A stretch of DNA of 64,000 nucleotides from Rhodanobacteraceae bacterium (lineage in GTDB: Bacteria > Pseudomonadota > Gammaproteobacteria > Xanthomonadales > Rhodanobacteraceae): assembly GCA_009996615.1 (NCBI GenBank), contig JAACZU010000018.1, positions 1-64,000 on the forward strand. The letters are read 5' to 3'. Every line of letters begins with the position of its first letter. Position 1 is the first letter of the stretch. Shown piece by piece: positions 1-64,000 of this stretch. The translations under genes and the position numbers were made by a program. The notes below the pieces were generated by a model, which saw only the letters and a list, made by a program, of their open reading frames with translations, was not told where the DNA came from and did no database searches.

Positions 1-2
1 GG

Positions 3-776
3 GTAGCGGGCTCTCATCCCGCTAGCATCCACTATCTTGGCGAGACTTTGAACAGGTTCTTAGGGTGGAGCTTCCGAAAATACTCGGGAACGCTGCTCAT
101 CAAGCCAAGCAGGAAGAACGCAGAGGCGTTCTATCGCAAGGCGAAGGAAGTCATCAGTCGCCACAAGGCGGTGAGGCAGGAGACGTTGATCCGCCTGCTG
201 AACCCGTTGCTGCGAGGCTGGGCCAACTACCACAGCCCCGTGGTCGCCAAGGCCGCGTTCAGTCGCATGGATCACCTGTTGTACCGGGCGATCTGGCGAT
301 GGTGCAGACGGCGACACCCGAAGAAGAATGCCCTCTGGGTACGGAAGAAGTACTTCCGCACGGAAGGCGCTCGACATTGGGTATTCGCCACCACGGCCAC
401 AAGAAAGGACGGCACCGAGGTTCCGGTGGCGCTGTACAAGCTGCCGGACACTCCGATCCGTCGCCACAAGAAGGTCAAGGGAAGCTACAACCCCTACGAC
501 CCGGCCGATGAGCTCTTCGGCGAGAAGCTGCGACAGGAGCGCCTGCTGCACAGCAGGCGCCACCGCAAGCAGTGGACTTCGCTGTACCTCGCACAGAACG
601 GCCGCTGCGCGCTGTGCGGATGCGCCATCACACGGGAAACCGGGTGGGACGATCACCACGTCATCCCCAAGGCGGCAGGCGGATCGGATACCCTAGAGAA
701 CCGCGTACTGCTGCATCCGACATGTCACGTTCGTGTTCATCAACTAGGTTTGACGGTTGTGAAACCGGCTCCCTGA
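3..776 (+). CDS. Group II intron maturase, C-terminal part with HNH endonuclease (5' cut by window)
   Basis: This is the C-terminal part of a group II intron-encoded protein, which helps its intron splice and move. The frame is open from base 3, so the reverse transcriptase core lies upstream, outside the window. The visible part starts at FLGWSFRKYSG, runs through the maturase (X) domain with LNPLLRGWANYH, and ends in an HNH nuclease: CALCG, DDHH, an Asn and HPTCH, closing with LTVVKPAP as in other CL-type intron proteins. A TTG at 48 is the first in-frame start in the window but is unlikely to be real. The residues just before FLGW do not look like the usual GFxFLG, and the +1 frame there reads DFEQ, so an old frameshift near 50-60 is possible. 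Domain V RNA follows 20 nt after the stop. Confidence 0.85.
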   Translation, partial: VAGSHPASIHYLGETLNRFLGWSFRKYSGTLLIKPSRKNAEAFYRKAKEVISRHKAVRQETLIRLLNPLLRGWANYHSPVVAKAAFSRMDHLLYRAIWRWCRRRHPKKNALWVRKKYFRTEGARHWVFATTATRKDGTEVPVALYKLPDTPIRRHKKVKGSYNPYDPADELFGEKLRQERLLHSRRHRKQWTSLYLAQNGRCALCGCAITRETGWDDHHVIPKAAGGSDTLENRVLLHPTCHVRVHQLGLTVVKPAP

Positions 777-796
777 CGGGAGTTTTCTGCTGGCTT

Positions 797-871
797 GAGC
801 CGTATGCGGGGAAACTCGCACGTACGGTTCTTAGGGGGGGGCGGCCATGAAAATGGCCGCTCCCACCCGAC
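797..871 (+). ncRNA. Group II intron RNA domains V and VI (3' end of intron)
   Basis: Bases 797-831 (starting GAGCCGTATGCG, with GAAA loop, ending GTACGGTTCT) match the conserved domain V hairpin, including the catalytic AGC triad. Bases 834-871 form a second hairpin: G-run, GCGGCCAT, GAAA loop, ATGGCCGC, CTCCC, then an A-containing ACCCGAC tail. This fits domain VI with its branch-point region and a 3' splice site near 871. The exact splice point is inferred. The ATG codons at 847 and 853 fall in the domain VI loop. Confidence 0.8.
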
Positions 872-2052
872 ATCGTGAAACCGCGGGCGCGCTGCCCCTG
901 ATCCAGCTCAAGACCGAACGCCGCTCGAACCATCCCTGGATCTTCCAGAAGATGGTCGAACGGCCGGACCCCAAACCCAAGCCCGGCAGCATCGTCGACA
1001 TCGTCGACCGCGAGGGCCACTTCGCCGGCCGCGGCTTCTACAACGGCCACTCGCGCATCGCGCTGCGCGTGCTGACGCAGGATCCGGACGAGGCGGTCGA
1101 CGAGGCGTTCTTCGCGCGCAAGATCGCCGCTGCGGTCGCGCTGCGCCGCGACCTGCTCAAGCTCGACCAGGTCACCGACGCCTATCGCCTGATCCACTCC
1201 GAGGGCGACGGCCTGTCGGGCCTCGTCGTCGACCGCTTCGCCGACACGTTGGTGGTCGAGTTCTTCTCCGCCGGCATGTTCAAGCAGCGCGACCTGATCC
1301 GCCACTGCCTGCTCGAGCATTTCCCGGACAGCACGGTCTACGCGTTCGCCGAGGAGCACGTGCAAAAGCAGGAAAGCTTCGACTGCGCGACCCCGCCGAC
1401 GCCCAAGCCCACCGTGATCCACGAGCACGGCGTCGCGTTCCATGCCGCGCCCGGCACCAAGCACAAGACCGGCTTCTTCGCCGACCAGCGCGACAACCGC
1501 AAGCTCTTGGCCGAGTTCTGCCAGGACAAGCGCGTGCTGGACCTGTGCTGCAACTCGGGCGGCTTCGCGATCTACGCCAAGACGATCGGCGGCGCGAAGG
1601 ACGTCGTCGGCGTCGACCTCGACGAGGAGATCCTCGAGATCGCGGCGAAGAACGCCTACCTCAACAAGGTCAAGGTGCGCTTCGTGCAGGCCGACATCTT
1701 CCACTGGCTGCGCGACTTCCAGGGCAACCGCGCCGAGAAGTTCGACGTCGTGGTCCTCGACCCGGCCAAGATGACGCGCGACCGCGAGCAGGTGATCCCG
1801 GCGCTGAAGAAGTACCTGGACATGAACAAGCTCGCGCTCGGCGCGGTCAAGCCGGGCGGCGTGTTCGTGACCTGTTCGTGCACGGGCCTGGTCAGCGAGG
1901 AGCAGTTCCTCGACATGCTGCGCCGCGCCGCGTTCTACGCCGGCCGCACCGTGCAGGTGCTCAAGGTGACCGGCGCCGGTCCGGACCACCCGTGGCAGGC
2001 GCACGTGCCGGAGTCGCGCTACCTGAAGGCGGTGTTCTGCCGCGTCGAATAG
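847..2052 (+). CDS. Class I SAM-dependent 23S rRNA methyltransferase, RlmI-like
   Basis: A 401-residue protein of the RlmI family, which makes m5C in 23S rRNA. The PUA-like N-terminal domain covers about residues 15-90 (HPWIFQKM ... VDIVD ... GRGFYN). A central segment with EGDGLSGLVVDR follows, then the Rossmann methyltransferase with VLDLCCNSGGFAIYA (SAM site), DVVVLDPAK (motif IV) and FVTCSCTGLVS, whose Cys residues suit cytosine-C5 chemistry. The start is odd: the only ATG codons (847, 853) lie in the hairpin of the group II intron, and no in-frame ATG or GTG follows before the conserved LPLIQLKTERR region. The native start was therefore probably in the exon upstream of the intron, or this gene now uses an intron-derived start. 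The family assignment is firm; the exact target base is by homology. Confidence 0.85.
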   Translation: MKMAAPTRHRETAGALPLIQLKTERRSNHPWIFQKMVERPDPKPKPGSIVDIVDREGHFAGRGFYNGHSRIALRVLTQDPDEAVDEAFFARKIAAAVALRRDLLKLDQVTDAYRLIHSEGDGLSGLVVDRFADTLVVEFFSAGMFKQRDLIRHCLLEHFPDSTVYAFAEEHVQKQESFDCATPPTPKPTVIHEHGVAFHAAPGTKHKTGFFADQRDNRKLLAEFCQDKRVLDLCCNSGGFAIYAKTIGGAKDVVGVDLDEEILEIAAKNAYLNKVKVRFVQADIFHWLRDFQGNRAEKFDVVVLDPAKMTRDREQVIPALKKYLDMNKLALGAVKPGGVFVTCSCTGLVSEEQFLDMLRRAAFYAGRTVQVLKVTGAGPDHPWQAHVPESRYLKAVFCRVE

Positions 2053-2061
2053 GCCGCTCTT

Positions 2062-2249
2062 CGTAGGCTGGGCGCGCACAGCGCGACCGGCGCTTTCCCG
2101 CCAAACCGTAGCGCTGCCACGCCGGCGCCGGCCGGCCTGCGGCCGTCCAGCCTACGCGCGCACAGCGCGACCGGCGCTTTCCCGTCACGTCAGATGCCGG
2201 CCGGCCTCGCGGCCGTCCAGCCTACGAGCACCGCGCGACCGGCGCTTTT
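2062..2249. repeat. REP/BIME cluster, family A
   Basis: Alternating forward and reverse copies of a short palindromic unit fill this gap. Each begins or ends with CGTAGGCTGG (or CCAGCCTACG), followed by a GC-rich hairpin such as GCGCGCACAGCGCG or GGCCGCAGGCC. The GTAG tetranucleotide next to the hairpin is the hallmark of REP elements recognised by REP-associated tyrosine transposases. The cluster ends just before the transposase gene. Confidence 0.85.
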
Positions 2250-2346
2250 GTCGGCGTTCTCGCACGCCAGCATGCGACGGATCGGCCTTCCGCATTCGCT
2301 GCCTCGCATCGATGCTGTCCGCCGACCTTCGAACGGACCGAACCCG

Positions 2347-2862
2347 ATGCGGATCTGGCGGCGCCACTACGAAGCGGGCGGAACCTATTTCTTCACCGTC
2401 GTGACCGCCAGGCGCTGGCCGTGCTTCACCACACCTTGGCACGTCCGGCTGCTTGGCGACGCTTTCCGCCACACGCGCGCCGCGCATCCATTCGCCAGCG
2501 ATGCCATCGTGGTCCTGCCCGACCACCTGCACTGCATCTGGACGCTGCCGCCTGCCGATACCGACTTCTCGCTGCGCTGGCAGCTGATCAAGAAGCACTT
2601 CACGGCCAACCTGCGGGCGACCGACACGCGACTTCCACCCAGGATCTGGCAGCCGCGCTTCTGGGAACACCGCATCCGCGACGACGCGGATCTCGGCCGC
2701 CATCTCGATTACCTGCACTACAATCCGGTCAAGCATGGCCTTGCGGCCGCGCCGGGCCAGTGGCCGTACTCGACCTTCATACGCCATGTCCGCCGTGGCG
2801 TGTACGGGCCTGACTGGGGCGCGGCGGCCCCGCCGCGCATTGCAGGCATGGACCACGAATAG
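2347..2862 (+). CDS. REP-associated tyrosine transposase (RAYT)
   Basis: A 171-residue Y1 (HUH) single-strand nuclease of the IS200-like family, domesticated to act on REP sequences. It has the family N-terminus RRHYEAGGTYFFTVVT, the HUH motif as H60-L-H62 in LPDHLHCIW, and the catalytic tyrosine region DYLHYNPVKHG (Y122 or Y125). The ATG at 2347 is chosen because the longer frame back to 2194 runs through REP sequence, and homologues start close to the RRHYE motif. REP clusters of one family lie on both sides (2062-2249, 2900-3009), the classical REPtron arrangement. It probably cuts and rejoins single-stranded REP DNA at the GTAG end. The reading frame is intact. Confidence 0.9.
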   Translation: MRIWRRHYEAGGTYFFTVVTARRWPCFTTPWHVRLLGDAFRHTRAAHPFASDAIVVLPDHLHCIWTLPPADTDFSLRWQLIKKHFTANLRATDTRLPPRIWQPRFWEHRIRDDADLGRHLDYLHYNPVKHGLAAAPGQWPYSTFIRHVRRGVYGPDWGAAAPPRIAGMDHE

Positions 2863-2899
2863 CCGATCGCGCCGCGCTGCATGCCCACATCGGATGCTT

Positions 2900-3009
2900 C
2901 GTAGGCTGGGCGCGCGCAGCGCGACCGGCGCATGCCGTCACACGGCGCCGCCACATCGTCAACGCCGGCCGGCCTGCGGCCGTCCAGCCTACGCGCACAG
3001 CGCGACTGG
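2900..3009. repeat. REP/BIME pair, family A, downstream of the RAYT
   Basis: One forward unit (CGTAGGCTGGGCGCG at 2900) and one inverted unit (GCCGGCCGGCCTGCG to CCAGCCTACG near 2993) are separated by about 40 nt. They match the cluster upstream of the transposase. The pair sits between the convergent transposase and protease genes and touches the protease stop codon. Confidence 0.85.
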
Positions 3010-4893
3010 CTACTTCTGCGTGCCCGCCCAGCGCGGCGCGATGCGCTCGGCCAGCACCAGCTCGGCGCGGCCGGGCTGGCCGGCGCGCTGGTACTCGACC
3101 ACGAGCTTCGTGCCGGCCGGCAGCTCGCGCAGGCGCTGGCGCCAGTCGGCCAGCGTGCGCGTGGCGATCTTCTCGCCGCCGATCGCGGTCAGGCGGTCGT
3201 CGACCTTGAGGCCAGCCTTCGCCGCCGCGCTGCCGGCGGCGACGTCGGCGACCTTCAGCGCGTCGCCGGCGCCAAGCAGCCACAGGCCGCTGCGGTCGAA
3301 CACGTCCGGCGCGCCGAATGCCGCGTTCGGCGCGAGGTACATCGTCTTCTTGCCGTAGTCGAACGAGACGGTGAAGCGCTTGAGCACGCCACCGCCGAGG
3401 TTGGCGGACAGGTCGGGACTGGCGAACGAACCCTTGTCGCCGGTGTAGAGGTCGCCGGCGACGCCGTCGATGGCGAGGTCGCCGAGCGTCAGGCGGCCGA
3501 AGCGCGCCGGGCGACCGCGGTTCGGGCCACCGACGCCCCAGCCGACCACGCTCTCGGTGTCGGCGCCGTACTTGGCGACCAGGCCGTGCTCGCGCACGAA
3601 CGGCGAGTGCAGCGTCAGCGAGGCGCGCGAACCGGTGTCGATGCTGGCGCGGATCGGCAGTCCGTCGAGCGTGCCGGTCACCACCGGGATGCGCTCGGCC
3701 TGCTCGAACGGCAGCGCCCGCGCGCCGGCCGGCGGCGCGAACTTCGCCGGCTCCGTCAGCGTCAGCACGTGGCCGGCGTAGTCGATCGTGACGCCGAAGC
3801 GGCGGAACATCTCGTAGCCGACCAGGCCGTCGGCCTCGACGCCCTCGACCGCCGGCAGCTCGCCGAGGTCGATCACGTAGAACACCGGCTTGGCCAGCAC
3901 CGCGCCGCCGACGCGCACCTCCTTCGCATGCGCGAGCGCGAGGTCGACCTCCTGCTCACCGACGCCGCGCGCGGCCAGCTTGCCCTCGGCGGCGAGGCCG
4001 AACTTCTTCGCCGCGGTCGGCGTCAGCAGGTTCACGCCGCCGGTGTCGACGAGGAAGCGCGCCGGCTTGCCGTCGATCGTGCCGTCGACGTAGATGTGGT
4101 TGTTGACCAACTCGAACGGAATCTTCGTGACCCCACCGGCGGCGTCGATGTGCGCGGTCGCGGCCATCTCCGGCACCGCGAAGTCGGCATCGGCGACCGC
4201 GACGTTCGGCGTGACGCGCTCGATGCGCAGCTCGGTGCGGCGGCGCGGATCGGTGCGCCCGGCCGTGTCGGTCAGCGCGGTGACGGAATGGAACGGCAGC
4301 GTGAAGCCGTCGGTCTCGCGCCAGTCGTCGAACGTGGTCGTCGCGGTGTCCTGGCCCTGCGCCTGCACGACGCGTGCGAGGCGGTGCGTGGCCGCATCGA
4401 ACCACAGCGTCAGCGGTTCGCCGCCCTCCGGGGTCGCCTCGACGACGGCATAGCGGCGGCCGTCGACCTCGCGCGCCTCGACCTTGCCATAGCGCGCCGG
4501 CAGGCGCGCCGGATACCAGTAGCCACGCGCATCGAGCCAGGCCTGGCTGCGCGCGCGCCGCTTCGCCTCGGGCGCATCGAGCGTAGCCACCTCGCCGCCC
4601 GGATCGCGCGACCAGCCATGCGTGCCGTCGTAGCCGTCGGCGCCCTCGACCGGGCCGAGCCGGTATTCAGTCACCGAGCGTGCGCCGGCGAGGTCCTGCA
4701 CGGCGCGGAACGTGCCGTCGAGGCCGCCGGCATGCAGCGTGCCGCTCGTCTCGAGGGTCTTCACCGCGTCCCAGCGCGCACCGCCGCTGGCGGCCTTGTC
4801 GCGGGCGATCAGCGCCGCCGCCTCGTCGGCGGTGGCAGCCGCTGCCGCCAGCGCGAACGCGGCCAGCAGCGGGGTCAACAGATGCTTGAGCAT
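3010..4893 (-). CDS. Secreted aspartyl protease with two retropepsin-like domains and a C-terminal PDZ domain
   Basis: A 627-residue exported protein. The ATG at 4893 gives a clear signal peptide (MLKHLLTPLLAAFALAAAAATA); the longer open frame to 5085 overlaps the divergent regulator and is rejected. Residues about 23-250 are a lipoprotein-carrier-like region found in such proteins. Two aspartyl protease lobes follow, each with a DTG active site: FLVDTGGVNLLT and IRASIDTGSRASLT. The last 90 residues form a PDZ-like domain (AAAKAGLKVDDRLTAIGG). It should act in the periplasm, but its substrate is unknown. It is divergent from an ArsR-type regulator that probably controls it through the shared 85-nt region. 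Confidence 0.8.
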   Translation of the reverse strand: MLKHLLTPLLAAFALAAAAATADEAAALIARDKAASGGARWDAVKTLETSGTLHAGGLDGTFRAVQDLAGARSVTEYRLGPVEGADGYDGTHGWSRDPGGEVATLDAPEAKRRARSQAWLDARGYWYPARLPARYGKVEAREVDGRRYAVVEATPEGGEPLTLWFDAATHRLARVVQAQGQDTATTTFDDWRETDGFTLPFHSVTALTDTAGRTDPRRRTELRIERVTPNVAVADADFAVPEMAATAHIDAAGGVTKIPFELVNNHIYVDGTIDGKPARFLVDTGGVNLLTPTAAKKFGLAAEGKLAARGVGEQEVDLALAHAKEVRVGGAVLAKPVFYVIDLGELPAVEGVEADGLVGYEMFRRFGVTIDYAGHVLTLTEPAKFAPPAGARALPFEQAERIPVVTGTLDGLPIRASIDTGSRASLTLHSPFVREHGLVAKYGADTESVVGWGVGGPNRGRPARFGRLTLGDLAIDGVAGDLYTGDKGSFASPDLSANLGGGVLKRFTVSFDYGKKTMYLAPNAAFGAPDVFDRSGLWLLGAGDALKVADVAAGSAAAKAGLKVDDRLTAIGGEKIATRTLADWRQRLRELPAGTKLVVEYQRAGQPGRAELVLAERIAPRWAGTQK

Positions 4894-4946
4894 GGTTCTC
4901 TCCGATGGGAGCCGCGGTTGCGCGGCGGTCCTTACGGTTGAATAAT

Positions 4947-4964
4947 CGTTGCAAATTTCAAACG
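4947..4964. promoter_or_regulatory. Palindromic candidate operator between protease and ArsR-type regulator
   Basis: The AT-rich imperfect palindrome CGTTGCAAATTTCAAACG is centred on AAATTT and lies in the short divergent gap. It is the most AT-rich stretch nearby and would overlap promoters on both sides. Its role as the regulator's binding site is inferred. Confidence 0.45.
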
Positions 4965-4978
4965 AGGCAACCCAACCA

Positions 4979-5578
4979 ATGGCACGGATGACCGTCATCG
5001 AAGACGCGGCTGCGATCGACCTGCTCGCCTCGCCGACGCGGCTGGAGATCATCGACGCGCTGGAGGCGTGCGCCGCGCCCGTCACGGTCGCCGAGCTCGC
5101 CGCGCAGCTCGGCCGGCCGGCCGACGGCCTGTACTACCACCTGCGCCAGCTCGCCGACGCCGGCCTGGTCGAGGAGGAGGGTGCGCCGGAGGTGCGCCGC
5201 TACCGCACGCCCACACGCGCCGGCGAACGCCTGCGCGTGCGCTACCACCCGGGCGACACGCCGAACGCGAAAGCGGTCGCGCGCGCGGTGGCGAGCCTGC
5301 TGCGCGTCGGCAGCCGCGACTTCACGCGCGCGCTGACCGATCCGGCCAGCGTGGTCGAGGGACCGCAGCGCGACCTGTGGGCCGCGCGCGGCACCGGCTG
5401 GGTCGAGCCGGAGGATCTCGCCGAAATCAACCGCCTGCTCGCGCGCATTGGCGAACTGCTGCACCGCTCGCGCTGCGCACGCAGCGGCAAGCTGGTCGCG
5501 CTGTCGTGGGTGCTGGCACCACTCGATGCGCAGCCGGCGCGGCGGCGTGCGCCGCGACGGGCGGCGAAGCAGGGTTGA
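4979..5578 (+). CDS. ArsR-type winged-helix transcriptional regulator
   Basis: About 199 residues. The N-terminal half is a winged helix: [49 protein letters not shown] (recognition helix), then the wing [10 protein letters not shown]. The C-terminal half is helical and may bind an effector or mediate dimerisation; no metal-binding Cys pair of the classical ArsR type is present. The ATG at 4979 is preferred over the TTG at 4949, which lies inside the candidate operator palindrome. Divergent from the aspartyl protease gene, so local repression of that gene and of itself is likely. The ligand is unknown. Confidence 0.8.
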
Positions 5579-5646
5579 ACGACGCACGCCATCACGAGCG
5601 GCGACGGCAGCGGCTACACTGCGTCCCCGCTCTTCCGGAGTCCGCC

Positions 5647-6243
5647 ATGAAGTCCAAGCCCAGCCCCGCCCCGACCCAGACCGAAGCCGAGGAAGCCGTG
5701 CGCACGCTGCTGCGCTGGGCCGGCGAGGATCCCACGCGCGAAGGCCTGCTCGACACGCCCTCGCGCGTGGCCAAGGCCTACCGCGACTGGTTCTCCGGCT
5801 ACGCGATCGATCCGGCCGAATACCTCGGACGCACGTTCGAGGAGGTCGCCGGCTACGACGAGATGATCGTGCTGCGCGACATCCCGTTCGAGTCGTTCTG
5901 CGAGCACCACATGGCGCCGATCATCGGCCGCGCGCACGTCGGCTACCTGCCGACCGACAAGGTGGTCGGCATCTCCAAGCTCGCGCGCGTGGTCGACGCC
6001 TATGCGCGGCGCTTCCAGGTACAGGAGAAGATGACCGCGCAGATCGCGCACTGCATCGACCTGGTGCTGAAGCCGCGCGGCGTCGGCGTCGTCATCGACG
6101 CGACCCACCAGTGCATGACCACGCGTGGCGTGCACAAGCGCGGCGTGTCGATGATCACCAGCCAGATGCTCGGCAGCTTCCGCGAGGACGCGCGCACGCG
6201 CGCCGAGTTCCTGCGCTTCATCGACATCGACAGCGGGCGCTGA
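5647..6243 (+). CDS. folE: GTP cyclohydrolase I
   Basis: A 198-residue FolE, which converts GTP to 7,8-dihydroneopterin triphosphate at the entry to folate (and tetrahydrobiopterin or queuosine precursor) synthesis. The zinc ligands are visible: C85 and H88 in FCEHHMAP and C156 in HQCMTTRG. Other hallmarks are [20 protein letters not shown] and RFQVQEKMT. The length suits the bacterial enzyme. The ATG at 5647 follows a 68-nt gap, so the gene likely has its own promoter or is read through from the regulator. Convergent with the molybdenum hydroxylase operon. Confidence 0.95.
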
Positions 6244-6258
6244 GCTGCGTCGGCACAC

Positions 6259-6285
6259 GTGCAGGAGCGGCTTCAGCCGAGATGC
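6259..6285. repeat. Single REP unit, family B
   Basis: GTGCAGGAGCGGCTTCAGCC plus GAGATGC is a slightly diverged copy of the hairpin-forming unit that recurs at 10537, 13576, 44549 and 54463. It lies just after folE. Confidence 0.7.
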
Positions 6286-6312
6286 TTCCCTGCGCGGCGA
6301 GCATCGTCCGGA

Positions 6313-6358
6313 CACCATCCCCACCCAACCCTCCCCTTGAAGGGGAGGGCTTGAAAGC
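6313..6358. repeat. Family C element
   Basis: CACCATCCCCACCCAACC followed by the palindrome CCCTCCCCTTGAAGGGGAGG and GCTTGAAAGC. It ends 18 nt from the stop codon of the minus-strand molybdenum hydroxylase gene. Near-identical copies occur at 19939, 31060 and 54503, and a split copy at 37713. Confidence 0.9.
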
Positions 6359-6375
6359 ATCGCGGCGGACAGCCG

Positions 6376-8505
6376 TCAGGCGAACGTCACCCCGCCATCG
6401 GCCAGCGGCAGCGAGCGGATGCGTTGGCCGGTCAGCGCGAACACCGCGTTCGCGATCGCCGGCGCGACCAGCGGCACGCCGGTTTCGCCGATGCCGCCGG
6501 GCTTGTCGCCACCTTCGATCAGGTGCACCGCAATCGGCGGCACCTCGCCGATGCGCGGGATCGGGAAGTCGCCGAAATTGGCCTGCTCGACGCGGCCGTC
6601 CTTGAACGTGATCTTGCTGCGCAGCGCGTCGATCAGTCCGTTGATCGCGCCGCCCTGCAGCTGCGCGACGATCTGGTCCGGATGCACCGCGATGCCCGGA
6701 TCGACCGCGAAGGTCAGGCGCTCGAGCTTGACCCGCTTGGCATCGCCGGAGATTTCCGCCACCAGCGCCAGGTGCGTGTCGTAGCACTCCATCGAGGCGA
6801 CGCCGAACGCGCGGCCCGGCGCCGGTTTGGTCGTCCAGCCGGCCTCCTTCGCCGCGCGCTCGAGCACCGCGCGCTGGCGCGGCTGCGCGTCGAGCATCGC
6901 GGCGCGGAACGCGACCGGATCGGCACCGGCCGCGTGTGCGAGTTCGTCGATGAAGGACTCGATCGCGAACGCGTTCAGCGCGTTGCTGACCGAGCGCCAG
7001 TAGCCGACGCGCACACCGACCTCCTGGATCACCGTGCGCAGGTCGAGGTTCGGGATGCCGTAGGTCAGGTTCGCCACGCCCTCGACCATGAAGCCGTCGA
7101 TGCCGTCCTTGACCACGCCCGGGAACATCCGGTTGGTGATCGACGGCGACACCAGCGTGTAGGCGAGCGCGTGCACGCGGCCGTCCTGCACGCTGCCGCG
7201 CAACAGGTGCAGCGCCGGCGGCCGGTACACGTCGTGGCGCACGTCGTCCTCGCGCGACCAGATCAGCTTGACCGGCGTGCCAGGCACCGCCTTGGCGATC
7301 GCCACCGCCTGCGCGACGTAGTCGGTGTCCAGGCGCCGGCCGAAGCCACCGCCGATCTGCTGCGAGTGGATGCGCACGCGCTCCGGCTTCACGCCGGCCG
7401 CCTGCGCGGCGAGCGCCTGCGCGCGCTGCGGATGCTGGTTGCTGGCCCATACGTCGACGCCGTCGCGGCCGACGCGCGCGGTGCAGTTCTGCGGCTCCAT
7501 CGTCACGTGCGCGAGCATCTGCGAGGTGTAGCGCGCCTCGATCGGCTTGCTCCGCGCGAACACCGCCTCGACGTCGCCGGCCTGCTTGACGCGCGCGCCG
7601 GACTGCTCCTTCGCACGCTCGAGCGTGGCGTAGATCGCCGCGTTGTCGAGCCTGGCCTGCGCGCCCTCGTCCCATTGCACCTTGAGCTCGGCCAGCGCCT
7701 GCTGCGCCTGCCACCAGTGGTCGGCGATGACCGCCACGCCCTCGCCGATCGACACGACCTTGCGCACACCGGGGCGCTTGGCCGCGGCGCTGCCGTCGAA
7801 CGAGGCGACCTTGCCGCCGTGCACCGGGCACGGCAGCAGCGCCGCGTGCAGCAGGCCGGGCAGTTGGATGTCGATGCCGTACACGGTCTGGCCGCGCGCC
7901 TTGGCCGCGCCGTCCAGCCGCGCCAGCGGCCGGCCGATCAGGCGGAATTCCGCGCGTGGCTTCAGCGGCACGTCCTTCGGTACCGGCTGCTTCGCCGCGG
8001 CGTCCGCGAGCGCGCCGAACGCCAGCGTGCGCGTGCCGTGCACGACCTGGCCATCGGCCACCGTGCATTCGGCGGCCGGCACGTCCCACATCGCGGCGGC
8101 GGCGCCGACCAGCATCGTGCGCGCGGCCGCACCGGCCTGGCGCAGTTTGATCCACGAATCGCGCACGCTGGTGCTGCCGCCGGTGATCTGCGCGCCGAGC
8201 ATGCCGTTGACGTAGGCCGGATCGGCCGGCGCCTGCACGACCTCGACCGTGCGCGGATCGACCCCGAGCTCCTCCGCCAGCAGCATGCTGAGCGAGGTGT
8301 GGACGTCCTGGCCCATCTCGTTGCGCGGGCAGACCAGTTGCACGCGCCCGTCCGGGCGCACCGCGATCCAGGCGTTGGCGGTGAAGCCGGATGCCGCCGG
8401 CGCCGCGCCGGCCGGCGCCCAGCGGAAGCCGAGCACGAGTCCGCCGCCGAGCAGCGCGCCCGCCTGCAGGAACTGCCGCCGCGAGAGATGAATGTTCGCG
8501 CTCAT
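6376..8505 (-). CDS. Molybdopterin-binding large subunit of a two-subunit molybdenum hydroxylase (isoquinoline/aldehyde oxidoreductase type)
   Basis: A 709-residue catalytic subunit of the xanthine oxidase family. It oxidises aldehydes or N-heterocycles using a molybdenum cytosine dinucleotide cofactor. The N-terminus carries a twin-arginine signal ([21 protein letters not shown]), so the enzyme is exported folded. The family segments [38 protein letters not shown] and [19 protein letters not shown] are present. The ATG at 8505 overlaps the TGA of the upstream 2Fe-2S subunit (ATGA), so the two are co-translated. No FAD subunit gene is nearby, which fits IorAB-type enzymes that pass electrons to a cytochrome. 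The substrate cannot be told from sequence. Confidence 0.88.
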
Positions 8506-8966
8506 GACAGCCCCTCCAGCCGCCGCGCGGCCTCGTGGATCGCCGCGCGGATGCGCAGGTACGTGCCGCAGCGGCACAGGTTGCCGGCCATCGCGAGGTC
8601 GATGTCGGCGTCGCTCGGCCGCGGGTTCGCGCCGAGCAGCGCGGTCGCGCTCATGACCTGGCCGGACTGGCAGTAGCCGCACTGCGGCACCTGGAGCGTG
8701 TCCCAGGCCGCCTGCACCGCCTGCGCGACCTTGCCGTCGAGGCCCTCGATCGTGGTGACCTTGCGCGCACCGACGCCCGCCAGCGGCGTCACGCACGCGC
8801 GCGTCGGCTGGCCATCCAGATAGACCGTGCAGGCGCCACACAGCGCGACGCCGCAGCCGAACTTGGTGCCGGTCAGGCCGAGGTGGTCGCGCAGCACCCA
8901 CAACAGCGGCGTGTCGGGCGCGGCGTCGACTTGGAGGGTCTTGCCGTTGAGCTGTAACGTGATCAT
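8502..8966 (-). CDS. 2Fe-2S small subunit of molybdenum hydroxylase (IorA/CoxS-like)
   Basis: A 154-residue electron-transfer subunit with two [2Fe-2S] clusters. The plant-ferredoxin-type cluster uses C38, C43, C46 and C58 (CGVALCGAC ... RAC), and the second uses C96, C99, C131 and C133 (CGYCQSGQ ... NLCRCGTY). The ATG at 8966 has a good GGAGG five bases upstream; an ATG twelve bases earlier is the alternative. First gene of the operon, overlapping the large subunit by four bases. It has no signal peptide and would be carried to the periplasm with its Tat-tagged partner. Confidence 0.92.
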
Positions 8967-9238
8967 CGCGGCCTCCATGGAATGGGCGCACGGCACCGCT
9001 CGCCGCGGCGCGAAGGCGCCCGGTGCCGAGGGACGGACAAGGGGAGATGGACGGCCGGCGGTCGCCGCGGGACTGCACGGGAAGGGGTGCGCGTCATTGC
9101 GCCGCAGGATACGCCTGTGCAGGTGTGGCTTCCATGCGGCATCAGGCTCTCCAAGTCGACGAGCGCGGCGCGCTCGAACGCGGCGCGCGCCCGGATCGGG
9201 TATCGTGCGCGCCGCGCCGACCGTTTCCGGAACCCCGC

Positions 9239-10513
9239 TTGGACACCGCCCTGCCCCGCCGCCGAGCCGCGCTGGCCTTCATCTTCGTGACCGTGCTGAT
9301 CGACATCCTGTCGTTCGGCATCATCATTCCGGTACTGCCGCACCTGGTCGAGCAGCTCGCCGGCGGCGGCATCGACACCGCCTCGCGCTGGGTCGGCCTG
9401 TTCGGCACGCTGTTCGCGCTGATGCAGTTCGTGTTCGCGCCGATCCAGGGCGCGTTGTCGGATCGTTTCGGCCGGCGCCCGGTGATCCTGATCTCGAGCT
9501 TCGGCCTCGGCGTCGACTTCATCGTGATGGCGCTGGCGCCGACGCTGTGGCTGCTGTTCGCCGGCCGCGTCGTGTCGGGCATCTGCGCGGCCAGCTTCAC
9601 GACCGCGAACGCCTATGTCGCCGACATCACGCCGCGCGACAAGCGCGCGGCCGCGTTCGGCCTGCTCGGCGCCGCGTTCGGCATCGGCTTCATCATCGGC
9701 CCGGCGCTCGGCGGCCTGCTTGGCCATTTCGACGTGCGCCTGCCGTTCTGGACCGCCGCCGCGCTGGCGCTGGTCAATTTCGCCTACGGCCTGTTCGTGC
9801 TGCCCGAGTCGCTGCCGAAGGAGCGGCGCAGCGCGCGTTTCGACTGGAGCCACGCCAACCCGTTCGGCGCGCTGATGCTGCTGCGCCGCTATCCGCAGGT
9901 GGCGGGCCTGGCGGCCGCGTTCTTCCTGATCAGCCTCGCGCAGTACTCGCTCAACGCGACCTACGTGCTGTACGCCGACTACCGCTACGGCTGGGGTCCG
10001 CAGGCGGTCGGCTACACGCTCGCGCTGGTCGGCCTGTGCAGCGGCCTGGTGCAGGCGGTCGGCGTGCGCCGGCTGATGCCGCGCCTGGGCGAGCGGCGCC
10101 TGATGCTGACGGGCCTCGTGCTGTGCAGCGTCGGCTACCTGTGGTTCGGCGCCGCGCCGACCGGGCTGGTGTTCCTGCTCGGCGTGCCGGTGCTGTGCCT
10201 GGGCGGCCTCGGCGGCCCGCCGGCGCAGGCGATCATGACGCACCAGGTCGACCCGCACGAACAGGGCCGCCTGCAGGGCGCGCTGAGCAGCCTGCAGAGC
10301 TTCGCCGGCATCTTCGGCCCGGCGCTGTTCGCGAACCTGTTCGCCTGGTGCATCACGCCGGCCGCGCCGCTGCACCTGCCCGGCGCGGCGTTCCTGCTCG
10401 CCGCGGTGCTGGTCGCGGTCAGCGTGTTCGTCGCCTGGCGTGCGACGGCGGCGCCGACGGCCATGGCGGCGCTCGCCGACCCGGTGCCGGACAAGGCCGA
10501 ACCGCCGCACTGA
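9239..10513 (+). CDS. MFS exporter of the TCR/Tet type
   Basis: A 424-residue, 12-helix major facilitator related to tetracycline-type drug exporters. Motif A is [14 protein letters not shown] after helix 2. [16 protein letters not shown] in helix 5 matches the antiporter motif [25 protein letters not shown] lies near helix 11. The frame is open far upstream, but the membrane domain begins at [16 protein letters not shown], so the TTG at 9239 ([10 protein letters not shown]) is the likely start; it is not certain. TetA homology does not prove tetracycline export, because close relatives are general or unknown exporters. Divergent from the molybdenum hydroxylase operon across 272 nt of GC-rich sequence with no clear elements. 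Confidence 0.8.
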
Positions 10514-10536
10514 GCGGGAAAGGCTGCCACCGCCCC

Positions 10537-10638
10537 TGTGGGAGCGCCGGCAGGCGCGATGCTGTGAGCCTGTCCGAAAAGCAGAGCATCGCGGCTTCCG
10601 CCGCTCCCACAGAGCACGGCTCCCACAGAGCACGGCTG
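10537..10638. repeat. REP family B inverted pair with a small tandem duplication
   Basis: TGTGGGAGCGCCGGCAGGCG at 10537 is followed by an inverted unit GCATCGCGGCTTCCGCCGCT ending CCCACA at about 10611. After it the 16-mer CCCACAGAGCACGGCT is directly repeated. The cluster fills the gap between the convergent MFS and DUF488 genes and could form a long hairpin on either transcript. Confidence 0.8.
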
Positions 10639-10668
10639 TCCATCGCCGTTCTGCGAGTGCCGGTCCAT

Positions 10669-11214
10669 TCAGAACAGCGGGGCCTGGCCGCTGCCATAGA
10701 CCGGAACGCCGTCGAGCAGCCGCGCCGGTTCGCGGAACGCGTGCGGCGTGAGGTGTCCGTTGCCGAGGATGTGCACGACGCGCCAGCCGTGCAGCACGAG
10801 GTCGTCGGCGATCAGCGAGCGGTGGCAGCGCCACCACAGCACCTCGGCGCACAGCAGCGCGCAGCGTTGCTCACGCGCGAGCGCCTGCAGCGCGGCGAAC
10901 GCGGCGCGATAGTCGGCACTGGCCATGTAGTCGGCGTAGCCGCGGAACGCGGCGTTGCGCCAGACGCCGTTGCGCGAGTCCGGCTGCGGCGTGCGGCGGC
11001 CGCCAAGCGCGCCGAAATGCCGATACCCGATGCCGGCGTCGGGCAGACCCGCGGCGAGCGCTTCGCTGCCGAACTGCGGATGCCGGCGCGAGCCGGGGAA
11101 GCGGCGCACGTCGGCGACGCATTCGATGCGCTGGGCGCGCAGCAAACCGACCAGCACGTCGAGCGGATGCGTCGAATGGCCGATGGTCCAGATCGTGCGC
11201 GGTGCGCTGTCCAT
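10669..11214 (-). CDS. DUF488 family protein
   Basis: A 181-residue protein of the DUF488 family. It has the signature TIGHSTHPLDVLVGLLRAQ near the start, VADVRRFPGSRRHPQF, and the C-terminal cysteine segment CALLCAEVLWWRCHRSLIADDL. The family is widespread and its biochemical role is not settled; the conserved Cys and Arg residues suggest a small nucleic-acid or nucleotide-acting enzyme. The next plus-strand ORF starts 114 nt upstream. Confidence 0.88.
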   Translation of the reverse strand: MDSAPRTIWTIGHSTHPLDVLVGLLRAQRIECVADVRRFPGSRRHPQFGSEALAAGLPDAGIGYRHFGALGGRRTPQPDSRNGVWRNAAFRGYADYMASADYRAAFAALQALAREQRCALLCAEVLWWRCHRSLIADDLVLHGWRVVHILGNGHLTPHAFREPARLLDGVPVYGSGQAPLF

Positions 11215-11327
11215 TCCAGTGCTGCCTCGATCCGGTCGTTCAAACCTTTCGCTACTGTCGGCGCATCCCCATCTGCGTCACCATGACGCCGCCGACCTGA
11301 ACCGGCGACTGCTTGCGGAGTCCCTCG

Positions 11328-11525
11328 ATGCTGACGTTCCTGCTCTGGTTGCTGCTGTTCGTGTTCTGCTGGCCGCTGGCCCTGCTCGCGCTGCTGCTGT
11401 ATCCGATCGTGTGGCTGGTGCTGCTGCCGTTCCGCCTGATCGGCCTCGCGGTCGAGGGCGTGTTCGAGCTGCTGCGCGCGATGATCCTGCTGCCGGCGCG
11501 CGTGCTGCGCGGCAAGCCGATCTAG
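11328..11525 (+). CDS. Small hydrophobic membrane protein, 65 aa
   Basis: Not recognised as a named family. The 65 residues are almost all membrane-spanning: MLTFLLWLLLFVFCWPLALL, then LLYPIVWLVLLPFRLIGLAV, and a short amphipathic basic tail ending RGKPI. Two transmembrane helices are likely. A GCGGAG ribosome site lies seven bases before the ATG at 11328, better than the TTG at 11313. Similar small proteins occur in related proteobacteria, but no function is known to me. Confidence 0.65.
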   Translation: MLTFLLWLLLFVFCWPLALLALLLYPIVWLVLLPFRLIGLAVEGVFELLRAMILLPARVLRGKPI

Positions 11526-11541
11526 GTTTCCTCAAGAGGCC

Positions 11542-11722
11542 GAAAGGCTGAAACGCGGAGCACACCGGGCACACGGAGAAAGATCTCAACCGGTCGTCAT
11601 CCCGGCGAAGGCCGGGATCCAGCTCTTTGCGGCATTGGGCCATGGCTGGCTGGCCCAGCCCTTTCCCGAAATGCCTTTCTCCGTGTGCTCCGCGTGCTCC
11701 GTGGTTCAAGCTTTCCGCTCTT
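11542..11722. repeat. Family D long inverted-repeat element carrying a family F unit
   Basis: The left arm (about 11542-11582: GGAGCACACCGGGCACACGG plus AGAAAG) and right arm (about 11673-11722: CTTTCTCCGTGTGCTCC ...) form an imperfect inverted repeat of about 50 bp. A family F palindrome (ATCCCGGCGAAGGCCGGGAT at 11599) is nested between them. Two sibling elements lie at 57446 and 60357. No ORF inside; it looks like a MITE-like non-coding element. Its right end is 13 nt from the stop of the phosphoesterase gene. Confidence 0.75.
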
Positions 11723-11734
11723 CCGCGGCGCCGC

Positions 11735-13417
11735 TCACAGCTCCAGCGCCGCGGTCAGGTCGCCCGGCGCGACGCCGCCAGCCGCGCGCATCGCCTGCTC
11801 GCGCAGGGCCAGGCCCGGCAGCTTGGCCAGGCCAAAGCGGCGCGTCAGGAAGCGCAGGATCGAGCCGGTGTCGTAGACCGTGTGGTCGACGAAGCCCTTC
11901 TTCGCGTGCGGCGACACGATCAGCGCCGGGACCCGCGTGCCCGGGCCCCAGCGATCGCCCTTCGGCGGCGCGACCGGATCCCACCAGCCGCCGTTCTCGT
12001 CGACCGTGATGATGACCAGCGTGTGCGGCCACTGCGGACTCCTTTGCAGCGCATCGACGATCGCGGCGATGTGGCGGTCGCCGGCGTCGACGTCGGCGTA
12101 GCCGGCGTGCATGTTGAGGTCGCCCTGCGGCTTGTAGAACGCGACCGTCGGCAGGCGGCCGGCGGCGAGGTCGGCGAGGAAACGGTTGGTCTGCGCGGTC
12201 TCGCCGACGCCGCCGTCGCGCAGGTGGCGCTCGCGCGCGGCGCTGCCCGGCGCGAACTGGGTGAAGTAATTGAGCGGCTGGTGGTGCGGCTGGAAATTCG
12301 GCCGGCCCGGAAAGTCGGCGCTGACGCCGACGTCGCCGCGGCCCTCCAGCGCGAGCTGCCAGCCGCCGGCGTACCAGGCCCAGTCGACGCCGCGCTCGGA
12401 CAGCGCGTCGCCGATCGTGCGGTGCTGCTGCGCCACCAGCGTGGTCGGGCTGGCCGGATCGGCGCGGCGCGGGTCGGCCGGATCGGTGGTGAAGCCCGGC
12501 GCATACGGCGGCCCCATCGTGTCGACGGCGAAGAAGTCCGGCGTCAGCGCGGTGCGCGAGGCGTACTTCGGCGGGCCCTGCATCGCGCTCTTGGGCGAGT
12601 CGTCGGCGAGCTTCAAGCGGATGCCGGCCGGATCGTCGCCCTCGACCTGCGCGATCTGCATCTTCGCCGGGCTGCGGTCGGCGTCCGGGAACACCGGCGG
12701 CTGCGCCGCGACGAGGTACTGGTGGTTCAGGAACGAGCCGCCAAACGCGCCCATGAAGAAGTTGTCGCACAGCGTGTACTGGCGCGCGAGCTGCCACAGG
12801 CGCAGGTTGACCGCGTTGTCGGCGTAGTAGCCCATCACCATCGCGCCGCTGTCGCCCCAGGCGACGAAGCCGTCGTTGCGGCCGCCGTTGATCTGCAACT
12901 GGTTGGCGTAGAAGCGGTGCGTCAGGTCGCGCGTGACCACGCCCTGCGGCAACGGCTCGCCATCGGGCGTGCGCAGCGGCCACGGCCGGTTCGCAAGACC
13001 GGTGAGGTCGTGCTCGCCGATCTTGTAGCGGCGATGGCGCACGGTCTGCTCGTGCGGCACGAGGCCGCCCCAGATCGGCGGCAGCACGTCGAGCACGCGG
13101 CCGTCGCGGTCGCGCTGCAGGCAGTCCTCCGGCCGCAGCGCGGACAGCGGCCGCTGCACGCCGGGGAAGTCGGCGAACAGGTTGTTGAAGCTGCGGTTCT
13201 CGGCGTAGATCACGACGACGTGGCGGATCGCCTCGCGCAGGCGAGCGTCGAACGCCGCATCGGACTCATCCGCGCGCGGCGCCGGCGGCACGCTCTGGCA
13301 GCCGCCGACGGCGAGCGCGGCGCCGGCCAGGGCCAGCCCGCCGAGCACGCGGCGACGTTCGGGATCGGGCGGCAGCTCGGGCGCCGCGGGGGGGACTTCG
13401 GGACGCTTCCCGGTCAT
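11735..13417 (-). CDS. AcpA/phospholipase C-type phosphoesterase lipoprotein
   Basis: A 560-residue member of the phosphoesterase family that includes bacterial phospholipase C and the acid phosphatase AcpA. The N-terminus has a twin Arg (ERRRVLGGLALAGAALAVGG) followed by Cys, a lipobox, so it is probably an exported lipoprotein. Catalytic-domain motifs are HVVVIYAENRSFNNLF (metal-binding Glu/Asn), NHQYL, and near the C-terminus HTLVIITVDENGGWWD and GPGTRVPALIVSPHAKKG. The ATG at 13417 is used; a TTG six bases earlier is less likely. It stands alone, between repeats. The substrate (phospholipid or phosphomonoester) is undetermined. Confidence 0.85.
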   Translation of the reverse strand: MTGKRPEVPPAAPELPPDPERRRVLGGLALAGAALAVGGCQSVPPAPRADESDAAFDARLREAIRHVVVIYAENRSFNNLFADFPGVQRPLSALRPEDCLQRDRDGRVLDVLPPIWGGLVPHEQTVRHRRYKIGEHDLTGLANRPWPLRTPDGEPLPQGVVTRDLTHRFYANQLQINGGRNDGFVAWGDSGAMVMGYYADNAVNLRLWQLARQYTLCDNFFMGAFGGSFLNHQYLVAAQPPVFPDADRSPAKMQIAQVEGDDPAGIRLKLADDSPKSAMQGPPKYASRTALTPDFFAVDTMGPPYAPGFTTDPADPRRADPASPTTLVAQQHRTIGDALSERGVDWAWYAGGWQLALEGRGDVGVSADFPGRPNFQPHHQPLNYFTQFAPGSAARERHLRDGGVGETAQTNRFLADLAAGRLPTVAFYKPQGDLNMHAGYADVDAGDRHIAAIVDALQRSPQWPHTLVIITVDENGGWWDPVAPPKGDRWGPGTRVPALIVSPHAKKGFVDHTVYDTGSILRFLTRRFGLAKLPGLALREQAMRAAGGVAPGDLTAALEL

Positions 13418-13575
13418 GGCCAAGTGCTCCGGTGGCGGGAGGGCGGCGAGTATGCGGCAGGCGGGTGCGTGCGGCCACCGCCAGGGGCGAGAGGTCAGGG
13501 ACGAGGGATTAGGAGCGAGGGCTCAAAAACCTCGCCGGCCCCGGCCGGCGCCATACGGCGACGGCGCCGTCACCT

Positions 13576-13641
13576 GTGGGAGCGGCGGAAGCCGCGATGC
13601 TCTTTTTGCCACAAAGGCATCGCGGCTTCCGCCGCTCCCAC
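13576..13641. repeat. Perfect 25-bp inverted repeat, REP family B
   Basis: The arm GTGGGAGCGGCGGAAGCCGC plus GATGC (13576-13600) is perfectly complemented at 13617-13641, with a 16-nt T-rich loop. It lies just past the stop codon of the RES toxin gene and may act as its terminator or as an mRNA-stabilising hairpin. The rest of 13418-13652 holds only a degenerate GGGATTAGGAGCGAGGG stretch. Confidence 0.9.
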
Positions 13642-13652
13642 CACACGCCGTC

Positions 13653-14375
13653 TCACGACAGCCCAAGCTCGGCCGGCGCGAATGCAAGCCGCGCGCCGCT
13701 GGCCGGGGCCTCGGCCAGCACCTGCGTGCGCGCGACCTTGAGCCACCAGGTGTGCTGCTCGAGCGGCGCCGGCGCGCGGAACGCGCCCGGCGTCAGCACC
13801 GCGAAGCAGGCGCGGTGCGCCGGATCGCGCACCGAGCGGTAGCGGATCAGCGCGATGCCGCCTGCGCGCGCATCGCGCGCGAGCGCCTGCGTCGCCGTGT
13901 AGTCGGCCGGATCCTCCCACCGCCGGCGCATGCGTTCGAACGGCGGCGCATCGAGTGCGAGCGTGAGCCCGCCGACGCGTGCGCGGAACGCGGTGTGCGG
14001 CACCGGCGGCAGGTCCGGCGTGGCCGGCGAGTCGGCGAGGAAGCGCAGGCGCCAATAGGCGACCTCGGCCAGCGCGGTCGGCAGCGAGCGCGCGCCGTAC
14101 CATACGCCCGCATCGCCGATGCCGCGGAAGCGCGAACCGGACGGCGGCGGCGCCGGATAGCGGAACGGCGTGGCCAAGAGGTAATGCAGGTGCGCCGCCT
14201 CGGCCGGCAGCGGCGGCTTGCTCGCATCGAGCAGCTCTTCCAGCGCGCGCTGCTCGTCGAGCGTGTCGACCAGGCGCATCGTCGAGGCGCGATGCTGCGC
14301 CTCGACCACGCGCCACGGCGTCGCGCTGGTGCGGCGCGCGGCTGCGTGCAACTGCTCGGGCGTGAATGGCGTCAT
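13653..14375 (-). CDS. RES-domain toxin (NAD+-degrading)
   Basis: A 240-residue RES domain protein, the toxin of the RES-Xre type II systems. Characterised family members degrade NAD+. Family landmarks are TPWRVVEAQHRASTMRLVD near the N-terminus, the RES core SGSRFRGIGDAGVWYGARSLPTALAEVAYWR (conserved Arg, Tyr, Glu), and a C-terminal RSVRDP ... CFAVLTPGAF strand. The antitoxin gene lies 104 nt upstream on the same strand, a larger gap than usual, and that gap holds a repeat remnant. The ATG at 14375 gives the expected length. The protein appears intact. Confidence 0.88.
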   Translation of the reverse strand: MTPFTPEQLHAAARRTSATPWRVVEAQHRASTMRLVDTLDEQRALEELLDASKPPLPAEAAHLHYLLATPFRYPAPPPSGSRFRGIGDAGVWYGARSLPTALAEVAYWRLRFLADSPATPDLPPVPHTAFRARVGGLTLALDAPPFERMRRRWEDPADYTATQALARDARAGGIALIRYRSVRDPAHRACFAVLTPGAFRAPAPLEQHTWWLKVARTQVLAEAPASGARLAFAPAELGLS

Positions 14376-14441
14376 CGGCGCAGGCTCGGGGATGGGCGTC
14401 GCAGGAGTCGCGACGCAGTTGGCCCCGCGTCGGCCGCTTTT

Positions 14442-14470
14442 CAGCCCTCCCCTTCAATGGGAGGGCTTGA
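14442..14470. repeat. Family C core palindrome, partial
   Basis: AGCCCTCCCCTTCAATGGGA followed by GGGCTTGA is the core of the family C element without its CACCATCCCCACCCAA flank. It lies between the RES toxin gene and its antitoxin gene, ten bases past the antitoxin stop. Confidence 0.75.
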
Positions 14471-14479
14471 GGCGCCCGC

Positions 14480-14872
14480 TCACAACGGCGCCCGCGCGCT
14501 GTCGAGGTAATGCAGCACCTGCACCAGTCCCTCCGCGCTGCGCAGGCGCTCGAGCGGCGTGGCGCCGCCGAACGCGGCGTTCGGCGCGGCGAGCCAGGCG
14601 CGTGCGGCGGCGTCGTTGGAGCCGACGATCGCATCGAGCGAGCGGAACACGCGTACCCACAACCTGGCCAGTTCGCCGGCCTTGCTGGCCGGGTCGAGCG
14701 GCGCGCCGCTGCCGGCCGCGCGCGAGATGGTCGAGGCGCTGACGCCGATGATTGCGGCCAGCGTGCGCTGCGGTACGGCGAGGATCTCGGCCGCGCGCAG
14801 CGCGGCCTGGGTCAGCACGCGGGCCGGGTCGGCCGCGGCGGCGACGGATGGACGCGCGGCGGTGGTGCGCAT
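14480..14872 (-). CDS. Xre/MbcA/ParS-type antitoxin of the RES toxin
   Basis: A 130-residue antitoxin. The N-terminal part is a Xre-like helix-turn-helix (RAAEILAVPQRTLAAIIGVSASTISRAA). The C-terminal DUF2384 toxin-binding domain contains LWVRVFRSLDAIVGSNDAAARAWL and NAAFGGATPLERL, the standard ending for this family. The ATG at 14872 has GGAG seven bases upstream; an ATG at 14905 would add 11 residues. It begins 37 nt after the ligB stop on the same strand. It likely binds and represses its own promoter. Confidence 0.9.
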   Translation of the reverse strand: MRTTAARPSVAAAADPARVLTQAALRAAEILAVPQRTLAAIIGVSASTISRAAGSGAPLDPASKAGELARLWVRVFRSLDAIVGSNDAAARAWLAAPNAAFGGATPLERLRSAEGLVQVLHYLDSARAPL

Positions 14873-14909
14873 GGCGATGCTCCGGCTGCAGTCGCCTGCA
14901 ATCATTGAG

Positions 14910-18021
<3,112 letters not shown>

Positions 18022-18095
18022 GCGCGCGCCGTCGGAGGAATGGCGCAAGCATCGCACAGCGCGCGGCGCAAGAACGGCCGTGATGGCCGACCTGA

Positions 18096-18134
18096 GCCCC
18101 TCTCCCATCACGGGAGACGGGTTGGGGAGAGGGG
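18096..18134. repeat. Hairpin-forming intergenic repeat
   Basis: CCCCTCTCCCATCACGGGAG followed by ACGGGTTGGGGAGAGGGGG. The outer CCCCTCTCCC and GGGAGAGGGG pair, with an inner CTCCC/GGGAG alternative. It resembles a repeat widespread in proteobacterial gaps and lies between the divergent SpmAB and DUF938 genes. Confidence 0.6.
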
Positions 18135-18216
18135 GCACGGAAGCAACGCGTCCCACGCTCGTCGCGCGTTGCGCGACACTGGACCTGCACCGCCCACCAC
18201 CGCACGCCATACCGCC

Positions 18217-18819
18217 ATGCCGATGACCGAAAAACCATTCGCCCCCGCCTGCGAACGCAACCGCGAGCCGATCCTCGCCGTGCTGCGCGACTTCTTCGCC
18301 GACCGCCGCCATGTGCTCGAGGTCGGCAGCGGCACCGGCCAGCACGCGGTGCGTTTCGCCGCCGCGCTGCCGCAGCTCACGTGGCAGGCCTCGGACCGCG
18401 CGGAGTACCTGCCCGGCATCCGCGCCTGGCTCGACGAGGCGGCGTTGCCGAACACGCCGGCGCCGTTCGAGCTCGACGTCGCGCGCGGCCCGTGGCCAGC
18501 CGGCCCGTTCGACGCGGTGTTCAGCGCGAACACGCTGCACATCATGGCCTGGCCCGAGGTCGAGGCGTTCTTCGCCGCGCTGCCGGCGATCGCGAGCGCC
18601 GATGCGAAGCTCGCGATCTACGGCCCGTTCAACCACGCCGGCCAGTTCACCAGCGCCAGCAACGCCGCGTTCGACGCCGAGCTCAGGGCGCGCGCGCCGC
18701 ACATGGGCATCCGCGACGACGCCGCGGTCGATGCGCTCGCCGCAGCCGCCGGCTTCGTGCTGGTCGACGACGTCGCGATGCCGGCGAACAACCGCACGCG
18801 GCTGTGGCGGCGCGCATGA
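18217..18819 (+). CDS. DUF938 family SAM-dependent methyltransferase
   Basis: A 200-residue DUF938 protein, a Rossmann-fold methyltransferase-like family. The start is the ATG at 18217 (MPMTEKPFAPACERNREPIL). Motif I is VLEVGSGTGQHAVRFAAALP, and later segments are WQASDRAEYLPGI, FDAVFSANTLHIMAWPEVEAFF and IYGPFNHAGQFTSASNAAFD, diagnostic for the family. The natural substrate is not known. The stop codon overlaps the start of the next gene (ATGA), so the two are translationally coupled. Confidence 0.9.
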   Translation: MPMTEKPFAPACERNREPILAVLRDFFADRRHVLEVGSGTGQHAVRFAAALPQLTWQASDRAEYLPGIRAWLDEAALPNTPAPFELDVARGPWPAGPFDAVFSANTLHIMAWPEVEAFFAALPAIASADAKLAIYGPFNHAGQFTSASNAAFDAELRARAPHMGIRDDAAVDALAAAAGFVLVDDVAMPANNRTRLWRRA

Positions 18820-19496
18820 CGACGCCGGTGCTGGTCGCCTGGAGCGGCGGCAAGGACTGCGCCTATGCACTCGCGCGCCTGCGCGCCGACCCGCGCTGGC
18901 ACGTCGCCGGCCTCGTCACCACGGTCACCGCCGAATACGATCGCATCGCGATCCACGGCATCCGCCGCACGATCCTGCACGCGCAGGCCGACGCGCTCGG
19001 CCTGCCACTGTTCGAGGCGACGCTGCCGGCGGCCGCCTCGAACGAGATCTACGAAGCGGCGCTGGCACAGTCGCTGGCCGCCGCGCGCGCGCAGATCCCC
19101 GCTATCGAAACGCTCGCCTTCGGCGACCTGTTCCTCGCCGACATCCGCGCGTACCGCGAAGCGCAACTCGCGCGCCTCGGCTGGCACGGCCTGTTTCCGC
19201 TCTGGGGCGAGGACACCGCGCAACTCGCGCGGCGCCTGATCGCCGACAGCTACCGCGCGATCCTGTGCTGCGTCGACACCACGCAGCTCGACCTCGCGCT
19301 CTGCGGCCGCGAGTACGACGCGGCACTGCTCGCCGAACTGCCCGCGTCGTGCGATCCGTGCGGGGAGAATGGGGAGTTCCACACGTGCGTGTATGCGGGG
19401 CCGCTGTGGTCGGAGCCGTTGCGGCTCGTGCGCGGCGAGAGCGCGCTGCGCGAGGGGCGGTTTCAGTTTGTCGATCTGGTCGAAGTTGGCGGATAG
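18816..19496 (+). CDS. Dph6-like ATP pyrophosphatase (adenine nucleotide alpha hydrolase)
   Basis: A 226-residue PP-loop ATPase with the SGGKD signature at residues about 10-14 (VLVAWSGGKDCAYALARL). The diphthine-ammonia-ligase-like segments VTTVTAEYDRIAIHGIRRTIL, AFGDLFLADIRAYRE, GLFPLWGEDTAQLARRLI and CDPCGENGEFHTCVYAGPL follow. In archaea and eukaryotes Dph6 amidates diphthine; bacteria lack diphthamide, so the bacterial relative must adenylate another substrate. Overlaps the DUF938 gene by four bases. Confidence 0.85.
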   Translation: MTTPVLVAWSGGKDCAYALARLRADPRWHVAGLVTTVTAEYDRIAIHGIRRTILHAQADALGLPLFEATLPAAASNEIYEAALAQSLAAARAQIPAIETLAFGDLFLADIRAYREAQLARLGWHGLFPLWGEDTAQLARRLIADSYRAILCCVDTTQLDLALCGREYDAALLAELPASCDPCGENGEFHTCVYAGPLWSEPLRLVRGESALREGRFQFVDLVEVGG

Positions 19497-19527
19497 TGGG
19501 GCTCGGCCCGCTCGCGCACGCATTTGA

Positions 19528-19662
19528 CCAGATGGCGCTTACCTCACCATCTACTCGAAAGACCATCGGCTTGGCCTGCGCTTCGAGACCGACCAGGGCA
19601 AGGTCGTCCGGTTCTACACCGGCACATCGGAGGCCATTCAGTACATCGAAGACTGCCAATGA
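19528..19662 (+). pseudogene. C-terminal remnant of an unknown gene
   Basis: Between a TGA at 19525 and the TGA at 19660-19662 the frame reads PDGAYLTIYSKDHRLGLRFE and onwards to FYTGTSEAIQYIEDCQ. This looks like real protein (alternating beta pattern, clean C-terminus) but has no start codon, so it is read as the tail of a decayed gene. The base composition is less GC-biased than the flanking genes. The parent family is not identified; I infer a small secreted or cytoplasmic beta-rich protein. Confidence 0.5.
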
Positions 19663-19725
19663 CCCTTACGTAGGACCATCGATCCGGATTTCGACTATCC
19701 TTGATTTCCAACGGAGATTCTGACC

Positions 19726-19920
19726 ATGCGGCAGACGTACACGGCGGTCATCAAGCACGACGAGGGCGCCTGGATCGGCTGGATCGAGGAAGTGCCGGGC
19801 GTCAATTGCCAGGAAGCGACGCGCGAAGAGCTGGTGGCGTCCTTGCGCACGACGCTCGCCGAGGCGATCGAGTTCAATCGCAACGAAGTGCGTCGCGGGT
19901 CCACAAGCTTGAACAGTTGA
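19726..19920 (+). CDS. HicB-like antitoxin-family protein without a HicA partner
   Basis: A 64-residue protein with the HicB N-terminal fold: MRQTYTAVIKHDEGAWIGWI, EEVPGVNCQEATREELVASL, and a helical tail LRTTLAEAIEFNRNEV. A CGGAG ribosome site precedes the ATG at 19726. No HicA toxin gene follows; a family C repeat starts 19 nt after the stop, then a convergent helicase gene. The C-terminal DNA-binding half of larger HicB proteins is absent. It may be a solitary HicB or the remnant of a pair. Confidence 0.75.
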   Translation: MRQTYTAVIKHDEGAWIGWIEEVPGVNCQEATREELVASLRTTLAEAIEFNRNEVRRGSTSLNS

Positions 19921-19938
19921 ACCGGTTACGCGCGAACC

Positions 19939-19988
19939 GAACACCATCCCCACCCAACCCTCCCCTTGAAGGGGAGGGCTTGAAAACG
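19939..19988. repeat. Family C element
   Basis: GAACACCATCCCCACCCAAC followed by the CTCCCCTTGAAGGGGAG palindrome and GCTTGAAAACG. It lies between the convergent hicB and SNF2 helicase genes, 36 nt from the helicase stop codon, in the same orientation as the copies at 6313 and 54503. Confidence 0.9.
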
Positions 19989-20023
19989 CACGCCGCCGGC
20001 GACGTGGTTCGTCACCCGCCCCC

Positions 20024-23000
20024 TCACAACGGCGCAAACAACTCCGCCAGATCCGTCTCGTCGAAGCGTGCGGCCTGCGTGCTGCCGCCGTCGAGCACGG
20101 CCTGGGCGAGTTCGGCCTTGCGCTGCTGCAGGGCCTGGATCTTTTCCTCGACGGTGCCGGCGCAGATCAGCTTGTAGACGAATACCGGCTTGTCCTGGCC
20201 GATGCGGTGGGCGCGGTCGGTGGCCTGCGCTTCGACCGCCGGGTTCCACCACGGGTCGTAGTGGATCACGGTGTCGGCGGCGGTCAGGTTGAGGCCGACG
20301 CCGCCGGCCTTCAGGCTGATCAGGAACAGCGGCACGTGGCCGTCCTGGAAGCGCTTGACCAGCGCGGCGCGCTGCGTGCCAGGCGTGTCGCCGGTCAGCG
20401 TCTGCCAGGCGAGCGAACGCGCGTCGAGCGCCTGGCCGATCAGCGCGAGCATCTCGGCGAACTGGCTGAACACGAGTACGCGACGGCCTTCGTCGACCAG
20501 GCTCGCGAGCAGGTCGAGCAGGTAGTCGAGCTTGGCCGATTCCTTCACGCGCCGGGCGCCGTCGAGCTTGACCAGGCGCGGGTCGCAGCAGGCTTGGCGC
20601 AGCTTCAGCAGCGCGTCGAGCACGACGATGCCGCTCTGCGCGAGGCCGCGCTTCTTGACCTCGGCCAGCACGCGTTCGTGCTGGGCCAGGCGCAGCGTTT
20701 CGTACAGCGCGCGTTGGTCGCCTTCGAGCTCGATCTGGCGCGCGATCTCGGTCTTCGGCGGCAGTTCGGTCAGCACGTCTTCCTTGCGCCGGCGCAGCAG
20801 CAGCGGCGCGATTCGGCGCTGCAGGCGTTCGCGCCGTTCGGCGTCGGCGTGCTTCTCGATCGGCGTGCGGAAGAAGCGCGTGAAGTGCTTGTCGTTGCCG
20901 AGCAGGCCCGGCTCGACCGCGTCGAACTGCGCCCACAGCTCGCCGAGGTGGTTCTCCAGCGGCGTACCGGTCATCGCCAGGCGCTGGCGCGCGGCGAGTT
21001 CGCGCACGATCCGGGCGGCCTGGCTCTTGGCGTTCTTGATCGCCTGCGCCTCGTCGAGCACGAGCACCGAGTATTCGTGCGCGACCAGCGCGTCGCGGTC
21101 GCGCAGCAGCAGCGGATAGGTCGTGATGACGAGGTCGTGGCGCGGGATGTCCGCGTGCAGGCCGGCGCGCTCGGGGCCGTGCACGACCAGCACGGACAGG
21201 TCCGGCGCGAAACGCGCGGCCTCGTCGCGCCAGTTGCCGACCAGGCTGGTCGGCGCGAGCACCAGCGCGGGCTGGGCGAGCCGGCCGCGCTGCTTCTCGG
21301 CGAGAAGGTGCGCGAGCACCTGCACGGTTTTTCCGAGTCCCATGTCGTCGGCGAGGATGCCGCCGAGGCCGGCGTCGGCGAGGAAGCCGAGCCAGGCCAG
21401 GCCGTCGCGCTGGTAGCCGCGCAGCGTGGCGCGGAAGCCGGCCGGCTCGCGCGCCGGCTCGCGCGGCGCGCGCAGGCGTTCGAACTCGGCGCGCAGGCGC
21501 TCGCCGCCGCGCCACGGCAGGTTCGCTTCCTGCGCGAGGCGCTCGACCACGTCGGCCTGCGCGCGGCGCAGGCGCAGCGCGCCGTCGTGCTCGGCCAGCG
21601 GACCCTGCAGCCATTCGAGCAGCGGCGCGATCAGCTCGCGCAGCTTGGCCAGCGGCAGCGGCACGCGGCGGCGCGCATCGATCGGCACCAGCCAGACCGC
21701 GTCGTCCGGCTCGCCCTTGCGCGGGTTCAGCGGGAACAGCGGATCGGCCAGCAGGCGGTGCAGGATCGGCAGCAGGTCGATGCGCTCGCCACCGATGTCG
21801 ATGCCCAGGCGCAGGTCGAACCACGGGTTGCCGGCGTCCTCGTCGACCTCGGCGAACCAGTCGTCCGGTTCGTCGAGCAGGTCGAACGGGAAGCCGTCGG
21901 CCGATTCGAGGCGGAAGCCGAGGTCGCGCAGGCGCGGCGTCAGTGCGAACACCTGCTCGGTGCCGGCGAGCTGGCCGCGGCCGTGTTCGAGCACGAGGTC
22001 GCTGTCGTCGAACGCGTCGCGCGGCGCGCCGGGCAGGCGGCCGAGCAGCTCGGCCGGCACCAGGCCGACGCTGTCGAGGCGCTCGCAGGCGGCCACTTCG
22101 CTGGCGCGGTCGCGCACGATCTCGACCACACGCTCGCCCTGGCGGCGCCGCTCGCGCGGCGCCGCTGGCGCCAGCGGCAGGCGCACGCCGCCGTAGTCGA
22201 AGCCGAGGCGCATGCAGCCGATCTGGTGGCGGATCGCGCCGGGGCCGAGCGCGGGGATCGCGCGCAGCGTCAGCACCGGCACCGGCTTGACCTCGCGCCG
22301 CTCGACCTCGGCGACTGCCGGGATCGGCAACGCCGCGAGCAGGGGCGCGTCCTTCCAGCGTTCCAGCAGCAGCGGCACCTGCTCAGGCAGCAGCGGCGGC
22401 GCGCGCCGCACCGCCTCGGCCAGGCGCGCGTCGCCGTCGACGCGGCCGAGCTCGCGCGCGACCGGATCGAGGTACCACAGGCCGCCGACCTGCAGCAGGT
22501 GCGTACTCGGCGAGGCCGCGTCGATGCTCAGCGCGAGCTTCTGCGTGCCGTCCTCGCGCGCGTCCCAGCCGATGCGCAGCGCGCGCACCGGCCCGAGCGC
22601 GAGGCGGCCGGCGGACGGCTTTTCATAGAAGCACGGCAGCGTCGCGAGCAGCGTTTCGAGCAGCGCCGCGTCGGCCGCGTCGGCGAGCCTGAACCAGCTG
22701 CCGCCCGGGCCGTAGGAATGCCGGCGCATGCGCAGCCCGGCGACGAGCTGGAACGTCGCCGCATCGAGCCCGCGCCACGGCGCCGGATCGCCCCACGCCG
22801 GTTCCAGCGGCCGTGGCGCGACGAAACCGCCGCGCTTGCCGGGGCGCACGCGCACGGCCTGCGCGAGCAAGGTCGGCAGCAGCGCCTCGTCCGGGCGCAG
22901 CACGATCGCGGCGACCGCATCCGGCTCCACCAGCGTTCCGGATGCGGCCGGCGCCGGCGCGCGCAGGCCGTCGAGCCAGTTCTTCCACGCGCCGAGCTGC

Positions 23001-23374
23001 GGCTTGGGCGGTTCGAGGTCGCGGTGCGGCGCATTGGCGGTGTCGCGCAGCACGTACAGCACGGTCGCGGCGACGTGCTTGCATTCGAACTCGAGCGGGC
23101 AGGTGCAGTAACTGTCGAGCCGGGCGTTGCGGCCGTCCCACTCCAGCCGCACGCCGGCCGCATAGGGATCGCGCGCGCTGCCCTTGACCATGCCGATCAG
23201 CGCGCCCTCGCCGTCACCGGATTCGTAGTGCGTGCCGAGTACGCGGCCGGCGTTCAGGTAAGCCGCACCCTTGTCGATCGTGCGCTTGTCGAACAGGTGG
23301 GCCCAGTGGCGGGCCAGCAGCTGGCGGAACGTGGTCTCGTCCATGTTCGTGGCCGGGGCAGTCCAATCTGCCAT
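20024..23374 (-). CDS. SNF2-family DNA helicase/translocase with SWIM zinc finger
   Basis: A 1116-residue superfamily 2 ATPase of the HepA/SNF2 group. The N-terminal SWIM finger is at about residues 85-115 (LDSYCTCPLEFECKHVAAT). A long variable middle region follows. The motor has GILADDMGLGKTVQVLAHLL (Walker A), VLDEAQAIKN (Walker B), MTGTPLENHLGELWAQFD, and the C-terminal lobe with VLVFSQFAEML, SLKAGGVGLNLTAADTVIHYDPWWNPAVEAQATDRAHRIGQ. The ATG at 23374 is used; Met11 is an alternative. Probable role: ATP-driven remodelling of protein-DNA or transcription complexes. It may also belong to a defence context, but no defence partner genes are adjacent. Confidence 0.92.
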   Translation of the reverse strand: MADWTAPATNMDETTFRQLLARHWAHLFDKRTIDKGAAYLNAGRVLGTHYESGDGEGALIGMVKGSARDPYAAGVRLEWDGRNARLDSYCTCPLEFECKHVAATVLYVLRDTANAPHRDLEPPKPQLGAWKNWLDGLRAPAPAASGTLVEPDAVAAIVLRPDEALLPTLLAQAVRVRPGKRGGFVAPRPLEPAWGDPAPWRGLDAATFQLVAGLRMRRHSYGPGGSWFRLADAADAALLETLLATLPCFYEKPSAGRLALGPVRALRIGWDAREDGTQKLALSIDAASPSTHLLQVGGLWYLDPVARELGRVDGDARLAEAVRRAPPLLPEQVPLLLERWKDAPLLAALPIPAVAEVERREVKPVPVLTLRAIPALGPGAIRHQIGCMRLGFDYGGVRLPLAPAAPRERRRQGERVVEIVRDRASEVAACERLDSVGLVPAELLGRLPGAPRDAFDDSDLVLEHGRGQLAGTEQVFALTPRLRDLGFRLESADGFPFDLLDEPDDWFAEVDEDAGNPWFDLRLGIDIGGERIDLLPILHRLLADPLFPLNPRKGEPDDAVWLVPIDARRRVPLPLAKLRELIAPLLEWLQGPLAEHDGALRLRRAQADVVERLAQEANLPWRGGERLRAEFERLRAPREPAREPAGFRATLRGYQRDGLAWLGFLADAGLGGILADDMGLGKTVQVLAHLLAEKQRGRLAQPALVLAPTSLVGNWRDEAARFAPDLSVLVVHGPERAGLHADIPRHDLVITTYPLLLRDRDALVAHEYSVLVLDEAQAIKNAKSQAARIVRELAARQRLAMTGTPLENHLGELWAQFDAVEPGLLGNDKHFTRFFRTPIEKHADAERRERLQRRIAPLLLRRRKEDVLTELPPKTEIARQIELEGDQRALYETLRLAQHERVLAEVKKRGLAQSGIVVLDALLKLRQACCDPRLVKLDGARRVKESAKLDYLLDLLASLVDEGRRVLVFSQFAEMLALIGQALDARSLAWQTLTGDTPGTQRAALVKRFQDGHVPLFLISLKAGGVGLNLTAADTVIHYDPWWNPAVEAQATDRAHRIGQDKPVFVYKLICAGTVEEKIQALQQRKAELAQAVLDGGSTQAARFDETDLAELFAPL

Positions 23375-23438
23375 GGTGCCTCGCGCGAGGGCGGCGCGTC
23401 CAGCGACCGGCGGCGGCGACTTCGCCGGCGTGTTCCGC

Positions 23439-24395
23439 TCAGCGCGGCGCGGCGCGATGCCACTGCGCCAACGCCTCGCGCGCGCGCTGGCGGCCGATCT
23501 CGATCAGTTCGTCGGCGCGGTGGAACTCGTAGAACGTGCAGGCGTTGCGCGGGACCGTGATCAGGAGGTCCGGCGGCTGCGCGGCGAGCTTCAGGCGCGT
23601 GATCGTGCCCTGCACGACGTCGAGCGAACGCGCGATCAGCTCCAGCGTGCCCGGCTCCGCCGGCACGGGCGGCTGCGCGCGCTTGTCGACCAGCGAGCCG
23701 ACGAGCTCGGCCAGGCGCCGCCGCAGGCCGGGGGCCGCGCCACCCTGCGGCGGGTCGGCGGGCGGCAGCTCCGGCACGGCACGCTCGGCCGGCGCCATGA
23801 TCGGCCCCTGCGGTTCGGCCGGCGCGTTGACGTCGACCGCGATCGTCGCGTCGGTCAGGTCGCGCAGCGTCGGCAGCACCGGCAGCGGATTGAGCAGGCC
23901 GCCGTCGACGAGCAGGCGGCCCTGGTGACGGTACGGCCGGAACACGGTCGGGATCGCGATCGAGGCGCGGATCGCGTCGAACAGCGGGCCGCGCGAGAAC
24001 CACACCTCGCGCTGCGCGTCGAGGTCGACCGCGACCGCGGTGTACGGGATCGGCAGCTCCTCGATGTCGGTGTCGCCGATCAGCTCCCTGAGCACGCCGA
24101 TGATGCGGTCGCCCTTGATGAAGCCGCCGCCGGACAGGGTCAGGTCGAGCAGGCGCAACACGTCGTACCGCTGCAACGGGCGCACCCAGTCGCGGTAGAC
24201 GTCGAGCTTGCCGGCGGCGTAGATGCCGCCGACCAGCGCGCCCATCGAGCTGCCGGCGATCGAGCGGATCGCCAGGCCCTGCGCCTGCAGTTCCTCGATC
24301 ACGCCGATATGCGCATAGCCGCGCGCGCCGCCGGAACCGAGCACCAGCGAGATGCTCAGGCCCTCGTCCTGCCCCGTGCGCACGTCGCGGCTCAT
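23439..24395 (-). CDS. Patatin-like phospholipase (RssA-like)
   Basis: A 318-residue patatin domain protein. The oxyanion hole is GSGGARGYAHIG (residues 20-31), the nucleophile is Ser50 in AGSSMGALVGG (GxSxG), and the catalytic Asp is in the DGGLLNPLPV segment. The family consists of serine-aspartate lipid acyl hydrolases. No signal peptide is seen, so it is probably cytoplasmic or peripheral. The gene starts 10 nt after the WYL regulator gene and is likely co-transcribed with it. Confidence 0.9.
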   Translation of the reverse strand: MSRDVRTGQDEGLSISLVLGSGGARGYAHIGVIEELQAQGLAIRSIAGSSMGALVGGIYAAGKLDVYRDWVRPLQRYDVLRLLDLTLSGGGFIKGDRIIGVLRELIGDTDIEELPIPYTAVAVDLDAQREVWFSRGPLFDAIRASIAIPTVFRPYRHQGRLLVDGGLLNPLPVLPTLRDLTDATIAVDVNAPAEPQGPIMAPAERAVPELPPADPPQGGAAPGLRRRLAELVGSLVDKRAQPPVPAEPGTLELIARSLDVVQGTITRLKLAAQPPDLLITVPRNACTFYEFHRADELIEIGRQRAREALAQWHRAAPR

Positions 24396-24405
24396 GCGCA
24401 GGTCC

Positions 24406-25389
24406 TCACGCCGTCTGGTAGGCGCCCAGCGCGAGCTTGAGCATGATCTTCATCTCCTCGCGCAGCGGCACCGGCGCGACGACTTCCGCGTCCGGGCCGT
24501 ACTTGAGCACGTCCATCAGCAGCTCGCGCGAGTTCGAATACGGCACCTTCAGCTCGTAGCGGCCGTCCGCCAGGCGCTGGCCCTGCTGCTGCGAATGCCA
24601 GTGCTCGTCGGCGACCCAGCGCGCCGCGTGCGGCGAGAAGCGGATCGTCGCCCACGCCTTCGGCGCGCCGGAGAAGATGCCATAGCTGGACGCCAGGTGC
24701 GCGTCGAGCTCGCCGGCCTCGCGGTCGATCGCCGGTTCGTCGAGCGCCTGCGGCGCGATGATGCGGTCGAGCGCGAAGCTGCGCAGCGCGTCGCGGCGGT
24801 GGTCCCAGGCATCCAGGTACCAGTTGTCGCGGTAGTGCGCCAGGCGCTGCGGCGACACGGTGCGCTCGGTCTGCTCGTCGGTCGAGCGCGCGCGGTAGCG
24901 GAACTTCAGGCGATGCCGCGTCAGCACCGCGCCGGCGACCGTGCGAAACACGCCCTGGTCGAGCCGGCGCGAACCGCTGGCGAGCACGCGGATGCGCTCG
25001 ACCGGCAGTGCGCGCCCGCGCTGGTCGGACAGCAGGCGCTCGATGCGCGCGCGGAAAGGCGCCAGCGCGCCGGCGAGCACGCCCGGGTCGGAGCGCACCA
25101 GCAGCTCGTTCAGCGCGAGCAGCGCGGCGAGCTCGTCGCTGGTCAGCCACAGGCCCGGCAGCTCGAAGCGCTCGGCCTCGTCGACGGCGTAGCGTACCGC
25201 GGCTTCCTCGCCCTCGCCGCTCTCGATCGGCGCGCCGAGCGCATCGCGCAGGAACGCGATGTCGCGGTAGACGGTCGCGCGCGAGCACCCCAGATCGTCC
25301 TGCAGGCGCTTGAGCGGGACCGGCAGGCGCGCCGACTTGAGGGTTCGATGCAGGGTCAGGATGCGTTCGTAACGGTCCAGCACGGGCAT
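24406..25389 (-). CDS. YafY-type transcriptional regulator with HTH and WYL domains
   Basis: A 327-residue regulator. The N-terminal HTH_11 winged helix is LDRYERILTLHRTLKSARLPVPLKRLQDDLGCSRATVYRDIAFLRDALGAPI. The WYL effector-binding domain, about residues 140-230, contains KFRYRARST, TVSPQRLAHYRDNWYLDAWDHRRDALRSFALDRI. A C-terminal WCX extension ends the protein. WYL proteins often sense nucleotides or oligonucleotides. It is followed by the patatin gene 10 nt downstream. The ATG at 25389 matches the family N-terminus. Confidence 0.9.
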   Translation of the reverse strand: MPVLDRYERILTLHRTLKSARLPVPLKRLQDDLGCSRATVYRDIAFLRDALGAPIESGEGEEAAVRYAVDEAERFELPGLWLTSDELAALLALNELLVRSDPGVLAGALAPFRARIERLLSDQRGRALPVERIRVLASGSRRLDQGVFRTVAGAVLTRHRLKFRYRARSTDEQTERTVSPQRLAHYRDNWYLDAWDHRRDALRSFALDRIIAPQALDEPAIDREAGELDAHLASSYGIFSGAPKAWATIRFSPHAARWVADEHWHSQQQGQRLADGRYELKVPYSNSRELLMDVLKYGPDAEVVAPVPLREEMKIMLKLALGAYQTA

Positions 25390-25466
25390 GTTGGTCGGAC
25401 CCTGGTATCTCGGCGCGGGCGGAAGCCCAAGTGTGGCATTCGCCGCGCGCCGCCGCCACGGCTGCG

Positions 25467-26285
25467 CTAGGCCCCGGCCGGCAACGCTCCGGCGCGCACG
25501 AGCACGGCACGTGCGATCGCGGTCCGCTGCGCGGCATCCTGCCAGCCGTGCGGCATGTCGATGTTGAGTGCGAAGAACCAGCGCCGGCCGCCACGCTCGA
25601 CCCAGCCGACGTACCAGCCCAGATCGTCCGTGCGTCCGATGTCCGACTTCCTCGCCCAGCCGGTCTTGGCGTGGATCACGTAGTCCGGCGCGGATTCGAC
25701 GATCGCGATGCGCCGCACGGTTTCCTGCGCGCGCGGCGAGAACGGCAGCGTGCCGGTGGCGAGGCGACGCAGGAACGCGACCTGCTCGACCGCGCTGATG
25801 CGCAGCTTGCCGCCCAGCCAGAACTGGTCGATGCCGCCGCCGATGTCGCGATTGCCGTAGCCCACCTTGTCGATCCACTGCTGCATGCGCGCGGCGCCGA
25901 CACGACGCGCCATCTCCTGGTAGAACCAGAGCGCCGAGAACTTCATCCCGCTCGCCAGCGAATGGTCGCGGTTCCAGTCCGCGATCGAGTGCTGCACGCC
26001 GTCCCAGCGGATCACCTCGTACTCGTCCTTGACCGCGCCGCTGTCGAGCGCGACCAGCGCATTGAACAGCTTGAACGTCGAGGCGGGACTCAGGCGCGTT
26101 TCGGCGCGCGCGCGCGCGAACACCTGGTAGCGGTCGGCCGATTCGTCGTAGACGACCATCGTGCCGTCGACCGCGCGGCTGGCGAACTCCGCCGCCCATT
26201 CCGGCCGTTCCTCCCAACGCGTAGCGGCCGCCCCGGTAGCGAACGACAGCAACAGCAGGCACACGAGCGCATAGCGTGGACGCAT
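25467..26285 (-). CDS. Class D (OXA-type) beta-lactamase
   Basis: A 272-residue class D serine beta-lactamase that hydrolyses beta-lactams in the periplasm. The signal peptide is MRPRYALVCLLLLSFATGAA. All family motifs are present: S69-T-F-K72 (acyl nucleophile and carbamylated Lys), S117-A-L (SxV position), Y143-G-N, and K207-T-G in HAKTGWARKS; WLGGKLRIS precedes the omega-loop region. The length is typical of OXA enzymes. The gene stands alone, with no integron, insertion sequence or regulator next to it and with codon use like its neighbours, so it is probably an intrinsic chromosomal enzyme. The spectrum is unknown. Confidence 0.92.
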   Translation of the reverse strand: MRPRYALVCLLLLSFATGAAATRWEERPEWAAEFASRAVDGTMVVYDESADRYQVFARARAETRLSPASTFKLFNALVALDSGAVKDEYEVIRWDGVQHSIADWNRDHSLASGMKFSALWFYQEMARRVGAARMQQWIDKVGYGNRDIGGGIDQFWLGGKLRISAVEQVAFLRRLATGTLPFSPRAQETVRRIAIVESAPDYVIHAKTGWARKSDIGRTDDLGWYVGWVERGGRRWFFALNIDMPHGWQDAAQRTAIARAVLVRAGALPAGA

Positions 26286-26542
26286 GGGTACGACTTCCTC
26301 GTCAATGGACCTGCACGCAGGCTCGACCCTGCGGCTGGCGGAAATCTGGCCGGACGCGGCACGCGCAGGGACGCTGGCATGGCTGCGAAGCGACGCCTGC
26401 AAGCACCCGCGCACAGCCTTTACCCACGGTTCGACGCCGCAGGAGTACGCTCGGCCGGCGGATAGAGAACAGGCCGATGGCAGCGCCACGCCGGCAGCAC
26501 CGCTGGCATGCACGGCCCAGGCCGTTACCGGAGCATGCACCG

Positions 26543-27811
26543 ATGAACACGCTGGCCGCCACGCTCGACGCCTCCATCGAGACCCTGCTGCCCGAACTGG
26601 AGCGCATCTACCAGGACCTGCACCGCCACCCGGAACTGTCGATGCAGGAGGTCCGTACCGCCGGAATCGCGGCCGACTGGCTGGCCAGGCACGGCTACGA
26701 AGTGACACGCGGCGTCGGCGGCACCGGCGTGGTCGGCCTGCTGCGCAACGGCGACGGCGCCACCGTGATGCTGCGCGCCGACATGGACGCGCTGCCGGTC
26801 ACCGAGGCGACCGGCCTGCCCTATGCCAGCACCGTCACCGCCAAGGACGAGGACGGCGGCACGGTCGGCGTGGCGCATGCCTGCGGCCACGACCTGCACG
26901 TGACCTGGCTGATGGGCGCGGCGCGCCTGCTGGCCGAGCATCGCGAGCGCTGGCACGGCACCGTGCTGGCGGTGTTCCAGCCCGGCGAGGAGGTCGCGCG
27001 CGGCGCGCAGGCGATGATGGACGATGGCATGGCCACGCGCTTCCCGCAGCCGGACGTGATCCTCGGCCAGCACGTGATGGTCGGCGAGGCCGGCACCGTG
27101 GGCTATCGCAGCGGGGTGATCCTGTCGGCCGGCGACAGCCTGAAGGTGAAGCTGTTCGGCCGCGGCTCGCATGGCTCGCAACCGCAGACCGCGATCGACC
27201 CGGTCATCATGGCCGCGTCGGCGACGCTGCGCCTGCAGACCATCGTCTCGCGCGAGATCGCGCCGATCGACAGCGCCGTGCTGACCGTCGGCGCGCTGCA
27301 GGCCGGCACCAAGGAAAACATCATCCCGGACGACGCGACGCTGAAGCTGAATATCCGTACCTACGACGAAGCGGTGCGCACGCACATGCTGTCGGCGGTG
27401 CGGCGCATCTGCCGCGCCGAGTGCGCCGCCTCGAACGCCGAGCGCGAGCCGGAGTTCACCGCGCTCGACAGCTACCCGCTGACCGAGAACGACGCGCAGG
27501 CGACCGCGCGCGTGGCGGCGGCGTTCAAGGCGCAGTTCGGCGAGCGCGCCTACGAGACCAAGCCGGCCGCAGCCAGCGAGGACTTCAGCCTGTTCGGGCG
27601 GAACTGGAAGGTGCCGTATGTGTTCTGGTTCGTCGGCGGCACCGATCCGGCCGTCTACGCCGCGGCCAAGGCGAACGGCACGATCAACGCGATCCCGAGC
27701 AACCACTCGCCGAAGTTCGCGCCGGTGCTGCCGCGCACGTTGAAGACCGGACTGCAGGCGATGCTCGCCGCGGCCTCGGCCTGGCTCGCCGCGGACGGAG
27801 CGCGCGGATGA
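26543..27811 (+). CDS. M20 family amidohydrolase (HipO/AbgB-like)
   Basis: A 422-residue zinc-dependent metallohydrolase of the M20D group, which removes acyl groups from N-acyl amino acids. Metal-site segments are DLHRHPELSMQE, LRADMDALPVTEATGLPYAS, ACGHDLHVTWLMGAA, FQPGEEVARGAQAMMDDG, GQHVMVGEAGTV, and the dimerisation domain FGRGSHGSQP. The C-terminal part carries AAASEDFSLF and the final His region. The ATG at 26543 follows a CGGAG site. The TGA overlaps the start of the next gene. There is no signal peptide, so it is cytoplasmic. The substrate is not determined. Confidence 0.9.
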   Translation: MNTLAATLDASIETLLPELERIYQDLHRHPELSMQEVRTAGIAADWLARHGYEVTRGVGGTGVVGLLRNGDGATVMLRADMDALPVTEATGLPYASTVTAKDEDGGTVGVAHACGHDLHVTWLMGAARLLAEHRERWHGTVLAVFQPGEEVARGAQAMMDDGMATRFPQPDVILGQHVMVGEAGTVGYRSGVILSAGDSLKVKLFGRGSHGSQPQTAIDPVIMAASATLRLQTIVSREIAPIDSAVLTVGALQAGTKENIIPDDATLKLNIRTYDEAVRTHMLSAVRRICRAECAASNAEREPEFTALDSYPLTENDAQATARVAAAFKAQFGERAYETKPAAASEDFSLFGRNWKVPYVFWFVGGTDPAVYAAAKANGTINAIPSNHSPKFAPVLPRTLKTGLQAMLAAASAWLAADGARG

Positions 27812-28434
27812 GCGAGGCGCTGCTGTTCGGCCTGCTCGACCTGACCGGAACCTTCGCCTTTGCGCTGAGCGGCGCGATCGCGGCGCAGCAGCGCCGGCTG
27901 GACCTGTTCGGCATCGCCGCCTCAGCCTACATCGTCGCCTGCGGCGGCGGCATCGTGCGCGACGTGTGCATCGGCGCGATCCCGCCGGTAGGGTTGTCCG
28001 AGTGGCGCTACCTGGCCGTGGCGCTGCTGGCCGTGCTGGCGGTGATCGCGGCGGCGCCGCTGGTGCGGCGGCTGACCTATCCGGTGCGTCTGTTCGACGG
28101 CCTCGGCATGGGCTTCTTTGCCGTCACCGGCGCCCACCGCGCGCTCGACTTCGGCCATGGCGCCGAAGCGGCGATCCTGCTCGGCATGGTCACCGCGGTC
28201 GGCGGCGGCGTCATGCGCGACGTGCTGCTGAACCGGATTCCGCTGATCCTGCAGAAGGAAATCTACGCGTCGGCGGCGTTGCTCGGCGCCACGCTCGAGG
28301 TCGTCGGCGAGCACCAAGGCTGGTCGACGCGGTGGGTGACCTGGACCGGCATCGTCGCCGGCACCGGCCTGCGCCTGCTGTCGCTGCACTACGGCTGGCA
28401 GTTGCCGCGCTTCGCCCCGCGCGAGCGCTCCTGA
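27808..28434 (+). CDS. UPF0126 / TRIC-like cation channel family membrane protein
   Basis: A 208-residue protein with seven predicted helices and two repeated UPF0126 domains, each ending in a glycine-rich GGGxxRD motif: CGGGIVRDVCIGAIPP and VGGGVMRDVLLNRIP. E. coli relatives are YadS and YicG. The family is related to trimeric intracellular cation channels; transport of glycine has also been proposed for some members. It overlaps the M20 gene by four bases (ATGA), so the two are co-translated. Confidence 0.88.
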   Translation: MSEALLFGLLDLTGTFAFALSGAIAAQQRRLDLFGIAASAYIVACGGGIVRDVCIGAIPPVGLSEWRYLAVALLAVLAVIAAAPLVRRLTYPVRLFDGLGMGFFAVTGAHRALDFGHGAEAAILLGMVTAVGGGVMRDVLLNRIPLILQKEIYASAALLGATLEVVGEHQGWSTRWVTWTGIVAGTGLRLLSLHYGWQLPRFAPRERS

Positions 28435-28686
28435 GCGTCCGCGCGCCTGGCGCCGCATCGAGGCCAGGCACTCGGGCCGCAGCCGGCACGCGAGTATCGA
28501 CGCGGGTCGGCCAGCACGCCGGCTGCGTTACCATGGCCGGATGCGCCCGACCCACTCGACCCCGGTCGACATGACCCCGTTCCACTTGTGCCCGTGTCCG
28601 CACGGGCGAACCGCAGCGCGATGCGGCCGGCGCTCGCGTGCGCCGGCGCGCGGCGCGCGCGAACATCGACCGACAGGCACGCGCCG

Positions 28687-31617
28687 ATGCCGCACGCGCA
28701 TCTGAACCTCAATCGCCCGACCGGCGACGAGGTCAAGACGACCACGTGCTACATGTGCGCGTGCCGCTGCGGCATCCGCGTGCACCTGAAGGATGGCCGC
28801 GTGCGCTACATCGACGGCAATCCGCGCCACCCGGTCAACCAGGGCGTGATCTGCGCCAAGGGCTCGGCCGGCATCATGCAGCACTACTCGCCGGCGCGGC
28901 TGTCGAAACCCTTGCTGCGCGTGGGCGAACGCGGCGAGGGGCGCTTTCGCGAGATCGAGTGGGACGAGGCGCTCGCGCTGGCGGCGCAATGGCTCGGCGA
29001 CATCCGCGCGCGCAATCCGGACGAACTGGCGTTCTTCACCGGGCGCGACCAGAGCCAGGCGCTGACCGGCTGGTGGGCGCAGCAATTTGGAACCGTGAAC
29101 TATGCCGCACACGGCGGCTTCTGCTCGGTCAACATGGCCGCGGCCGGCCTCTACACGCTTGGCGGCAGCTTCTGGGAATTCGGCGAGCCGGACTGGCAGG
29201 ACACCAAGTACCTGATGCTGTGGGGCGTGGCCGAGGACCACGACTCGAACCCGATCAAGCTCGGCCTCGGCCAGCTGAAGGCGCGCGGCGCGAAGATCGT
29301 CGCGGTCAACCCGGTGCGGACCGGCTACGGCGCGATCGCCGACGAATGGGTGCCGATCAATCCCGGCACCGACGGCCTGCTCGCCGGCGCGCTGATCCAC
29401 GAACTCTTGCGCTGCGATCGCGTCGACCTCGACTACCTCGTGCGCTACACGAATGCGCATCACCTGGTGATCCAGGCGCCGGGCGAAGCGGACGACGGGC
29501 TGGTTGCGTGCGATGCGGAGGGCCATCCGCTGTGCGCCGCTCATGCCCGTCGTCCCGGCGATGGCCGGGGCGACGAGGACGGGAGTCCGTGCGACGACGA
29601 TTACTGCATCGTCGATGCGACCGCGATCGACATCGCACCGCGCATCGTCGGCGAAGTCACGCTGCCCGACGGCCGCCGCGCGGTGCCGGCGTTCCAGTTG
29701 TTCGCCGAACGCTTCATGGCCAACGCCTACGCGCCGGACACGGTCGCGCCGACCTGCGGCGTGCCGGCCGAAACGATCCGCCGCCTCGCGCGCGAGCTCG
29801 CCGACACCGCGTTCGAGCAGGCGATCACGCTGGAGCAGCCGTGGACCGACGCCTGGGGCCGCGAACACGCGACGATGACCGGCCGGCCGGTCGCGATGCA
29901 TGCAATGCGCGGCATCAGCGCGCACGCGAACGGCTTCCACACCTGCCGCACGCTGCACCTGCTGCAGATGCTGCTCGGCGCGATCGACACGCCCGGCAGC
30001 TTCCGCTACCAACCGCCGTTCCCGAAGGCGGTGCCGCCGCCGAACCGGCCCGGCAAGGCGCGCAAGGACAACGGCACGCTCGATGCCGGCCCGCTCGGCT
30101 TCGTGCACACGCCGGCCGACCTCGTCGTCGATGCGCACGGCCAGCCGCGCCGCATCGACAAGGCGTTCTCGTGGCAGCATCCGTTCGCCGCGCACGGCAT
30201 GCTGCAGAACGTGATCGCGAACGCGGTCGCGGGCGATCCGTACCGCATCGACACGCTGTTCCTGTTCATGGCCAACATGGGCTGGAACTCGGCGATGAAC
30301 ACGAGCGCCACGCGCGACATGTTGCGCGCGCGCGATCCGGCGAGCGGCGAGTACACGATCCCGCACATCATCTACGCCGACGCCTACGATTCGGAGACGG
30401 TCGCGTTCGCCGACCTCGTGCTGCCGGACACGACCTACCTCGAACGCCACGACTGCATCAGCCTGCTCGACCGCCCGATCTCCGACGCCGACGGCGCCGG
30501 CGATGCGATCCGCCGGCCGGTCGTGCCGCCCGATGCCGATGGCAGCGGGCGCGACGTGCGGCCGTTCCAGGACGTGCTGCTCGAACTCGGCGCGCGCCTG
30601 AAGCTGCCGGGCCTCGTCGACGCCGACGGCGCGCCGCTCTACCGCGACTACGCCGACTACATCGTGCGCCACGAGCGCGCGCCCGGCGTCGGCCTGCTCG
30701 CCGGCTGGCGCGGCGAAGACGGCGGCGAGGCCGGCATCGGCGCGCCGAATCCGCAGCAGCTCGCACGCTACGTCGAGCACGACTGCCACTGGCACCATGC
30801 GGTCCCGGCGGCCGGCCGCTACTACAAGATGGCCAACCGCGATTACCTGGACTGGGCCAAAGGGCTCGGCTTCATCGGCACGACGCAGCCGATCGTGCTG
30901 CAGTTCTACGCCGAGTCGCTGCAGCGCTTCCGCCTCGCCGCGCAGGGGCATGGCGCGCAGCAGCCGCCCGCGGCCGAGCGTGCGCGCGTCGCGCGCTATT
31001 TCGATCCGCTGCCGTTCTGGTATGGGGCCGATGACGTGGGCGCATCCGCATCGTCGTCAGGAACACCATCCCCACCCAACCCTCCCCTTGAAGGGGAGGG
31101 CTCGAAAGCACGGCCCTCGGCCCTCGGCGCTCAGTCCTATCCGCTCGCCGCGATCACCCAGCGCCCGATGTTCATGTACCACGCCTGGGGTTCGCAGAAC
31201 CGCTGGCTGCGCCAGATCGCGACACGGAACTACCTGTACCTGCATCCGGACACTGCCGCGGCGCACGGCGTCGCCGACGAGGACTGGATCTGGCTGGCCA
31301 GTCCGCGCGGGCGCATCCGCGTGCAGGCGCGCCTGCACACCGGCACCGCGCCCGGCACGGTGTGGACCTGGAACGCGATCGGCAAGCGCAAGGGCGCGTG
31401 GAAGCTTGCCGCGGACGCGCCGGAGAACGCCGACGGCTTCCTGCTCAACCACCTGATCGACGAATCGCTGCGCGCACGCGACGGCCGCGCCGGCTACGCG
31501 AACGCGGATCCCGTCACCGGCCAGGCCGCGTGGTTCGACCTGCGCGTGCGCATCGAGCGCGACGCGCAGCCGCGCCTGACCGGTCATCGCATCGAGATGA
31601 ACGAGACTCCGGCATGA
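28687..31617 (+). CDS. soeA: Molybdopterin oxidoreductase, catalytic subunit, SoeA-type (sulfite dehydrogenase)
   Basis: A 976-residue DMSO reductase-family enzyme. A [4Fe-4S] site is formed by C21, C24, C28 and C56 (CYMCACRCG ... VICAKGS). Landmarks such as FFTGRDQSQALTGWWAQQFGT, HGGFCSVNMAAAGLYTLGG, MRGISAHANGFHTCRTLH, LPDTTYLERHDCISLLDRP and TQRPMFMYHAWGSQNRWLRQI match SoeA of cytoplasmic sulfite dehydrogenases. There is no Tat signal, agreeing with a cytoplasm-facing SoeA that passes electrons to quinone through SoeB and SoeC. Two stretches are derived from intergenic repeats, residues about 284-301 (family F) and 792-808 (family C); both keep the frame. The start at 28687 avoids a non-conserved Arg-rich leader. 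The substrate is by homology only. Confidence 0.75.
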   Translation: MPHAHLNLNRPTGDEVKTTTCYMCACRCGIRVHLKDGRVRYIDGNPRHPVNQGVICAKGSAGIMQHYSPARLSKPLLRVGERGEGRFREIEWDEALALAAQWLGDIRARNPDELAFFTGRDQSQALTGWWAQQFGTVNYAAHGGFCSVNMAAAGLYTLGGSFWEFGEPDWQDTKYLMLWGVAEDHDSNPIKLGLGQLKARGAKIVAVNPVRTGYGAIADEWVPINPGTDGLLAGALIHELLRCDRVDLDYLVRYTNAHHLVIQAPGEADDGLVACDAEGHPLCAAHARRPGDGRGDEDGSPCDDDYCIVDATAIDIAPRIVGEVTLPDGRRAVPAFQLFAERFMANAYAPDTVAPTCGVPAETIRRLARELADTAFEQAITLEQPWTDAWGREHATMTGRPVAMHAMRGISAHANGFHTCRTLHLLQMLLGAIDTPGSFRYQPPFPKAVPPPNRPGKARKDNGTLDAGPLGFVHTPADLVVDAHGQPRRIDKAFSWQHPFAAHGMLQNVIANAVAGDPYRIDTLFLFMANMGWNSAMNTSATRDMLRARDPASGEYTIPHIIYADAYDSETVAFADLVLPDTTYLERHDCISLLDRPISDADGAGDAIRRPVVPPDADGSGRDVRPFQDVLLELGARLKLPGLVDADGAPLYRDYADYIVRHERAPGVGLLAGWRGEDGGEAGIGAPNPQQLARYVEHDCHWHHAVPAAGRYYKMANRDYLDWAKGLGFIGTTQPIVLQFYAESLQRFRLAAQGHGAQQPPAAERARVARYFDPLPFWYGADDVGASASSSGTPSPPNPPLEGEGSKARPSALGAQSYPLAAITQRPMFMYHAWGSQNRWLRQIATRNYLYLHPDTAAAHGVADEDWIWLASPRGRIRVQARLHTGTAPGTVWTWNAIGKRKGAWKLAADAPENADGFLLNHLIDESLRARDGRAGYANADPVTGQAAWFDLRVRIERDAQPRLTGHRIEMNETPA
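29541..29588. repeat. Family F palindrome inside soeA
   Basis: CGTCGTCCCGGCGATGGCCG followed by GGGCGACGAGGACGGG is an inverted repeat of the intergenic type also seen at 11599, 55325 and 59183. Here it is translated in frame as HARRPGDGRGDEDGSP, in a loop between two conserved blocks of the enzyme. Confidence 0.7.
31060..31110. repeat. Family C element inside soeA
   Basis: This is a full-length copy of the intergenic family C element (ACACCATCCCCACCCAACCC, the palindrome, then GCTCGAAAGCA). It is read in frame as GTPSPPNPPLEGEGSKA. It sits at residues 792-808, between the WYGADD and YPLAAITQRPM blocks. Its sequence is as close to consensus as the non-coding copies, which suggests recent insertion. 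Confidence 0.9.
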
Positions 31618-32468
31618 CCTCGCTGCCTGCTCCGACCCCGAAGAAACTCGGCCTGGTCATCGACCTCGACACCTGCGTCGGCTGCCACGCCTGCGCGGTC
31701 GCGTGCAAGGAATGGAACGACGGCGGCGACTTCGGCCCGCTGCCGGACGCCGACCCGTACGGCGCGCAGCCGCGCGGCGTCTGGTTCAACCGCGTGCATT
31801 CGTATGCGGTGGAGCCGGGAATCGGGCTAGCGCCGGGAATCGGGAATCGGGAATCGGGAATCGCAGGAGCAAAAGACAACGCGTCGAGCCCGCGCGCAGC
31901 CGCTTCTCCCATTCCCGATTCCCCATTCCCCATTCCCGGCCTTACCGTGCACTTCCCCCGCTCGTGCCTGCACTGCGAGACGCCGGCCTGCGTGACGGTG
32001 TGCCCGACCGGCGCGAGCTACAAGCGCGCCGAGGACGGCATCGTGCTGGTCGACGCGGACAAGTGCATCGGCTGCCAACTGTGCGCCTGGGCCTGCCCGT
32101 ACGGCGCACGCGAATTCAGCGTGCAGAAGGGCACGATGCAGAAGTGCACGCTGTGCGTCGACCGCATCTACAACGAGACGCTCGACGAGGCCGACCGCCA
32201 GCCGGCCTGCGTGCTGGCCTGCCCGACGCGCGCGCGGCACTTCGGCGACCTCGGCGATGCGGACTCGCCGGTCTCGCAGCTCGTCGCCGAACGCGGCGGC
32301 CATGCGCTGATGCCGGAGTTCGGCTACCGGCCGGTCAACCGCTACCTGCCGCCGCGGCCGCGCCGCGATGCCAGCACCGCGCAGCCGGCCGCGCCGCGCG
32401 AGGAAACGCTCGACCGCGAAAAACTGCCCGGCGTGCTGCGCTGGCTCGACCGCGTGCTGTCGCGCTGA
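31614..32468 (+). CDS. soeB: 4Fe-4S ferredoxin subunit of SoeABC-type oxidoreductase
   Basis: A 284-residue DmsB-like electron-transfer subunit with four [4Fe-4S] motifs: CVGCHACAVACKEW, CLHCETPACVTVCPTG, CIGCQLCAWACPYG, and CTLCVDRI with CVLACPTRARHFG. It relays electrons from the molybdenum subunit to the membrane anchor. It overlaps soeA by four bases (ATGA). Residues about 68-109 are not conserved protein but the translation of a family E inverted-repeat element (repeated GGGAATC and its complement). This explains a length some 40 residues above normal. The insertion falls between the first and second cluster motifs and preserves the frame. Confidence 0.82.
   Translation: MTSLPAPTPKKLGLVIDLDTCVGCHACAVACKEWNDGGDFGPLPDADPYGAQPRGVWFNRVHSYAVEPGIGLAPGIGNRESGIAGAKDNASSPRAAASPIPDSPFPIPGLTVHFPRSCLHCETPACVTVCPTGASYKRAEDGIVLVDADKCIGCQLCAWACPYGAREFSVQKGTMQKCTLCVDRIYNETLDEADRQPACVLACPTRARHFGDLGDADSPVSQLVAERGGHALMPEFGYRPVNRYLPPRPRRDASTAQPAAPREETLDREKLPGVLRWLDRVLSR
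31816..31940. repeat. Family E element inside soeB
   Basis: The left arm has four tandem GGGAATC heptamers. The right arm about 65 nt later carries the complement (ATTCCCGATTCCCCATTCCC). The same element type lies between hslV and hslU (56730-56826). Here it is translated as PGIGLAPGIGNRESGIAG and further to [11 protein letters not shown] without a stop codon. Confidence 0.88.
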
Positions 32469-32481
32469 GGATCCAACCACG

Positions 32482-33510
32482 ATGCGGCCGACGTTCTCGA
32501 TCATCTGCTTCACCGTGCTGTCCGGGCTTGGCTATGGCGCGTGGTTCCTGCTCGGCCTGCTCGCCGCCGCCGACTGGCCGTGCGGGCCGGCGTGGACGCC
32601 ATCGCCCGACCTGTGCCTGCGGCCGGGTGCGCCGGCGTGGCTCGGACCGATCGGCTTCGTGCTGGTCAGCGCCGGCCTGCTGTGTTCGCTCGGCCATCTC
32701 GGCCAGCCGCAACGCGCCTGGCGCGCGCTGTCGCAATGGCGTAGTTCGTGGCTGTCGCGCGAAGGCGTCGCCGCATTGCTGACCTTCCTGCCGGCCGTCG
32801 CGCTGGTGCTGCTCGACTTCGCTGCCGCCGGCGCGCTGGCCGGGCTCGCGCCGGCCGACGCGCACGCGCTGCGGGCCGGCGGCATGCCCGTGCGCGCGCT
32901 GCTCGGCGGCCTGCTCGCGCTCGGCGCGCTGTCGACCGTGGTCTGCACCGCGAACATCTACGCCAGCCTCAAGCCGATCCGCGCCTGGCACGACCGCCAC
33001 GTGGTACCCGGCTACCTGCTGCTCGGCCTGTACGGCGGCATGCTGCTGGCGTGGCTGGCCGACGCCCTGCCCGGCTGGTCGATCGGCACCAGCGAACGCC
33101 GGATCCTGCTGATCGGTCTGATCGCGCTCGCGCTCGCCGGTGCCTGGCTCAAGCACCGCTACTGGCGCTCGATCGACGCACAACCGGCGACGAGCGCCGG
33201 CCACGCGACCGGTCTGTCCGCGCTCGGCACGGTGCGCTCGTTCGAACAGCCGCACACCGAGGACAACTACCTCACGCACGAGATGGGCTTCGTGCTCGCG
33301 CGCAAGCATGCGCGCAAGCTGCGCCGGAACACGCTCGCCGCCGCGTTCCTGCTGCCCGCGCTGCTCGCGATGCTCGCGCTCGCGATGCCGGCGATCCAGC
33401 CGCTTGCGGCGTGGCTCGCACTCGCCAGCGGCCTCGCCGGCCTGTTCGTCGAGCGCTGGCTGTTCTTCGCCGAGGCGAAGCACACGGTGATGGCCTACTA
33501 CGGCCGCTGA
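32482..33510 (+). CDS. soeC: DmsC-like membrane anchor of SoeABC-type oxidoreductase
   Basis: A 342-residue integral membrane protein of the DmsC/SoeC family with eight or more helices. It anchors the catalytic dimer and hands electrons to quinone. It begins MRPTFSIICFTVLSGLGYGAW and has SLGHLGQPQRAWRALSQWRSSWLSREGV and STVVCTANIYASLKPIRAWHDRHVVPGYLLLGL, both typical. The C-terminus RWLFFAEAKHTVMAYYGR is also characteristic of the family. It starts 13 nt after soeB and is in the same operon. No repeat insertion is seen here. Confidence 0.85.
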   Translation: MRPTFSIICFTVLSGLGYGAWFLLGLLAAADWPCGPAWTPSPDLCLRPGAPAWLGPIGFVLVSAGLLCSLGHLGQPQRAWRALSQWRSSWLSREGVAALLTFLPAVALVLLDFAAAGALAGLAPADAHALRAGGMPVRALLGGLLALGALSTVVCTANIYASLKPIRAWHDRHVVPGYLLLGLYGGMLLAWLADALPGWSIGTSERRILLIGLIALALAGAWLKHRYWRSIDAQPATSAGHATGLSALGTVRSFEQPHTEDNYLTHEMGFVLARKHARKLRRNTLAAAFLLPALLAMLALAMPAIQPLAAWLALASGLAGLFVERWLFFAEAKHTVMAYYGR

Positions 33511-33678
33511 TCCGCGCGCCAGTGCAGCGGCGCTTTCCGTTCACGCCGCGGACGGGAAATGTTCACTGCGCGTTTAGAGCGGATGCATACCATCACGACG
33601 CTCATGACCGCTTTTAGCAGCGCTTTAACAGCCGCGGCGTGGCGGCGTTTTCTAGATTTTTCACCAAGGACAAAGACC

Positions 33679-34497
33679 ATGAAGAAAATCCTGCTCCCGA
33701 TGACCCTCGTCGCGTTGCTGCCGCTGGCCGCGCAGGCCGACGACGGCTGGTCCGGCACCGGCGAAGTCGGCTTCGCCGCCGCGCGCGGCAACGCGAAGTC
33801 CGAGAACCTGAACGCGAAGCTGCAGTTCAAGAAGGAAGACGACCAGTGGAAGGACAACTTCTACCTGACCGCGCTGCGCAGCAAGGGCGAGGTCACGTCC
33901 TCGCACGTCGAGGGCACGCCGCCGAACGAGCAGATCGTCAGCACCAAGAGCTACGACCTGACCGCGAACCGCTACGAAGCCGGCGCCTCGATGGGCTACA
34001 AGCTTGACGAGCGCAGCTACATCGTCGGCGCGCTGCGCTACGAAAACGACGACTTCTCGCCGTTCGACTACCAGGCGGTCGTCTCGATCGGCTACGGCTA
34101 CACGCTGCTGAAGAACCAGACCGACGAGCTGTCGTTCGAGGCCGGCCCCGGTTACAAGCGATTCAAGCCAGTGGACCAGCTCGGCCCCGACGCCGATCCG
34201 ACCACCGGTCTGCCGGTCCGCCATCGCTTCAGCTCGGAGGGCGAAGCCGTCGGCCGCGGCCTGGTCGCGTACAAGCACGCGTTCAACGACTCGGTCGCGT
34301 TCGTCGACACGCTGCTGGTCGAAGCCGGCAGCGACAACACGTTCGTGCAGAACGACGCCGGCCTGCAGGTCGACATGAGCAAGAAGCTCGCGCTGAAGGT
34401 CGGCTACCAGGTGCGCCACAACACCGACGTCGCGCCGGGCATCAAGAAGACCGACCAGTTGATGACGACCAACCTCGTCTACAACTTCGCGCAGTAA
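33679..34497 (+). CDS. DUF481 family outer-membrane beta-barrel protein
   Basis: A 272-residue DUF481 protein with the signal peptide MKKILLPMTLVALLPLAAQA and a mature part of alternating amphipathic strands (WSGTGEVGFAAARGNAKSEN ... LNAKLQFKKEDDQW ... NRYEAGASMGYKLDERSYI) ending in a terminal strand TTNLVYNFAQ with the Phe/aromatic pattern of barrel proteins. The ATG at 33679 has AAGGA eight bases upstream; the in-frame ATG at 33559 is rejected. The upstream 168 nt are AT-richer than average and probably hold a promoter. The family function is unknown; a salt-induced role is suggested for some members. Confidence 0.88.
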   Translation: MKKILLPMTLVALLPLAAQADDGWSGTGEVGFAAARGNAKSENLNAKLQFKKEDDQWKDNFYLTALRSKGEVTSSHVEGTPPNEQIVSTKSYDLTANRYEAGASMGYKLDERSYIVGALRYENDDFSPFDYQAVVSIGYGYTLLKNQTDELSFEAGPGYKRFKPVDQLGPDADPTTGLPVRHRFSSEGEAVGRGLVAYKHAFNDSVAFVDTLLVEAGSDNTFVQNDAGLQVDMSKKLALKVGYQVRHNTDVAPGIKKTDQLMTTNLVYNFAQ

Positions 34498-34506
34498 GTC
34501 CCGCTC

Positions 34507-34531
34507 GCGCCGGCGCGTTACGCGCCGGCGC
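34507..34531. terminator. Strong GC hairpin after the DUF481 gene
   Basis: GCGCCGGCGCG, TTA, CGCGCCGGCGC: a perfect 11-bp stem with a three-base loop, 10 nt past the stop codon. No T-run follows, so termination may need Rho or the hairpin may protect the 3' end. Confidence 0.5.
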
Positions 34532-34596
34532 AGCAACCGGCGGAAATCATCGCGGCGGCAGCCACCCGGGACGCGGCACGGGACCCGTAGCGCTTT

Positions 34597-34672
34597 GGTG
34601 GGACTCGCCGGCGAAAAGTCGCGTTTCGACCCAGCGCGCCACGCGGCTGCGTCCTACCCTACGCGGCCGAAC
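34597..34672. repeat. 76-bp intergenic repeat, copy 1
   Basis: Begins GGTGGGACTCGCCGGCGAAA and ends GCGGCCGAAC. The second copy, at 34752, has the same length and about 90% identity. The 79 nt between them contain a GTAGCCGGGGTAAGCGATG type repeat. Together these fill the 350-nt gap between the DUF481 gene and hemC, where no gene was found. Confidence 0.85.
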
Positions 34673-34751
34673 CGCAAGGTAGCCGGGGTAAGCGATGCGC
34701 ACCCGGGTTGTTCGGATGATCCCAGCGTGCGGCACGGATCCGAGGCGCCGC

Positions 34752-34827
34752 GGTGGGACTCGCCGGCGAAAAGTTGCGCTTCGACCCAGCGCGCGACGCG
34801 GCTGCGTCCCACCCTACGGAGCTGAAC
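34752..34827. repeat. 76-bp intergenic repeat, copy 2
   Basis: Direct repeat of 34597-34672 with about eight mismatches. It ends 22 nt before the hemC stop codon. Confidence 0.85.
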
Positions 34828-34849
34828 AGCATCGCGGCGGAAGCCACCC

Positions 34850-35770
34850 CTACACGACGGACGGATGCAGGATCTCGTCCGCGCCGCGCGCGCGCAGCAG
34901 GTCGGCGACGTGCTCGCCGAGCGCCTGCGGCGCGTCGAGCGGGCCTTGCGCCTCGGCGCGCACGAGGCGGCCGTTGGCGGCGTCGCCGACCAGGCCCCAC
35001 AACGCCAGCCCGTTTTCGGTCTCCACGCACCAGCCGGCGATCGGCACCGTGCAGCTGCCGTGCAGGCGCAGGTTCATTGCGCGCTCGGCGGCGACACAGC
35101 GGTGCGTGGCGGCGGCGTCGAGGCCGGCGACGCGTTCAAGCACTTCACGGTCGCCGAGGCGGCATTCGATCGCGATCGCGCCCTGCGCGACCGCCGGCAG
35201 CCAGTCCGGCGGCGCCAGCCGCGCACGGACGCGCGTGCCGAGGCCGAGCCGTTCGATGCCGGCGCAGGCGAGGATGATCGCGTCGTAGTCGCCGGCATCG
35301 AGCTTGGCCAGGCGCGTGTTGACGTTGCCGCGCAGGTCACGCAGCTCGAGATCGGGGCGCAGCGCGCGCAGTTGCGCCTGGCGGCGCAGCGACGAGGTAC
35401 CGACACGCGCGCCGCGCGGCAGCTCGTCCAGGTGCGCGTAGCGGTTGCTGATGAACGCATCGGCCGCATCGGCGCGCTCGAGCACGGCGCCGATCGTGAA
35501 GCCCGGCTCCAGCTCCATCGGCACGTCCTTGAACGAATGCACGGCGAGGTCGGCGCGATGCTCGAGCATCGCAACCTCCAGTTCCTTGAGGAACAGGCCC
35601 TTGCCGCCGATCTCGGCCAGCGGGCGGTCGAGGATGCGGTCGCCGCGCGTGGTCATCGGCACGAGTTCGACGCTGAGGTCCGGATGCAGCACGCGCAGGC
35701 GCGCGGCGACGTGTTCGGCTTGCCACAGCGCGAGCGCGCTCTGGCGGGTGGCGATGCGCAGGGTTTTCAT
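34850..35770 (-). CDS. hemC: Porphobilinogen deaminase (hydroxymethylbilane synthase)
   Basis: A 306-residue HemC, which polymerises four porphobilinogens into hydroxymethylbilane in haem synthesis. Cys240 in [13 protein letters not shown] is the site that carries the dipyrromethane cofactor. Other landmarks are [52 protein letters not shown] and [13 protein letters not shown]. The gene lies 54 nt downstream of algR on the same strand, the algZ-algR-hemC order known from Pseudomonas, so co-transcription is likely. hemD does not follow here; a repeat array does. Confidence 0.96.
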
Positions 35771-35824
35771 GCGCGCGATTATCGGTGGTTTGCGCGCGCG
35801 GCGGTATGCGCCGGTGCGCCGCAG

Positions 35825-36553
35825 TCAGAGCGCCCGCATCAACGCGCGCAGCGCCGGCAGATTGCGCCGGCTGACCTCCAGCGCCGAGTCGACGCCGTCG
35901 AGCTGCGCCAGCACGCGTCCGTCCGGCGCGCGCACCAGGCCGGTCAGCTTGGCGCGCGCGACCAGGCAGTTGCGGTGGATGCGCACGAAGCGCGCGCCGA
36001 ACTCGTCCTCCAGCGCCTTGAGCGGCTCCTCGATCAGCACCTCGCCGCGGGCGTGGTGCACGACGACGTACTTGTCTTCGGCGAGCAGGTAGTTCACCTC
36101 GGCCAGCGGCACCAACACGAGGCTGCCGCGCACGCGCGCACACAGGTGCGTGCGCGCGGAATCGGGCGCCGGGCCGGCCGGGCGCGCGGGGCCGGCGGTC
36201 CAGCGCCGCGCCTTGACCAGCGCCGCGCGCAGGCGTTCGCCGCGCACCGGCTTGACCAGGTAATCGACCGCGTGCGCGTCGAATGCCTCCAGCGCGTGCT
36301 CGCCGTACGCGGTACAGAAGATCACGCCAGGCGCGCCGTCGAGCGCAGCCAGGTGGCGCGCCGTTTCCATCCCGTCCATGACCGGCATGCGGATGTCGAG
36401 CAGGACCACGTCCGGGCGCTCGCGCTCGACCGCTTCGAGCGCCTCGCGGCCGTTGCCGGCCTGGCCGACCACGCCGACGCCGTCGATCTCGGCCAGCAGC
36501 GCGGCCAGGCGCTCGCGCGCCAGCGGCTCGTCATCGACGACCAGCACCTTCAT
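35825..36553 (-). CDS. algR: LytTR-family response regulator AlgR
   Basis: A 242-residue response regulator. The receiver domain (residues 1-120) has phospho-acceptor D53 in VLLDIRMPVMDG, acidic DDEP near the start and the conserved Lys in DYLVKPVRGERL. A Pro/Ala-rich linker follows, and the C-terminal LytTR DNA-binding domain begins near 140 (VRGSLVLVPLAEVNYLLAEDKYVVVH, FVRIHRNCLVARAKL). GGAG lies eight bases before the ATG at 36553, which overlaps the stop of the upstream kinase gene. Synteny with algZ and hemC supports the name; the regulon here is not known. Confidence 0.88.
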   Translation of the reverse strand: MKVLVVDDEPLARERLAALLAEIDGVGVVGQAGNGREALEAVERERPDVVLLDIRMPVMDGMETARHLAALDGAPGVIFCTAYGEHALEAFDAHAVDYLVKPVRGERLRAALVKARRWTAGPARPAGPAPDSARTHLCARVRGSLVLVPLAEVNYLLAEDKYVVVHHARGEVLIEEPLKALEDEFGARFVRIHRNCLVARAKLTGLVRAPDGRVLAQLDGVDSALEVSRRNLPALRALMRAL

Positions 36554-37608
36554 GCCGGCGTCTCCGGCAGGCATACGCTCACGACATAGTCCTCCCCGCT
36601 CTCCACGCGCAGCGCGCCGCGCGTGCCGAAATGGTACGCAAGGCGCGCGCGGATGTTCGTGAGCGCGACCCCGTTGCGTGGCGGCGACGGCTCGGTCGCG
36701 CGCGGATTGGCGATCACGATCTCGACACCAGCCGCCACGCGGCGAGCGCGCACGCTGACCGTGCCGCCGTCGGCGCGCGGCTGGATGCCGTGGTACACCG
36801 CGTTCTCGACCAGCGGCTGCAGCAGCAGGCGTGGCAGCGCGATGTCGCGCGGCACGTCGGCGGCGATGTCGAACGCGACGGCCAGGCGCGGACCCAAGCG
36901 CAGGCGCTCGATGTCGAGGTAGCGCTCGAGCAGGTCCAGCTCGTCGCCGAGCGTGCCGTGCTCATCATCGGCGCCGAGCGCGGCGCGGAACAGATCGGCC
37001 AGGTCCTCGACCGTGCGCTCGGCCTCGGCCGGGCGCGTGCGGATCAGGCTGGCGATCGTGTTCATGCTGTTGAACAGGAAGTGCGGCCGGATGCGCGCCT
37101 GCAGCGCCTCGACCTGCGCCTTCGACGCCGCGCGCACGCGCTCGCGCCACTGCTCGAGCACGAACAGGTAACGCAGCAGCGCGGCGGCGATCAGCGCCGC
37201 GATCGCCGCATTGGCGAACACGAAGCGCGCGTTCTCGGCCGGCGGCACGCTCAGGCGCAGGCCGAGCGCCTGGTCCAGGTGGCAGACCACCGCGCTGGCC
37301 AGCGCGGTCACCAGCACGCTCGCCAGCCACGCCACGACGAAGCCGGCCAGCGTGCCCAAGCGCTGCAGCGGCGGCCGCAGCGAGCACAGCACGACCGCGT
37401 TCAGCAGCGCCAGCCACTGCGCGTACACGCTGACCACGCCCAGCCGCGGCAGCCATGGCCGCGCCGCCGGCTCCGGCGCCAGCACCACGACCAGCGCGAC
37501 CAGCTCGGCGACGACCATGACCGCGAACAGCGTCGGCGCGCTGCAGAACTGCGGCAACCAGTTCGGCGCCGGCGCGACGCCGGTGGTGGTGGAATTCCCC
37601 GATCCCAT
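36550..37608 (-). CDS. algZ: LytS/YehU-type sensor histidine kinase AlgZ (FimS)
   Basis: A 352-residue membrane kinase. Four hydrophobic helices lie between residues 25 and 150. The His_kinase domain follows, with H176 in RIRPHFLFNSMNTIASLIR, the phospho-acceptor, and a degenerate ATPase lobe (LLLQPLVENAVYHGIQP, NGVALTNIRARLAYHFG). It is the cognate partner of the response regulator whose start overlaps its stop (ATGA). The stimulus is unknown. It is preceded by a 263-nt gap that holds an interrupted family C element. Confidence 0.87.
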   Translation of the reverse strand: MGSGNSTTTGVAPAPNWLPQFCSAPTLFAVMVVAELVALVVVLAPEPAARPWLPRLGVVSVYAQWLALLNAVVLCSLRPPLQRLGTLAGFVVAWLASVLVTALASAVVCHLDQALGLRLSVPPAENARFVFANAAIAALIAAALLRYLFVLEQWRERVRAASKAQVEALQARIRPHFLFNSMNTIASLIRTRPAEAERTVEDLADLFRAALGADDEHGTLGDELDLLERYLDIERLRLGPRLAVAFDIAADVPRDIALPRLLLQPLVENAVYHGIQPRADGGTVSVRARRVAAGVEIVIANPRATEPSPPRNGVALTNIRARLAYHFGTRGALRVESGEDYVVSVCLPETPA

Positions 37609-37712
37609 GCGCGTCAGTATAGGCCGCGCGTCGCCCGGGCCTGCGGTACGGCGTCACGGCTTCCAGACAGCGCCCGCAATCCAGCGCGGCCGCCGCGGTT
37701 CGCCTATCGGCT

Positions 37713-37858
37713 CAACACCATCCCCACCCAACCCCTCGCGCATCCCTGCGCTCGCAAGTCCGGTCCGCACATCCCTGTGCGACCGTTCGCCGGCGATCGC
37801 GGCCCGATGGCAGCGATCGAAATCCCGGCTCACCCCCTTGAAGGGGAGGGCTTGAGAG
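37713..37858. repeat. Family C element split by a 95-bp insert
   Basis: The left half (CAACACCATCCCCACCCAAC plus CCCT, 37713-37736) and right half (CACCCCCTTGAAGGGGAGGG plus CTTGAGAG, 37831-37858) match the ends of family C. About 95 bp between them contain two related hairpin-like units (CGCATCCCTGCG and GCACATCCCTGTGC). It lies 13 nt past the stop codon of the BNR-repeat protein gene. Confidence 0.8.
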
Positions 37859-37871
37859 GGGCGGCGGCGGT

Positions 37872-40800
37872 TCAATGCGGCGCGAGCGGCGCCAAGTGCG
37901 CGGCGGCAAGCACCCGCTCCAGCGCCGGCACCTCGTCGCGCTGGAACGCGGCCCACGCCTGCAGCGTCGTGTCGGTCAGCGCGGCGAGGCGGGCGTGGCC
38001 GGCGCGCGCGTCCGGCGAGGGCAGCGCGTCGGCGCCGTCGACCGCGACCAGCAGCTCGCCGAGCGTCTGGTCGAGCCAGGCCAGCGTCTCGATCCGTGCT
38101 GGCGGCGCGCTCCAGGCGTTGTACGGATTGACCGCCGCGCGCGCCCCGGAAACGTCGGCGAGGCGCTCGGCGAAGCGGTCCAATGCCGCGATGGTGGCGG
38201 CATCGGCGCGCGTGCGCCGCTCGCCCACGCCGTCGCGCAGGCGGCCGGCCTCGGCGGCGGCCGCGGCGACGCGCGCGTGCAGCGCCTCGACCGCGCGCGC
38301 CAGCGCGAACTGCTCGGCGTACGCGGCCGCCGGCAGGTCGACGCGCGGATCGGGTGCGACGGTCAGCGGCTGCCGATAGCGGCGGCCGTCGACCTCGAGC
38401 TCGACCGTGTAGCGCCCGGGCGGCGCCCACACGCCGTCGGCCCAGGCGTCGCCGTGCGCGGTCGGCGCCGGCCAGCGCAGCGGCCAGACGAAGCGATGCA
38501 TGCCCGGCGTCGCCACCAGCAGCGACGGTGCCTCGTGCCACTCCGGTGCGACGTTGACCTTGCCGGGGTCGGGCTGCGGCGGCGCCTCGTCGCTGCGGTA
38601 GCGGCGCACCAGTGCGCCCTGCGCGTCGTAGATGGCCAGCTCGAGCGGGCGCCTGGGCGCGCGCGCGAGCACGTAGTCGAGGTAGGCGCCGGCGCGCGGG
38701 TTCGCCGCGGTCGGTTCGTCCTTCGGCAGCGGCGTGCCGGTGAAGCCGGCTTCGCGGTAGCGGATCGCGGTCGACGGCACGAACAGGCGCGTTTCCGGTT
38801 TGGCCGTACGGACGTCCAGCTGCCGCAGCGCGGCGACGTCGCCCATGATCCAGAAGCCGCGCCCGTGCGTGGCGATCACGAGGTCGTCGCCGTGCACGAC
38901 GAGGTCGCGCACCGAGGTGCGCGGCAGGTTCTGCTGCAGCGGCTGCCAGTGCTCGCCGTCGTCGAACGAGACGTATACGCCGAGCTCGGTGGCGGCATAC
39001 AGCAGGCCGCGCCTGGCCGGGTCTTCGCGCACCGCGTTGACGAAGTCGCCGTCACGGATGCCGGCGACGACGAGTTGCCAGCTCTTGCCGCCGTCGCGCG
39101 TGCGGTAGATGTACGGCTTGCGGTCGTCGAGGCGGTGGCGGTCGACCGCGGCCCAGGCGCTGTCGGCGTCGAAATGCGAGGCCTCGATGATCCCGACCTT
39201 CGACCACGCGGTCAGCGCCGGCGGCGTGATGTCCTGCCAGTGCGCGCCGCCGTCGCGCGTGCGCCAGACGAGGCCGTCGTCGGTGCCGGCCCAGAGCAGG
39301 CCATCGGCCAGCGGCGACGGCGCGATCGCGTAGACGACGCCGCGGCGCGGCCCCTGGCCGAGATGGTTGGCCGCGGTCACCGCGTCGAGGTTGGCCGACA
39401 CGCCTGGATCCTCCCGCGTCAGGTCCGGACTGATCGCGGTCCAGTGCGCGCCGCCGTCGACGGTGCGCCAGATCTTCTGGTTGCCGAAATACAGCGCGTT
39501 CGGATCGCGCTTGCCGAACACCAGTGGCAGCGTCCAGGTGCGCCGGTACAGGTCCGGCTCGGCCAGCGTCGGCGGCACCGCACGCGTCTGCTCGCTGCGC
39601 AGGTCGAGCTTCTCGACGTTGCCGCCATAAACGAGGTTCGGATCGCTCGGATCGGGCGCGATCATGCCGGACTCGCCGCCGACGGTGATCTCGCCGAACG
39701 CGCGCAGCGTGACGCCGTCGTGGTCGTTCGTGCGGCTCGGCAGCACGGCCGCGCCCGAATCCTGCTGCGCGCCGTAGACGCGGTACGGAAAGCGCGTGTC
39801 GGTGGCGACGTGGTAGAGCTGCGCGGTCGGCTGGTTGTGCCAGCTCGACCAACTCGCGCCGCCGTTGACGGTCACGATCGCCCCCTGGTCGACGCTGAGG
39901 ATCTGCCGCTGCGGCTCGGCCGGGTCGATCCACAGCTCGTGGAAGTCGTCGCCGGTCGCATCGCCCTTGAGCGGCACGAAGCTGGCGCCGCCATCGTCCG
40001 AGCGCAGCACGATCGTGTTCAGCGCGTACACGCGGTCGGCGTTCTGCGGATCGACCGTGATGCGGCCGAAGTACCAGCCGCGCTGCCAGATGCGCGGATC
40101 GGCGCTGGTCCTGCGCCAGTGCGCGCCGGCGTCGTCGGAGCGGTACAGGCCGCCTTCGTCGCCGTCGACGATCGCGTAGACGCGCTTGGGATCGCTGCGC
40201 GCGACGTCGATGCCGATGCGGCCGAGCTTTCCCTGTGCGAAGCCGTTGCCGCGGATCGGCGTCCAGGTGTCACCGCCGTCGACCGACTTGTAGAGGCCCG
40301 AGCCCGGCCCGCTCGCCGGCGGATAGACGTTCCACGGCGTGCGCCGCGCCTGCCACAGGCTGGCGTAGATCACCTGCGGGTTGCCCGGCTCGAACGCGAG
40401 GTCGATCGCGCCGGTCGCCTCGTCCGGGCCGAGCACCTTCTGCCAATGCTGGCCGCCGTCGCGCGAGCGGAACACGCCGCGCTCGGCGTTCGGGCCGTAC
40501 GGGTGGCCGAGCGCGGCGACGAATACGACGTTCGCATCGCGCGGGTCGATGACGATGCGGCCGATCTGCTGCGAATCGGCCAGGCCGACCTTGGTCCAGC
40601 TACGGCCGGCGTCGGTCGACTTGTACACGCCATCGCCCTGCGCGATGTCCGAGCGCATGTCGGCCTCGCCGGTGCCGACGTAGAGCACGTTGGGATCGGA
40701 CGGCGCGACCGCGAGCGCGCCGATCGAGCCGACCGGCTGGTCGTCGAAGATCGGCTGCCAGGTGCGGCCGGCGTCGCGCGTCTCCCACACACCGCCGTTG

Positions 40801-40973
40801 ACCGCGCCGAAGTAGAAATGCGCCGGCTGCCCCGGCACGCCGGCGGCGGTCAGCACGCGGCCGCCGCGATACGGGCCGAGCAGGCGCCACTGCAGCGCCT
40901 GGAACTGGGCCGGATCGACCGGCGCGGCGGTGGCGGCAGTGGTCAGCGCAAGGACGGCGGCGAGCACGGACAT
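37872..40973 (-). CDS. Large secreted BNR/sortilin-like beta-propeller protein
   Basis: A 1033-residue exported protein. Signal peptide MSVLAAVLALTTAATA. Residues about 25-720 hold repeated BNR/Asp-box blades, for example VNGGVWETRDAGRTWQPI, GDGVYKSTDAGRSWTKVG, RGVFRSRDGGQHWQKVLG, SGLYKSVDGGDTWTPI and DGLVWRTRDGGAHWQDIT, as in VPS10/sortilin and exo-alpha-sialidase folds. The C-terminal 300 residues include an immunoglobulin-like part (GRYTVELEVDGRRYRQPLTV) and a helical end. Such proteins are often annotated as glycosyl hydrolases, but no catalytic residues can be assigned; binding or scaffold roles are as likely. Monocistronic. Confidence 0.85.
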   Translation of the reverse strand: MSVLAAVLALTTAATAAPVDPAQFQALQWRLLGPYRGGRVLTAAGVPGQPAHFYFGAVNGGVWETRDAGRTWQPIFDDQPVGSIGALAVAPSDPNVLYVGTGEADMRSDIAQGDGVYKSTDAGRSWTKVGLADSQQIGRIVIDPRDANVVFVAALGHPYGPNAERGVFRSRDGGQHWQKVLGPDEATGAIDLAFEPGNPQVIYASLWQARRTPWNVYPPASGPGSGLYKSVDGGDTWTPIRGNGFAQGKLGRIGIDVARSDPKRVYAIVDGDEGGLYRSDDAGAHWRRTSADPRIWQRGWYFGRITVDPQNADRVYALNTIVLRSDDGGASFVPLKGDATGDDFHELWIDPAEPQRQILSVDQGAIVTVNGGASWSSWHNQPTAQLYHVATDTRFPYRVYGAQQDSGAAVLPSRTNDHDGVTLRAFGEITVGGESGMIAPDPSDPNLVYGGNVEKLDLRSEQTRAVPPTLAEPDLYRRTWTLPLVFGKRDPNALYFGNQKIWRTVDGGAHWTAISPDLTREDPGVSANLDAVTAANHLGQGPRRGVVYAIAPSPLADGLLWAGTDDGLVWRTRDGGAHWQDITPPALTAWSKVGIIEASHFDADSAWAAVDRHRLDDRKPYIYRTRDGGKSWQLVVAGIRDGDFVNAVREDPARRGLLYAATELGVYVSFDDGEHWQPLQQNLPRTSVRDLVVHGDDLVIATHGRGFWIMGDVAALRQLDVRTAKPETRLFVPSTAIRYREAGFTGTPLPKDEPTAANPRAGAYLDYVLARAPRRPLELAIYDAQGALVRRYRSDEAPPQPDPGKVNVAPEWHEAPSLLVATPGMHRFVWPLRWPAPTAHGDAWADGVWAPPGRYTVELEVDGRRYRQPLTVAPDPRVDLPAAAYAEQFALARAVEALHARVAAAAAEAGRLRDGVGERRTRADAATIAALDRFAERLADVSGARAAVNPYNAWSAPPARIETLAWLDQTLGELLVAVDGADALPSPDARAGHARLAALTDTTLQAWAAFQRDEVPALERVLAAAHLAPLAPH

Positions 40974-41084
40974 CGGAAATCCCCCGGGGACGCGCGACGG
41001 CGCATCGCGAAGGCGCGATCATAGCGGCGCGCGAGCGCGGCTGCCGGGCGGCGACGCGGCGGCCGGGTCAGGTAAAGTAGGCGC

Positions 41085-42695
41085 ATGTATCTCGAGTATT
41101 ACGGCCTGCGCGAGCCGCCGTTTTCGATCACGCCGGACCCGCGCTATGTGTTCCTGTCCGAACGGCACCGGGATGCGCTCGCGCACCTGCTGTACGGCAT
41201 CGGCAAGGGCGGCAGCGGCGGCTTCGTGCAACTGACCGGCGAGGTCGGCACCGGCAAGACCACGCTGTGCCGGCTGCTGCTGGAGCAGTTGCCGGAGAAC
41301 ACGCGCGTCGCGCTGGTGCTGAACCCGAAGCTGTCGCCGGTCGAGCTGGTCGAGACCGTCTGCGAGGAGCTGAAGCTGCCGATCGACGGCAAGCGCGGCA
41401 GCCTCAAGGGCCTGACCGACACGCTCAACGCGTTCCTGCTCGACGCCTACGCGCAGGGCCTGCGCGTGGTGCTGATCGTCGACGAGGCGCAGAACCTGTC
41501 GACCGAGGCGCTCGAGCAGGTGCGCCTGTTGACCAACCTCGAGACGCCGACGCAGAAGCTGCTGCAGATCATCCTGCTCGGCCAGCCGGAGCTGCGCGAG
41601 CTGCTCGAACGGCCGGAGCTGCGCCAGCTGGCGCAGCGCATCACCGCGCGCTACCACCTGACCCCGCTCGACGCGGCCGAGACCGAGACCTACGTGCGCC
41701 ATCGCCTGGCGGTGGCCGGCTGCGCGCGCATCCCGTTCTCGCGCCTGGGCCTGAAGGCGCTGTACCAGCGCTCCGGCGGCATCCCGCGCCTGATCAACAT
41801 CATCGCCGACCGCGCGCTGATGGCCGGCTACGCGCGCGAACAGGACTCGATCGGCGAGCGCCTGGTCGACCGCGCCGCCGACGAGACGCTGCCCGGCCAC
41901 GCGCGCTACTGGCTGCGCCGCTACGGCCGCTGGGCCGCGGCGGCCCTGCTGGTGCTGGCGCTCGGCGCCGGCCTGGCCTGGCTGCGCCTGCCGCAGCCGG
42001 CCGTGCCCGAGATCGCGCCGGCGCCGGCCGTGGCAGAGCCGGCGCCGGTCGATGCCGAGGCGCAGCGCCTGGCCGAGAGCCTGGCTCAGGCGCCCGAGAC
42101 CGAGCTGACCGCGTTCACGCAGCTCCTGGCGCGCTGGCAGGTCGACGCCAACGAGGTGTCGGTGCGCGCGGCCACGCGCTGCCCGGCGCTGGTCGCGCCC
42201 GGCGTCGCCTGCCTGCGCGGCCACGCCACGCTGGAACAGCTGGCGCGCTTCGACCGCCCGCTGATCCTGCTGCTCGGCACCGGCAGCGGCGCCGACGCGC
42301 ACCCGGCCTATGCACTGCTGCAGGGCGTCGGCGCCCGGCAGGTGCGCCTGGACCTCGCCGGTGCGCGCTATGAACTTGCGCGCGCCTCGCTGTCCAAGGT
42401 CTGGAATGGCGATTTCATCGTGCTGTGGCGCCTGCCCACCGACATCCCGGCGACGCTGCGGCGTGGCGACAGCGGCGCCGGCGTGGCCTGGACACTCGAG
42501 CGGCTGAAGACCTTCGACGGCGGCGCCGGCGCGAAGGGCGGCGCAGCGACCTTCGACGCCGACACCGAGGCGCGCGTGCGCAAGCTGCAGCAGGCCTACG
42601 GCATCAAGGCCGACGGCATCGTCGGGCCGGAAACGCTGTTCGCGCTGTCCGCGCTCGACGACGCCGGGCCGCATCTGGCGCGGACGGTCGAATGA
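41085..42695 (+). CDS. gspA: General secretion pathway ATPase GspA/ExeA
   Basis: A 536-residue inner-membrane AAA+ ATPase. The N-terminus is MYLEYYGLREPPFSITPDPR. Walker A is GEVGTGKTT (residues 52-60) and Walker B is VVLIVDEAQN (D133, E134). A transmembrane helix lies near 285-305 (RWAAAALLVLALGAGLAWL), and a periplasmic part ends in a peptidoglycan-binding domain (TEARVRKLQQAYGIKADGIVGPETLFAL). With GspB it forms the complex that helps the type II secretin assemble across peptidoglycan. gspB follows 70 nt downstream. The other gsp genes are outside this window. Confidence 0.92.
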   Translation: MYLEYYGLREPPFSITPDPRYVFLSERHRDALAHLLYGIGKGGSGGFVQLTGEVGTGKTTLCRLLLEQLPENTRVALVLNPKLSPVELVETVCEELKLPIDGKRGSLKGLTDTLNAFLLDAYAQGLRVVLIVDEAQNLSTEALEQVRLLTNLETPTQKLLQIILLGQPELRELLERPELRQLAQRITARYHLTPLDAAETETYVRHRLAVAGCARIPFSRLGLKALYQRSGGIPRLINIIADRALMAGYAREQDSIGERLVDRAADETLPGHARYWLRRYGRWAAAALLVLALGAGLAWLRLPQPAVPEIAPAPAVAEPAPVDAEAQRLAESLAQAPETELTAFTQLLARWQVDANEVSVRAATRCPALVAPGVACLRGHATLEQLARFDRPLILLLGTGSGADAHPAYALLQGVGARQVRLDLAGARYELARASLSKVWNGDFIVLWRLPTDIPATLRRGDSGAGVAWTLERLKTFDGGAGAKGGAATFDADTEARVRKLQQAYGIKADGIVGPETLFALSALDDAGPHLARTVE

Positions 42696-42765
42696 GCCGC
42701 GCGCGGCCGTCACGCCGCTTCGCGGCGCCCACCGCACGCACGCCGCATCCCCAGCAGGAACCGCA

Positions 42766-43692
42766 ATGTCGTTGATCCTCGAAGCCCTCAAGAAATCCGA
42801 ACAGCAGCGCCGCCTCGGCGAGGCGCCGACGCTCGGCTCGCCGGTGCTGGTCGTGCGGCGCCGGCGCAGCCTGCTGCCGCTGCTCGGCGTGCTGATCGTC
42901 GCCGCGCTTGGCGCCGGCTGGTGGCTGACGCGCACGCCGGCGCCCACGCCGGCCCCGGCGGCCACCGCCAGCACGGCCACGCCGCCATCCGCCGCCACGC
43001 CAGCCGCGCCAGCCGCGCCTGCAGCGCGTACGCCCGCGCGTCCGGCACCGCCGCCGAACGCCGAGGCCGCGCAGGCGGAGGCCACCGAGCGCGCACTGGC
43101 GATCGGCCCGGCCCAGGTGCAGCTGCCCACGCCGGCGCCCGGCCCGGCCAGCGAGCGGCCCGGCGGCGTCGCGCTGCCGCCGCCGTCGGCACTGACCGGC
43201 GGCCCGCACGACGTCGCCTCGACCGCGCAGGCCCCCGCCGCGCCTGCCGCGGTCGTTCCGGGCACGCGCATGGCCAGCACGGCCGCCAGGCAACAACCGG
43301 CCCCGGCGACGCCGGTTGCTACAGCGCCGTCCCGCGCGCCGGCCGCCGCAGCTCCGGCTCCGGCTCAGGCTCCGACTCAAGCTCAAGCTCCGGCTGCCCC
43401 ACCTGCGCCGCCGCCGGCGCCGGCGGCGGCCGCGCAACCGACGCCGGCTGCGCCGGCGCTGCCGACGGTGTGGGAGCTGCCATATGCGACGCGCAAGGAT
43501 CTGCCGCAGCTCGCGCTGACCATGCACGTCTATTCACTCGAGGCGAGCGAGCGCTTCGTCGTCGTGCGCGGCGACCGCCACGTCGAGGGCGACGACCTCG
43601 GCGATGGCGTGACGCTGCGCCAGATCACGCCCGACGGCATGGTGCTGGAGTTCAAGGGCCAGCGCTTCCGCTACCCGCGCGACGGCCGCTGA
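42766..43692 (+). CDS. gspB: General secretion pathway protein GspB
   Basis: A 308-residue GspB. The diagnostic N-terminus is MSLILEALKKSEQQRRLGEAPTL, then a transmembrane helix (LLPLLGVLIVAALGAGWWL). A very long Ala/Pro-rich periplasmic linker covers about residues 70-235 (including Pro/Ala/Gln repeats such as APAQAPTQAQAPAAPPAPPP). A C-terminal GspB domain contains LTMHVYSLEASERFVVVRGD and DGMVLEFKGQRFRYPR. The linker DNA holds tandem GCTCCGGCT-like units, so its length may vary between strains. It works with GspA. Confidence 0.9.
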   Translation: MSLILEALKKSEQQRRLGEAPTLGSPVLVVRRRRSLLPLLGVLIVAALGAGWWLTRTPAPTPAPAATASTATPPSAATPAAPAAPAARTPARPAPPPNAEAAQAEATERALAIGPAQVQLPTPAPGPASERPGGVALPPPSALTGGPHDVASTAQAPAAPAAVVPGTRMASTAARQQPAPATPVATAPSRAPAAAAPAPAQAPTQAQAPAAPPAPPPAPAAAAQPTPAAPALPTVWELPYATRKDLPQLALTMHVYSLEASERFVVVRGDRHVEGDDLGDGVTLRQITPDGMVLEFKGQRFRYPRDGR

Positions 43693-43716
43693 CGACGCCA
43701 CGGACGGAGTCGCCGC

Positions 43717-44400
43717 GTGTTCGTGCACCTGCCGAGCCGCCGCCAGCCGGGCCCGCCGTGGGCGACGCTGCTGATCGTCGCCGCCTGCGTGGTCGTGTTC
43801 CTGTGGCTGGCGACGATGCCGGCCACGCAGCGCCTGGCGCTGCTGACGCGCTGGGGCACCGTGCCGACGACGCTGCTCGACGCGAGCGCGCCGTGGCTGC
43901 AGCAGCTGGCCGAGCTGCGCGCGGCGCGCCTGGTCACGGCGATCTTCATCCACGCCGACTGGCTGCACCTGACCGGCAACCTGCTGTTCCTGATCGTGTT
44001 CGGCGTGCCCGCCGAGCGCGCGCTCGGCACGCGCCGCTTCCTCGCGCTGTTCGTGCTCGGCGGCGCGTTCGCCAACCTGATCGGCGCATTCACGCTGGCC
44101 GGCACCAGCGCGCCGATCGTCGGCTCCAGCGGCGCGGTCTCGGCCGTGGTCGGCGCCTACCTGGCACTGTTTCCGCGCGCGCGCCTCGGCCTGGTGCTGC
44201 CGCTGGGCGCGTACCTGGAGTTCGTGCGCATCCCGGCGCCGCTCCTGATCGGCTTCTGGGCGATGCTGCAGTTGCTCTTCACCTACGTCGGCCCGGCCTT
44301 CGGCGCGGTCGCCTGGTGGACCCACCTCGGCGGCTTCCTGATCGGCATCGTGTTCGCGCTGGTGTCGCGGCCGGCAATCGCGCGGCGGATGAGGAGCTGA
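43717..44400 (+). CDS. Rhomboid family intramembrane serine protease
   Basis: A 227-residue rhomboid with six helices. The catalytic dyad is Ser138 in IVGSSGAVSAVVGAYLA and His203 in WWTHLGGFLIG. The supporting HxxxxHxxxN motif is H79/H84/N88 in FIHADWLHLTGN. The GTG at 43717 is the start, with GGAG about eight bases before it, 24 nt after gspB, so the gene may be read with gspAB. The substrates are unknown. In other proteobacteria rhomboids process membrane proteins in quality control or secretion; a link with type II secretion here is speculative. Confidence 0.92.
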   Translation: MFVHLPSRRQPGPPWATLLIVAACVVVFLWLATMPATQRLALLTRWGTVPTTLLDASAPWLQQLAELRAARLVTAIFIHADWLHLTGNLLFLIVFGVPAERALGTRRFLALFVLGGAFANLIGAFTLAGTSAPIVGSSGAVSAVVGAYLALFPRARLGLVLPLGAYLEFVRIPAPLLIGFWAMLQLLFTYVGPAFGAVAWWTHLGGFLIGIVFALVSRPAIARRMRS

Positions 44401-44401
44401 G

Positions 44402-44431
44402 AAGCCGGGATTGGGGATTCGGGAGTGGGGA
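44402..44431. repeat. Family E fragment
   Basis: One-sided run of GGGATTGGGGATTCGGGAGT type heptamers directly after the rhomboid stop codon. No complementary arm is found in the gap. Confidence 0.6.
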
Positions 44432-44548
44432 TTGGGCGAGGCAAAAGCATCGCCGCCCTGCCCCCAGCGGCGAGCGGATCATGGCGTTTCCGCTCGCACC
44501 GCCGGGGAAAAGCCGAGGCTGAAGGCCGAGAAGCGAAAGCCGCGCTGC

Positions 44549-44620
44549 TGTGGGAGCGGCCTCAGCCGCGATGCTCGGCTGCCAAACGGCGCAGGCATCG
44601 GGACTGAAGTCCCTCCCACA
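44549..44620. repeat. REP family B inverted pair
   Basis: TGTGGGAGCGGCCTCAGCCG (44549) and the diverged inverted unit GCATCGGGACTGAAGTCCCT ending CCCACA (44620). The pair lies between the convergent rhomboid and ctp genes. The rest of the 263-nt gap holds no gene. Confidence 0.8.
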
Positions 44621-44663
44621 GATCGCGGCGGCGTCCGCGCTTTTGCGGGAGCAACGTCGCCGG

Positions 44664-46028
44664 CTAGCCGTTGTGTGCCGGCGCCGGCTTGCTGCGCAGC
44701 GCGAGTGCCTTGAGCGCGTTGAGCGCCTCGTTCAGCGCGTAATCCTGCTGCACGCCGCGGTCGGCCGAACCCGGCGCGACGTCGGCGGCGGCGCCTTCGT
44801 CGGTGCCCTTCAAGTGGTTGCGCAGGTCGCGCTCGCCGACGATGGGCGTCGGCTCGTTCTCGCGCGGGGCCAGCGCGAGGTCGGCCAGCGCGATGTCGGG
44901 CTGGATGCCGGCGGCCTGGATCGAGGTGCCGCTGGGCGTGTAGTAGCGCGCGGTGGTCAGCTTGACCGCGTGGTCGGCGTCGAGCGGCAGCACGGTCTGC
45001 ACGGAGCCCTTGCCGAAGCTGCGCCGGCCCATCAGCAGCGCGCGGTGGTTGTCCTTCAGCGCGCCGGCGACGATCTCGGCGGCCGAGGCGGTGCCGTTGT
45101 CGATCAGGACGACCAGCGGCGCGCCGTTGAGCAGGTCGCCGGGCGTGGCGCGGAAGCTCAGGTCCGCTTCCTTCAGGCGCCCGCGCGTGGTCACGATCAC
45201 GCCGCTGTCGAGGAACGCGTCGCTGATCTCGACCGCGGAAGTGAGCAGGCCGCCGGGATTGCTGCGCAGGTCGAGCACCGCACCGCGCAGCGGCGCCTTG
45301 TTGTCGGCCTGCAGGCGCTCGAGGCGCTTGCGCAGCTGCGCGCCGGTGTCGGCCTGGAACTGGCTGACGCGCACGTAGGCGTAGCCGGGCTCGAGCAGGC
45401 GCGCGCGCACGCTGGCGACGCGGATCACGTCGCGCTTCATCGTGATGTCGACCGGCACGCTCTGCTTCTCGTGCAGCACATTCAGCGTGATCTCGCTGCC
45501 GGGCTTGCCGCGCAGCATCGCGACCGCGTCGTCGAGGTCGTCGGACTGCACCGGCTTGCCGTTGATGCGCACGATCGTGTCGCCGGCGCGGATACCGGCG
45601 CGTTCGGCCGGCGAGTCGTCGATCGGCGCGACCACGCGCAGCGTGCCGTCGACCTGCATGACTTCGATGCCGAGGCCGTTGTAGGCGCCGGTGGTGTCCT
45701 CGTTGAGGTCCTCCAGCTGCTCCTTGCCGAGGTACTCGCTGTGCGGATCGAGGCCGGCCAGCATGCCGTGGATCGCCGCCTGCATCAGGCGGCGGTCGTC
45801 GACCTTGTCGACGTAGGCCTGCTTGACCAGGCTGTAGACCGCGGTGAACGCGCGCACGTCGGCCAGGTCGACCGCGTCCTTGTCCTTGGCCGGGGTCGCG
45901 CTGGCGGCGACCGGTGCGCCGGCGCCTTCGGCGGTGTCCGCGCCGGCCGCGGCCGGCGGCGGATCGGCGGCCAGGGCCGGCAGCGCGGCCAGCGCGAACA
46001 GGAACGGGACAAGCAGACGCATCGACAT
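44664..46028 (-). CDS. ctpA: Carboxyl-terminal processing protease, S41 family
   Basis: A 454-residue periplasmic protease. The signal peptide is MSMRLLVPFLFALAALPALA. A PDZ domain lies at about residues 115-200 (GAYNGLGIEVMQVDG, SPAERAGIRAGDTIVRINGKPV). The S41 core has the Ser315/Lys340 dyad in NGTASAAEIVAGAL and RRSFGKGSVQTVLPL. The Ala-rich stretch before residue 50 is a linker. The start could also be Met3. It is downstream of envC in the same direction after 113 nt; the gpmI-envC-ctp order is conserved in gammaproteobacteria. It trims periplasmic proteins and cell-wall enzymes. Confidence 0.93.
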   Translation of the reverse strand: MSMRLLVPFLFALAALPALAADPPPAAAGADTAEGAGAPVAASATPAKDKDAVDLADVRAFTAVYSLVKQAYVDKVDDRRLMQAAIHGMLAGLDPHSEYLGKEQLEDLNEDTTGAYNGLGIEVMQVDGTLRVVAPIDDSPAERAGIRAGDTIVRINGKPVQSDDLDDAVAMLRGKPGSEITLNVLHEKQSVPVDITMKRDVIRVASVRARLLEPGYAYVRVSQFQADTGAQLRKRLERLQADNKAPLRGAVLDLRSNPGGLLTSAVEISDAFLDSGVIVTTRGRLKEADLSFRATPGDLLNGAPLVVLIDNGTASAAEIVAGALKDNHRALLMGRRSFGKGSVQTVLPLDADHAVKLTTARYYTPSGTSIQAAGIQPDIALADLALAPRENEPTPIVGERDLRNHLKGTDEGAAADVAPGSADRGVQQDYALNEALNALKALALRSKPAPAHNG

Positions 46029-46141
46029 GGGAGCAACCTCGCAGGGGTGCGCCGAGTGTAGTACCGCGGACGTGTGGTCGCCGTTATCGGCCCGCCGCGG
46101 CGGGGCGCACCTGATTCGAGCGATGTGGGGACGGCGGCAGC

Positions 46142-47347
46142 TCAGCGCAACCACGCGCGCGGATCGACCGGCTGGCCCTTGGCGCGCAGCTCGAAGTACA
46201 GGCCGGCGGCCTTCTGGCCGCCGCTGGCGCCACTGGTGGCGATCGTCTCGCCGGCGTTGACCCAGTCGCCGACATCCTTCAGCAGCGTCTCGTTGCAGCC
46301 GTACAGGCTGAGGTAGCCGTCGCCGTGGTCGACGATGATCATCAGGCCGTAGCCGCGCAGCCAATCGGCGAACGCGACGCGGCCGTGCGAGACCGCATGC
46401 ACCGCGCTGCCGGATCTGGCGGCCAGCAGCAGGCCGCTGCTGCGGCGCCCGCTGTCGTCGGCGGCGCCGAACGCGGTCAGGACCTTGCCCTGCAGCGGCC
46501 AGGCGAGCTGGCCGCGCAGCGACGCGAACGGCTGCGCGCCGGACAGCTGCCGGGGAATGTCGGCGAACACGTCGCGCAGGCGTTCGATCAGCGCGGTCAG
46601 TTCCGTCTCGTCGCGGCCGAGCGCGGCGATGCGCGCGGCCTGGTCCTTGAGCTGGCCCTCCATCGCCTCCAGCCGCCGCGCCCGCTCGGCGCGCCCGGCC
46701 TCGAGCCGCTCGCCCTCGGCGCTGCGCGCGGCACGCGTGGCGGCGAGCTCGGCGCGCGCCGCGGTGATGGTCGCCTCGAGCGTGGCCAGTTCGCGCAGGT
46801 CGCCGCGCAGGCGCTCGATCTGGCCGACCTGCGCGCGCTGGAAGTAGCGGTGGTAGGCCAGCACGCGCGCGATCGCGGCGACGTCGTCCTGCTGCAGCAG
46901 CAGCTTCAGTTCCTCGTCGTGGCCGAGCGCGTAGGCCGAGCGCAGCAGCACGGCGAGCGCCGCGCGCTGCGCCCTCAACGCGCCTTCAAGCTCGCCGCGG
47001 CGGCCGTCGAGGTGGTCCAGCTCGGCCTGCTGCACGGCCAGCTTGTCATCGAGCGCGTGCACGTCCTTGGCCACCGCGGCCAACGCGAGTTCCTGCTCGC
47101 GCAGCGCGCGCACGGCTTCGCCGCGCTGGTCGGTGGTCGCGCGCTGCTGCGCGGCCAGCGCCGCGAGCTCGGCGCGCACGGCCTCGAGCCGCTGGCGCGC
47201 GGCCTGCTCCTGCGCGGCGCGCTGCGCCGCATCGGGCTGGTCCTGCGCCGGCGCGACGGTGGCCAGCGCCAGTGCGAGGGCCGCGACGACGAGCGCGCGA
47301 CGCAGGCGGCGCGCGCGTATCGAGGCGGCGGGCGCGCGGCGCGGCAC
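46142..47347 (-). CDS. envC: Murein hydrolase activator EnvC
   Basis: A 401-residue exported protein. The basic signal sequence is RRLRRALVVAALALALATVAPAQ. A long coiled coil covers residues 35-260 (Ala/Glu/Arg-rich heptads), and a C-terminal LytM/M23 domain has GLLLAARSGSAVHAVSHGRVAFADWLRGYGLMIIVDHGDGYLSLYG. The zinc-binding HxH residues of active M23 enzymes are changed, as expected for EnvC, which activates amidases at the septum rather than cutting murein. The GTG at 47347 follows the gpmI stop codon directly, so translation is coupled. Confidence 0.92.
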   Translation of the reverse strand: MPRRAPAASIRARRLRRALVVAALALALATVAPAQDQPDAAQRAAQEQAARQRLEAVRAELAALAAQQRATTDQRGEAVRALREQELALAAVAKDVHALDDKLAVQQAELDHLDGRRGELEGALRAQRAALAVLLRSAYALGHDEELKLLLQQDDVAAIARVLAYHRYFQRAQVGQIERLRGDLRELATLEATITAARAELAATRAARSAEGERLEAGRAERARRLEAMEGQLKDQAARIAALGRDETELTALIERLRDVFADIPRQLSGAQPFASLRGQLAWPLQGKVLTAFGAADDSGRRSSGLLLAARSGSAVHAVSHGRVAFADWLRGYGLMIIVDHGDGYLSLYGCNETLLKDVGDWVNAGETIATSGASGGQKAAGLYFELRAKGQPVDPRAWLR

Positions 47348-48874
47348 TTACAGGAATTCGACCAGGCTGTGCCCGGTCATCTCCGCCGGCTGCGGCAGGC
47401 CCATCAGCGCGAGTACGGTCGGCGCGAGGTCGCGCAGCGCGCCATGGTGCAGGCGCGCGGCACGGCCGAGGTAGACCAGCGGCACCGGCCCGACCGTGTG
47501 CTGCGTGTGCGGCACGCCGTTGGCGTCGACCATCTGCTCGAGGTTGCCGTGGTCGGCGCTGACCAGCATCTCGCCGCCGGCCGCGCGGATCGCCGTGGCG
47601 AGCCGGCCGAGCGCGACGTCGACCGCCTCGGCCGCCTTGATCGCGGCGGTCTCGACCCCGGTGTGGCCGACCATGTCCGGATTGGCGATGTTGCAGACGA
47701 TGAAGTCGAAGCGGCGCGTGGCGATCGCCTCGACCAGGCGGTCGGTCAGCTCGGGGCAGCTCATCTCCGGCTTGAGGTCGTAGGTCGCGACCTGCGGGCT
47801 CGGCACGAGGATGCGCTCCTCGCCGGCGAACGGCGCCTCGCGGCCGCCGGAGAAGAAGAACGTGACGTGCGCGTACTTCTCCGTCTCGGCGATGCGCAGC
47901 TGGGTCAGACCCCGCGTGGCGAGGTACTCGCCGAGCGTGTTGTGCATCGACTGCGGCGGAAACGCGATCGCGCTCGCGGCCAGGCCCTGCTCGTACTCGG
48001 TCAGCGTCACGAACGCGGCCAGCTGCGGCACGCGCGAACGCGCGAAGCCGGCGAAGCCGGTATCGACGAACGCGTGCGACAGCTCGCGCGCGCGGTCGGC
48101 GCGGAAGTTCATGAACACGACCGCATCGCCGTCCTCGACGCGCGCGCCGCCGGCGATCACGGTCGGCTTGACGAACTCGTCGTTCTCGCCGCGCGCGTAG
48201 GCGGCGTGCAGCGCGGCGAGCGCGTCGTCGGCCTGGAACGGCGCATGCGCCTCGGCGATCGCCTCGTACGCGAGGCGCACGCGGTCCCAGCGCTGGTCGC
48301 GGTCCATCGCGTAATAGCGGCCGCAGACGCTCGCGATGCGCGCGTTGCCGAGGCGACGGCAATGCGCCTCGAGCGCGCGCAGGCTCGGTTCGGCGCTGCG
48401 CGGCGGCGTATCGCGGCCGTCGAGGAACGCGTGCACGGCCACGCGCGCGACGCCGCGCCGCGCCGCGAGGTCGAGCAGCGCCTGGATGTGCGCCTCGTGG
48501 CTGTGCACGCCGCCCGGGCTGAGCAGGCCGAACACGTGCAGCGTACCGCCGTTCGCCGTGACCGCGTCGCAGGCGCCGGTCAGCGCGGCGTTGTCGAAGA
48601 ACGAGCCGTCGGCGATCGCCGCGTCGATGCGGGTCAGGTCCTGGTAGACGATGCGGCCCGAGCCGATGTTCATGTGGCCGACTTCGGAGTTGCCCATCTG
48701 GCCCGCGGGCAGGCCGACGTGCTCGCCGTGCGTGTCGACCAGCGTGTGCGGGCACTCGGCGAGCAGGCGGCGCCAGTTCGGCGCGTGCGCCTGCGCGATC
48801 GCGTTGTGCGCGGTTTCGACGCGATGGCCCCAGCCATCGAGGATCAGCAGCAGGATCGGTTTGGGTCGGGCCAC
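47348..48874 (-). CDS. gpmI: 2,3-bisphosphoglycerate-independent phosphoglycerate mutase
   Basis: A 508-residue manganese-dependent glycolytic enzyme that interconverts 3- and 2-phosphoglycerate. The N-terminus is [14 protein letters not shown] and the phospho-acceptor is Ser63 in [15 protein letters not shown]. Other segments are [57 protein letters not shown] and [10 protein letters not shown]. The GTG at 48874 is preferred over a GTG at 48925 because it gives the family N-terminus and length. First gene of the gpmI-envC-ctp unit. Confidence 0.95.
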
Positions 48875-49000
48875 GGGGCGGGCATCCGGCAGTCGTACAT
48901 GAGCGGCAATGCTAGCCGAACGCACCGGGAGCGGCGCGCTTCAACCTTTGCGGCGGCCGGCGCATCCAAGCGTCCGAATCCCCCCACCGGAGCCTTCGCC

Positions 49001-49654
49001 ATGCCGCGCACCCTCGTCCTGTCCACCGCCCTCCTGCTGTGCGTCGCCGGCGCCGCCGCCGCGCGCGGCATTGACGTCGACAAGGTCAACGGCTCGATCC
49101 GCATCGACAGCGGCCAGCAGGCCGGCAACCTGACCACCGTCAACGGCTCGATCCGCGTCGCCGACGGCGCCAGTGCCGATAGGACCACGACCGTCAACGG
49201 CAGCATCGAGTTCGGCGCGCGCACCACGATCGAAGCGATCGAAACCGTCAACGGCAGCGTCACGCTCGGCGACGAGGCCAAGGTCGCGCGCACGGTCGAA
49301 GCGGTCAACGGCTCGATCCGCCTCGGCAAGGGCGCCGACGTCGCCGGCCACGTGTCCAACGTCAATGGCCGCATCGCCCTCGACGCCGCGCACGTCGGCG
49401 GCGGCATCGAAACGGTCAGTGGCGACATCGAGATCGGTGCCGACTCGCGCGTCGAGGGCGGCCTGCTGGTCGACAAGCCGAGCGGCTGGTCGTGGGGCAA
49501 GTCGCGCAACCCGCGCGTCGTGATCGGCCCGCGCGCGGTCGTCACCGGTACGCTCGAGTTCCGCCGCGACGTCAACCTCTACGTCAGCGACAGCGCGAAG
49601 ATCGACAAGGTGGTCGGCGCGACGCCGCAGAAGTTCCCCGGCGAGCAGCCCTGA
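49001..49654 (+). CDS. Secreted protein with VNGSI repeats (beta-solenoid, bactofilin/DUF4097-like)
   Basis: A 217-residue exported protein. The signal peptide is MPRTLVLSTALLLCVAGAAAA. The mature part is built from about seven imperfect repeats of about 21 residues, each centred on VNGSI or a variant: KVNGSIRID, TVNGSIRVA, TVNGSIEFG, TVNGSVTLG, AVNGSIRLG, NVNGRIALD, TVSGDIEIG. The pattern suggests a short right-handed beta-solenoid as in bactofilins and DUF4097-type adhesins. The C-terminus leaves the pattern (PRVVIGPRAVVTGTLEFRRDVNLYV). The frame is open upstream, but the ATG at 49001 opens the signal peptide. The function is unknown. Divergent from gpmI. Confidence 0.8.
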   Translation: MPRTLVLSTALLLCVAGAAAARGIDVDKVNGSIRIDSGQQAGNLTTVNGSIRVADGASADRTTTVNGSIEFGARTTIEAIETVNGSVTLGDEAKVARTVEAVNGSIRLGKGADVAGHVSNVNGRIALDAAHVGGGIETVSGDIEIGADSRVEGGLLVDKPSGWSWGKSRNPRVVIGPRAVVTGTLEFRRDVNLYVSDSAKIDKVVGATPQKFPGEQP

Positions 49655-49698
49655 TCCATTCGAGCCGCGCGGTACGAGCAACCTGCCCGCACAAAAAT

Positions 49699-49724
49699 GC
49701 GCGGCGCCACGGATGGCGCCGCGC
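49699..49724. terminator. Hairpin after the VNGSI-repeat gene
   Basis: GCGCGGCGCC, ACGGAT, GGCGCCGCGC: a perfect 10-bp stem with a 6-nt loop, 45 nt past the stop codon and preceded by AAAAAT on the upstream side. No T-run follows. Nothing else was recognised in the 254-nt gap to the next gene. Confidence 0.45.
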
Positions 49725-49908
49725 GAAGACTGCGTTGCTGGAGGGGTGCCCCGTCCGTGGGGCGAAGACGGCGTCCGCTGCGCACCGGATGCTGCTCGCG
49801 CACCGTCGCAGATCCTGCGACGAGTCGGAACGCCGTCTCGCTTCGACGCTTGCGCGGCCGGAGCGGAATCCGCACGATGCGCGGCGTCCGCGACTACCAC
49901 CCTGCACC

Positions 49909-50661
49909 ATGCCATTGCTGCTGTTCGCCTCGCTCGCGTTGCAGATCCTGTGTGCCGTCCATGTCGTGCGCAGCGGCCGCCCGCTGTACTGGATCTGGTT
50001 GCTGCTGATCGGCTCCTACCTCGCCGTGCTGATCTACGTGCTGGTCGCGGTGCTGCCGGACCTGCGCAACGATCCGCGCAGCCGCAAGGTGGGCCGGCAG
50101 GTGCTCGCCACGCTCGATCCGGCGCGCCAGCGCCGACATATCCAGCAGCGTCTGGAGCTGGCCGACACGACCGACAACCGCCGCGCGCTGGCCGAGGAAT
50201 GCCTGCGGCTGGGCGACTACGCGAACGCGGCCGAGCTGTACCGCTCGATCCTCAAGGGCATGTATGCGACCGAGCCGCTGTTCATGCTCGGCCTTGCGCA
50301 GGCGCAGGTCGGCGCCGCCGACTACGCCGGCGCGCGCGCCACGCTCGATGCGCTGATCGCGGCGAACCCGGACTTCCGCTCCAGCGACGGCCACCTGCTG
50401 TACGCGCGCTGCCTGGAGGAGCTCGGCGAACACGCGGCCGCGCTGCACGAATACGAGGCGCTCGCGCGCAGCTATCCGGGCGAGCAGGCGCGCTTCCGCT
50501 ATGCGAACCTGCTGCGCCGCCACGAGCGCCTCGACGAGGCGCGCGAGGTGCTGTGCGACATGCTGCGCCGGGCGCGGCTGGCGCCGCGCTACTACCGGCG
50601 CAAGGAGCGCGAATGGCTCGAAGCGGCCAAGCGCGAGCTGAGCGCGCTCGAAACGGGCTGA
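49909..50661 (+). CDS. Membrane-anchored TPR protein
   Basis: 250 residues. Two N-terminal transmembrane helices (MPLLLFASLALQILCAVHVV and LYWIWLLLIGSYLAVLIYVLVAVL) form a hairpin, leaving a cytoplasmic C-terminal part. From about residue 80 this part is tetratricopeptide-like: RRALAEECLRLGDYANAAELYRSIL, LFMLGLAQAQVGAADYAGARATLDALI, HLLYARCLEELGEHAAALHEYEALA, and a last unit RFRYANLLRRHERLDEAREVL. The basic end RYYRRKEREWLEAAKRELSAL is conserved in similar proteins. TPR arrays bind partner proteins; the partner is unknown. Confidence 0.8.
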   Translation: MPLLLFASLALQILCAVHVVRSGRPLYWIWLLLIGSYLAVLIYVLVAVLPDLRNDPRSRKVGRQVLATLDPARQRRHIQQRLELADTTDNRRALAEECLRLGDYANAAELYRSILKGMYATEPLFMLGLAQAQVGAADYAGARATLDALIAANPDFRSSDGHLLYARCLEELGEHAAALHEYEALARSYPGEQARFRYANLLRRHERLDEAREVLCDMLRRARLAPRYYRRKEREWLEAAKRELSALETG

Positions 50662-50662
50662 G

Positions 50663-50692
50663 CACCTGCGCGCGCGGATGCGCGCGCAGGTG
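50663..50692. terminator. Bidirectional hairpin between convergent genes
   Basis: CACCTGCGCGCGC, GGAT, GCGCGCGCAGGTG: a perfect 13-bp stem with a tetraloop. It starts two bases after the TPR gene stop and ends six bases before the M1 peptidase stop, so it can serve both transcripts. There is no T-run. Confidence 0.6.
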
Positions 50693-50698
50693 GCCGGC

Positions 50699-52555
50699 TC
50701 ACGCCGCCTTCGCGCCGGCGCGCGCGAGCACCTTCTCGATGCTCGCCTGCGTGATCGGGTGGTAGCCGGGCTTGGCCTTGGCATAGACCGAGCGCGCGAA
50801 CTTCAGACCATCCGGCGTCTGCGCCAGCGCCTCGTACAGCGGCACGACGAGGTAGCGGCGGCCGATGCGCGTCATGTACTCGGCCATCGCGGTGCGCGCC
50901 GGCGCGTAGCCGCTGCGGATCGACACCAGGTACCAGCGCCGCGCGATCTCGGCGTTGGCGTGGCCGGTCAGGTGCCAGGCGGCGTCGAATGCGGTCAGCG
51001 CGGCCGGCGCGACCTTTTCCGGCAGGCCGTCGAGGAAGTACATCCACTCCTGCGTGTTCCAGTCCTTCGCGCCGACGTCGGCCGGCTTGCGCGTGCCGGC
51101 CAGCCACTCCGCGCGCGCGGCGGCGATCGCGGCGAGGCGCGGCGAGGCCGGCACCGCGGCGTCGGCCGGGATGCCCGGCTGCTCGATCCACGCCTTGACC
51201 TCGGCCAGGCTCATCTTGCCCGGGTATTTGTCGAGCAGGTTCGGCGCGAGGTAGTCGAGCATCTGTTGCGTGGTGATGCTCTGGAACGCGAAGTGGTCGA
51301 AATAGCCGCGCAGGTAGGCGTCGAACGCGTCGCGGCCGAACTTCGCCTCCAGCGTGCGCAGCAGCCAGGCGCCCTTGGTATAGGCGAAATCCGAACCGGC
51401 GTCGTCGCCGCTGCGGCCGGTCAGGTCCGGCACCAGGCGCTGGTCGGCCGGATCGGTCGTGGCGAGTTCGCCGCGCAGCTCGTCGGCGGCGAGGATGAAC
51501 TCCTCGTCGGCCTGCGCCTTGCCGTAGACCGCCTCGACAATGCGGTTCTCGACGTAGCTGGTGAAGCCCTCGTTGAGCCACATGTGCGCCCAGCTCGCAT
51601 TCGTGACGAGGTTGCCGGACCACGAATGCGCCAGCTCGTGCGCGACCAGCGCGGTCAGGCTCTTGTCGCCGACGATCACGGTCGGCGTGGCGAAGGTCAT
51701 GCGCGGGTTTTCCATGCCGCCGTACGGGAAGCTCGGCGGCAGCACGAGGATGTCGTAGCGGCCCCAGCGGTAAGGGCCGTACAGCTTCTCGGTAGCCGCG
51801 ATCATCGCCTCGGTGTCGGCGAACTCCTGCGCCGCCTTGTCCACCATCGACGGCTCGGCGTAGACCGCGCTGCGCGGGCCGGTCTCGCGCACGGCGAGGT
51901 CGCCGGCCGCGATCGCGAGCAGGTACGACGGAATCGGCTGCTCCATCGTGAAGCGGAAGTCGCCGTCGAGCGCGTGCTTCGCGTCGTTGTTCGCGCTCAT
52001 CACCGCGCGCAGCGCCTTGGGCACCTTCACATGCGCGCTGTAGGTGAAGCGCACCGCCGGCGTGTCCTGCAGCGGCACCCAGCTGCGCGCGTGGATCGCC
52101 TCGGACTGCGAATACATGAACGGCTGCTTCTTGCCGGCGGTCTGCGCCGGCGTCATCCACTGCAGGCCGGACGCGGTCGGCGCGGTGCGGTAGCGGATGC
52201 GCACCGCCGTGGCCGGCTTGTCGAGCTCGATGTGCAGCGCGGAACCGAGGATCGGATCGCGCACATCGAGGCGATGCTTTACGGTGCGCACGGCGCCGCC
52301 GTCGAGCGCCTCGACCTTGTCGATGGTCAGGTCGCGCGTGTCGAGCACGAGTTCGCGCGCGGCCTGGTCGTGCCAGTCGAGCGTCAGCTCCGCGCTGCCG
52401 GCGAGCTGGCGTTTGGCGAAATCGACGTCGAGGTCGAGCGCGAGCGCGCGCACCGACACCTGGTCGGCGTTCGCGTAGCTGTGCGGATCGGGCGCGGCAA
52501 GCGCGGACGCCGCGAACAACGCGGCGCTACAGGCGATGAGACGAGGCAGGAACAC
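50699..52555 (-). CDS. M1 family metallopeptidase (leukotriene A4 hydrolase-like aminopeptidase)
   Basis: A 618-residue zinc aminopeptidase. The GTG at 52555 with GGAG just upstream opens a signal peptide (MFLPRLIACSAALFAASALA), so it is periplasmic. Substrate-binding GGMEN is at 279-283. The zinc site is H306-E-x-x-H310 in VAHELAHSWSG with E329 in WLNEGFTSY. The C-terminal third matches the alpha-helical LTA4H domain (AAWHLTGHANAEIARRWYLVSIRSGY, RRYLVVPLYEALAQTPDG). It releases N-terminal amino acids from peptides. Monocistronic, convergent with the TPR gene. Confidence 0.93.
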   Translation of the reverse strand: MFLPRLIACSAALFAASALAAPDPHSYANADQVSVRALALDLDVDFAKRQLAGSAELTLDWHDQAARELVLDTRDLTIDKVEALDGGAVRTVKHRLDVRDPILGSALHIELDKPATAVRIRYRTAPTASGLQWMTPAQTAGKKQPFMYSQSEAIHARSWVPLQDTPAVRFTYSAHVKVPKALRAVMSANNDAKHALDGDFRFTMEQPIPSYLLAIAAGDLAVRETGPRSAVYAEPSMVDKAAQEFADTEAMIAATEKLYGPYRWGRYDILVLPPSFPYGGMENPRMTFATPTVIVGDKSLTALVAHELAHSWSGNLVTNASWAHMWLNEGFTSYVENRIVEAVYGKAQADEEFILAADELRGELATTDPADQRLVPDLTGRSGDDAGSDFAYTKGAWLLRTLEAKFGRDAFDAYLRGYFDHFAFQSITTQQMLDYLAPNLLDKYPGKMSLAEVKAWIEQPGIPADAAVPASPRLAAIAAARAEWLAGTRKPADVGAKDWNTQEWMYFLDGLPEKVAPAALTAFDAAWHLTGHANAEIARRWYLVSIRSGYAPARTAMAEYMTRIGRRYLVVPLYEALAQTPDGLKFARSVYAKAKPGYHPITQASIEKVLARAGAKAA

Positions 52556-52618
52556 GGCGACTCCGGTGGCTGGAAACCACCCGATTGTCACCGAAACGGC
52601 GCCGCGGCGCCGCTGCCG

Positions 52619-53368
52619 TCAAACGCGGTAGCCGCGATGGATCGCGACGATGCCGGCGGACAGGTTGCGCACGTCGACGCGCGCGAGGCCGGCGGCTTCC
52701 ATCATCGCCTTCAGCGTCGCTTGGTCCGGGTGCTTGCGGATCGACTCGGCGAGATAGCGGTAGCTGGCCGCGTCGCCGGCGATCAGCTGGCCGATGCGCG
52801 GCAGCACCTGGAACGAATGGAAGTCGTACAGGGGCTTGAGGAACTCGGCGCGCACGGCGGAGAACTCGAGCACCAGCGCGCGGCCGCCGACCTTCAGCAC
52901 GCGGTGGATCTCGGCCAGCGCGTTCTCCTTGTGGGTGACGTTGCGCAGGCCGAATGCCATCGTCACGCAGTCGAAGCTCTGGTCCGGGAACGGCAGCGCC
53001 TCGGCGTCCATCTGCGCCCACTCCAGGCCGCGCACGAGGCCGCGGTCGAGCAGGCGGTCGCGACCGACGCGCAGCATGTCGCCGTTGATGTCGCCGACGA
53101 CGACGCCGCCCTTCGCGCCGACCTTGGGCAGCAGCAGCGCGGCGATGTCGCCGGTGCCGCCGGCGAGGTCGAGCACGCGGTCGCCCTCGCGCACGCCGCT
53201 GGTCGCGACGAAGTAGCGCTTCCACAGGCGGTGCACGCCGAACGACATCAGGTCGTTCATGATGTCGTACTTGCGCGCGACCGAGGTGAAGACTTCGCCG
53301 ACGAGGCGGGCCTTGTCGGTTTCGGGGACGTCGCGGTAACCGAAATGCGTGGTGCGGGGTGAGTTCAT
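52619..53368 (-). CDS. ubiE: Ubiquinone/menaquinone biosynthesis C-methyltransferase UbiE
   Basis: A 249-residue SAM-dependent methyltransferase that methylates the benzoquinol (and demethylmenaquinol) ring. Landmarks are [58 protein letters not shown] (motif I), [24 protein letters not shown] and the C-terminal [14 protein letters not shown]. The ATG at 53368 agrees with the family N-terminus; the longer frame is rejected. DUF4337 and DUF971 genes lie upstream on the same strand. Confidence 0.96.
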
Positions 53369-53429
53369 GCCGACATGGTAACGCAAGCACCGCGCGGCCC
53401 GCGGGGGCGAACGCCCCTGTTTGCCGCGC

Positions 53430-54011
53430 TCACTGCAGGAACGCGCCGGCGAACACGCCGCAGCCGACCAGCGCGAGCACGATCGAGCCGAACCAGGCCG
53501 CGCGCCGGCGCGTCAGCGCGGCAACCGCGCCGAGTGCGATCGCCACCTGCAGCAGCGCGACCGCTTGCGCGAAGAAATGGTGCCGGTGCATCAGCGCGTC
53601 GGCCTCGGCGGTGCGGCGATCGCGCTCGCGCTCCAGCGCCTCGGCCTTCGCGCGGCCCTGCGCCTGGTCCGCCGCATAGCGCTCGGCGCTTGCGGCGAGT
53701 GCGGCCGGCGGCGGCTTGTCGAACGCGGCCCAGACCGCCTTCTGCGCGTCGACCAGCGCGACCTTGAGGCCCTTGGCCTGGTAGTACGCCCACTGGTCCG
53801 ACGCCTCGCCCTGCAGCCGCGCCGCCTCGGTCTTCAGCGCCAGCGCCTCGTTCACGCTGGCGCCGGCCTCGAGCGAGGCGATCGCGGCGAACGCGGCGAA
53901 CAGCGCGGTGGTCAGCGCGATGCCGCGCAGCAGCGCGCTGGCCTTGCGCTCGAGCTCGTCGTCGATCGCTTCGCGCAGCTTGTCGGTGTCGACTTCCGCT
54001 TCTTCGGGCAT
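53430..54011 (-). CDS. DUF4337 family membrane protein
   Basis: 193 residues. The N-terminal acidic stretch [20 protein letters not shown] leads into a first transmembrane helix ([21 protein letters not shown]). A central coiled coil (residues about 65-135, Ala/Glu/Lys/Arg-rich) follows, and then two C-terminal helices ([21 protein letters not shown] and [22 protein letters not shown]). The architecture and the sequence [12 protein letters not shown] are typical of DUF4337. The function is unknown. It lies 61 nt upstream of ubiE on the same strand. Confidence 0.85.
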
Positions 54012-54069
54012 GGCGGCCGCGCCGCTCGGACCGGACGCGCCGATTCTACGCCCGGCGTGGCGCGCGCGA

Positions 54070-54429
54070 TCAGGGCGCGCGGCTCAACCCGGCCGCGGCG
54101 AGCGCGTCGAGGTAGGCCTGCCAGTTGCGCGCCTGGTCGCGGCCGAGTTCGTGCAGCACGCTCCACGAGAACAACCCGGTCGCGTGGCCGTCGGAGAAGC
54201 GCAGCAGCACGGCGTAGTTGCCGACCGGCTCGACCGCGTCGATGTTGACGTCGCGCTTGCCGGCGACCAGCTTGCGCTGGCCCGGACCGTGCCCCTGCAC
54301 CTCGGCGCTCGGCGAATGCACGCGCAGGTATTCGGCCGGCAGGCGGAACGTCTCGCCGCTGTCGAAGGCGACTTCGAGCACGTGCGAGGCGCGGTGCAGG
54401 GTGATGCTGGTCGGTTGCGGGCTGGTCAT
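54070..54429 (-). CDS. DUF971 family protein
   Basis: A 119-residue protein of the DUF971 family, the fold found at the N-terminus of gamma-butyrobetaine hydroxylase. It has the characteristic order ITLHRASHVLEVAFDSGETFRLPAEYLRVHSPSAE, VNIDAVEPVGNYAVLLRFSDGHATGLFSWSVLHELG. In free-standing form it is often linked to Fe-S proteins; its role is unproven. The ATG at 54429 is used. The open frame further upstream merely translates repeats. It lies 58 nt upstream of the DUF4337 gene. Confidence 0.9.
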   Translation of the reverse strand: MTSPQPTSITLHRASHVLEVAFDSGETFRLPAEYLRVHSPSAEVQGHGPGQRKLVAGKRDVNIDAVEPVGNYAVLLRFSDGHATGLFSWSVLHELGRDQARNWQAYLDALAAAGLSRAP

Positions 54430-54462
54430 GCTGATCGCGGCTACCTTTACGCGGCTGCTTCT

Positions 54463-54489
54463 TGTAGGAGCGGCTTCAGCCGCGATGCT
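54463..54489. repeat. REP unit, family B
   Basis: TGTAGGAGCGGCTTCAGCCG plus CGATGC, the GTAG-headed form of the family B hairpin, just upstream of the DUF971 gene. Confidence 0.85.
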
Positions 54490-54502
54490 TTGCGCTCGCG
54501 CC

Positions 54503-54550
54503 GAACACCATCCCCACCCAACCCTCCCCTTGAAGGGGAGGGCTTTGAAG
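54503..54550. repeat. Family C element
   Basis: GAACACCATCCCCACCCAAC, palindrome, GCTTTGAAG. It ends at the stop codon of the next upstream gene (54552), in the same relation to its gene as the copies at 6313 and 19939. Confidence 0.9.
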
Positions 54551-54551
54551 C

Positions 54552-55166
54552 TCAGTGCACCGTGTCGGAGACCGGCGCGCGCGGCGCCTGCGGATCGCCC
54601 GGCGAACCGGCGACCTGCCACAGCGCGTCAAGGTAGCCCGAGCCGAAGCTGATCGAGCCGATGTTCTCGAACTCGTAGGCGCCGGTGTCCGGGTACCACT
54701 GCGCGTTCGGGTCGAGTTCGCGCAGCACCAGCGCGTCGCGCTCGACCGCGTCGAGCTGGCCGACGTAGCTGATCTCGCCCTCGTCGTCCTCGACCATGTT
54801 GACCGAGACCAGCGGCGCGCAGGCCGCGGCCGACTGCGCGATCGCGGCCCAGTCGTCGAGGCGGAAGCCCTCGGGCACGCGGAGCTCCTCGCCGCGCAGC
54901 GCGAGCGCCTTCTCGACGAACTCGCGCGACGGATCGGTCTCGAGCGCGCTGATGTCGGCGATCGCGATCGCGATGTGGCCGTCGAAGCGCATCGTGTCGC
55001 CGATCTCGGCGACCAGGCAGAAGTCGCGCGACAGCGCGACGACGTAGCCGTGGATGGTGCCCGGCTGCAGGCGCTCGCGCTGGATGCGCAGCGGAATGCG
55101 CTGCTCGAAGGCGTCGCGCAGGTCGGCGCGCAGGCCGCGCGCCTTGAAGGGAACAACAGTGGTCAT
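54552..55166 (-). CDS. Conserved hypothetical protein, 204 aa
   Basis: Not recognised. The ATG at 55166 gives MTTVVPFKARGLRADLRDAF. The protein looks soluble, acidic and mixed alpha/beta, with strands such as IHGYVVALSRDFCLVAEIG, FDGHIAIAIADISALETDP, ISYVGQLDAVERDALVLREL and YEFENIGSISFGSGYLDALW. The last segments recall proteins that handle or bind a small molecule, but no catalytic motif is evident. Residues 185-204 (SPGDPQAPRAPVSDTVH) form a disordered tail. Same strand as hslUV and the DUF971-ubiE group, separated from both by repeats, so it is probably transcribed alone. Confidence 0.75.
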   Translation of the reverse strand: MTTVVPFKARGLRADLRDAFEQRIPLRIQRERLQPGTIHGYVVALSRDFCLVAEIGDTMRFDGHIAIAIADISALETDPSREFVEKALALRGEELRVPEGFRLDDWAAIAQSAAACAPLVSVNMVEDDEGEISYVGQLDAVERDALVLRELDPNAQWYPDTGAYEFENIGSISFGSGYLDALWQVAGSPGDPQAPRAPVSDTVH

Positions 55167-55324
55167 GTGCGTATGGTCGGGTAGCGGGGCGGTTGGTGCA
55201 AGTTCCGATGCAGGATCGACGGTGTTCGCGACGAAGGCCAAGGAACTGGACGACCTGCATCCGCAGGTCGCCCTTCGGGCCATTCGCTGCGCGAATGTTC
55301 GCTTCGCCATCCTGCCTTCGCAGT

Positions 55325-55388
55325 CCGGCGTTCGCCGGGATGACGAGCTCGGATTGCCAATCCCGAATCTCCAATCCCGAATCCCGGC
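55325..55388. repeat. Family F half-unit joined to a family E run
   Basis: CCGGCGTTCGCCGGGATGAC (F-like) is followed by ATCCCGAATCTCCAATCCCG type heptamers (E) that reach the hslU stop codon. The remaining 55167-55324 contains a small CGACCTGCATCCGCAGGTCG hairpin and no gene. Confidence 0.65.
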
Positions 55389-56726
55389 TTACAAGATGTA
55401 CCGCGACAGATCCTCGTCCTGCACCAGCCCGCCCAGATGCGCCTCGACGTAGTCCGCGTCGATGCGGTAGTGCTGGCCGCCCTTGTCCGAGGCCTCGTAG
55501 GATATCTCGTCGAGCAGGCGTTCGAGCACGGTGTGCAGGCGGCGCGCGCCGATGTTCTCGGTGCGCTCGTTGACCTGGTAGGCAATCTGCGCCAGGCGCG
55601 CGATGCCGTCCGGGGTGAACTCGATGCTGACGCCCTCGGTGCCGAGCAGCGCGGTGTACTGCTTGGTCAGCGCGTGCTGCGGTTCGGACAGGATGCGCTT
55701 GAAGTCCTCGGCGCTGAGCGCGGCCAGCTCGACGCGGATCGGAAAGCGCCCCTGCAGCTCCGGCACGAGGTCGGACGGCTTGGCCAGCGAGAACGCGCCG
55801 GAGGCGATGAACAGGATGTGGTCGGTCTTGACGATGCCGTACTTGGTCGCGACCGACGAGCCCTCGACCAGCGGCAGCAGGTCGCGCTGCACGCCCTCGC
55901 GGCTGACGCCGGCGCCGCTGAACTCGCCGCGCTGCGCGATCTTGTCGATCTCGTCGATGAACACGATGCCGTTCTGCTCGGCATTGGCGAGCGCCTGCGT
56001 CTTGATCTCCTCGTCGTTGACGAGCTTGCCGGCCTCCTCCTCGATCAGCATCGGCCGCGCCTGCGCGATGCTCAGCTTGCGCGACTGCGTCTTCTGCCCG
56101 GCCAGCGACTGGAACATGCCGCGCAGCTGGCTGGTCATCTCCTCCATGCCCGGCGGCGCCATGATCTCGACACCGACGTTCATCGCGAAGTCGAGCTCGA
56201 TCTCGCGCTCGTCGAGCGCGCCCTCGCGCAGCTGCTTGCGCAGTTTCTGGCGCGTGTCGGCCTCGCGCGCATCGGGGATCGCCGGCTCGTTGGCGAAGCC
56301 GACGCCGTGGCGGCGCGGCAGCAGCGCATCGAGGATGCGGTCCTCGGCGCGGTCCTCGGCCTGCGAACGCACGCGCGCCTTGGCCTGCTCGCGCGTCATC
56401 TTGACCGCGGTGTCGGCGAGGTCGCGGATGATCTGCTCGACGTCCTTGCCGACGTAGCCGACCTCGGTGAACTTGGTCGCCTCGACCTTGATGAACGGCG
56501 CGTTGGCGAGATTGGCCAGGCGCCGCGCGATCTCGGTCTTGCCGACACCGGTCGGGCCGATCATCAGGATGTTCTTCGGCGTGACCTCCTCGCGCAGCGA
56601 AGGATCCAGCTGCATGCGCCGCCAGCGGTTGCGCAGCGCGATCGCGACCGCGCGCTTGGCCGCGTTCTGGCCGATGATGTAGCGGTCGAGTTCGTTGACG
56701 ATTTCGCGGGGGGTGAGTTCAGACAT
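55389..56726 (-). CDS. hslU: HslU, ATPase subunit of the HslUV protease
   Basis: A 445-residue AAA+ unfoldase that feeds substrates to HslV. The N-terminus is [20 protein letters not shown]. Walker A is [10 protein letters not shown], and the pore motif [14 protein letters not shown] follows. The I-domain covers about residues 110-240. Walker B is [12 protein letters not shown] and the sensor region [13 protein letters not shown]. The conserved C-terminus DEDLSRYIL docks into HslV. The ATG at 56726 matches the family; the upstream extension to 56762 is repeat sequence. hslV lies upstream, separated by a family E element. Confidence 0.97.
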
Positions 56727-56729
56727 GGC

Positions 56730-56826
56730 CGGGAATTGGGAATGGGGAATCGGGAATGGCAAAGGCGGGAAACAGGCGGGTCTTGTCGCTCTTGCGATTC
56801 CCTATTCCCGATTCTCCATTCCCAGC
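56730..56826. repeat. Family E element between hslV and hslU
   Basis: GGGAATTGGGAATGGGGAAT on the left and GATTCCCTATTCCCGATTCT on the right, about 45 nt apart, form a long imperfect inverted repeat. The right arm overlaps the 3' end of hslV: it supplies the last codons (GMENRE) and the stop. The left arm touches the hslU ribosome-site region. Confidence 0.88.
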
Positions 56827-57353
56827 TCCTCGATCGTGATGTTGTGGTTCGTATAGATGCAGATGTCGCCGGCGATACCGAGCGCCTTCTCGACGATCGT
56901 GCGCGGGTCGAGCTCGGTGTTCTCGAGCAGCGCCTTCGCCGCGGCCTGCGCGAACGGGCCACCGGAGCCGATCGCGATCAGCCCGTTCTCCGGCTCGAGC
57001 ACGTCGCCGTTGCCGGAGATGATCAGCGAGGTGGTCTTGTCGGCGACAGCGAGCAGCGCCTCGAGGCGGCCGAGGCGCCGCTCGGTGCGCCAGTCCTTGG
57101 CCAGCTCGACCGCCGCGCGCGTGAGGTTGCCGCCGTGCTTGTCGAGCTTCTGCTCGAACAGCTCGAACAGCGTGAACGCGTCCGCGGTCGCACCGGCGAA
57201 GCCGGCCAGCACGTCGCCCTTGCCGAGGCGGCGGATCTTGCGCGCGTTCGCCTTCATCACCGTGTTGCCAAGCGTGACCTGGCCATCGCCGCCGATGACG
57301 ACCTTGTCGCCGCGGCGCACGGAGACTATGGTGGTGGCGTGGAAGCTTTCCAT
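56802..57353 (-). CDS. hslV: HslV, proteolytic subunit of the HslUV protease
   Basis: A 183-residue N-terminal nucleophile protease of the proteasome beta-subunit type. The start is [15 protein letters not shown]: the catalytic Thr of TTIVS follows a six-residue propeptide, as in Xanthomonas-type HslV, so removal of more than Met is required. Other landmarks are [44 protein letters not shown] and [17 protein letters not shown]. The normal end near NHNITIEEL is extended by GMENRE, encoded by the adjoining repeat. hslU follows after 75 nt. The complex degrades misfolded proteins. Confidence 0.96.
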
Positions 57354-57445
57354 GACGGGCCCTGTTCGTGGGAGCGATCGAGATAGGGCCCGCCATTTGC
57401 GTTTGCAAGCCTCGCGGCCCGAGGCAAGGCAAGAGCAGCAGCGGC

Positions 57446-57544
57446 AAAGATTGAAACATGGAGCACACCGAGGAAAAGCCCTTGGATTCGTTCCTTTCTC
57501 TCGGAGTTTTCTTTCTCCGTGTGCTCTGTGTTTCAGGCTTCCGG
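57446..57544. repeat. Family D inverted-repeat element
   Basis: The left arm GATTGAAACATGGAGCACAC (57449) and right arm CTTTCTCCGTGTGCTCTGTG plus TTTCAGGC (57511-57538) are near-complementary, with about 33 nt between. The right arm contains the XerC stop codon (57533-57535). Sibling elements are at 11542 and 60357. Confidence 0.8.
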
Positions 57545-58468
57545 CTTCGGCTTTGCGTCGCCCGTGCCCCGCCGCCGCGCGCGCGGATGCGCCGCGTCGT
57601 AGACCTTGGCCAGGTGCTGGAAATCCAGGTGCGTGTAGATCTGCGTGGTGCCGATGTCGGCGTGGCCGAGCAACTCCTGCACCGCGCGCAGGTCGCCGGA
57701 GGATTCGAGCAGGTGGCTGGCGCAGGAATGGCGCAGCAGGTGCGGGTAGACGCGCTTCCACACGCCCTGCGCCTGCGCGCGGCGCTTGAGGCGCGCGCGC
57801 ACGCCGTTCGGCGTCAGCGGCGCGCCGCGGCGGCCGCGCACGAGCGGATCGTCGTCGCGGCAGGCGTCCTGCGCGCGCAGCGCGGCGAGTGCAGCCAGTG
57901 CCTTGGCGCCGACCGGCACGATGCGCGTCTTGCTGCCCTTGCCGGTCACGCGCAACAGGCCACCGGCGGCGTCGAGGTCCTTCCAGCGCACGCCGCACAG
58001 TTCGGCCACGCGCAGGCCGCTCGAGTACAGCAGCTCCAGCAGCGCGCGGTCGCGCACTGCCTCGGGATCGTCGCCGGGCACCTCGACCAGTTGCCCCATC
58101 TCGTCGGCGTCGAGCACCTCGGGCAGCTTGCGCTTGACCTTGGGCGAGCGCAGGCCGATGGCCGGGTTGGTGGCGACCTCGCCCTCGCGCGCGAGGAAGC
58201 GGAAGAAGCTGCGCCAGGCCGAGGCGAGGCCGCGCAGCGTGGCCGGCGCGTAATGGTGCCTGCGGTGCTGCTCGGCCAGCAGCGCCTGCATCTGGTCGGC
58301 GGCGAGGTCGCGCCAGCGCGTCAGCCCAGCCTGCTCGGCGTAGTCGGCCAGGCCCGACAGCGCGTGCGCGTAGTGCTCGACCGTGCTGGGCGAGTAGCGG
58401 CGCTCGTCGCGCAACCAGGCGAGGAAACGGTCGACCGCCGCGGCGAGCGGCACGCTGGCCGCGCTCAT
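57533..58468 (-). CDS. xerC: Tyrosine recombinase XerC
   Basis: A 311-residue site-specific recombinase that, with XerD, resolves chromosome dimers at dif. The N-terminal SAM-like domain is [26 protein letters not shown]. The catalytic residues are all visible: R153 ([10 protein letters not shown]), K177, H243 and R246 ([12 protein letters not shown]), H269 ([11 protein letters not shown]) and Tyr278 (IYTH). The context DUF484-xerC is conserved in gammaproteobacteria and favours XerC over XerD. The C-terminal tail ([16 protein letters not shown]) runs into a family D repeat, which supplies the stop codon. Confidence 0.94.
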
Positions 58469-58469
58469 G

Positions 58470-59156
58470 TCAGGCCGCGGCCGGGAAGCGCGCGAGCGCG
58501 GTCGCCACCGCCTCGCCGATCAGCTTCAGGAACACCGTGCCCATGCCCGGGTGGAAGCGGTTGGCGTCGTGGCTGCCGATCGCGAGCAGGCCGGCGCTGC
58601 CGATCGGCAGCAGCACGGCCGAATGCACCTCGACCGCATGCGTGCCGAACAGCACGTCGAGCTTCTCCGGCTGCAGCCGTCCGCACAGCGGTTCGGCGCG
58701 CTTGAAGAACTCGGCGAACGCCGGGAACGCGCCGGCGCCCTCCGGCGCGGCGATCAGCCACGGCGCGACCGGCAGGTCCGCATCGGCGCGGAACAGCAGC
58801 AGGCGCACGAAATCGGTGTGGAAGTCCTCGGTCAGCGCGGCGACGATCGCGCTGACAGTTTCCGGCAGCGTCCGCGCGCGCATCAGCGCCAGGGTCAGCG
58901 TGTGCACGCGCACCATCAGCGCCTCGTTCTCGTGCGCGATGTCGATCAGTTCGTGCAGGCGCCTGTTCAGGTCGCGGTTCTTGTCGCGCAGCACGTCGAG
59001 CTGGTAGCTCGCCAGCGACGCGGCCGAGCCCTGCTCGCGCGGCAGCACCAGCGCCAGCGCGAGGTCGGGAAAATCGTTGAGGAAGTCCGGATGGCGGCGC
59101 AGGTAGCTGGCCACCTCCATCGCGTCGAGGCCTTCCTTGATGCTGAGTTCGCTCAT
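58470..59156 (-). CDS. DUF484 family protein
   Basis: A 228-residue GAF-like DUF484 protein with the family N-terminus MEVASYLRRHPDFLNDFPDLALALVLPREQGSAASLASYQLDVLRDKNRDL, a coiled coil (RRLHELIDIAHENEALMVRVHTL), and a GAF-type sensor region ending HSAVLLPIGSAGLLAIGSHDANRFHPGMGTVFLKLIGE. The molecular role is unknown; it always sits with dapF and xerC. Its stop lies one base from the xerC start, so the two genes are coupled. Confidence 0.93.
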   Translation of the reverse strand: MSELSIKEGLDAMEVASYLRRHPDFLNDFPDLALALVLPREQGSAASLASYQLDVLRDKNRDLNRRLHELIDIAHENEALMVRVHTLTLALMRARTLPETVSAIVAALTEDFHTDFVRLLLFRADADLPVAPWLIAAPEGAGAFPAFAEFFKRAEPLCGRLQPEKLDVLFGTHAVEVHSAVLLPIGSAGLLAIGSHDANRFHPGMGTVFLKLIGEAVATALARFPAAA

Positions 59157-59182
59157 GACTTCCTCGTGTTTGGCCTGCGGGC

Positions 59183-59214
59183 CTCGTCATTCCGGCGAAA
59201 GCCGGAATTCAGCT
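59183..59214. repeat. Family F palindrome
   Basis: CGTCATTCCGGCGAAAGCCG followed by GAATTCAGCTT, in the 112-nt gap between dapF and the DUF484 gene. The same unit, as CCCGGCGAAGGCCGGG, is nested in the family D element at 11599. Confidence 0.8.
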
Positions 59215-59268
59215 TGCTTCGGACGCGGCAAATGTACCGGGACAGCGGAGCCGGTGGCGTCACCGCCG

Positions 59269-60114
59269 TCACGCATCCCACACGCCTTCGAACACGAACG
59301 TCGCCGGCCCGGTCATCCACAGCGGATGGCCGGGGCCGTCCCAATGGATCGCCAGTTCGCCGCCCGGCAGCGCGACGCGCACGTCGGCGTCGAGCTTAGC
59401 GCGCCGGCGCAACACCGCAACCGCGGCGCAGGCGCCGCTGCCGCAGGCCAGCGTCTCGCCGACGCCGCGCTCCCATACGCGCAGGCGGATCGCGCCGCGC
59501 GAGAGCAGCTGCGCGAAGCCGACGTTGCAGCGCTGCGGGAACGCGGCCGCATGTTCGATCTGCGGCCCGAGCACGGCGACCGGCGCGGCGTCGATGTCGT
59601 CGACCTCAACCAGCGCATGCGGGTTGCCCATCGACACCGCGCCGATCTCGACGTCGCGGCCGACCACGTCGATCGTGTAGCGCACGCGCTCGATCTCGTG
59701 CGCCGAGGCCTCGACCACCAGCGGTATATCGGCCGGCGCGAAGCGCGGCTCGCCCATGTCGGCGCGCACCTCGCCGTCCGCGAGCAGCTTGACCGCGACC
59801 GGCCCGGACGGACTCTCCAGCCGCACCTGGCCCACGCCGAGCGCGCCGGCGCGCGCGAGCCAGCGCACCACGCAGCGCAGGCCGTTGCCACACTGGCCGG
59901 CCGGCGTGCCGTCGGTGTTCCAGATGCCGTAGGCGAACGCGCAGGACCGGTCGCGCGCCGGCTCGATCGTCAGCAGCTGGTCGAAGCCGACGCCGAAATG
60001 GCGGTCGCCGAGCAGGCGGATCGCGGCCGCGTCGAGCGCGAGCGGCCGTTCGCGGCAATCGACGACGACGAAGTCGTTGCCGAGGCCGTGCATCTTGCTG
60101 AAAGGCAGCGCCAC
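59269..60114 (-). CDS. dapF: Diaminopimelate epimerase
   Basis: A 281-residue cofactor-free racemase that converts LL- to meso-diaminopimelate for lysine and peptidoglycan. The two catalytic cysteines are C75 (PAGQCGNGLRCVVRW) and C224 (ETLACGSGACAAVAVLRR). The N-terminus is FSKMHGLGNDFVVVD. The GTG at 60114 is used; the spacing to the MHGLGNDF motif is standard. It starts 12 nt after the small lipoprotein gene lptM and is followed by DUF484 and xerC, the usual order. Confidence 0.96.
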   Translation of the reverse strand: MALPFSKMHGLGNDFVVVDCRERPLALDAAAIRLLGDRHFGVGFDQLLTIEPARDRSCAFAYGIWNTDGTPAGQCGNGLRCVVRWLARAGALGVGQVRLESPSGPVAVKLLADGEVRADMGEPRFAPADIPLVVEASAHEIERVRYTIDVVGRDVEIGAVSMGNPHALVEVDDIDAAPVAVLGPQIEHAAAFPQRCNVGFAQLLSRGAIRLRVWERGVGETLACGSGACAAVAVLRRRAKLDADVRVALPGGELAIHWDGPGHPLWMTGPATFVFEGVWDA

Positions 60115-60126
60115 GGCGTGGCGGTG

Positions 60127-60273
60127 TCAGTGGCCGGATGACGCGGGCGCCGGCTGCGATTGCGACGGCGCCGGCTGCGGCTTGACCAACGGCCCCTTGT
60201 TGCCGCAGGCGGCCAACGCCAGCGCGATCAACAGAAGCGGCAGGACACGAAGGAGCGGACGGAGCGGCGGCAT
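60127..60273 (-). CDS. lptM: LptM (YifL)-type small lipoprotein
   Basis: A 48-residue lipoprotein. The signal peptide is RPLLRVLPLLLIALALAAC with a LAAC lipobox. The mature part begins CGNKGPLVKP, the signature of LptM/YifL, then a Pro/Ser/Gln tail. In E. coli LptM helps the LptDE lipopolysaccharide translocon mature. The position directly before dapF agrees with E. coli yifL-dapF. The ATG at 60273 is chosen over an earlier start at 60351, which would put a charged stretch before the signal. Confidence 0.85.
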   Translation of the reverse strand: MPPLRPLLRVLPLLLIALALAACGNKGPLVKPQPAPSQSQPAPASSGH

Positions 60274-60356
60274 GTCAAGGGTCCGGCGGAAGCGTCGCCG
60301 CAGTATAGATCGCTCCGCCGCGGCGGCGTAGGCGTGTTCACCCACCAGCAACAGCC

Positions 60357-60464
60357 AGAACCACGGAGCACACAGGGCACACCGAGAAAAGCCGCCGGAA
60401 GTTGAAGCAAGCGCCCGGATCGGCCCCTTCTCCGTGCACCCTGTGTGCTCCGTGCTTCAATCTT
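60357..60464. repeat. Family D inverted-repeat element
   Basis: The left arm ACCACGGAGCACACAGGGCA (60360) and right arm CTTCTCCGTGCACCCTGTGT plus GCTCCGTGCTTCAA (60427-60460) are near-complementary, with about 36 nt between. It lies 28 nt past the stop codon of the GNAT gene. Confidence 0.8.
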
Positions 60465-60491
60465 CGACGTTGATACGCGCACCGCGGCCGC

Positions 60492-60965
60492 CTACGCCAG
60501 CGCCTTCTCGTAGCGCAGCGCGTCGTGGCCGTCCTCGTAGTAGGCGAGGTGCGTGCCGAAGCGCTGATAGCCGTGGCGCTCGTACAGGCGCTGCGCGACA
60601 GCGTTGTCGACGCGCACTTCCAGCCGCAGCAGCGGCCGGCCGCGCCGGCGCGCGTGGTCCTCGGCCGCGTCGAGCAGGGCCTCGCCGATGCCGCGGCCGC
60701 GCTCGGACGCGGCGACCGCGATCGAATACAGCCGCGCGACGCGGCTGGTGCGGCGGTAGAACAGGATCGCCGCGCCGACGATCTGGTGGTCGCGCACGGC
60801 GACCAGCACTTCGGCGCTGAGGCTGTCGAGATGGCGGCCGATCTGGCGCGCGCTCATGCGCTCGCGCGCGAACGAAGCCTGTTCGAGTTCGACCAGCACA
60901 TCGAGATCGCCGGGCGTCGCGCGCCGGATGCGCACCCTGCCGGTGGAGAGTTCGCGGGTTTCCAT
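60492..60965 (-). CDS. GNAT family N-acetyltransferase, RimI-like
   Basis: A 157-residue acetyltransferase. The start is METRELSTGRVRIRRATPGDLDVLVELEQASF. The acetyl-CoA binding motif A is LYSIAVAASERGRGIGEALLDAAEDHARRRG (R/QxxGxG/A as RGRGIG). Motif B is LRLEVRVDNAVAQRLYERHGYQRFGTHLAYYEDGHDALRYEK, which resembles RimI and N-alpha-acetyltransferases acting on protein N-termini. It is divergent from an ATP-grasp ligase with which GNAT proteins are often paired. The target is unknown. Confidence 0.87.
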   Translation of the reverse strand: METRELSTGRVRIRRATPGDLDVLVELEQASFARERMSARQIGRHLDSLSAEVLVAVRDHQIVGAAILFYRRTSRVARLYSIAVAASERGRGIGEALLDAAEDHARRRGRPLLRLEVRVDNAVAQRLYERHGYQRFGTHLAYYEDGHDALRYEKALA

Positions 60966-61202
60966 CGATGTGACCAGCGCCAACACGGCGCGCAGCCTAG
61001 TCGACGCGGCCGGCGCCCGCAACGCGTCGCGCGTACCTGATTCATGCCCGCTTCATCGGCGCGGCATCGCTGCACGCGGGCGCAAGGCTGTGTCACACTG
61101 CGGCCCCGAAATCATGACCGCCACCGCGCTCCCGCCCGCCGCCTTCCCGCCGCCCGCGAGCGCCTGCGTCGTCCCCTCGAACCTCCCTTCCAGGCCTCGC
61201 GC

Positions 61203-62687
61203 ATGAGCCGGCTCGTCATCGTCGTCGAAAAAGCCTCGGACTGGGGCTCGTACTACCCGTCCGACAACGTCGTCACGGCGCAGGACTACCTGAAGGAAAC
61301 CGTCGGCAGCGACGACGAGCGCACGCAGGTCATCAACCTGTGCCGCAACTACAAGTACCTGGGCACCGGCTACTACGTGTCGCTGCTGGCCGAGGCGCGT
61401 GGGCACCGGGTGATTCCGTCGGTGCGCACGATCAACGACCTGCGCCGGCGCTCGCTGTACGGCCTGGACATCGAGGACCTCAACGCCAAGCTCGGCAACT
61501 TCCTGCCGGCCGGCGGCCGCGACACGACCGATTTCGGCATCCTGGTCTACTTCGGCGAGACCTCGTACCCGGCGCTGGAAGATCTCGCGCGGCAGGTGTT
61601 CGAGACGTTCCCGTGCCCGATCCTGCGCATCGAATTCGAGCGCGAGCGGGTCTGGCAGATCGCCGCGCTGAAGCCGACCGGCCTGCACACGCTGTCCGAT
61701 CCGCAGGAGGACGCGTTCGCGCAGGCGCTCGACAAGTTCTCCAAGAAGCTGTGGCGCAAGCCGCGCGCGCGCAAGAAGTTCCGCTACGACGTGGCCATGC
61801 TGGTCGATCCGAACGAGGCGATGCCGCCGTCGAACAAGCGCGCGCTCAAGCACTTCGTCGAGGCCGGCGCCGAGCTCGGCATCGAGGTCGATGCGATCAC
61901 CAAGAACGACTACACCAAGCTGGCCGAGTACGACGGCCTGTTCATCCGCGAGACGACCGCGCTCGACAACCACACCTACCGCTTCGCCAACAAGGCGGAG
62001 AAGGAGGATATGGTGGTCATGGACGATCCGAGCTCGATCCTGAAGTGCACCAACAAGATCTACCTGCACGACCTCTTGAAGTCGCGCAAGCTGCCGACGC
62101 CGCGCACCGAGATCCTGTACCGCGACGACGCGAAGAAGATCGCCGAGCTGCCCGACCTGCTCGGCCTGCCGATCGTGCTGAAGATCCCGGACGGCTCGTT
62201 CTCGCGCGGCATCGTCAAGGTCGAGGACGCCGAGCACCTGAAGAAGGCGGTCGACGACCTGTTCCAGCACACCGCGCTGGTGCTGGCGCAGGAGTACATG
62301 TTCACCGACTTCGACTGGCGCATCGGCGTGCTCAACCGCGAGCCGCTGTACGCGTGCAAGTACTTCATGTCGCGCGGCCACTGGCAGATCTACAACCACG
62401 GCGCCAAGGGCAGCGCGAAGTCCGGCGGCTTCCAGACGCTGCCGGTGCGCGAGGCGCCGGCCGAGATCGTCAAGCTTGCGCTGAAGGCGACCGCGCCGAT
62501 CGGCGACGGCCTGTACGGCGTCGACCTGAAACAGGCCGGCGAGCGCAGCGTGGTGATCGAGGTCAACGACAACCCGTCGATCGACGCCGGCGTCGAGGAC
62601 GCCTACCTCGGCGAGGACCTGTACCGGCGCATCATGGACGAGTTCCTGCGCCGCATGGAGCGCAAGCGGCTGGGCCTGCGCGGCTGA
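61203..62687 (+). CDS. RimK-family ATP-grasp ligase with N-terminal RLAN domain
   Basis: 494 residues. The N-terminal RimK-like ATP-grasp N-terminal (RLAN) domain is MSRLVIVVEKASDWGSYYPSDNVVTAQDYL ... LCRNYKYLGTGYYVSLLAEARGH. The C-terminal ATP-grasp domain (about 270-485) contains LPTPRTEILYRDD, LPIVLKIPDGSFSRGIVKVED, AQEYMFTDFDWRIGVLNREPLYACKYFMSRGHWQIYNH and GDGLYGVDLKQ ... VIEVNDNPSIDAG (Mg-binding Glu/Asn). It should join a carboxylate to an amine using ATP, perhaps adding amino acids to a peptide or protein. A GNAT gene is divergent 237 nt away. The substrate is unknown. Confidence 0.88.
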   Translation: MSRLVIVVEKASDWGSYYPSDNVVTAQDYLKETVGSDDERTQVINLCRNYKYLGTGYYVSLLAEARGHRVIPSVRTINDLRRRSLYGLDIEDLNAKLGNFLPAGGRDTTDFGILVYFGETSYPALEDLARQVFETFPCPILRIEFERERVWQIAALKPTGLHTLSDPQEDAFAQALDKFSKKLWRKPRARKKFRYDVAMLVDPNEAMPPSNKRALKHFVEAGAELGIEVDAITKNDYTKLAEYDGLFIRETTALDNHTYRFANKAEKEDMVVMDDPSSILKCTNKIYLHDLLKSRKLPTPRTEILYRDDAKKIAELPDLLGLPIVLKIPDGSFSRGIVKVEDAEHLKKAVDDLFQHTALVLAQEYMFTDFDWRIGVLNREPLYACKYFMSRGHWQIYNHGAKGSAKSGGFQTLPVREAPAEIVKLALKATAPIGDGLYGVDLKQAGERSVVIEVNDNPSIDAGVEDAYLGEDLYRRIMDEFLRRMERKRLGLRG

Positions 62688-62771
62688 ATTGCCAAGCGCT
62701 GCAACGACAGCGCCACTGCCAGCGTCTAGGCTGCGGTAGCCGCGCCCTGTGCGGCGTCACGCAATGGACGC

Positions 62772-64000
62772 ATGACCAGCCCCCACGCAACGCGCCGGAC
62801 GGCGCTCGCCGCCTTCGCCGTGCTCGCCGCGCTCGCCTGCATCGGCATACCGGCCTGGCAACTGATCGGCCCCGGCCCGTTCGACTGGCACATCCGCCAG
62901 CCCGCGTTCGTACAGGGCGGCCTGGAGGCACTCGTGCTGCTCGGCCTCGTCGCCGGCGGCTGCGCGCTCGGCCGGCGCGGCGCGCTGCTCGGGCTGGTCG
63001 CGCTGCCACTCGCGTTGTACCTGCGCCGCCACGCGGTCGACGTGCCGCTGCTGCTCGACCTGCTGTACCTGGAGGCCGTGATCGGCCTCGGCGTCGGCGT
63101 GCGGCGCGTGTTGCGCCTGCCGCCGCCGCAGGATGGGCGCGGCTACCTGCAGGCGTTCGTGCTCGGCTTCCTGCTCTGGAGCCTGCTCGCCTGGAGCCTG
63201 TCGGCACTCGGCCTCGGCTCGATCAAGGCGCTGCGTGCGCTGACGCTGCTGCTGGCGCTGCCGGCGGCCGCCGCGCGGCACACGCCGTTCGCGTTGTACC
63301 TGTGGCGCGGGCTGCGTGCGCAGGCGCCGGCCGCGCGCGCGTGGAGTGGCGCGCTGGCCGCATGGATCGCGGTGCTGTACGCGCGCAGCAACGTCGTGTT
63401 CGGCTACGACGCGCAGTGGTACGGCCTGCGCGGCGAGTACGTGCTGGCGCCGGGCCGCTCGGTGTTCGAGCCGCTCGGCCTGGTCTCGCCGGTGCACTAT
63501 TTTCCCAAGCTGTACGAGGTGTTCCTGCTGCCGGTGAGCGCGCTCGGCGACAGCAGCGTGATCGTCGGCATGACGATTGGCATGCTCGTGCTGGTGCTGC
63601 TCGCCTGCCATGTGCTGGCCGAACGCGTGGCCGTGCCGCCGCGCGTGCGCCTGCCGGTGCTGGCGCTGATCGCCACGCTGCCGGCGCTGGCCAACTCGGC
63701 GCTGGAACCGAAGCCGGACGTGATCGCGCTGCTGTTCGTGCTGCTCGCCGCCGACGCCGCGCTGGCGTTCGCGCGCTCGCGCGCCGCGGCCGACGCGGCC
63801 TGGCTGCTCGCACTCGGCACGCTGGCGTGCCTGGCCAAGCTGATCGCGATCCCGTACGTCGGCGCGCTGCTGCTGGCCAGCCTCGTCGCAGCATGGCACG
63901 GACGCGCGACGGCCAGCGCGCCGCCGGCCGCACGCGCGGACACGCGGCTGGCGCTGGCGGCCGCCGGCGCGGCGCTCGGCGTAGCCGCGTTCGTCACCGC
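62772..64000 (+). CDS. Polytopic membrane protein, GT-C glycosyltransferase-like (3' cut by window)
   Basis: The frame is open from the ATG at 62772 to the window end (409 codons). It shows at least eight hydrophobic helices, beginning TALAAFAVLAALACIGIPAW. A luminal or periplasmic loop contains FGYDAQWYGLRGEYVLAPG, with an Asp-Ala-x-Trp arrangement, followed by VHYFPKLYEVFLLPVSALGD and EPKPDVIALLFVLLAADAAL. This layout is like GT-C enzymes of the ArnT/PMT type, which use lipid-linked sugars, but the family cannot be fixed without the C-terminus. Located 85 nt after the ATP-grasp gene on the same strand. Confidence 0.65.
   Translation, partial: MTSPHATRRTALAAFAVLAALACIGIPAWQLIGPGPFDWHIRQPAFVQGGLEALVLLGLVAGGCALGRRGALLGLVALPLALYLRRHAVDVPLLLDLLYLEAVIGLGVGVRRVLRLPPPQDGRGYLQAFVLGFLLWSLLAWSLSALGLGSIKALRALTLLLALPAAAARHTPFALYLWRGLRAQAPAARAWSGALAAWIAVLYARSNVVFGYDAQWYGLRGEYVLAPGRSVFEPLGLVSPVHYFPKLYEVFLLPVSALGDSSVIVGMTIGMLVLVLLACHVLAERVAVPPRVRLPVLALIATLPALANSALEPKPDVIALLFVLLAADAALAFARSRAAADAAWLLALGTLACLAKLIAIPYVGALLLASLVAAWHGRATASAPPAARADTRLALAAAGAALGVAAFVT

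Follow-up and report, generated by a model that had tools for sequence, protein, structure and literature searches.

Three unrelated families of short dispersed repeats lie in frame in soeA and soeB, two adjacent genes of one molybdoenzyme operon, and they occupy exactly the three sites at which the two proteins vary by more than 15 residues in length. The window analyzed here is a stretch of 64,000 nucleotides from a Rhodanobacteraceae bacterium (GCA_009996615.1, contig JAACZU010000018.1), probably a member of Dokdonella. We consider it highly probable that these are dispersed repeats kept in tolerant loops, with selection acting on the reading frame and the encoded peptides carried as passengers.

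Repeats within the soeA and soeB reading frames

The operon starts with soeA (28687..31617, plus strand), coding for a molybdopterin subunit of 976 amino acids with the Pfam domains Molybdopterin, Molybdop_Fe4S4 and Molydop_binding. The start of soeB (31614..32468, plus strand) overlaps the soeA stop; its product is a four-cluster ferredoxin subunit of 284 amino acids (Pfam Fer4_11 and others). The membrane anchor is encoded by soeC (32482..33510, plus strand; Pfam DmsC). None of the Soe subunits reached an NCBIfam model at its cut-off. By sequence, the closest solved relatives of SoeA and SoeB alike are PsrA (2vpw_A) and PsrB (2vpw_B) of polysulfide reductase, and PsrB is also the best fold match of the predicted SoeB model. 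The name SoeABC, for a sulfite-oxidising enzyme, comes from an earlier note on this DNA and is used here as a provisional label, with PsrABC as the nearest solved system. PsrB has about 17 residues where SoeB of the window has about 70 (residues 37-106).

That note had reported families F and C in soeA and family E in soeB, each in frame and adding no stop. We found the same: the window shows no frameshift in the operon, and both frames are open across all inserts. The residue numbers and the C peptide GTPSPPNPPLEGEGSKA had also been read correctly. Element F (29548..29575) is a near-perfect palindrome, CGTCGTCCCGGC-GATG-GCCGGGGCGACG, with 12-nt arms that are 92% complementary, and it folds better than its shuffles (z -4.3). 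It is a low-copy repeat, found at nine places in the assembly with up to two mismatches, compared with one for a reversed control pattern. Blastn returned only six matches, and the five besides F itself were all weak. We rejected an assignment of F to the CGTC-tagged REPs (PMC3733652) because the CGTC tag, which should stay unpaired, pairs in F with GACG at the other end. These REPs are described with a stem of 8-9 bp and a loop of 4-5 bp; the hairpin of F has a loop of 4 and a stem of 12 with one mismatch.

Element C (31062..31109), read as TPSPPNPPLEGEGSK, has at least 40 copies in the assembly besides itself, with 91-100% identity over 44-57 bases; this count is a lower bound, as 40 of the 176 candidates were scored. 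It contains a perfect 10-nt hairpin (31080-31100) and folds with a z of -2.2, a value equaled by 7 of 200 shuffles. A short CGGCCCT heptamer array (31111..31134), a fourth repeat type that the earlier note had overlooked, adjoins C on its 3' side.

Element E is an inverted repeat of GGGAATC heptamers with 99 matches in the assembly. Its arms (31832-31870 and 31902-31940) are 39 nt long and 87% complementary, four perfect consecutive GGGAATC units lie on the coding strand, and the fold is far above that of shuffles (z -5.1). The inverted repeat had been placed at 31816-31940. This holds for 31832..31940, and 31816..31831 is an extra partial copy of the arm start outside the inverted repeat, to which the DNA alignment matches no base of the relatives G028 or G033. 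Non-genic copies of E were located between co-directional genes in 34 of the 36 cases examined.

The co-occurrence of three families in one operon is real, but it is not unique; it is one instance of a wider pattern. Among 49 sampled places, E runs in frame through seven further genes including purL, metH and ccoG, with two rows of locus L176 counted as one gene. Another locus, L174, was among ten rows called in frame and was dropped as a wrong-frame call; its sequence is arginine-rich and belongs to no family. The PurL and CcoG loops of relatives hold the same repeats. A repeat design that is proof against frame was rejected: GGGAATC is stop-free in all six frames, but so are 8260 of 16380 heptamers. 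The mean number of open frames per E copy is 4.67 of 6, compared with 3.88 in shuffles (42 elements); for C it is 4.13 compared with 4.83 (45 elements). Frame openness thus favors E slightly and gives C no advantage. As a possible RAYT-type mobilizer, the two Y1_Tnp genes of the assembly were inspected. No convincing copy of E, C or F was present in the approximately 3.3 kb around each of them (best E-value 0.019), and this candidate was dropped.

Three variable loops across the bacterial family

Loop lengths were surveyed between anchor columns in 36 of 50 SoeA rows and 53 of 55 SoeB rows from the same bacterial family; partial rows were dropped. Loop 1 of SoeA (residues 289-306; 29551..29604, plus strand) carries F and ranges from 0 to 61 residues. 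Loop 2 (residues 786-812; 31042..31122, plus strand) carries C and ranges from 0 to 62; it forms the linker before the Molydop_binding domain, which begins at residue 821. The SoeB loop (residues 69-104; 31818..31925, plus strand) ranges from 0 to 42. These are the only sites in both subunits that vary by more than 15 residues, in agreement with the initial reading that the inserts lie between conserved blocks. In the window, the SoeB loop has 50 residues; four close relatives have 17-18 there, and outside Lysobacterales the loop is uniformly short (47 rows, median 13). The excess of 32-37 residues is close to the 40 first estimated. Empty sites were found as short loops in close relatives, and in those lacking the repeats the segments are short and variable, not conserved protein.

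In several relatives these loops are likewise occupied by E, C or CGTC-bounded repeats, and others have short or non-repeat loops. When seven repeat queries were compared with 167,646 bases of soeA and soeB, 24 loop-genome pairs matched, six of them being the query sources. Only three matches fell outside the loops, all in one SoeA fragment starting in loop 1. Repeats were recognized by these queries in 8/39, 4/49 and 12/53 covered loops. Other long loops contained no recognized repeat, for example the GNGPLQQL type of genus g25. The loop 1 elements of other species are multi-copy in their own genomes, with 48 matches in G015 and 61 in G036 (self included). Genomes rich in family E tend toward an E-type SoeB loop. 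In their E loops, the window, G028 and G033 differ by indels that are all multiples of three.

The history of the SoeB site is not simple. E, considered as a candidate MITE, has terminal inverted repeats. The edges of filled and empty SoeB sites, compared in a search for a target-site duplication, do not align cleanly; the filled site is not a clean insertion, since about nine codons of the empty relatives are missing there. On the tree, the filled G028 and the empty G029 form a sister pair with a support of 100, which calls for loss, transfer or a separate gain. The state of E requires five changes, at least four of which are forced by well-supported branches.

Such turnover could also reflect DNA-level targeting, in which the three sites are preferred by sequence-directed insertion or by repeat-for-repeat replacement and are not merely spared by selection. 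The same SoeB position is filled by E-type repeats in genera g1 and g4 and by GGGACTC variants in g2, CGTC-bounded elements predominate in loop 1 and C in loop 2, and the changes on the tree are numerous. Furthermore, different REPs are described at about one site in recB of two Xanthomonas species (PMC3733652). We nevertheless regard targeting as unlikely. Neither a target duplication nor a common target motif was found at the sites, and selection on a few tolerant loops accounts for the same pattern. In addition, the best match of the window E in G028 and in G033 is each genome's own soeB copy, which suggests shared ancestry for part of the E distribution. An equally doubtful extension is that the loops are standing sockets, emptied and refilled across genera by the abundant repeat family of the genome via targeted insertion or exchange with the repeat pool. 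If true, the repeat-coded peptides of a conserved enzyme would keep changing and would be particular to each genome.

Retention in tolerant loops can be outlined as follows. Short palindromic repeats of several unrelated families multiply and disperse in these genomes, mostly intergenically. Insertion would be blind and sorted by selection, with intragenic copies surviving if the frame is kept and the landing site, whether a loop or a linker between domains, accommodates added residues. SoeA has two such places, one loop within the molybdopterin domain and the linker that precedes the molybdopterin-dinucleotide-binding domain; SoeB has one, the segment after the first ferredoxin part. Repeats have probably accumulated and turned over at all three. 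The repeat peptides are presumably translated and unstructured, with selection on the frame and none on the peptide sequence, and the enzyme keeps its cores and cofactor ligands.

Selection on the enzyme and on the inserts

Rough NG86 estimates of dN/dS in four window pairs were about 0.22 for SoeA, 0.12-0.20 for SoeB and, as the sole comparison gene, a higher 0.37-0.52 for SoeC; YN00 gave values in just 3 of 12 window pairs. All 16 cluster cysteines of SoeB are kept in every covering row (54-55 rows). Substitutions in the SoeB insert are spread over the three codon positions (7,6,5 and 10,7,9), whereas those in the core show a third-position excess (16,9,41 and 14,9,54; Fisher p 0.015 and 0.002 for the contrast). 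The cores of SoeA and SoeB are thus under purifying selection, and the SoeB insert is without codon-position bias. Together with the kept cysteines, this indicates that the loops, and not the enzyme, are relaxed. The inserts had been attributed either to relaxed constraint on the enzyme or to tolerance of loops. The former is unsupported, because dN/dS is lower in SoeA and SoeB than in SoeC and the cysteines are kept; the latter is supported, because the only length-variable sites are the repeat sites and relatives fill them variously. The doubt raised earlier whether the enzyme still works is not borne out, and judged from its conserved cores it probably does.

We also considered a role of the nucleic acid, in which the GGGAATC tract, as a putative quadruplex or hairpin in the soeB mRNA, would tune translation or processing and the peptide would be a side effect. 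The strong fold of E and its preference for gene junctions are consistent with this, as are the coding-strand GGG tracts, of a type described to form quadruplexes in vitro (PMC4692102). Across all 11 loops, pairing is better between the two arms of one loop than after swapping, with 4 of 2000 permutations as good. However, within one heptamer class same-species pairing was no better than cross-species pairing (15970 of 40320 permutations as good). The arm covariation is therefore attributed to the difference between classes, pairing shows no sign of upkeep in place, and a maintained RNA hairpin was rejected. Since close relatives lack the element and F and C are structured differently from E, we consider a nucleic-acid role distinctly improbable.

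That the peptides gained a function in the protein, such as that of a flexible linker or of a contact segment within the complex, would fit the E-type loop in three genera and the long loops common in the family. The insert without codon-position bias, the wide differences in length and sequence and the short loops of the four close relatives make this very unlikely. Decay of the operon in this lineage, to which three inserts in two adjacent genes and a SoeA split over two reading frames in G021 might point, is scarcely credible given the low dN/dS of the cores, the kept cysteines, a SoeB free of internal stops among the matches listed, and the same repeats in purL and metH of the same genome.

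Relation to known repeats and significance

Rickettsia palindromic elements (RPE-1 and others) are dispersed palindromes through which housekeeping proteins gain peptides with the frame intact. The repeats described here are likewise palindromic, dispersed, multi-copy (F only low-copy) and in frame inside genes of conserved proteins. The sequences are unrelated as far as seen, and the host is a free-living, GC-rich gammaproteobacterium. The likeness, which the earlier note had drawn, is supported; the repeats appear to behave like the protein-coding elements of Rickettsia.

Family E is a published repeat of xanthomonads, the GGGAATC heptamer of quadruplex type. Rehm et al. (2015; PMC4692102) describe quadruplex-forming GGGAATC heptamers in Xanthomonas, often in convergent pairs that make up an inverted repeat (70 such cases in one genome) and located mostly between co-directional genes. 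E has four units, where tandems of at least two GGGAATC or GGGANTN units define these repeats, and it is likewise a convergent inverted repeat, with 39-nt arms, at co-directional junctions. In that report, 7-11% of copies are given as intragenic, i.e. overlapping an ORF at least partly, and the word 'in-frame' is absent from the main text. In contrast, E here traverses conserved enzymes in frame, and the comparison of homologous sites spans genera. Intragenic repeats as such are already known: GTAG and CGTC REPs, including Rickettsia RPE-4 and RPE-6, are described as read in frame within known proteins (PMC3733652). Neither tag, GTAG or CGTC, occurs in E or C. Compared with the intragenic REPs described there, our data add the occupation of three loops of a single complex by several unrelated families, across genera of a bacterial family.

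For annotation, stretches such as PSPPNPPLEGEGS, GNRESGI or DSRFPIP in proteins of this order may be repeat-coded inserts in real genes. Among these relatives, one enzyme complex occurs in a natural series of states, with the same three positions empty, holding single repeats or holding different repeat families, and some of the hosts are culturable. This series makes testable the conversion of repeat to protein, the lifetime of such peptides and the cost of a quadruplex-type repeat inside a reading frame.

Repeat elements and the genes carrying them

Analysis of sequence, folding and arm pairing established as real the three in-frame repeat elements that the earlier note had described in soeA (28687-31617, forward strand) and soeB (31614-32468, forward). 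Element E in soeB (31832-31940) is an inverted repeat with 39-nt arms and GGGAATC-type heptamers. It had 99 matches in its own assembly (3,910,402 bases in 40 contigs, the window being contig 18). Element C, which lies in loop 2 of soeA, measures 48 nt with a perfect 10-nt hairpin and had at least 40 matches there besides itself (40 of 176 candidates were scored). Element F, a palindrome with 12-nt arms in soeA loop 1, was found at 9 places, versus 1 for a control pattern. A short fourth repeat type, a CGGCCCT heptamer array (31111-31134), directly follows C. Its pattern was matched exactly in soeA loop 2 of two relatives (L066 of G033 and L061 of G210), and it was also seen elsewhere in locus L047. 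Further dispersed repeat pairs in the window (2059-2182, 2897-2997 and 16697-16786), which contain GTAGGCTGGG together with its complement and have GC-rich arms, resemble by eye GTAG-tagged palindromes. Near a hemC-like gene, two 96-nt copies of 85% identity (34581-34676 and 34736-34831) stand 155 nt apart.

By Pfam, the operon encodes a molybdopterin subunit with its three expected domains, a protein with four-cluster ferredoxin domains, and an anchor of the DmsC type. The name SoeABC, which goes back to the earlier note, is retained as a label only, because no NCBIfam model reached its cut-off and the nearest solved relative by sequence search was polysulfide reductase. The genes soeA and soeB overlap in the window, but in several relatives they stand at least about 1.8 kb apart. 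The gap in G029 (L044:3656-5417) holds a gene resembling, by eye, an SLC13-kind ion transporter. In G021 (L091) the soeA coding sequence is divided between two reading frames.

Variable loops across the family

Of the family's 233 genomes, 221 gave SoeB-like matches at E 0.001, mostly distant ferredoxin-type ones, and 54 loci with close matches were fetched for comparison. The alignment varied from short to long between GVWFNRVHSYxV and TVHFPRSCLHCE. Empty sites were indeed found in related genomes, as short SoeB loops of 17-18 residues in four genomes of the same genus (G029, G032, G036 and G042). Loop length was 13-58 residues in the family (54 rows), 15-79 in Lysobacterales-like rows (33) and 13-19, with a median of 13, outside Lysobacterales (47 rows, which according to their record names are mostly Alphaproteobacteria).

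In 17 of the 54 family rows, the SoeB loop had a heptamer score that no more than one of 200 shuffles reached. Such loops occurred in genera g1 and g4, in g2 (the only one of these with mostly GGGACTC as its unit) and weakly in g18. With exceptions, the number of E copies in a genome tracks the presence of an E-type SoeB loop. Genomes with scoring loops gave 39-78 matches (G018, G020, G022, G023, G025, G026, G028 and G033). Loops without score belonged to genomes with no match (G019, G021, G024, G029 and G042) or with 5-27 (G027, G030, G032, G036 and G039). The exceptions were G008 (3 matches) and G138 (none), both with weakly scoring loops, and G035, with 87 matches and no close SoeB in the family search.

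Loop lengths were then surveyed as gaps between anchor columns in 36 of 50 SoeA and 53 of 55 SoeB rows, partial rows being dropped. A length range of at least 6 was reached at only five sites: SoeA 288-307 (range 61) and 785-813 (62), and SoeB 68-105 (42), 170-171 (15) and 256-258 (7). Seven repeat queries recognised repeats in 8 of 39 loops 1, 4 of 49 loops 2 and 12 of 53 SoeB loops covered; 6 of these 24 were the queries' own sources, and L063 and L091 were left out of the search. Only three matches fell outside the loops, all in the SoeA fragment L088, which itself begins in loop 1. From these counts, many long loops are no recognised repeats, and the loops tolerate other inserts as well. 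In loop 1 of SoeA the window has F, G033 a C-type element and G036 a further C-like one (61 matches in its own genome, itself counted); CGTC-bounded elements fill it in G032, G012, G013, G016 and G015 (48 matches, counted likewise). Loop 2 stops shortly ahead of the Molydop_binding domain, at residue 821. C or a C-like element occupies it in the window, G028 and G029; in G030 the element there is CGTC-bounded.

Mapping the SoeB insert on a structure model of modest confidence (mean pLDDT 66.1, pTM 0.62) placed it between strands 62-66 and 110-114. Residues 71-94 and 96-98 were below pLDDT 50, but this is not special to the insert, because residues 39-61 were below 50 too. PsrB was the best fold match, and in the sequence alignment it has about 17 residues in place of SoeB residues 37-106.

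History and selection of the SoeB insert

The best match of the window E in G028 and in G033 was their own soeB copy, which suggests one old insertion for these three loops. On a tree of 48 rows (7 of 55 were left out for missing data), however, the filled G028 and the empty G029 are sisters (support 100). This tree requires 5 changes of the E state, and well-supported branches force at least 4 of them. The insert may have been gained once and later lost in places, gained more than once, or passed from one species to another. Filled SoeB sites lack about 9 codons that are present in empty relatives.

The earlier note had raised the question whether the enzyme still works. All 16 cluster cysteines of SoeB were kept in every row covering them. 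Ratios of dN/dS were estimated on the protein cores, window against G028, G033, G029 and G030, with SoeC for comparison. NG86 ratios were about 0.22-0.25 for SoeA and 0.12-0.20 for SoeB versus 0.37-0.52 for SoeC; they are rough, since YN00 gave values in 3 of 12 pairs only, with dS of 1.5-1.8. In the insert common to the window, G028 and G033, substitutions were spread evenly over codon positions, unlike in the SoeB core (Fisher p 0.015 and 0.002), and indels among these loops were multiples of three. This is the picture of a peptide that is tolerated while selection keeps the reading frame of the protein.

In-frame repeats elsewhere and in other bacteria

In-frame repeats are not special to soeAB. 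For 66 stretches of the same assembly that surround listed copies of E or C, we judged the coding frames on both flanks with a codon model. Among 49 E places, 28 lay between two genes, 8 kept one frame across both flanks but with a stop, 10 rows were read through in frame, 2 were one-sided and 1 was at an edge; for C, 2 of 50 places were in frame. Dropping L174 and counting L176 once leaves 8 genes with an in-frame E: soeB, purL, metH, ccoG and those for an IcmF-type mutase, an AmgK-type kinase, an Ada-AlkA fusion and a large helicase. PurL, MetH and CcoG passed the NCBIfam cut-off; the other four names are below it, and the mutase is cut by the stretch end. The large helicase-like gene (1546 residues, L192:127-4764) contains both E and C in frame. 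By eye on the alignment of 24 rows, the PurL loop of relatives showed E-type peptides in several, and five rows had a short loop of the LLGG type; in G015 (L289) a C-like and an E-type peptide stand in tandem, about 45 residues in all. The CcoG site (11 rows, by eye) was likewise filled or short.

Of the 36 E places in the first two of these classes (between two genes, or one frame with a stop), 34 lay between co-directional genes. In 20 cases the upstream stop stood at or ahead of E, in 12 within E and in 2 beyond it, so a few genes may have been disrupted. E fits tightly between these co-directional genes: the upstream stop often lies within a few bases of the element, and a potential start codon follows closely.

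Family E matches the GGGAATC repeats of Xanthomonas in heptamer, convergent pairing and placement between co-directional genes; PMC4692102 describes those repeats as mostly lying between such genes, with 7-11% intragenic. In-frame intragenic repeats as such are an already known kind, because PMC3733652 describes REPs inside coding regions of several species, DNA repair genes included, and mentions in-frame Rickettsia elements. It also reports that X. campestris and X. oryzae carry different REPs at roughly one position in recB, and it proposes that REPs insert neutrally where a protein has a flexible linker or loop. Searches of open-access papers turned up no description of several repeat families filling the same loops throughout a lineage. 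As far as the evidence goes, the mechanism in SoeAB is ordinary; these proteins provide an unusually clear comparative case of repeat-coded loops.
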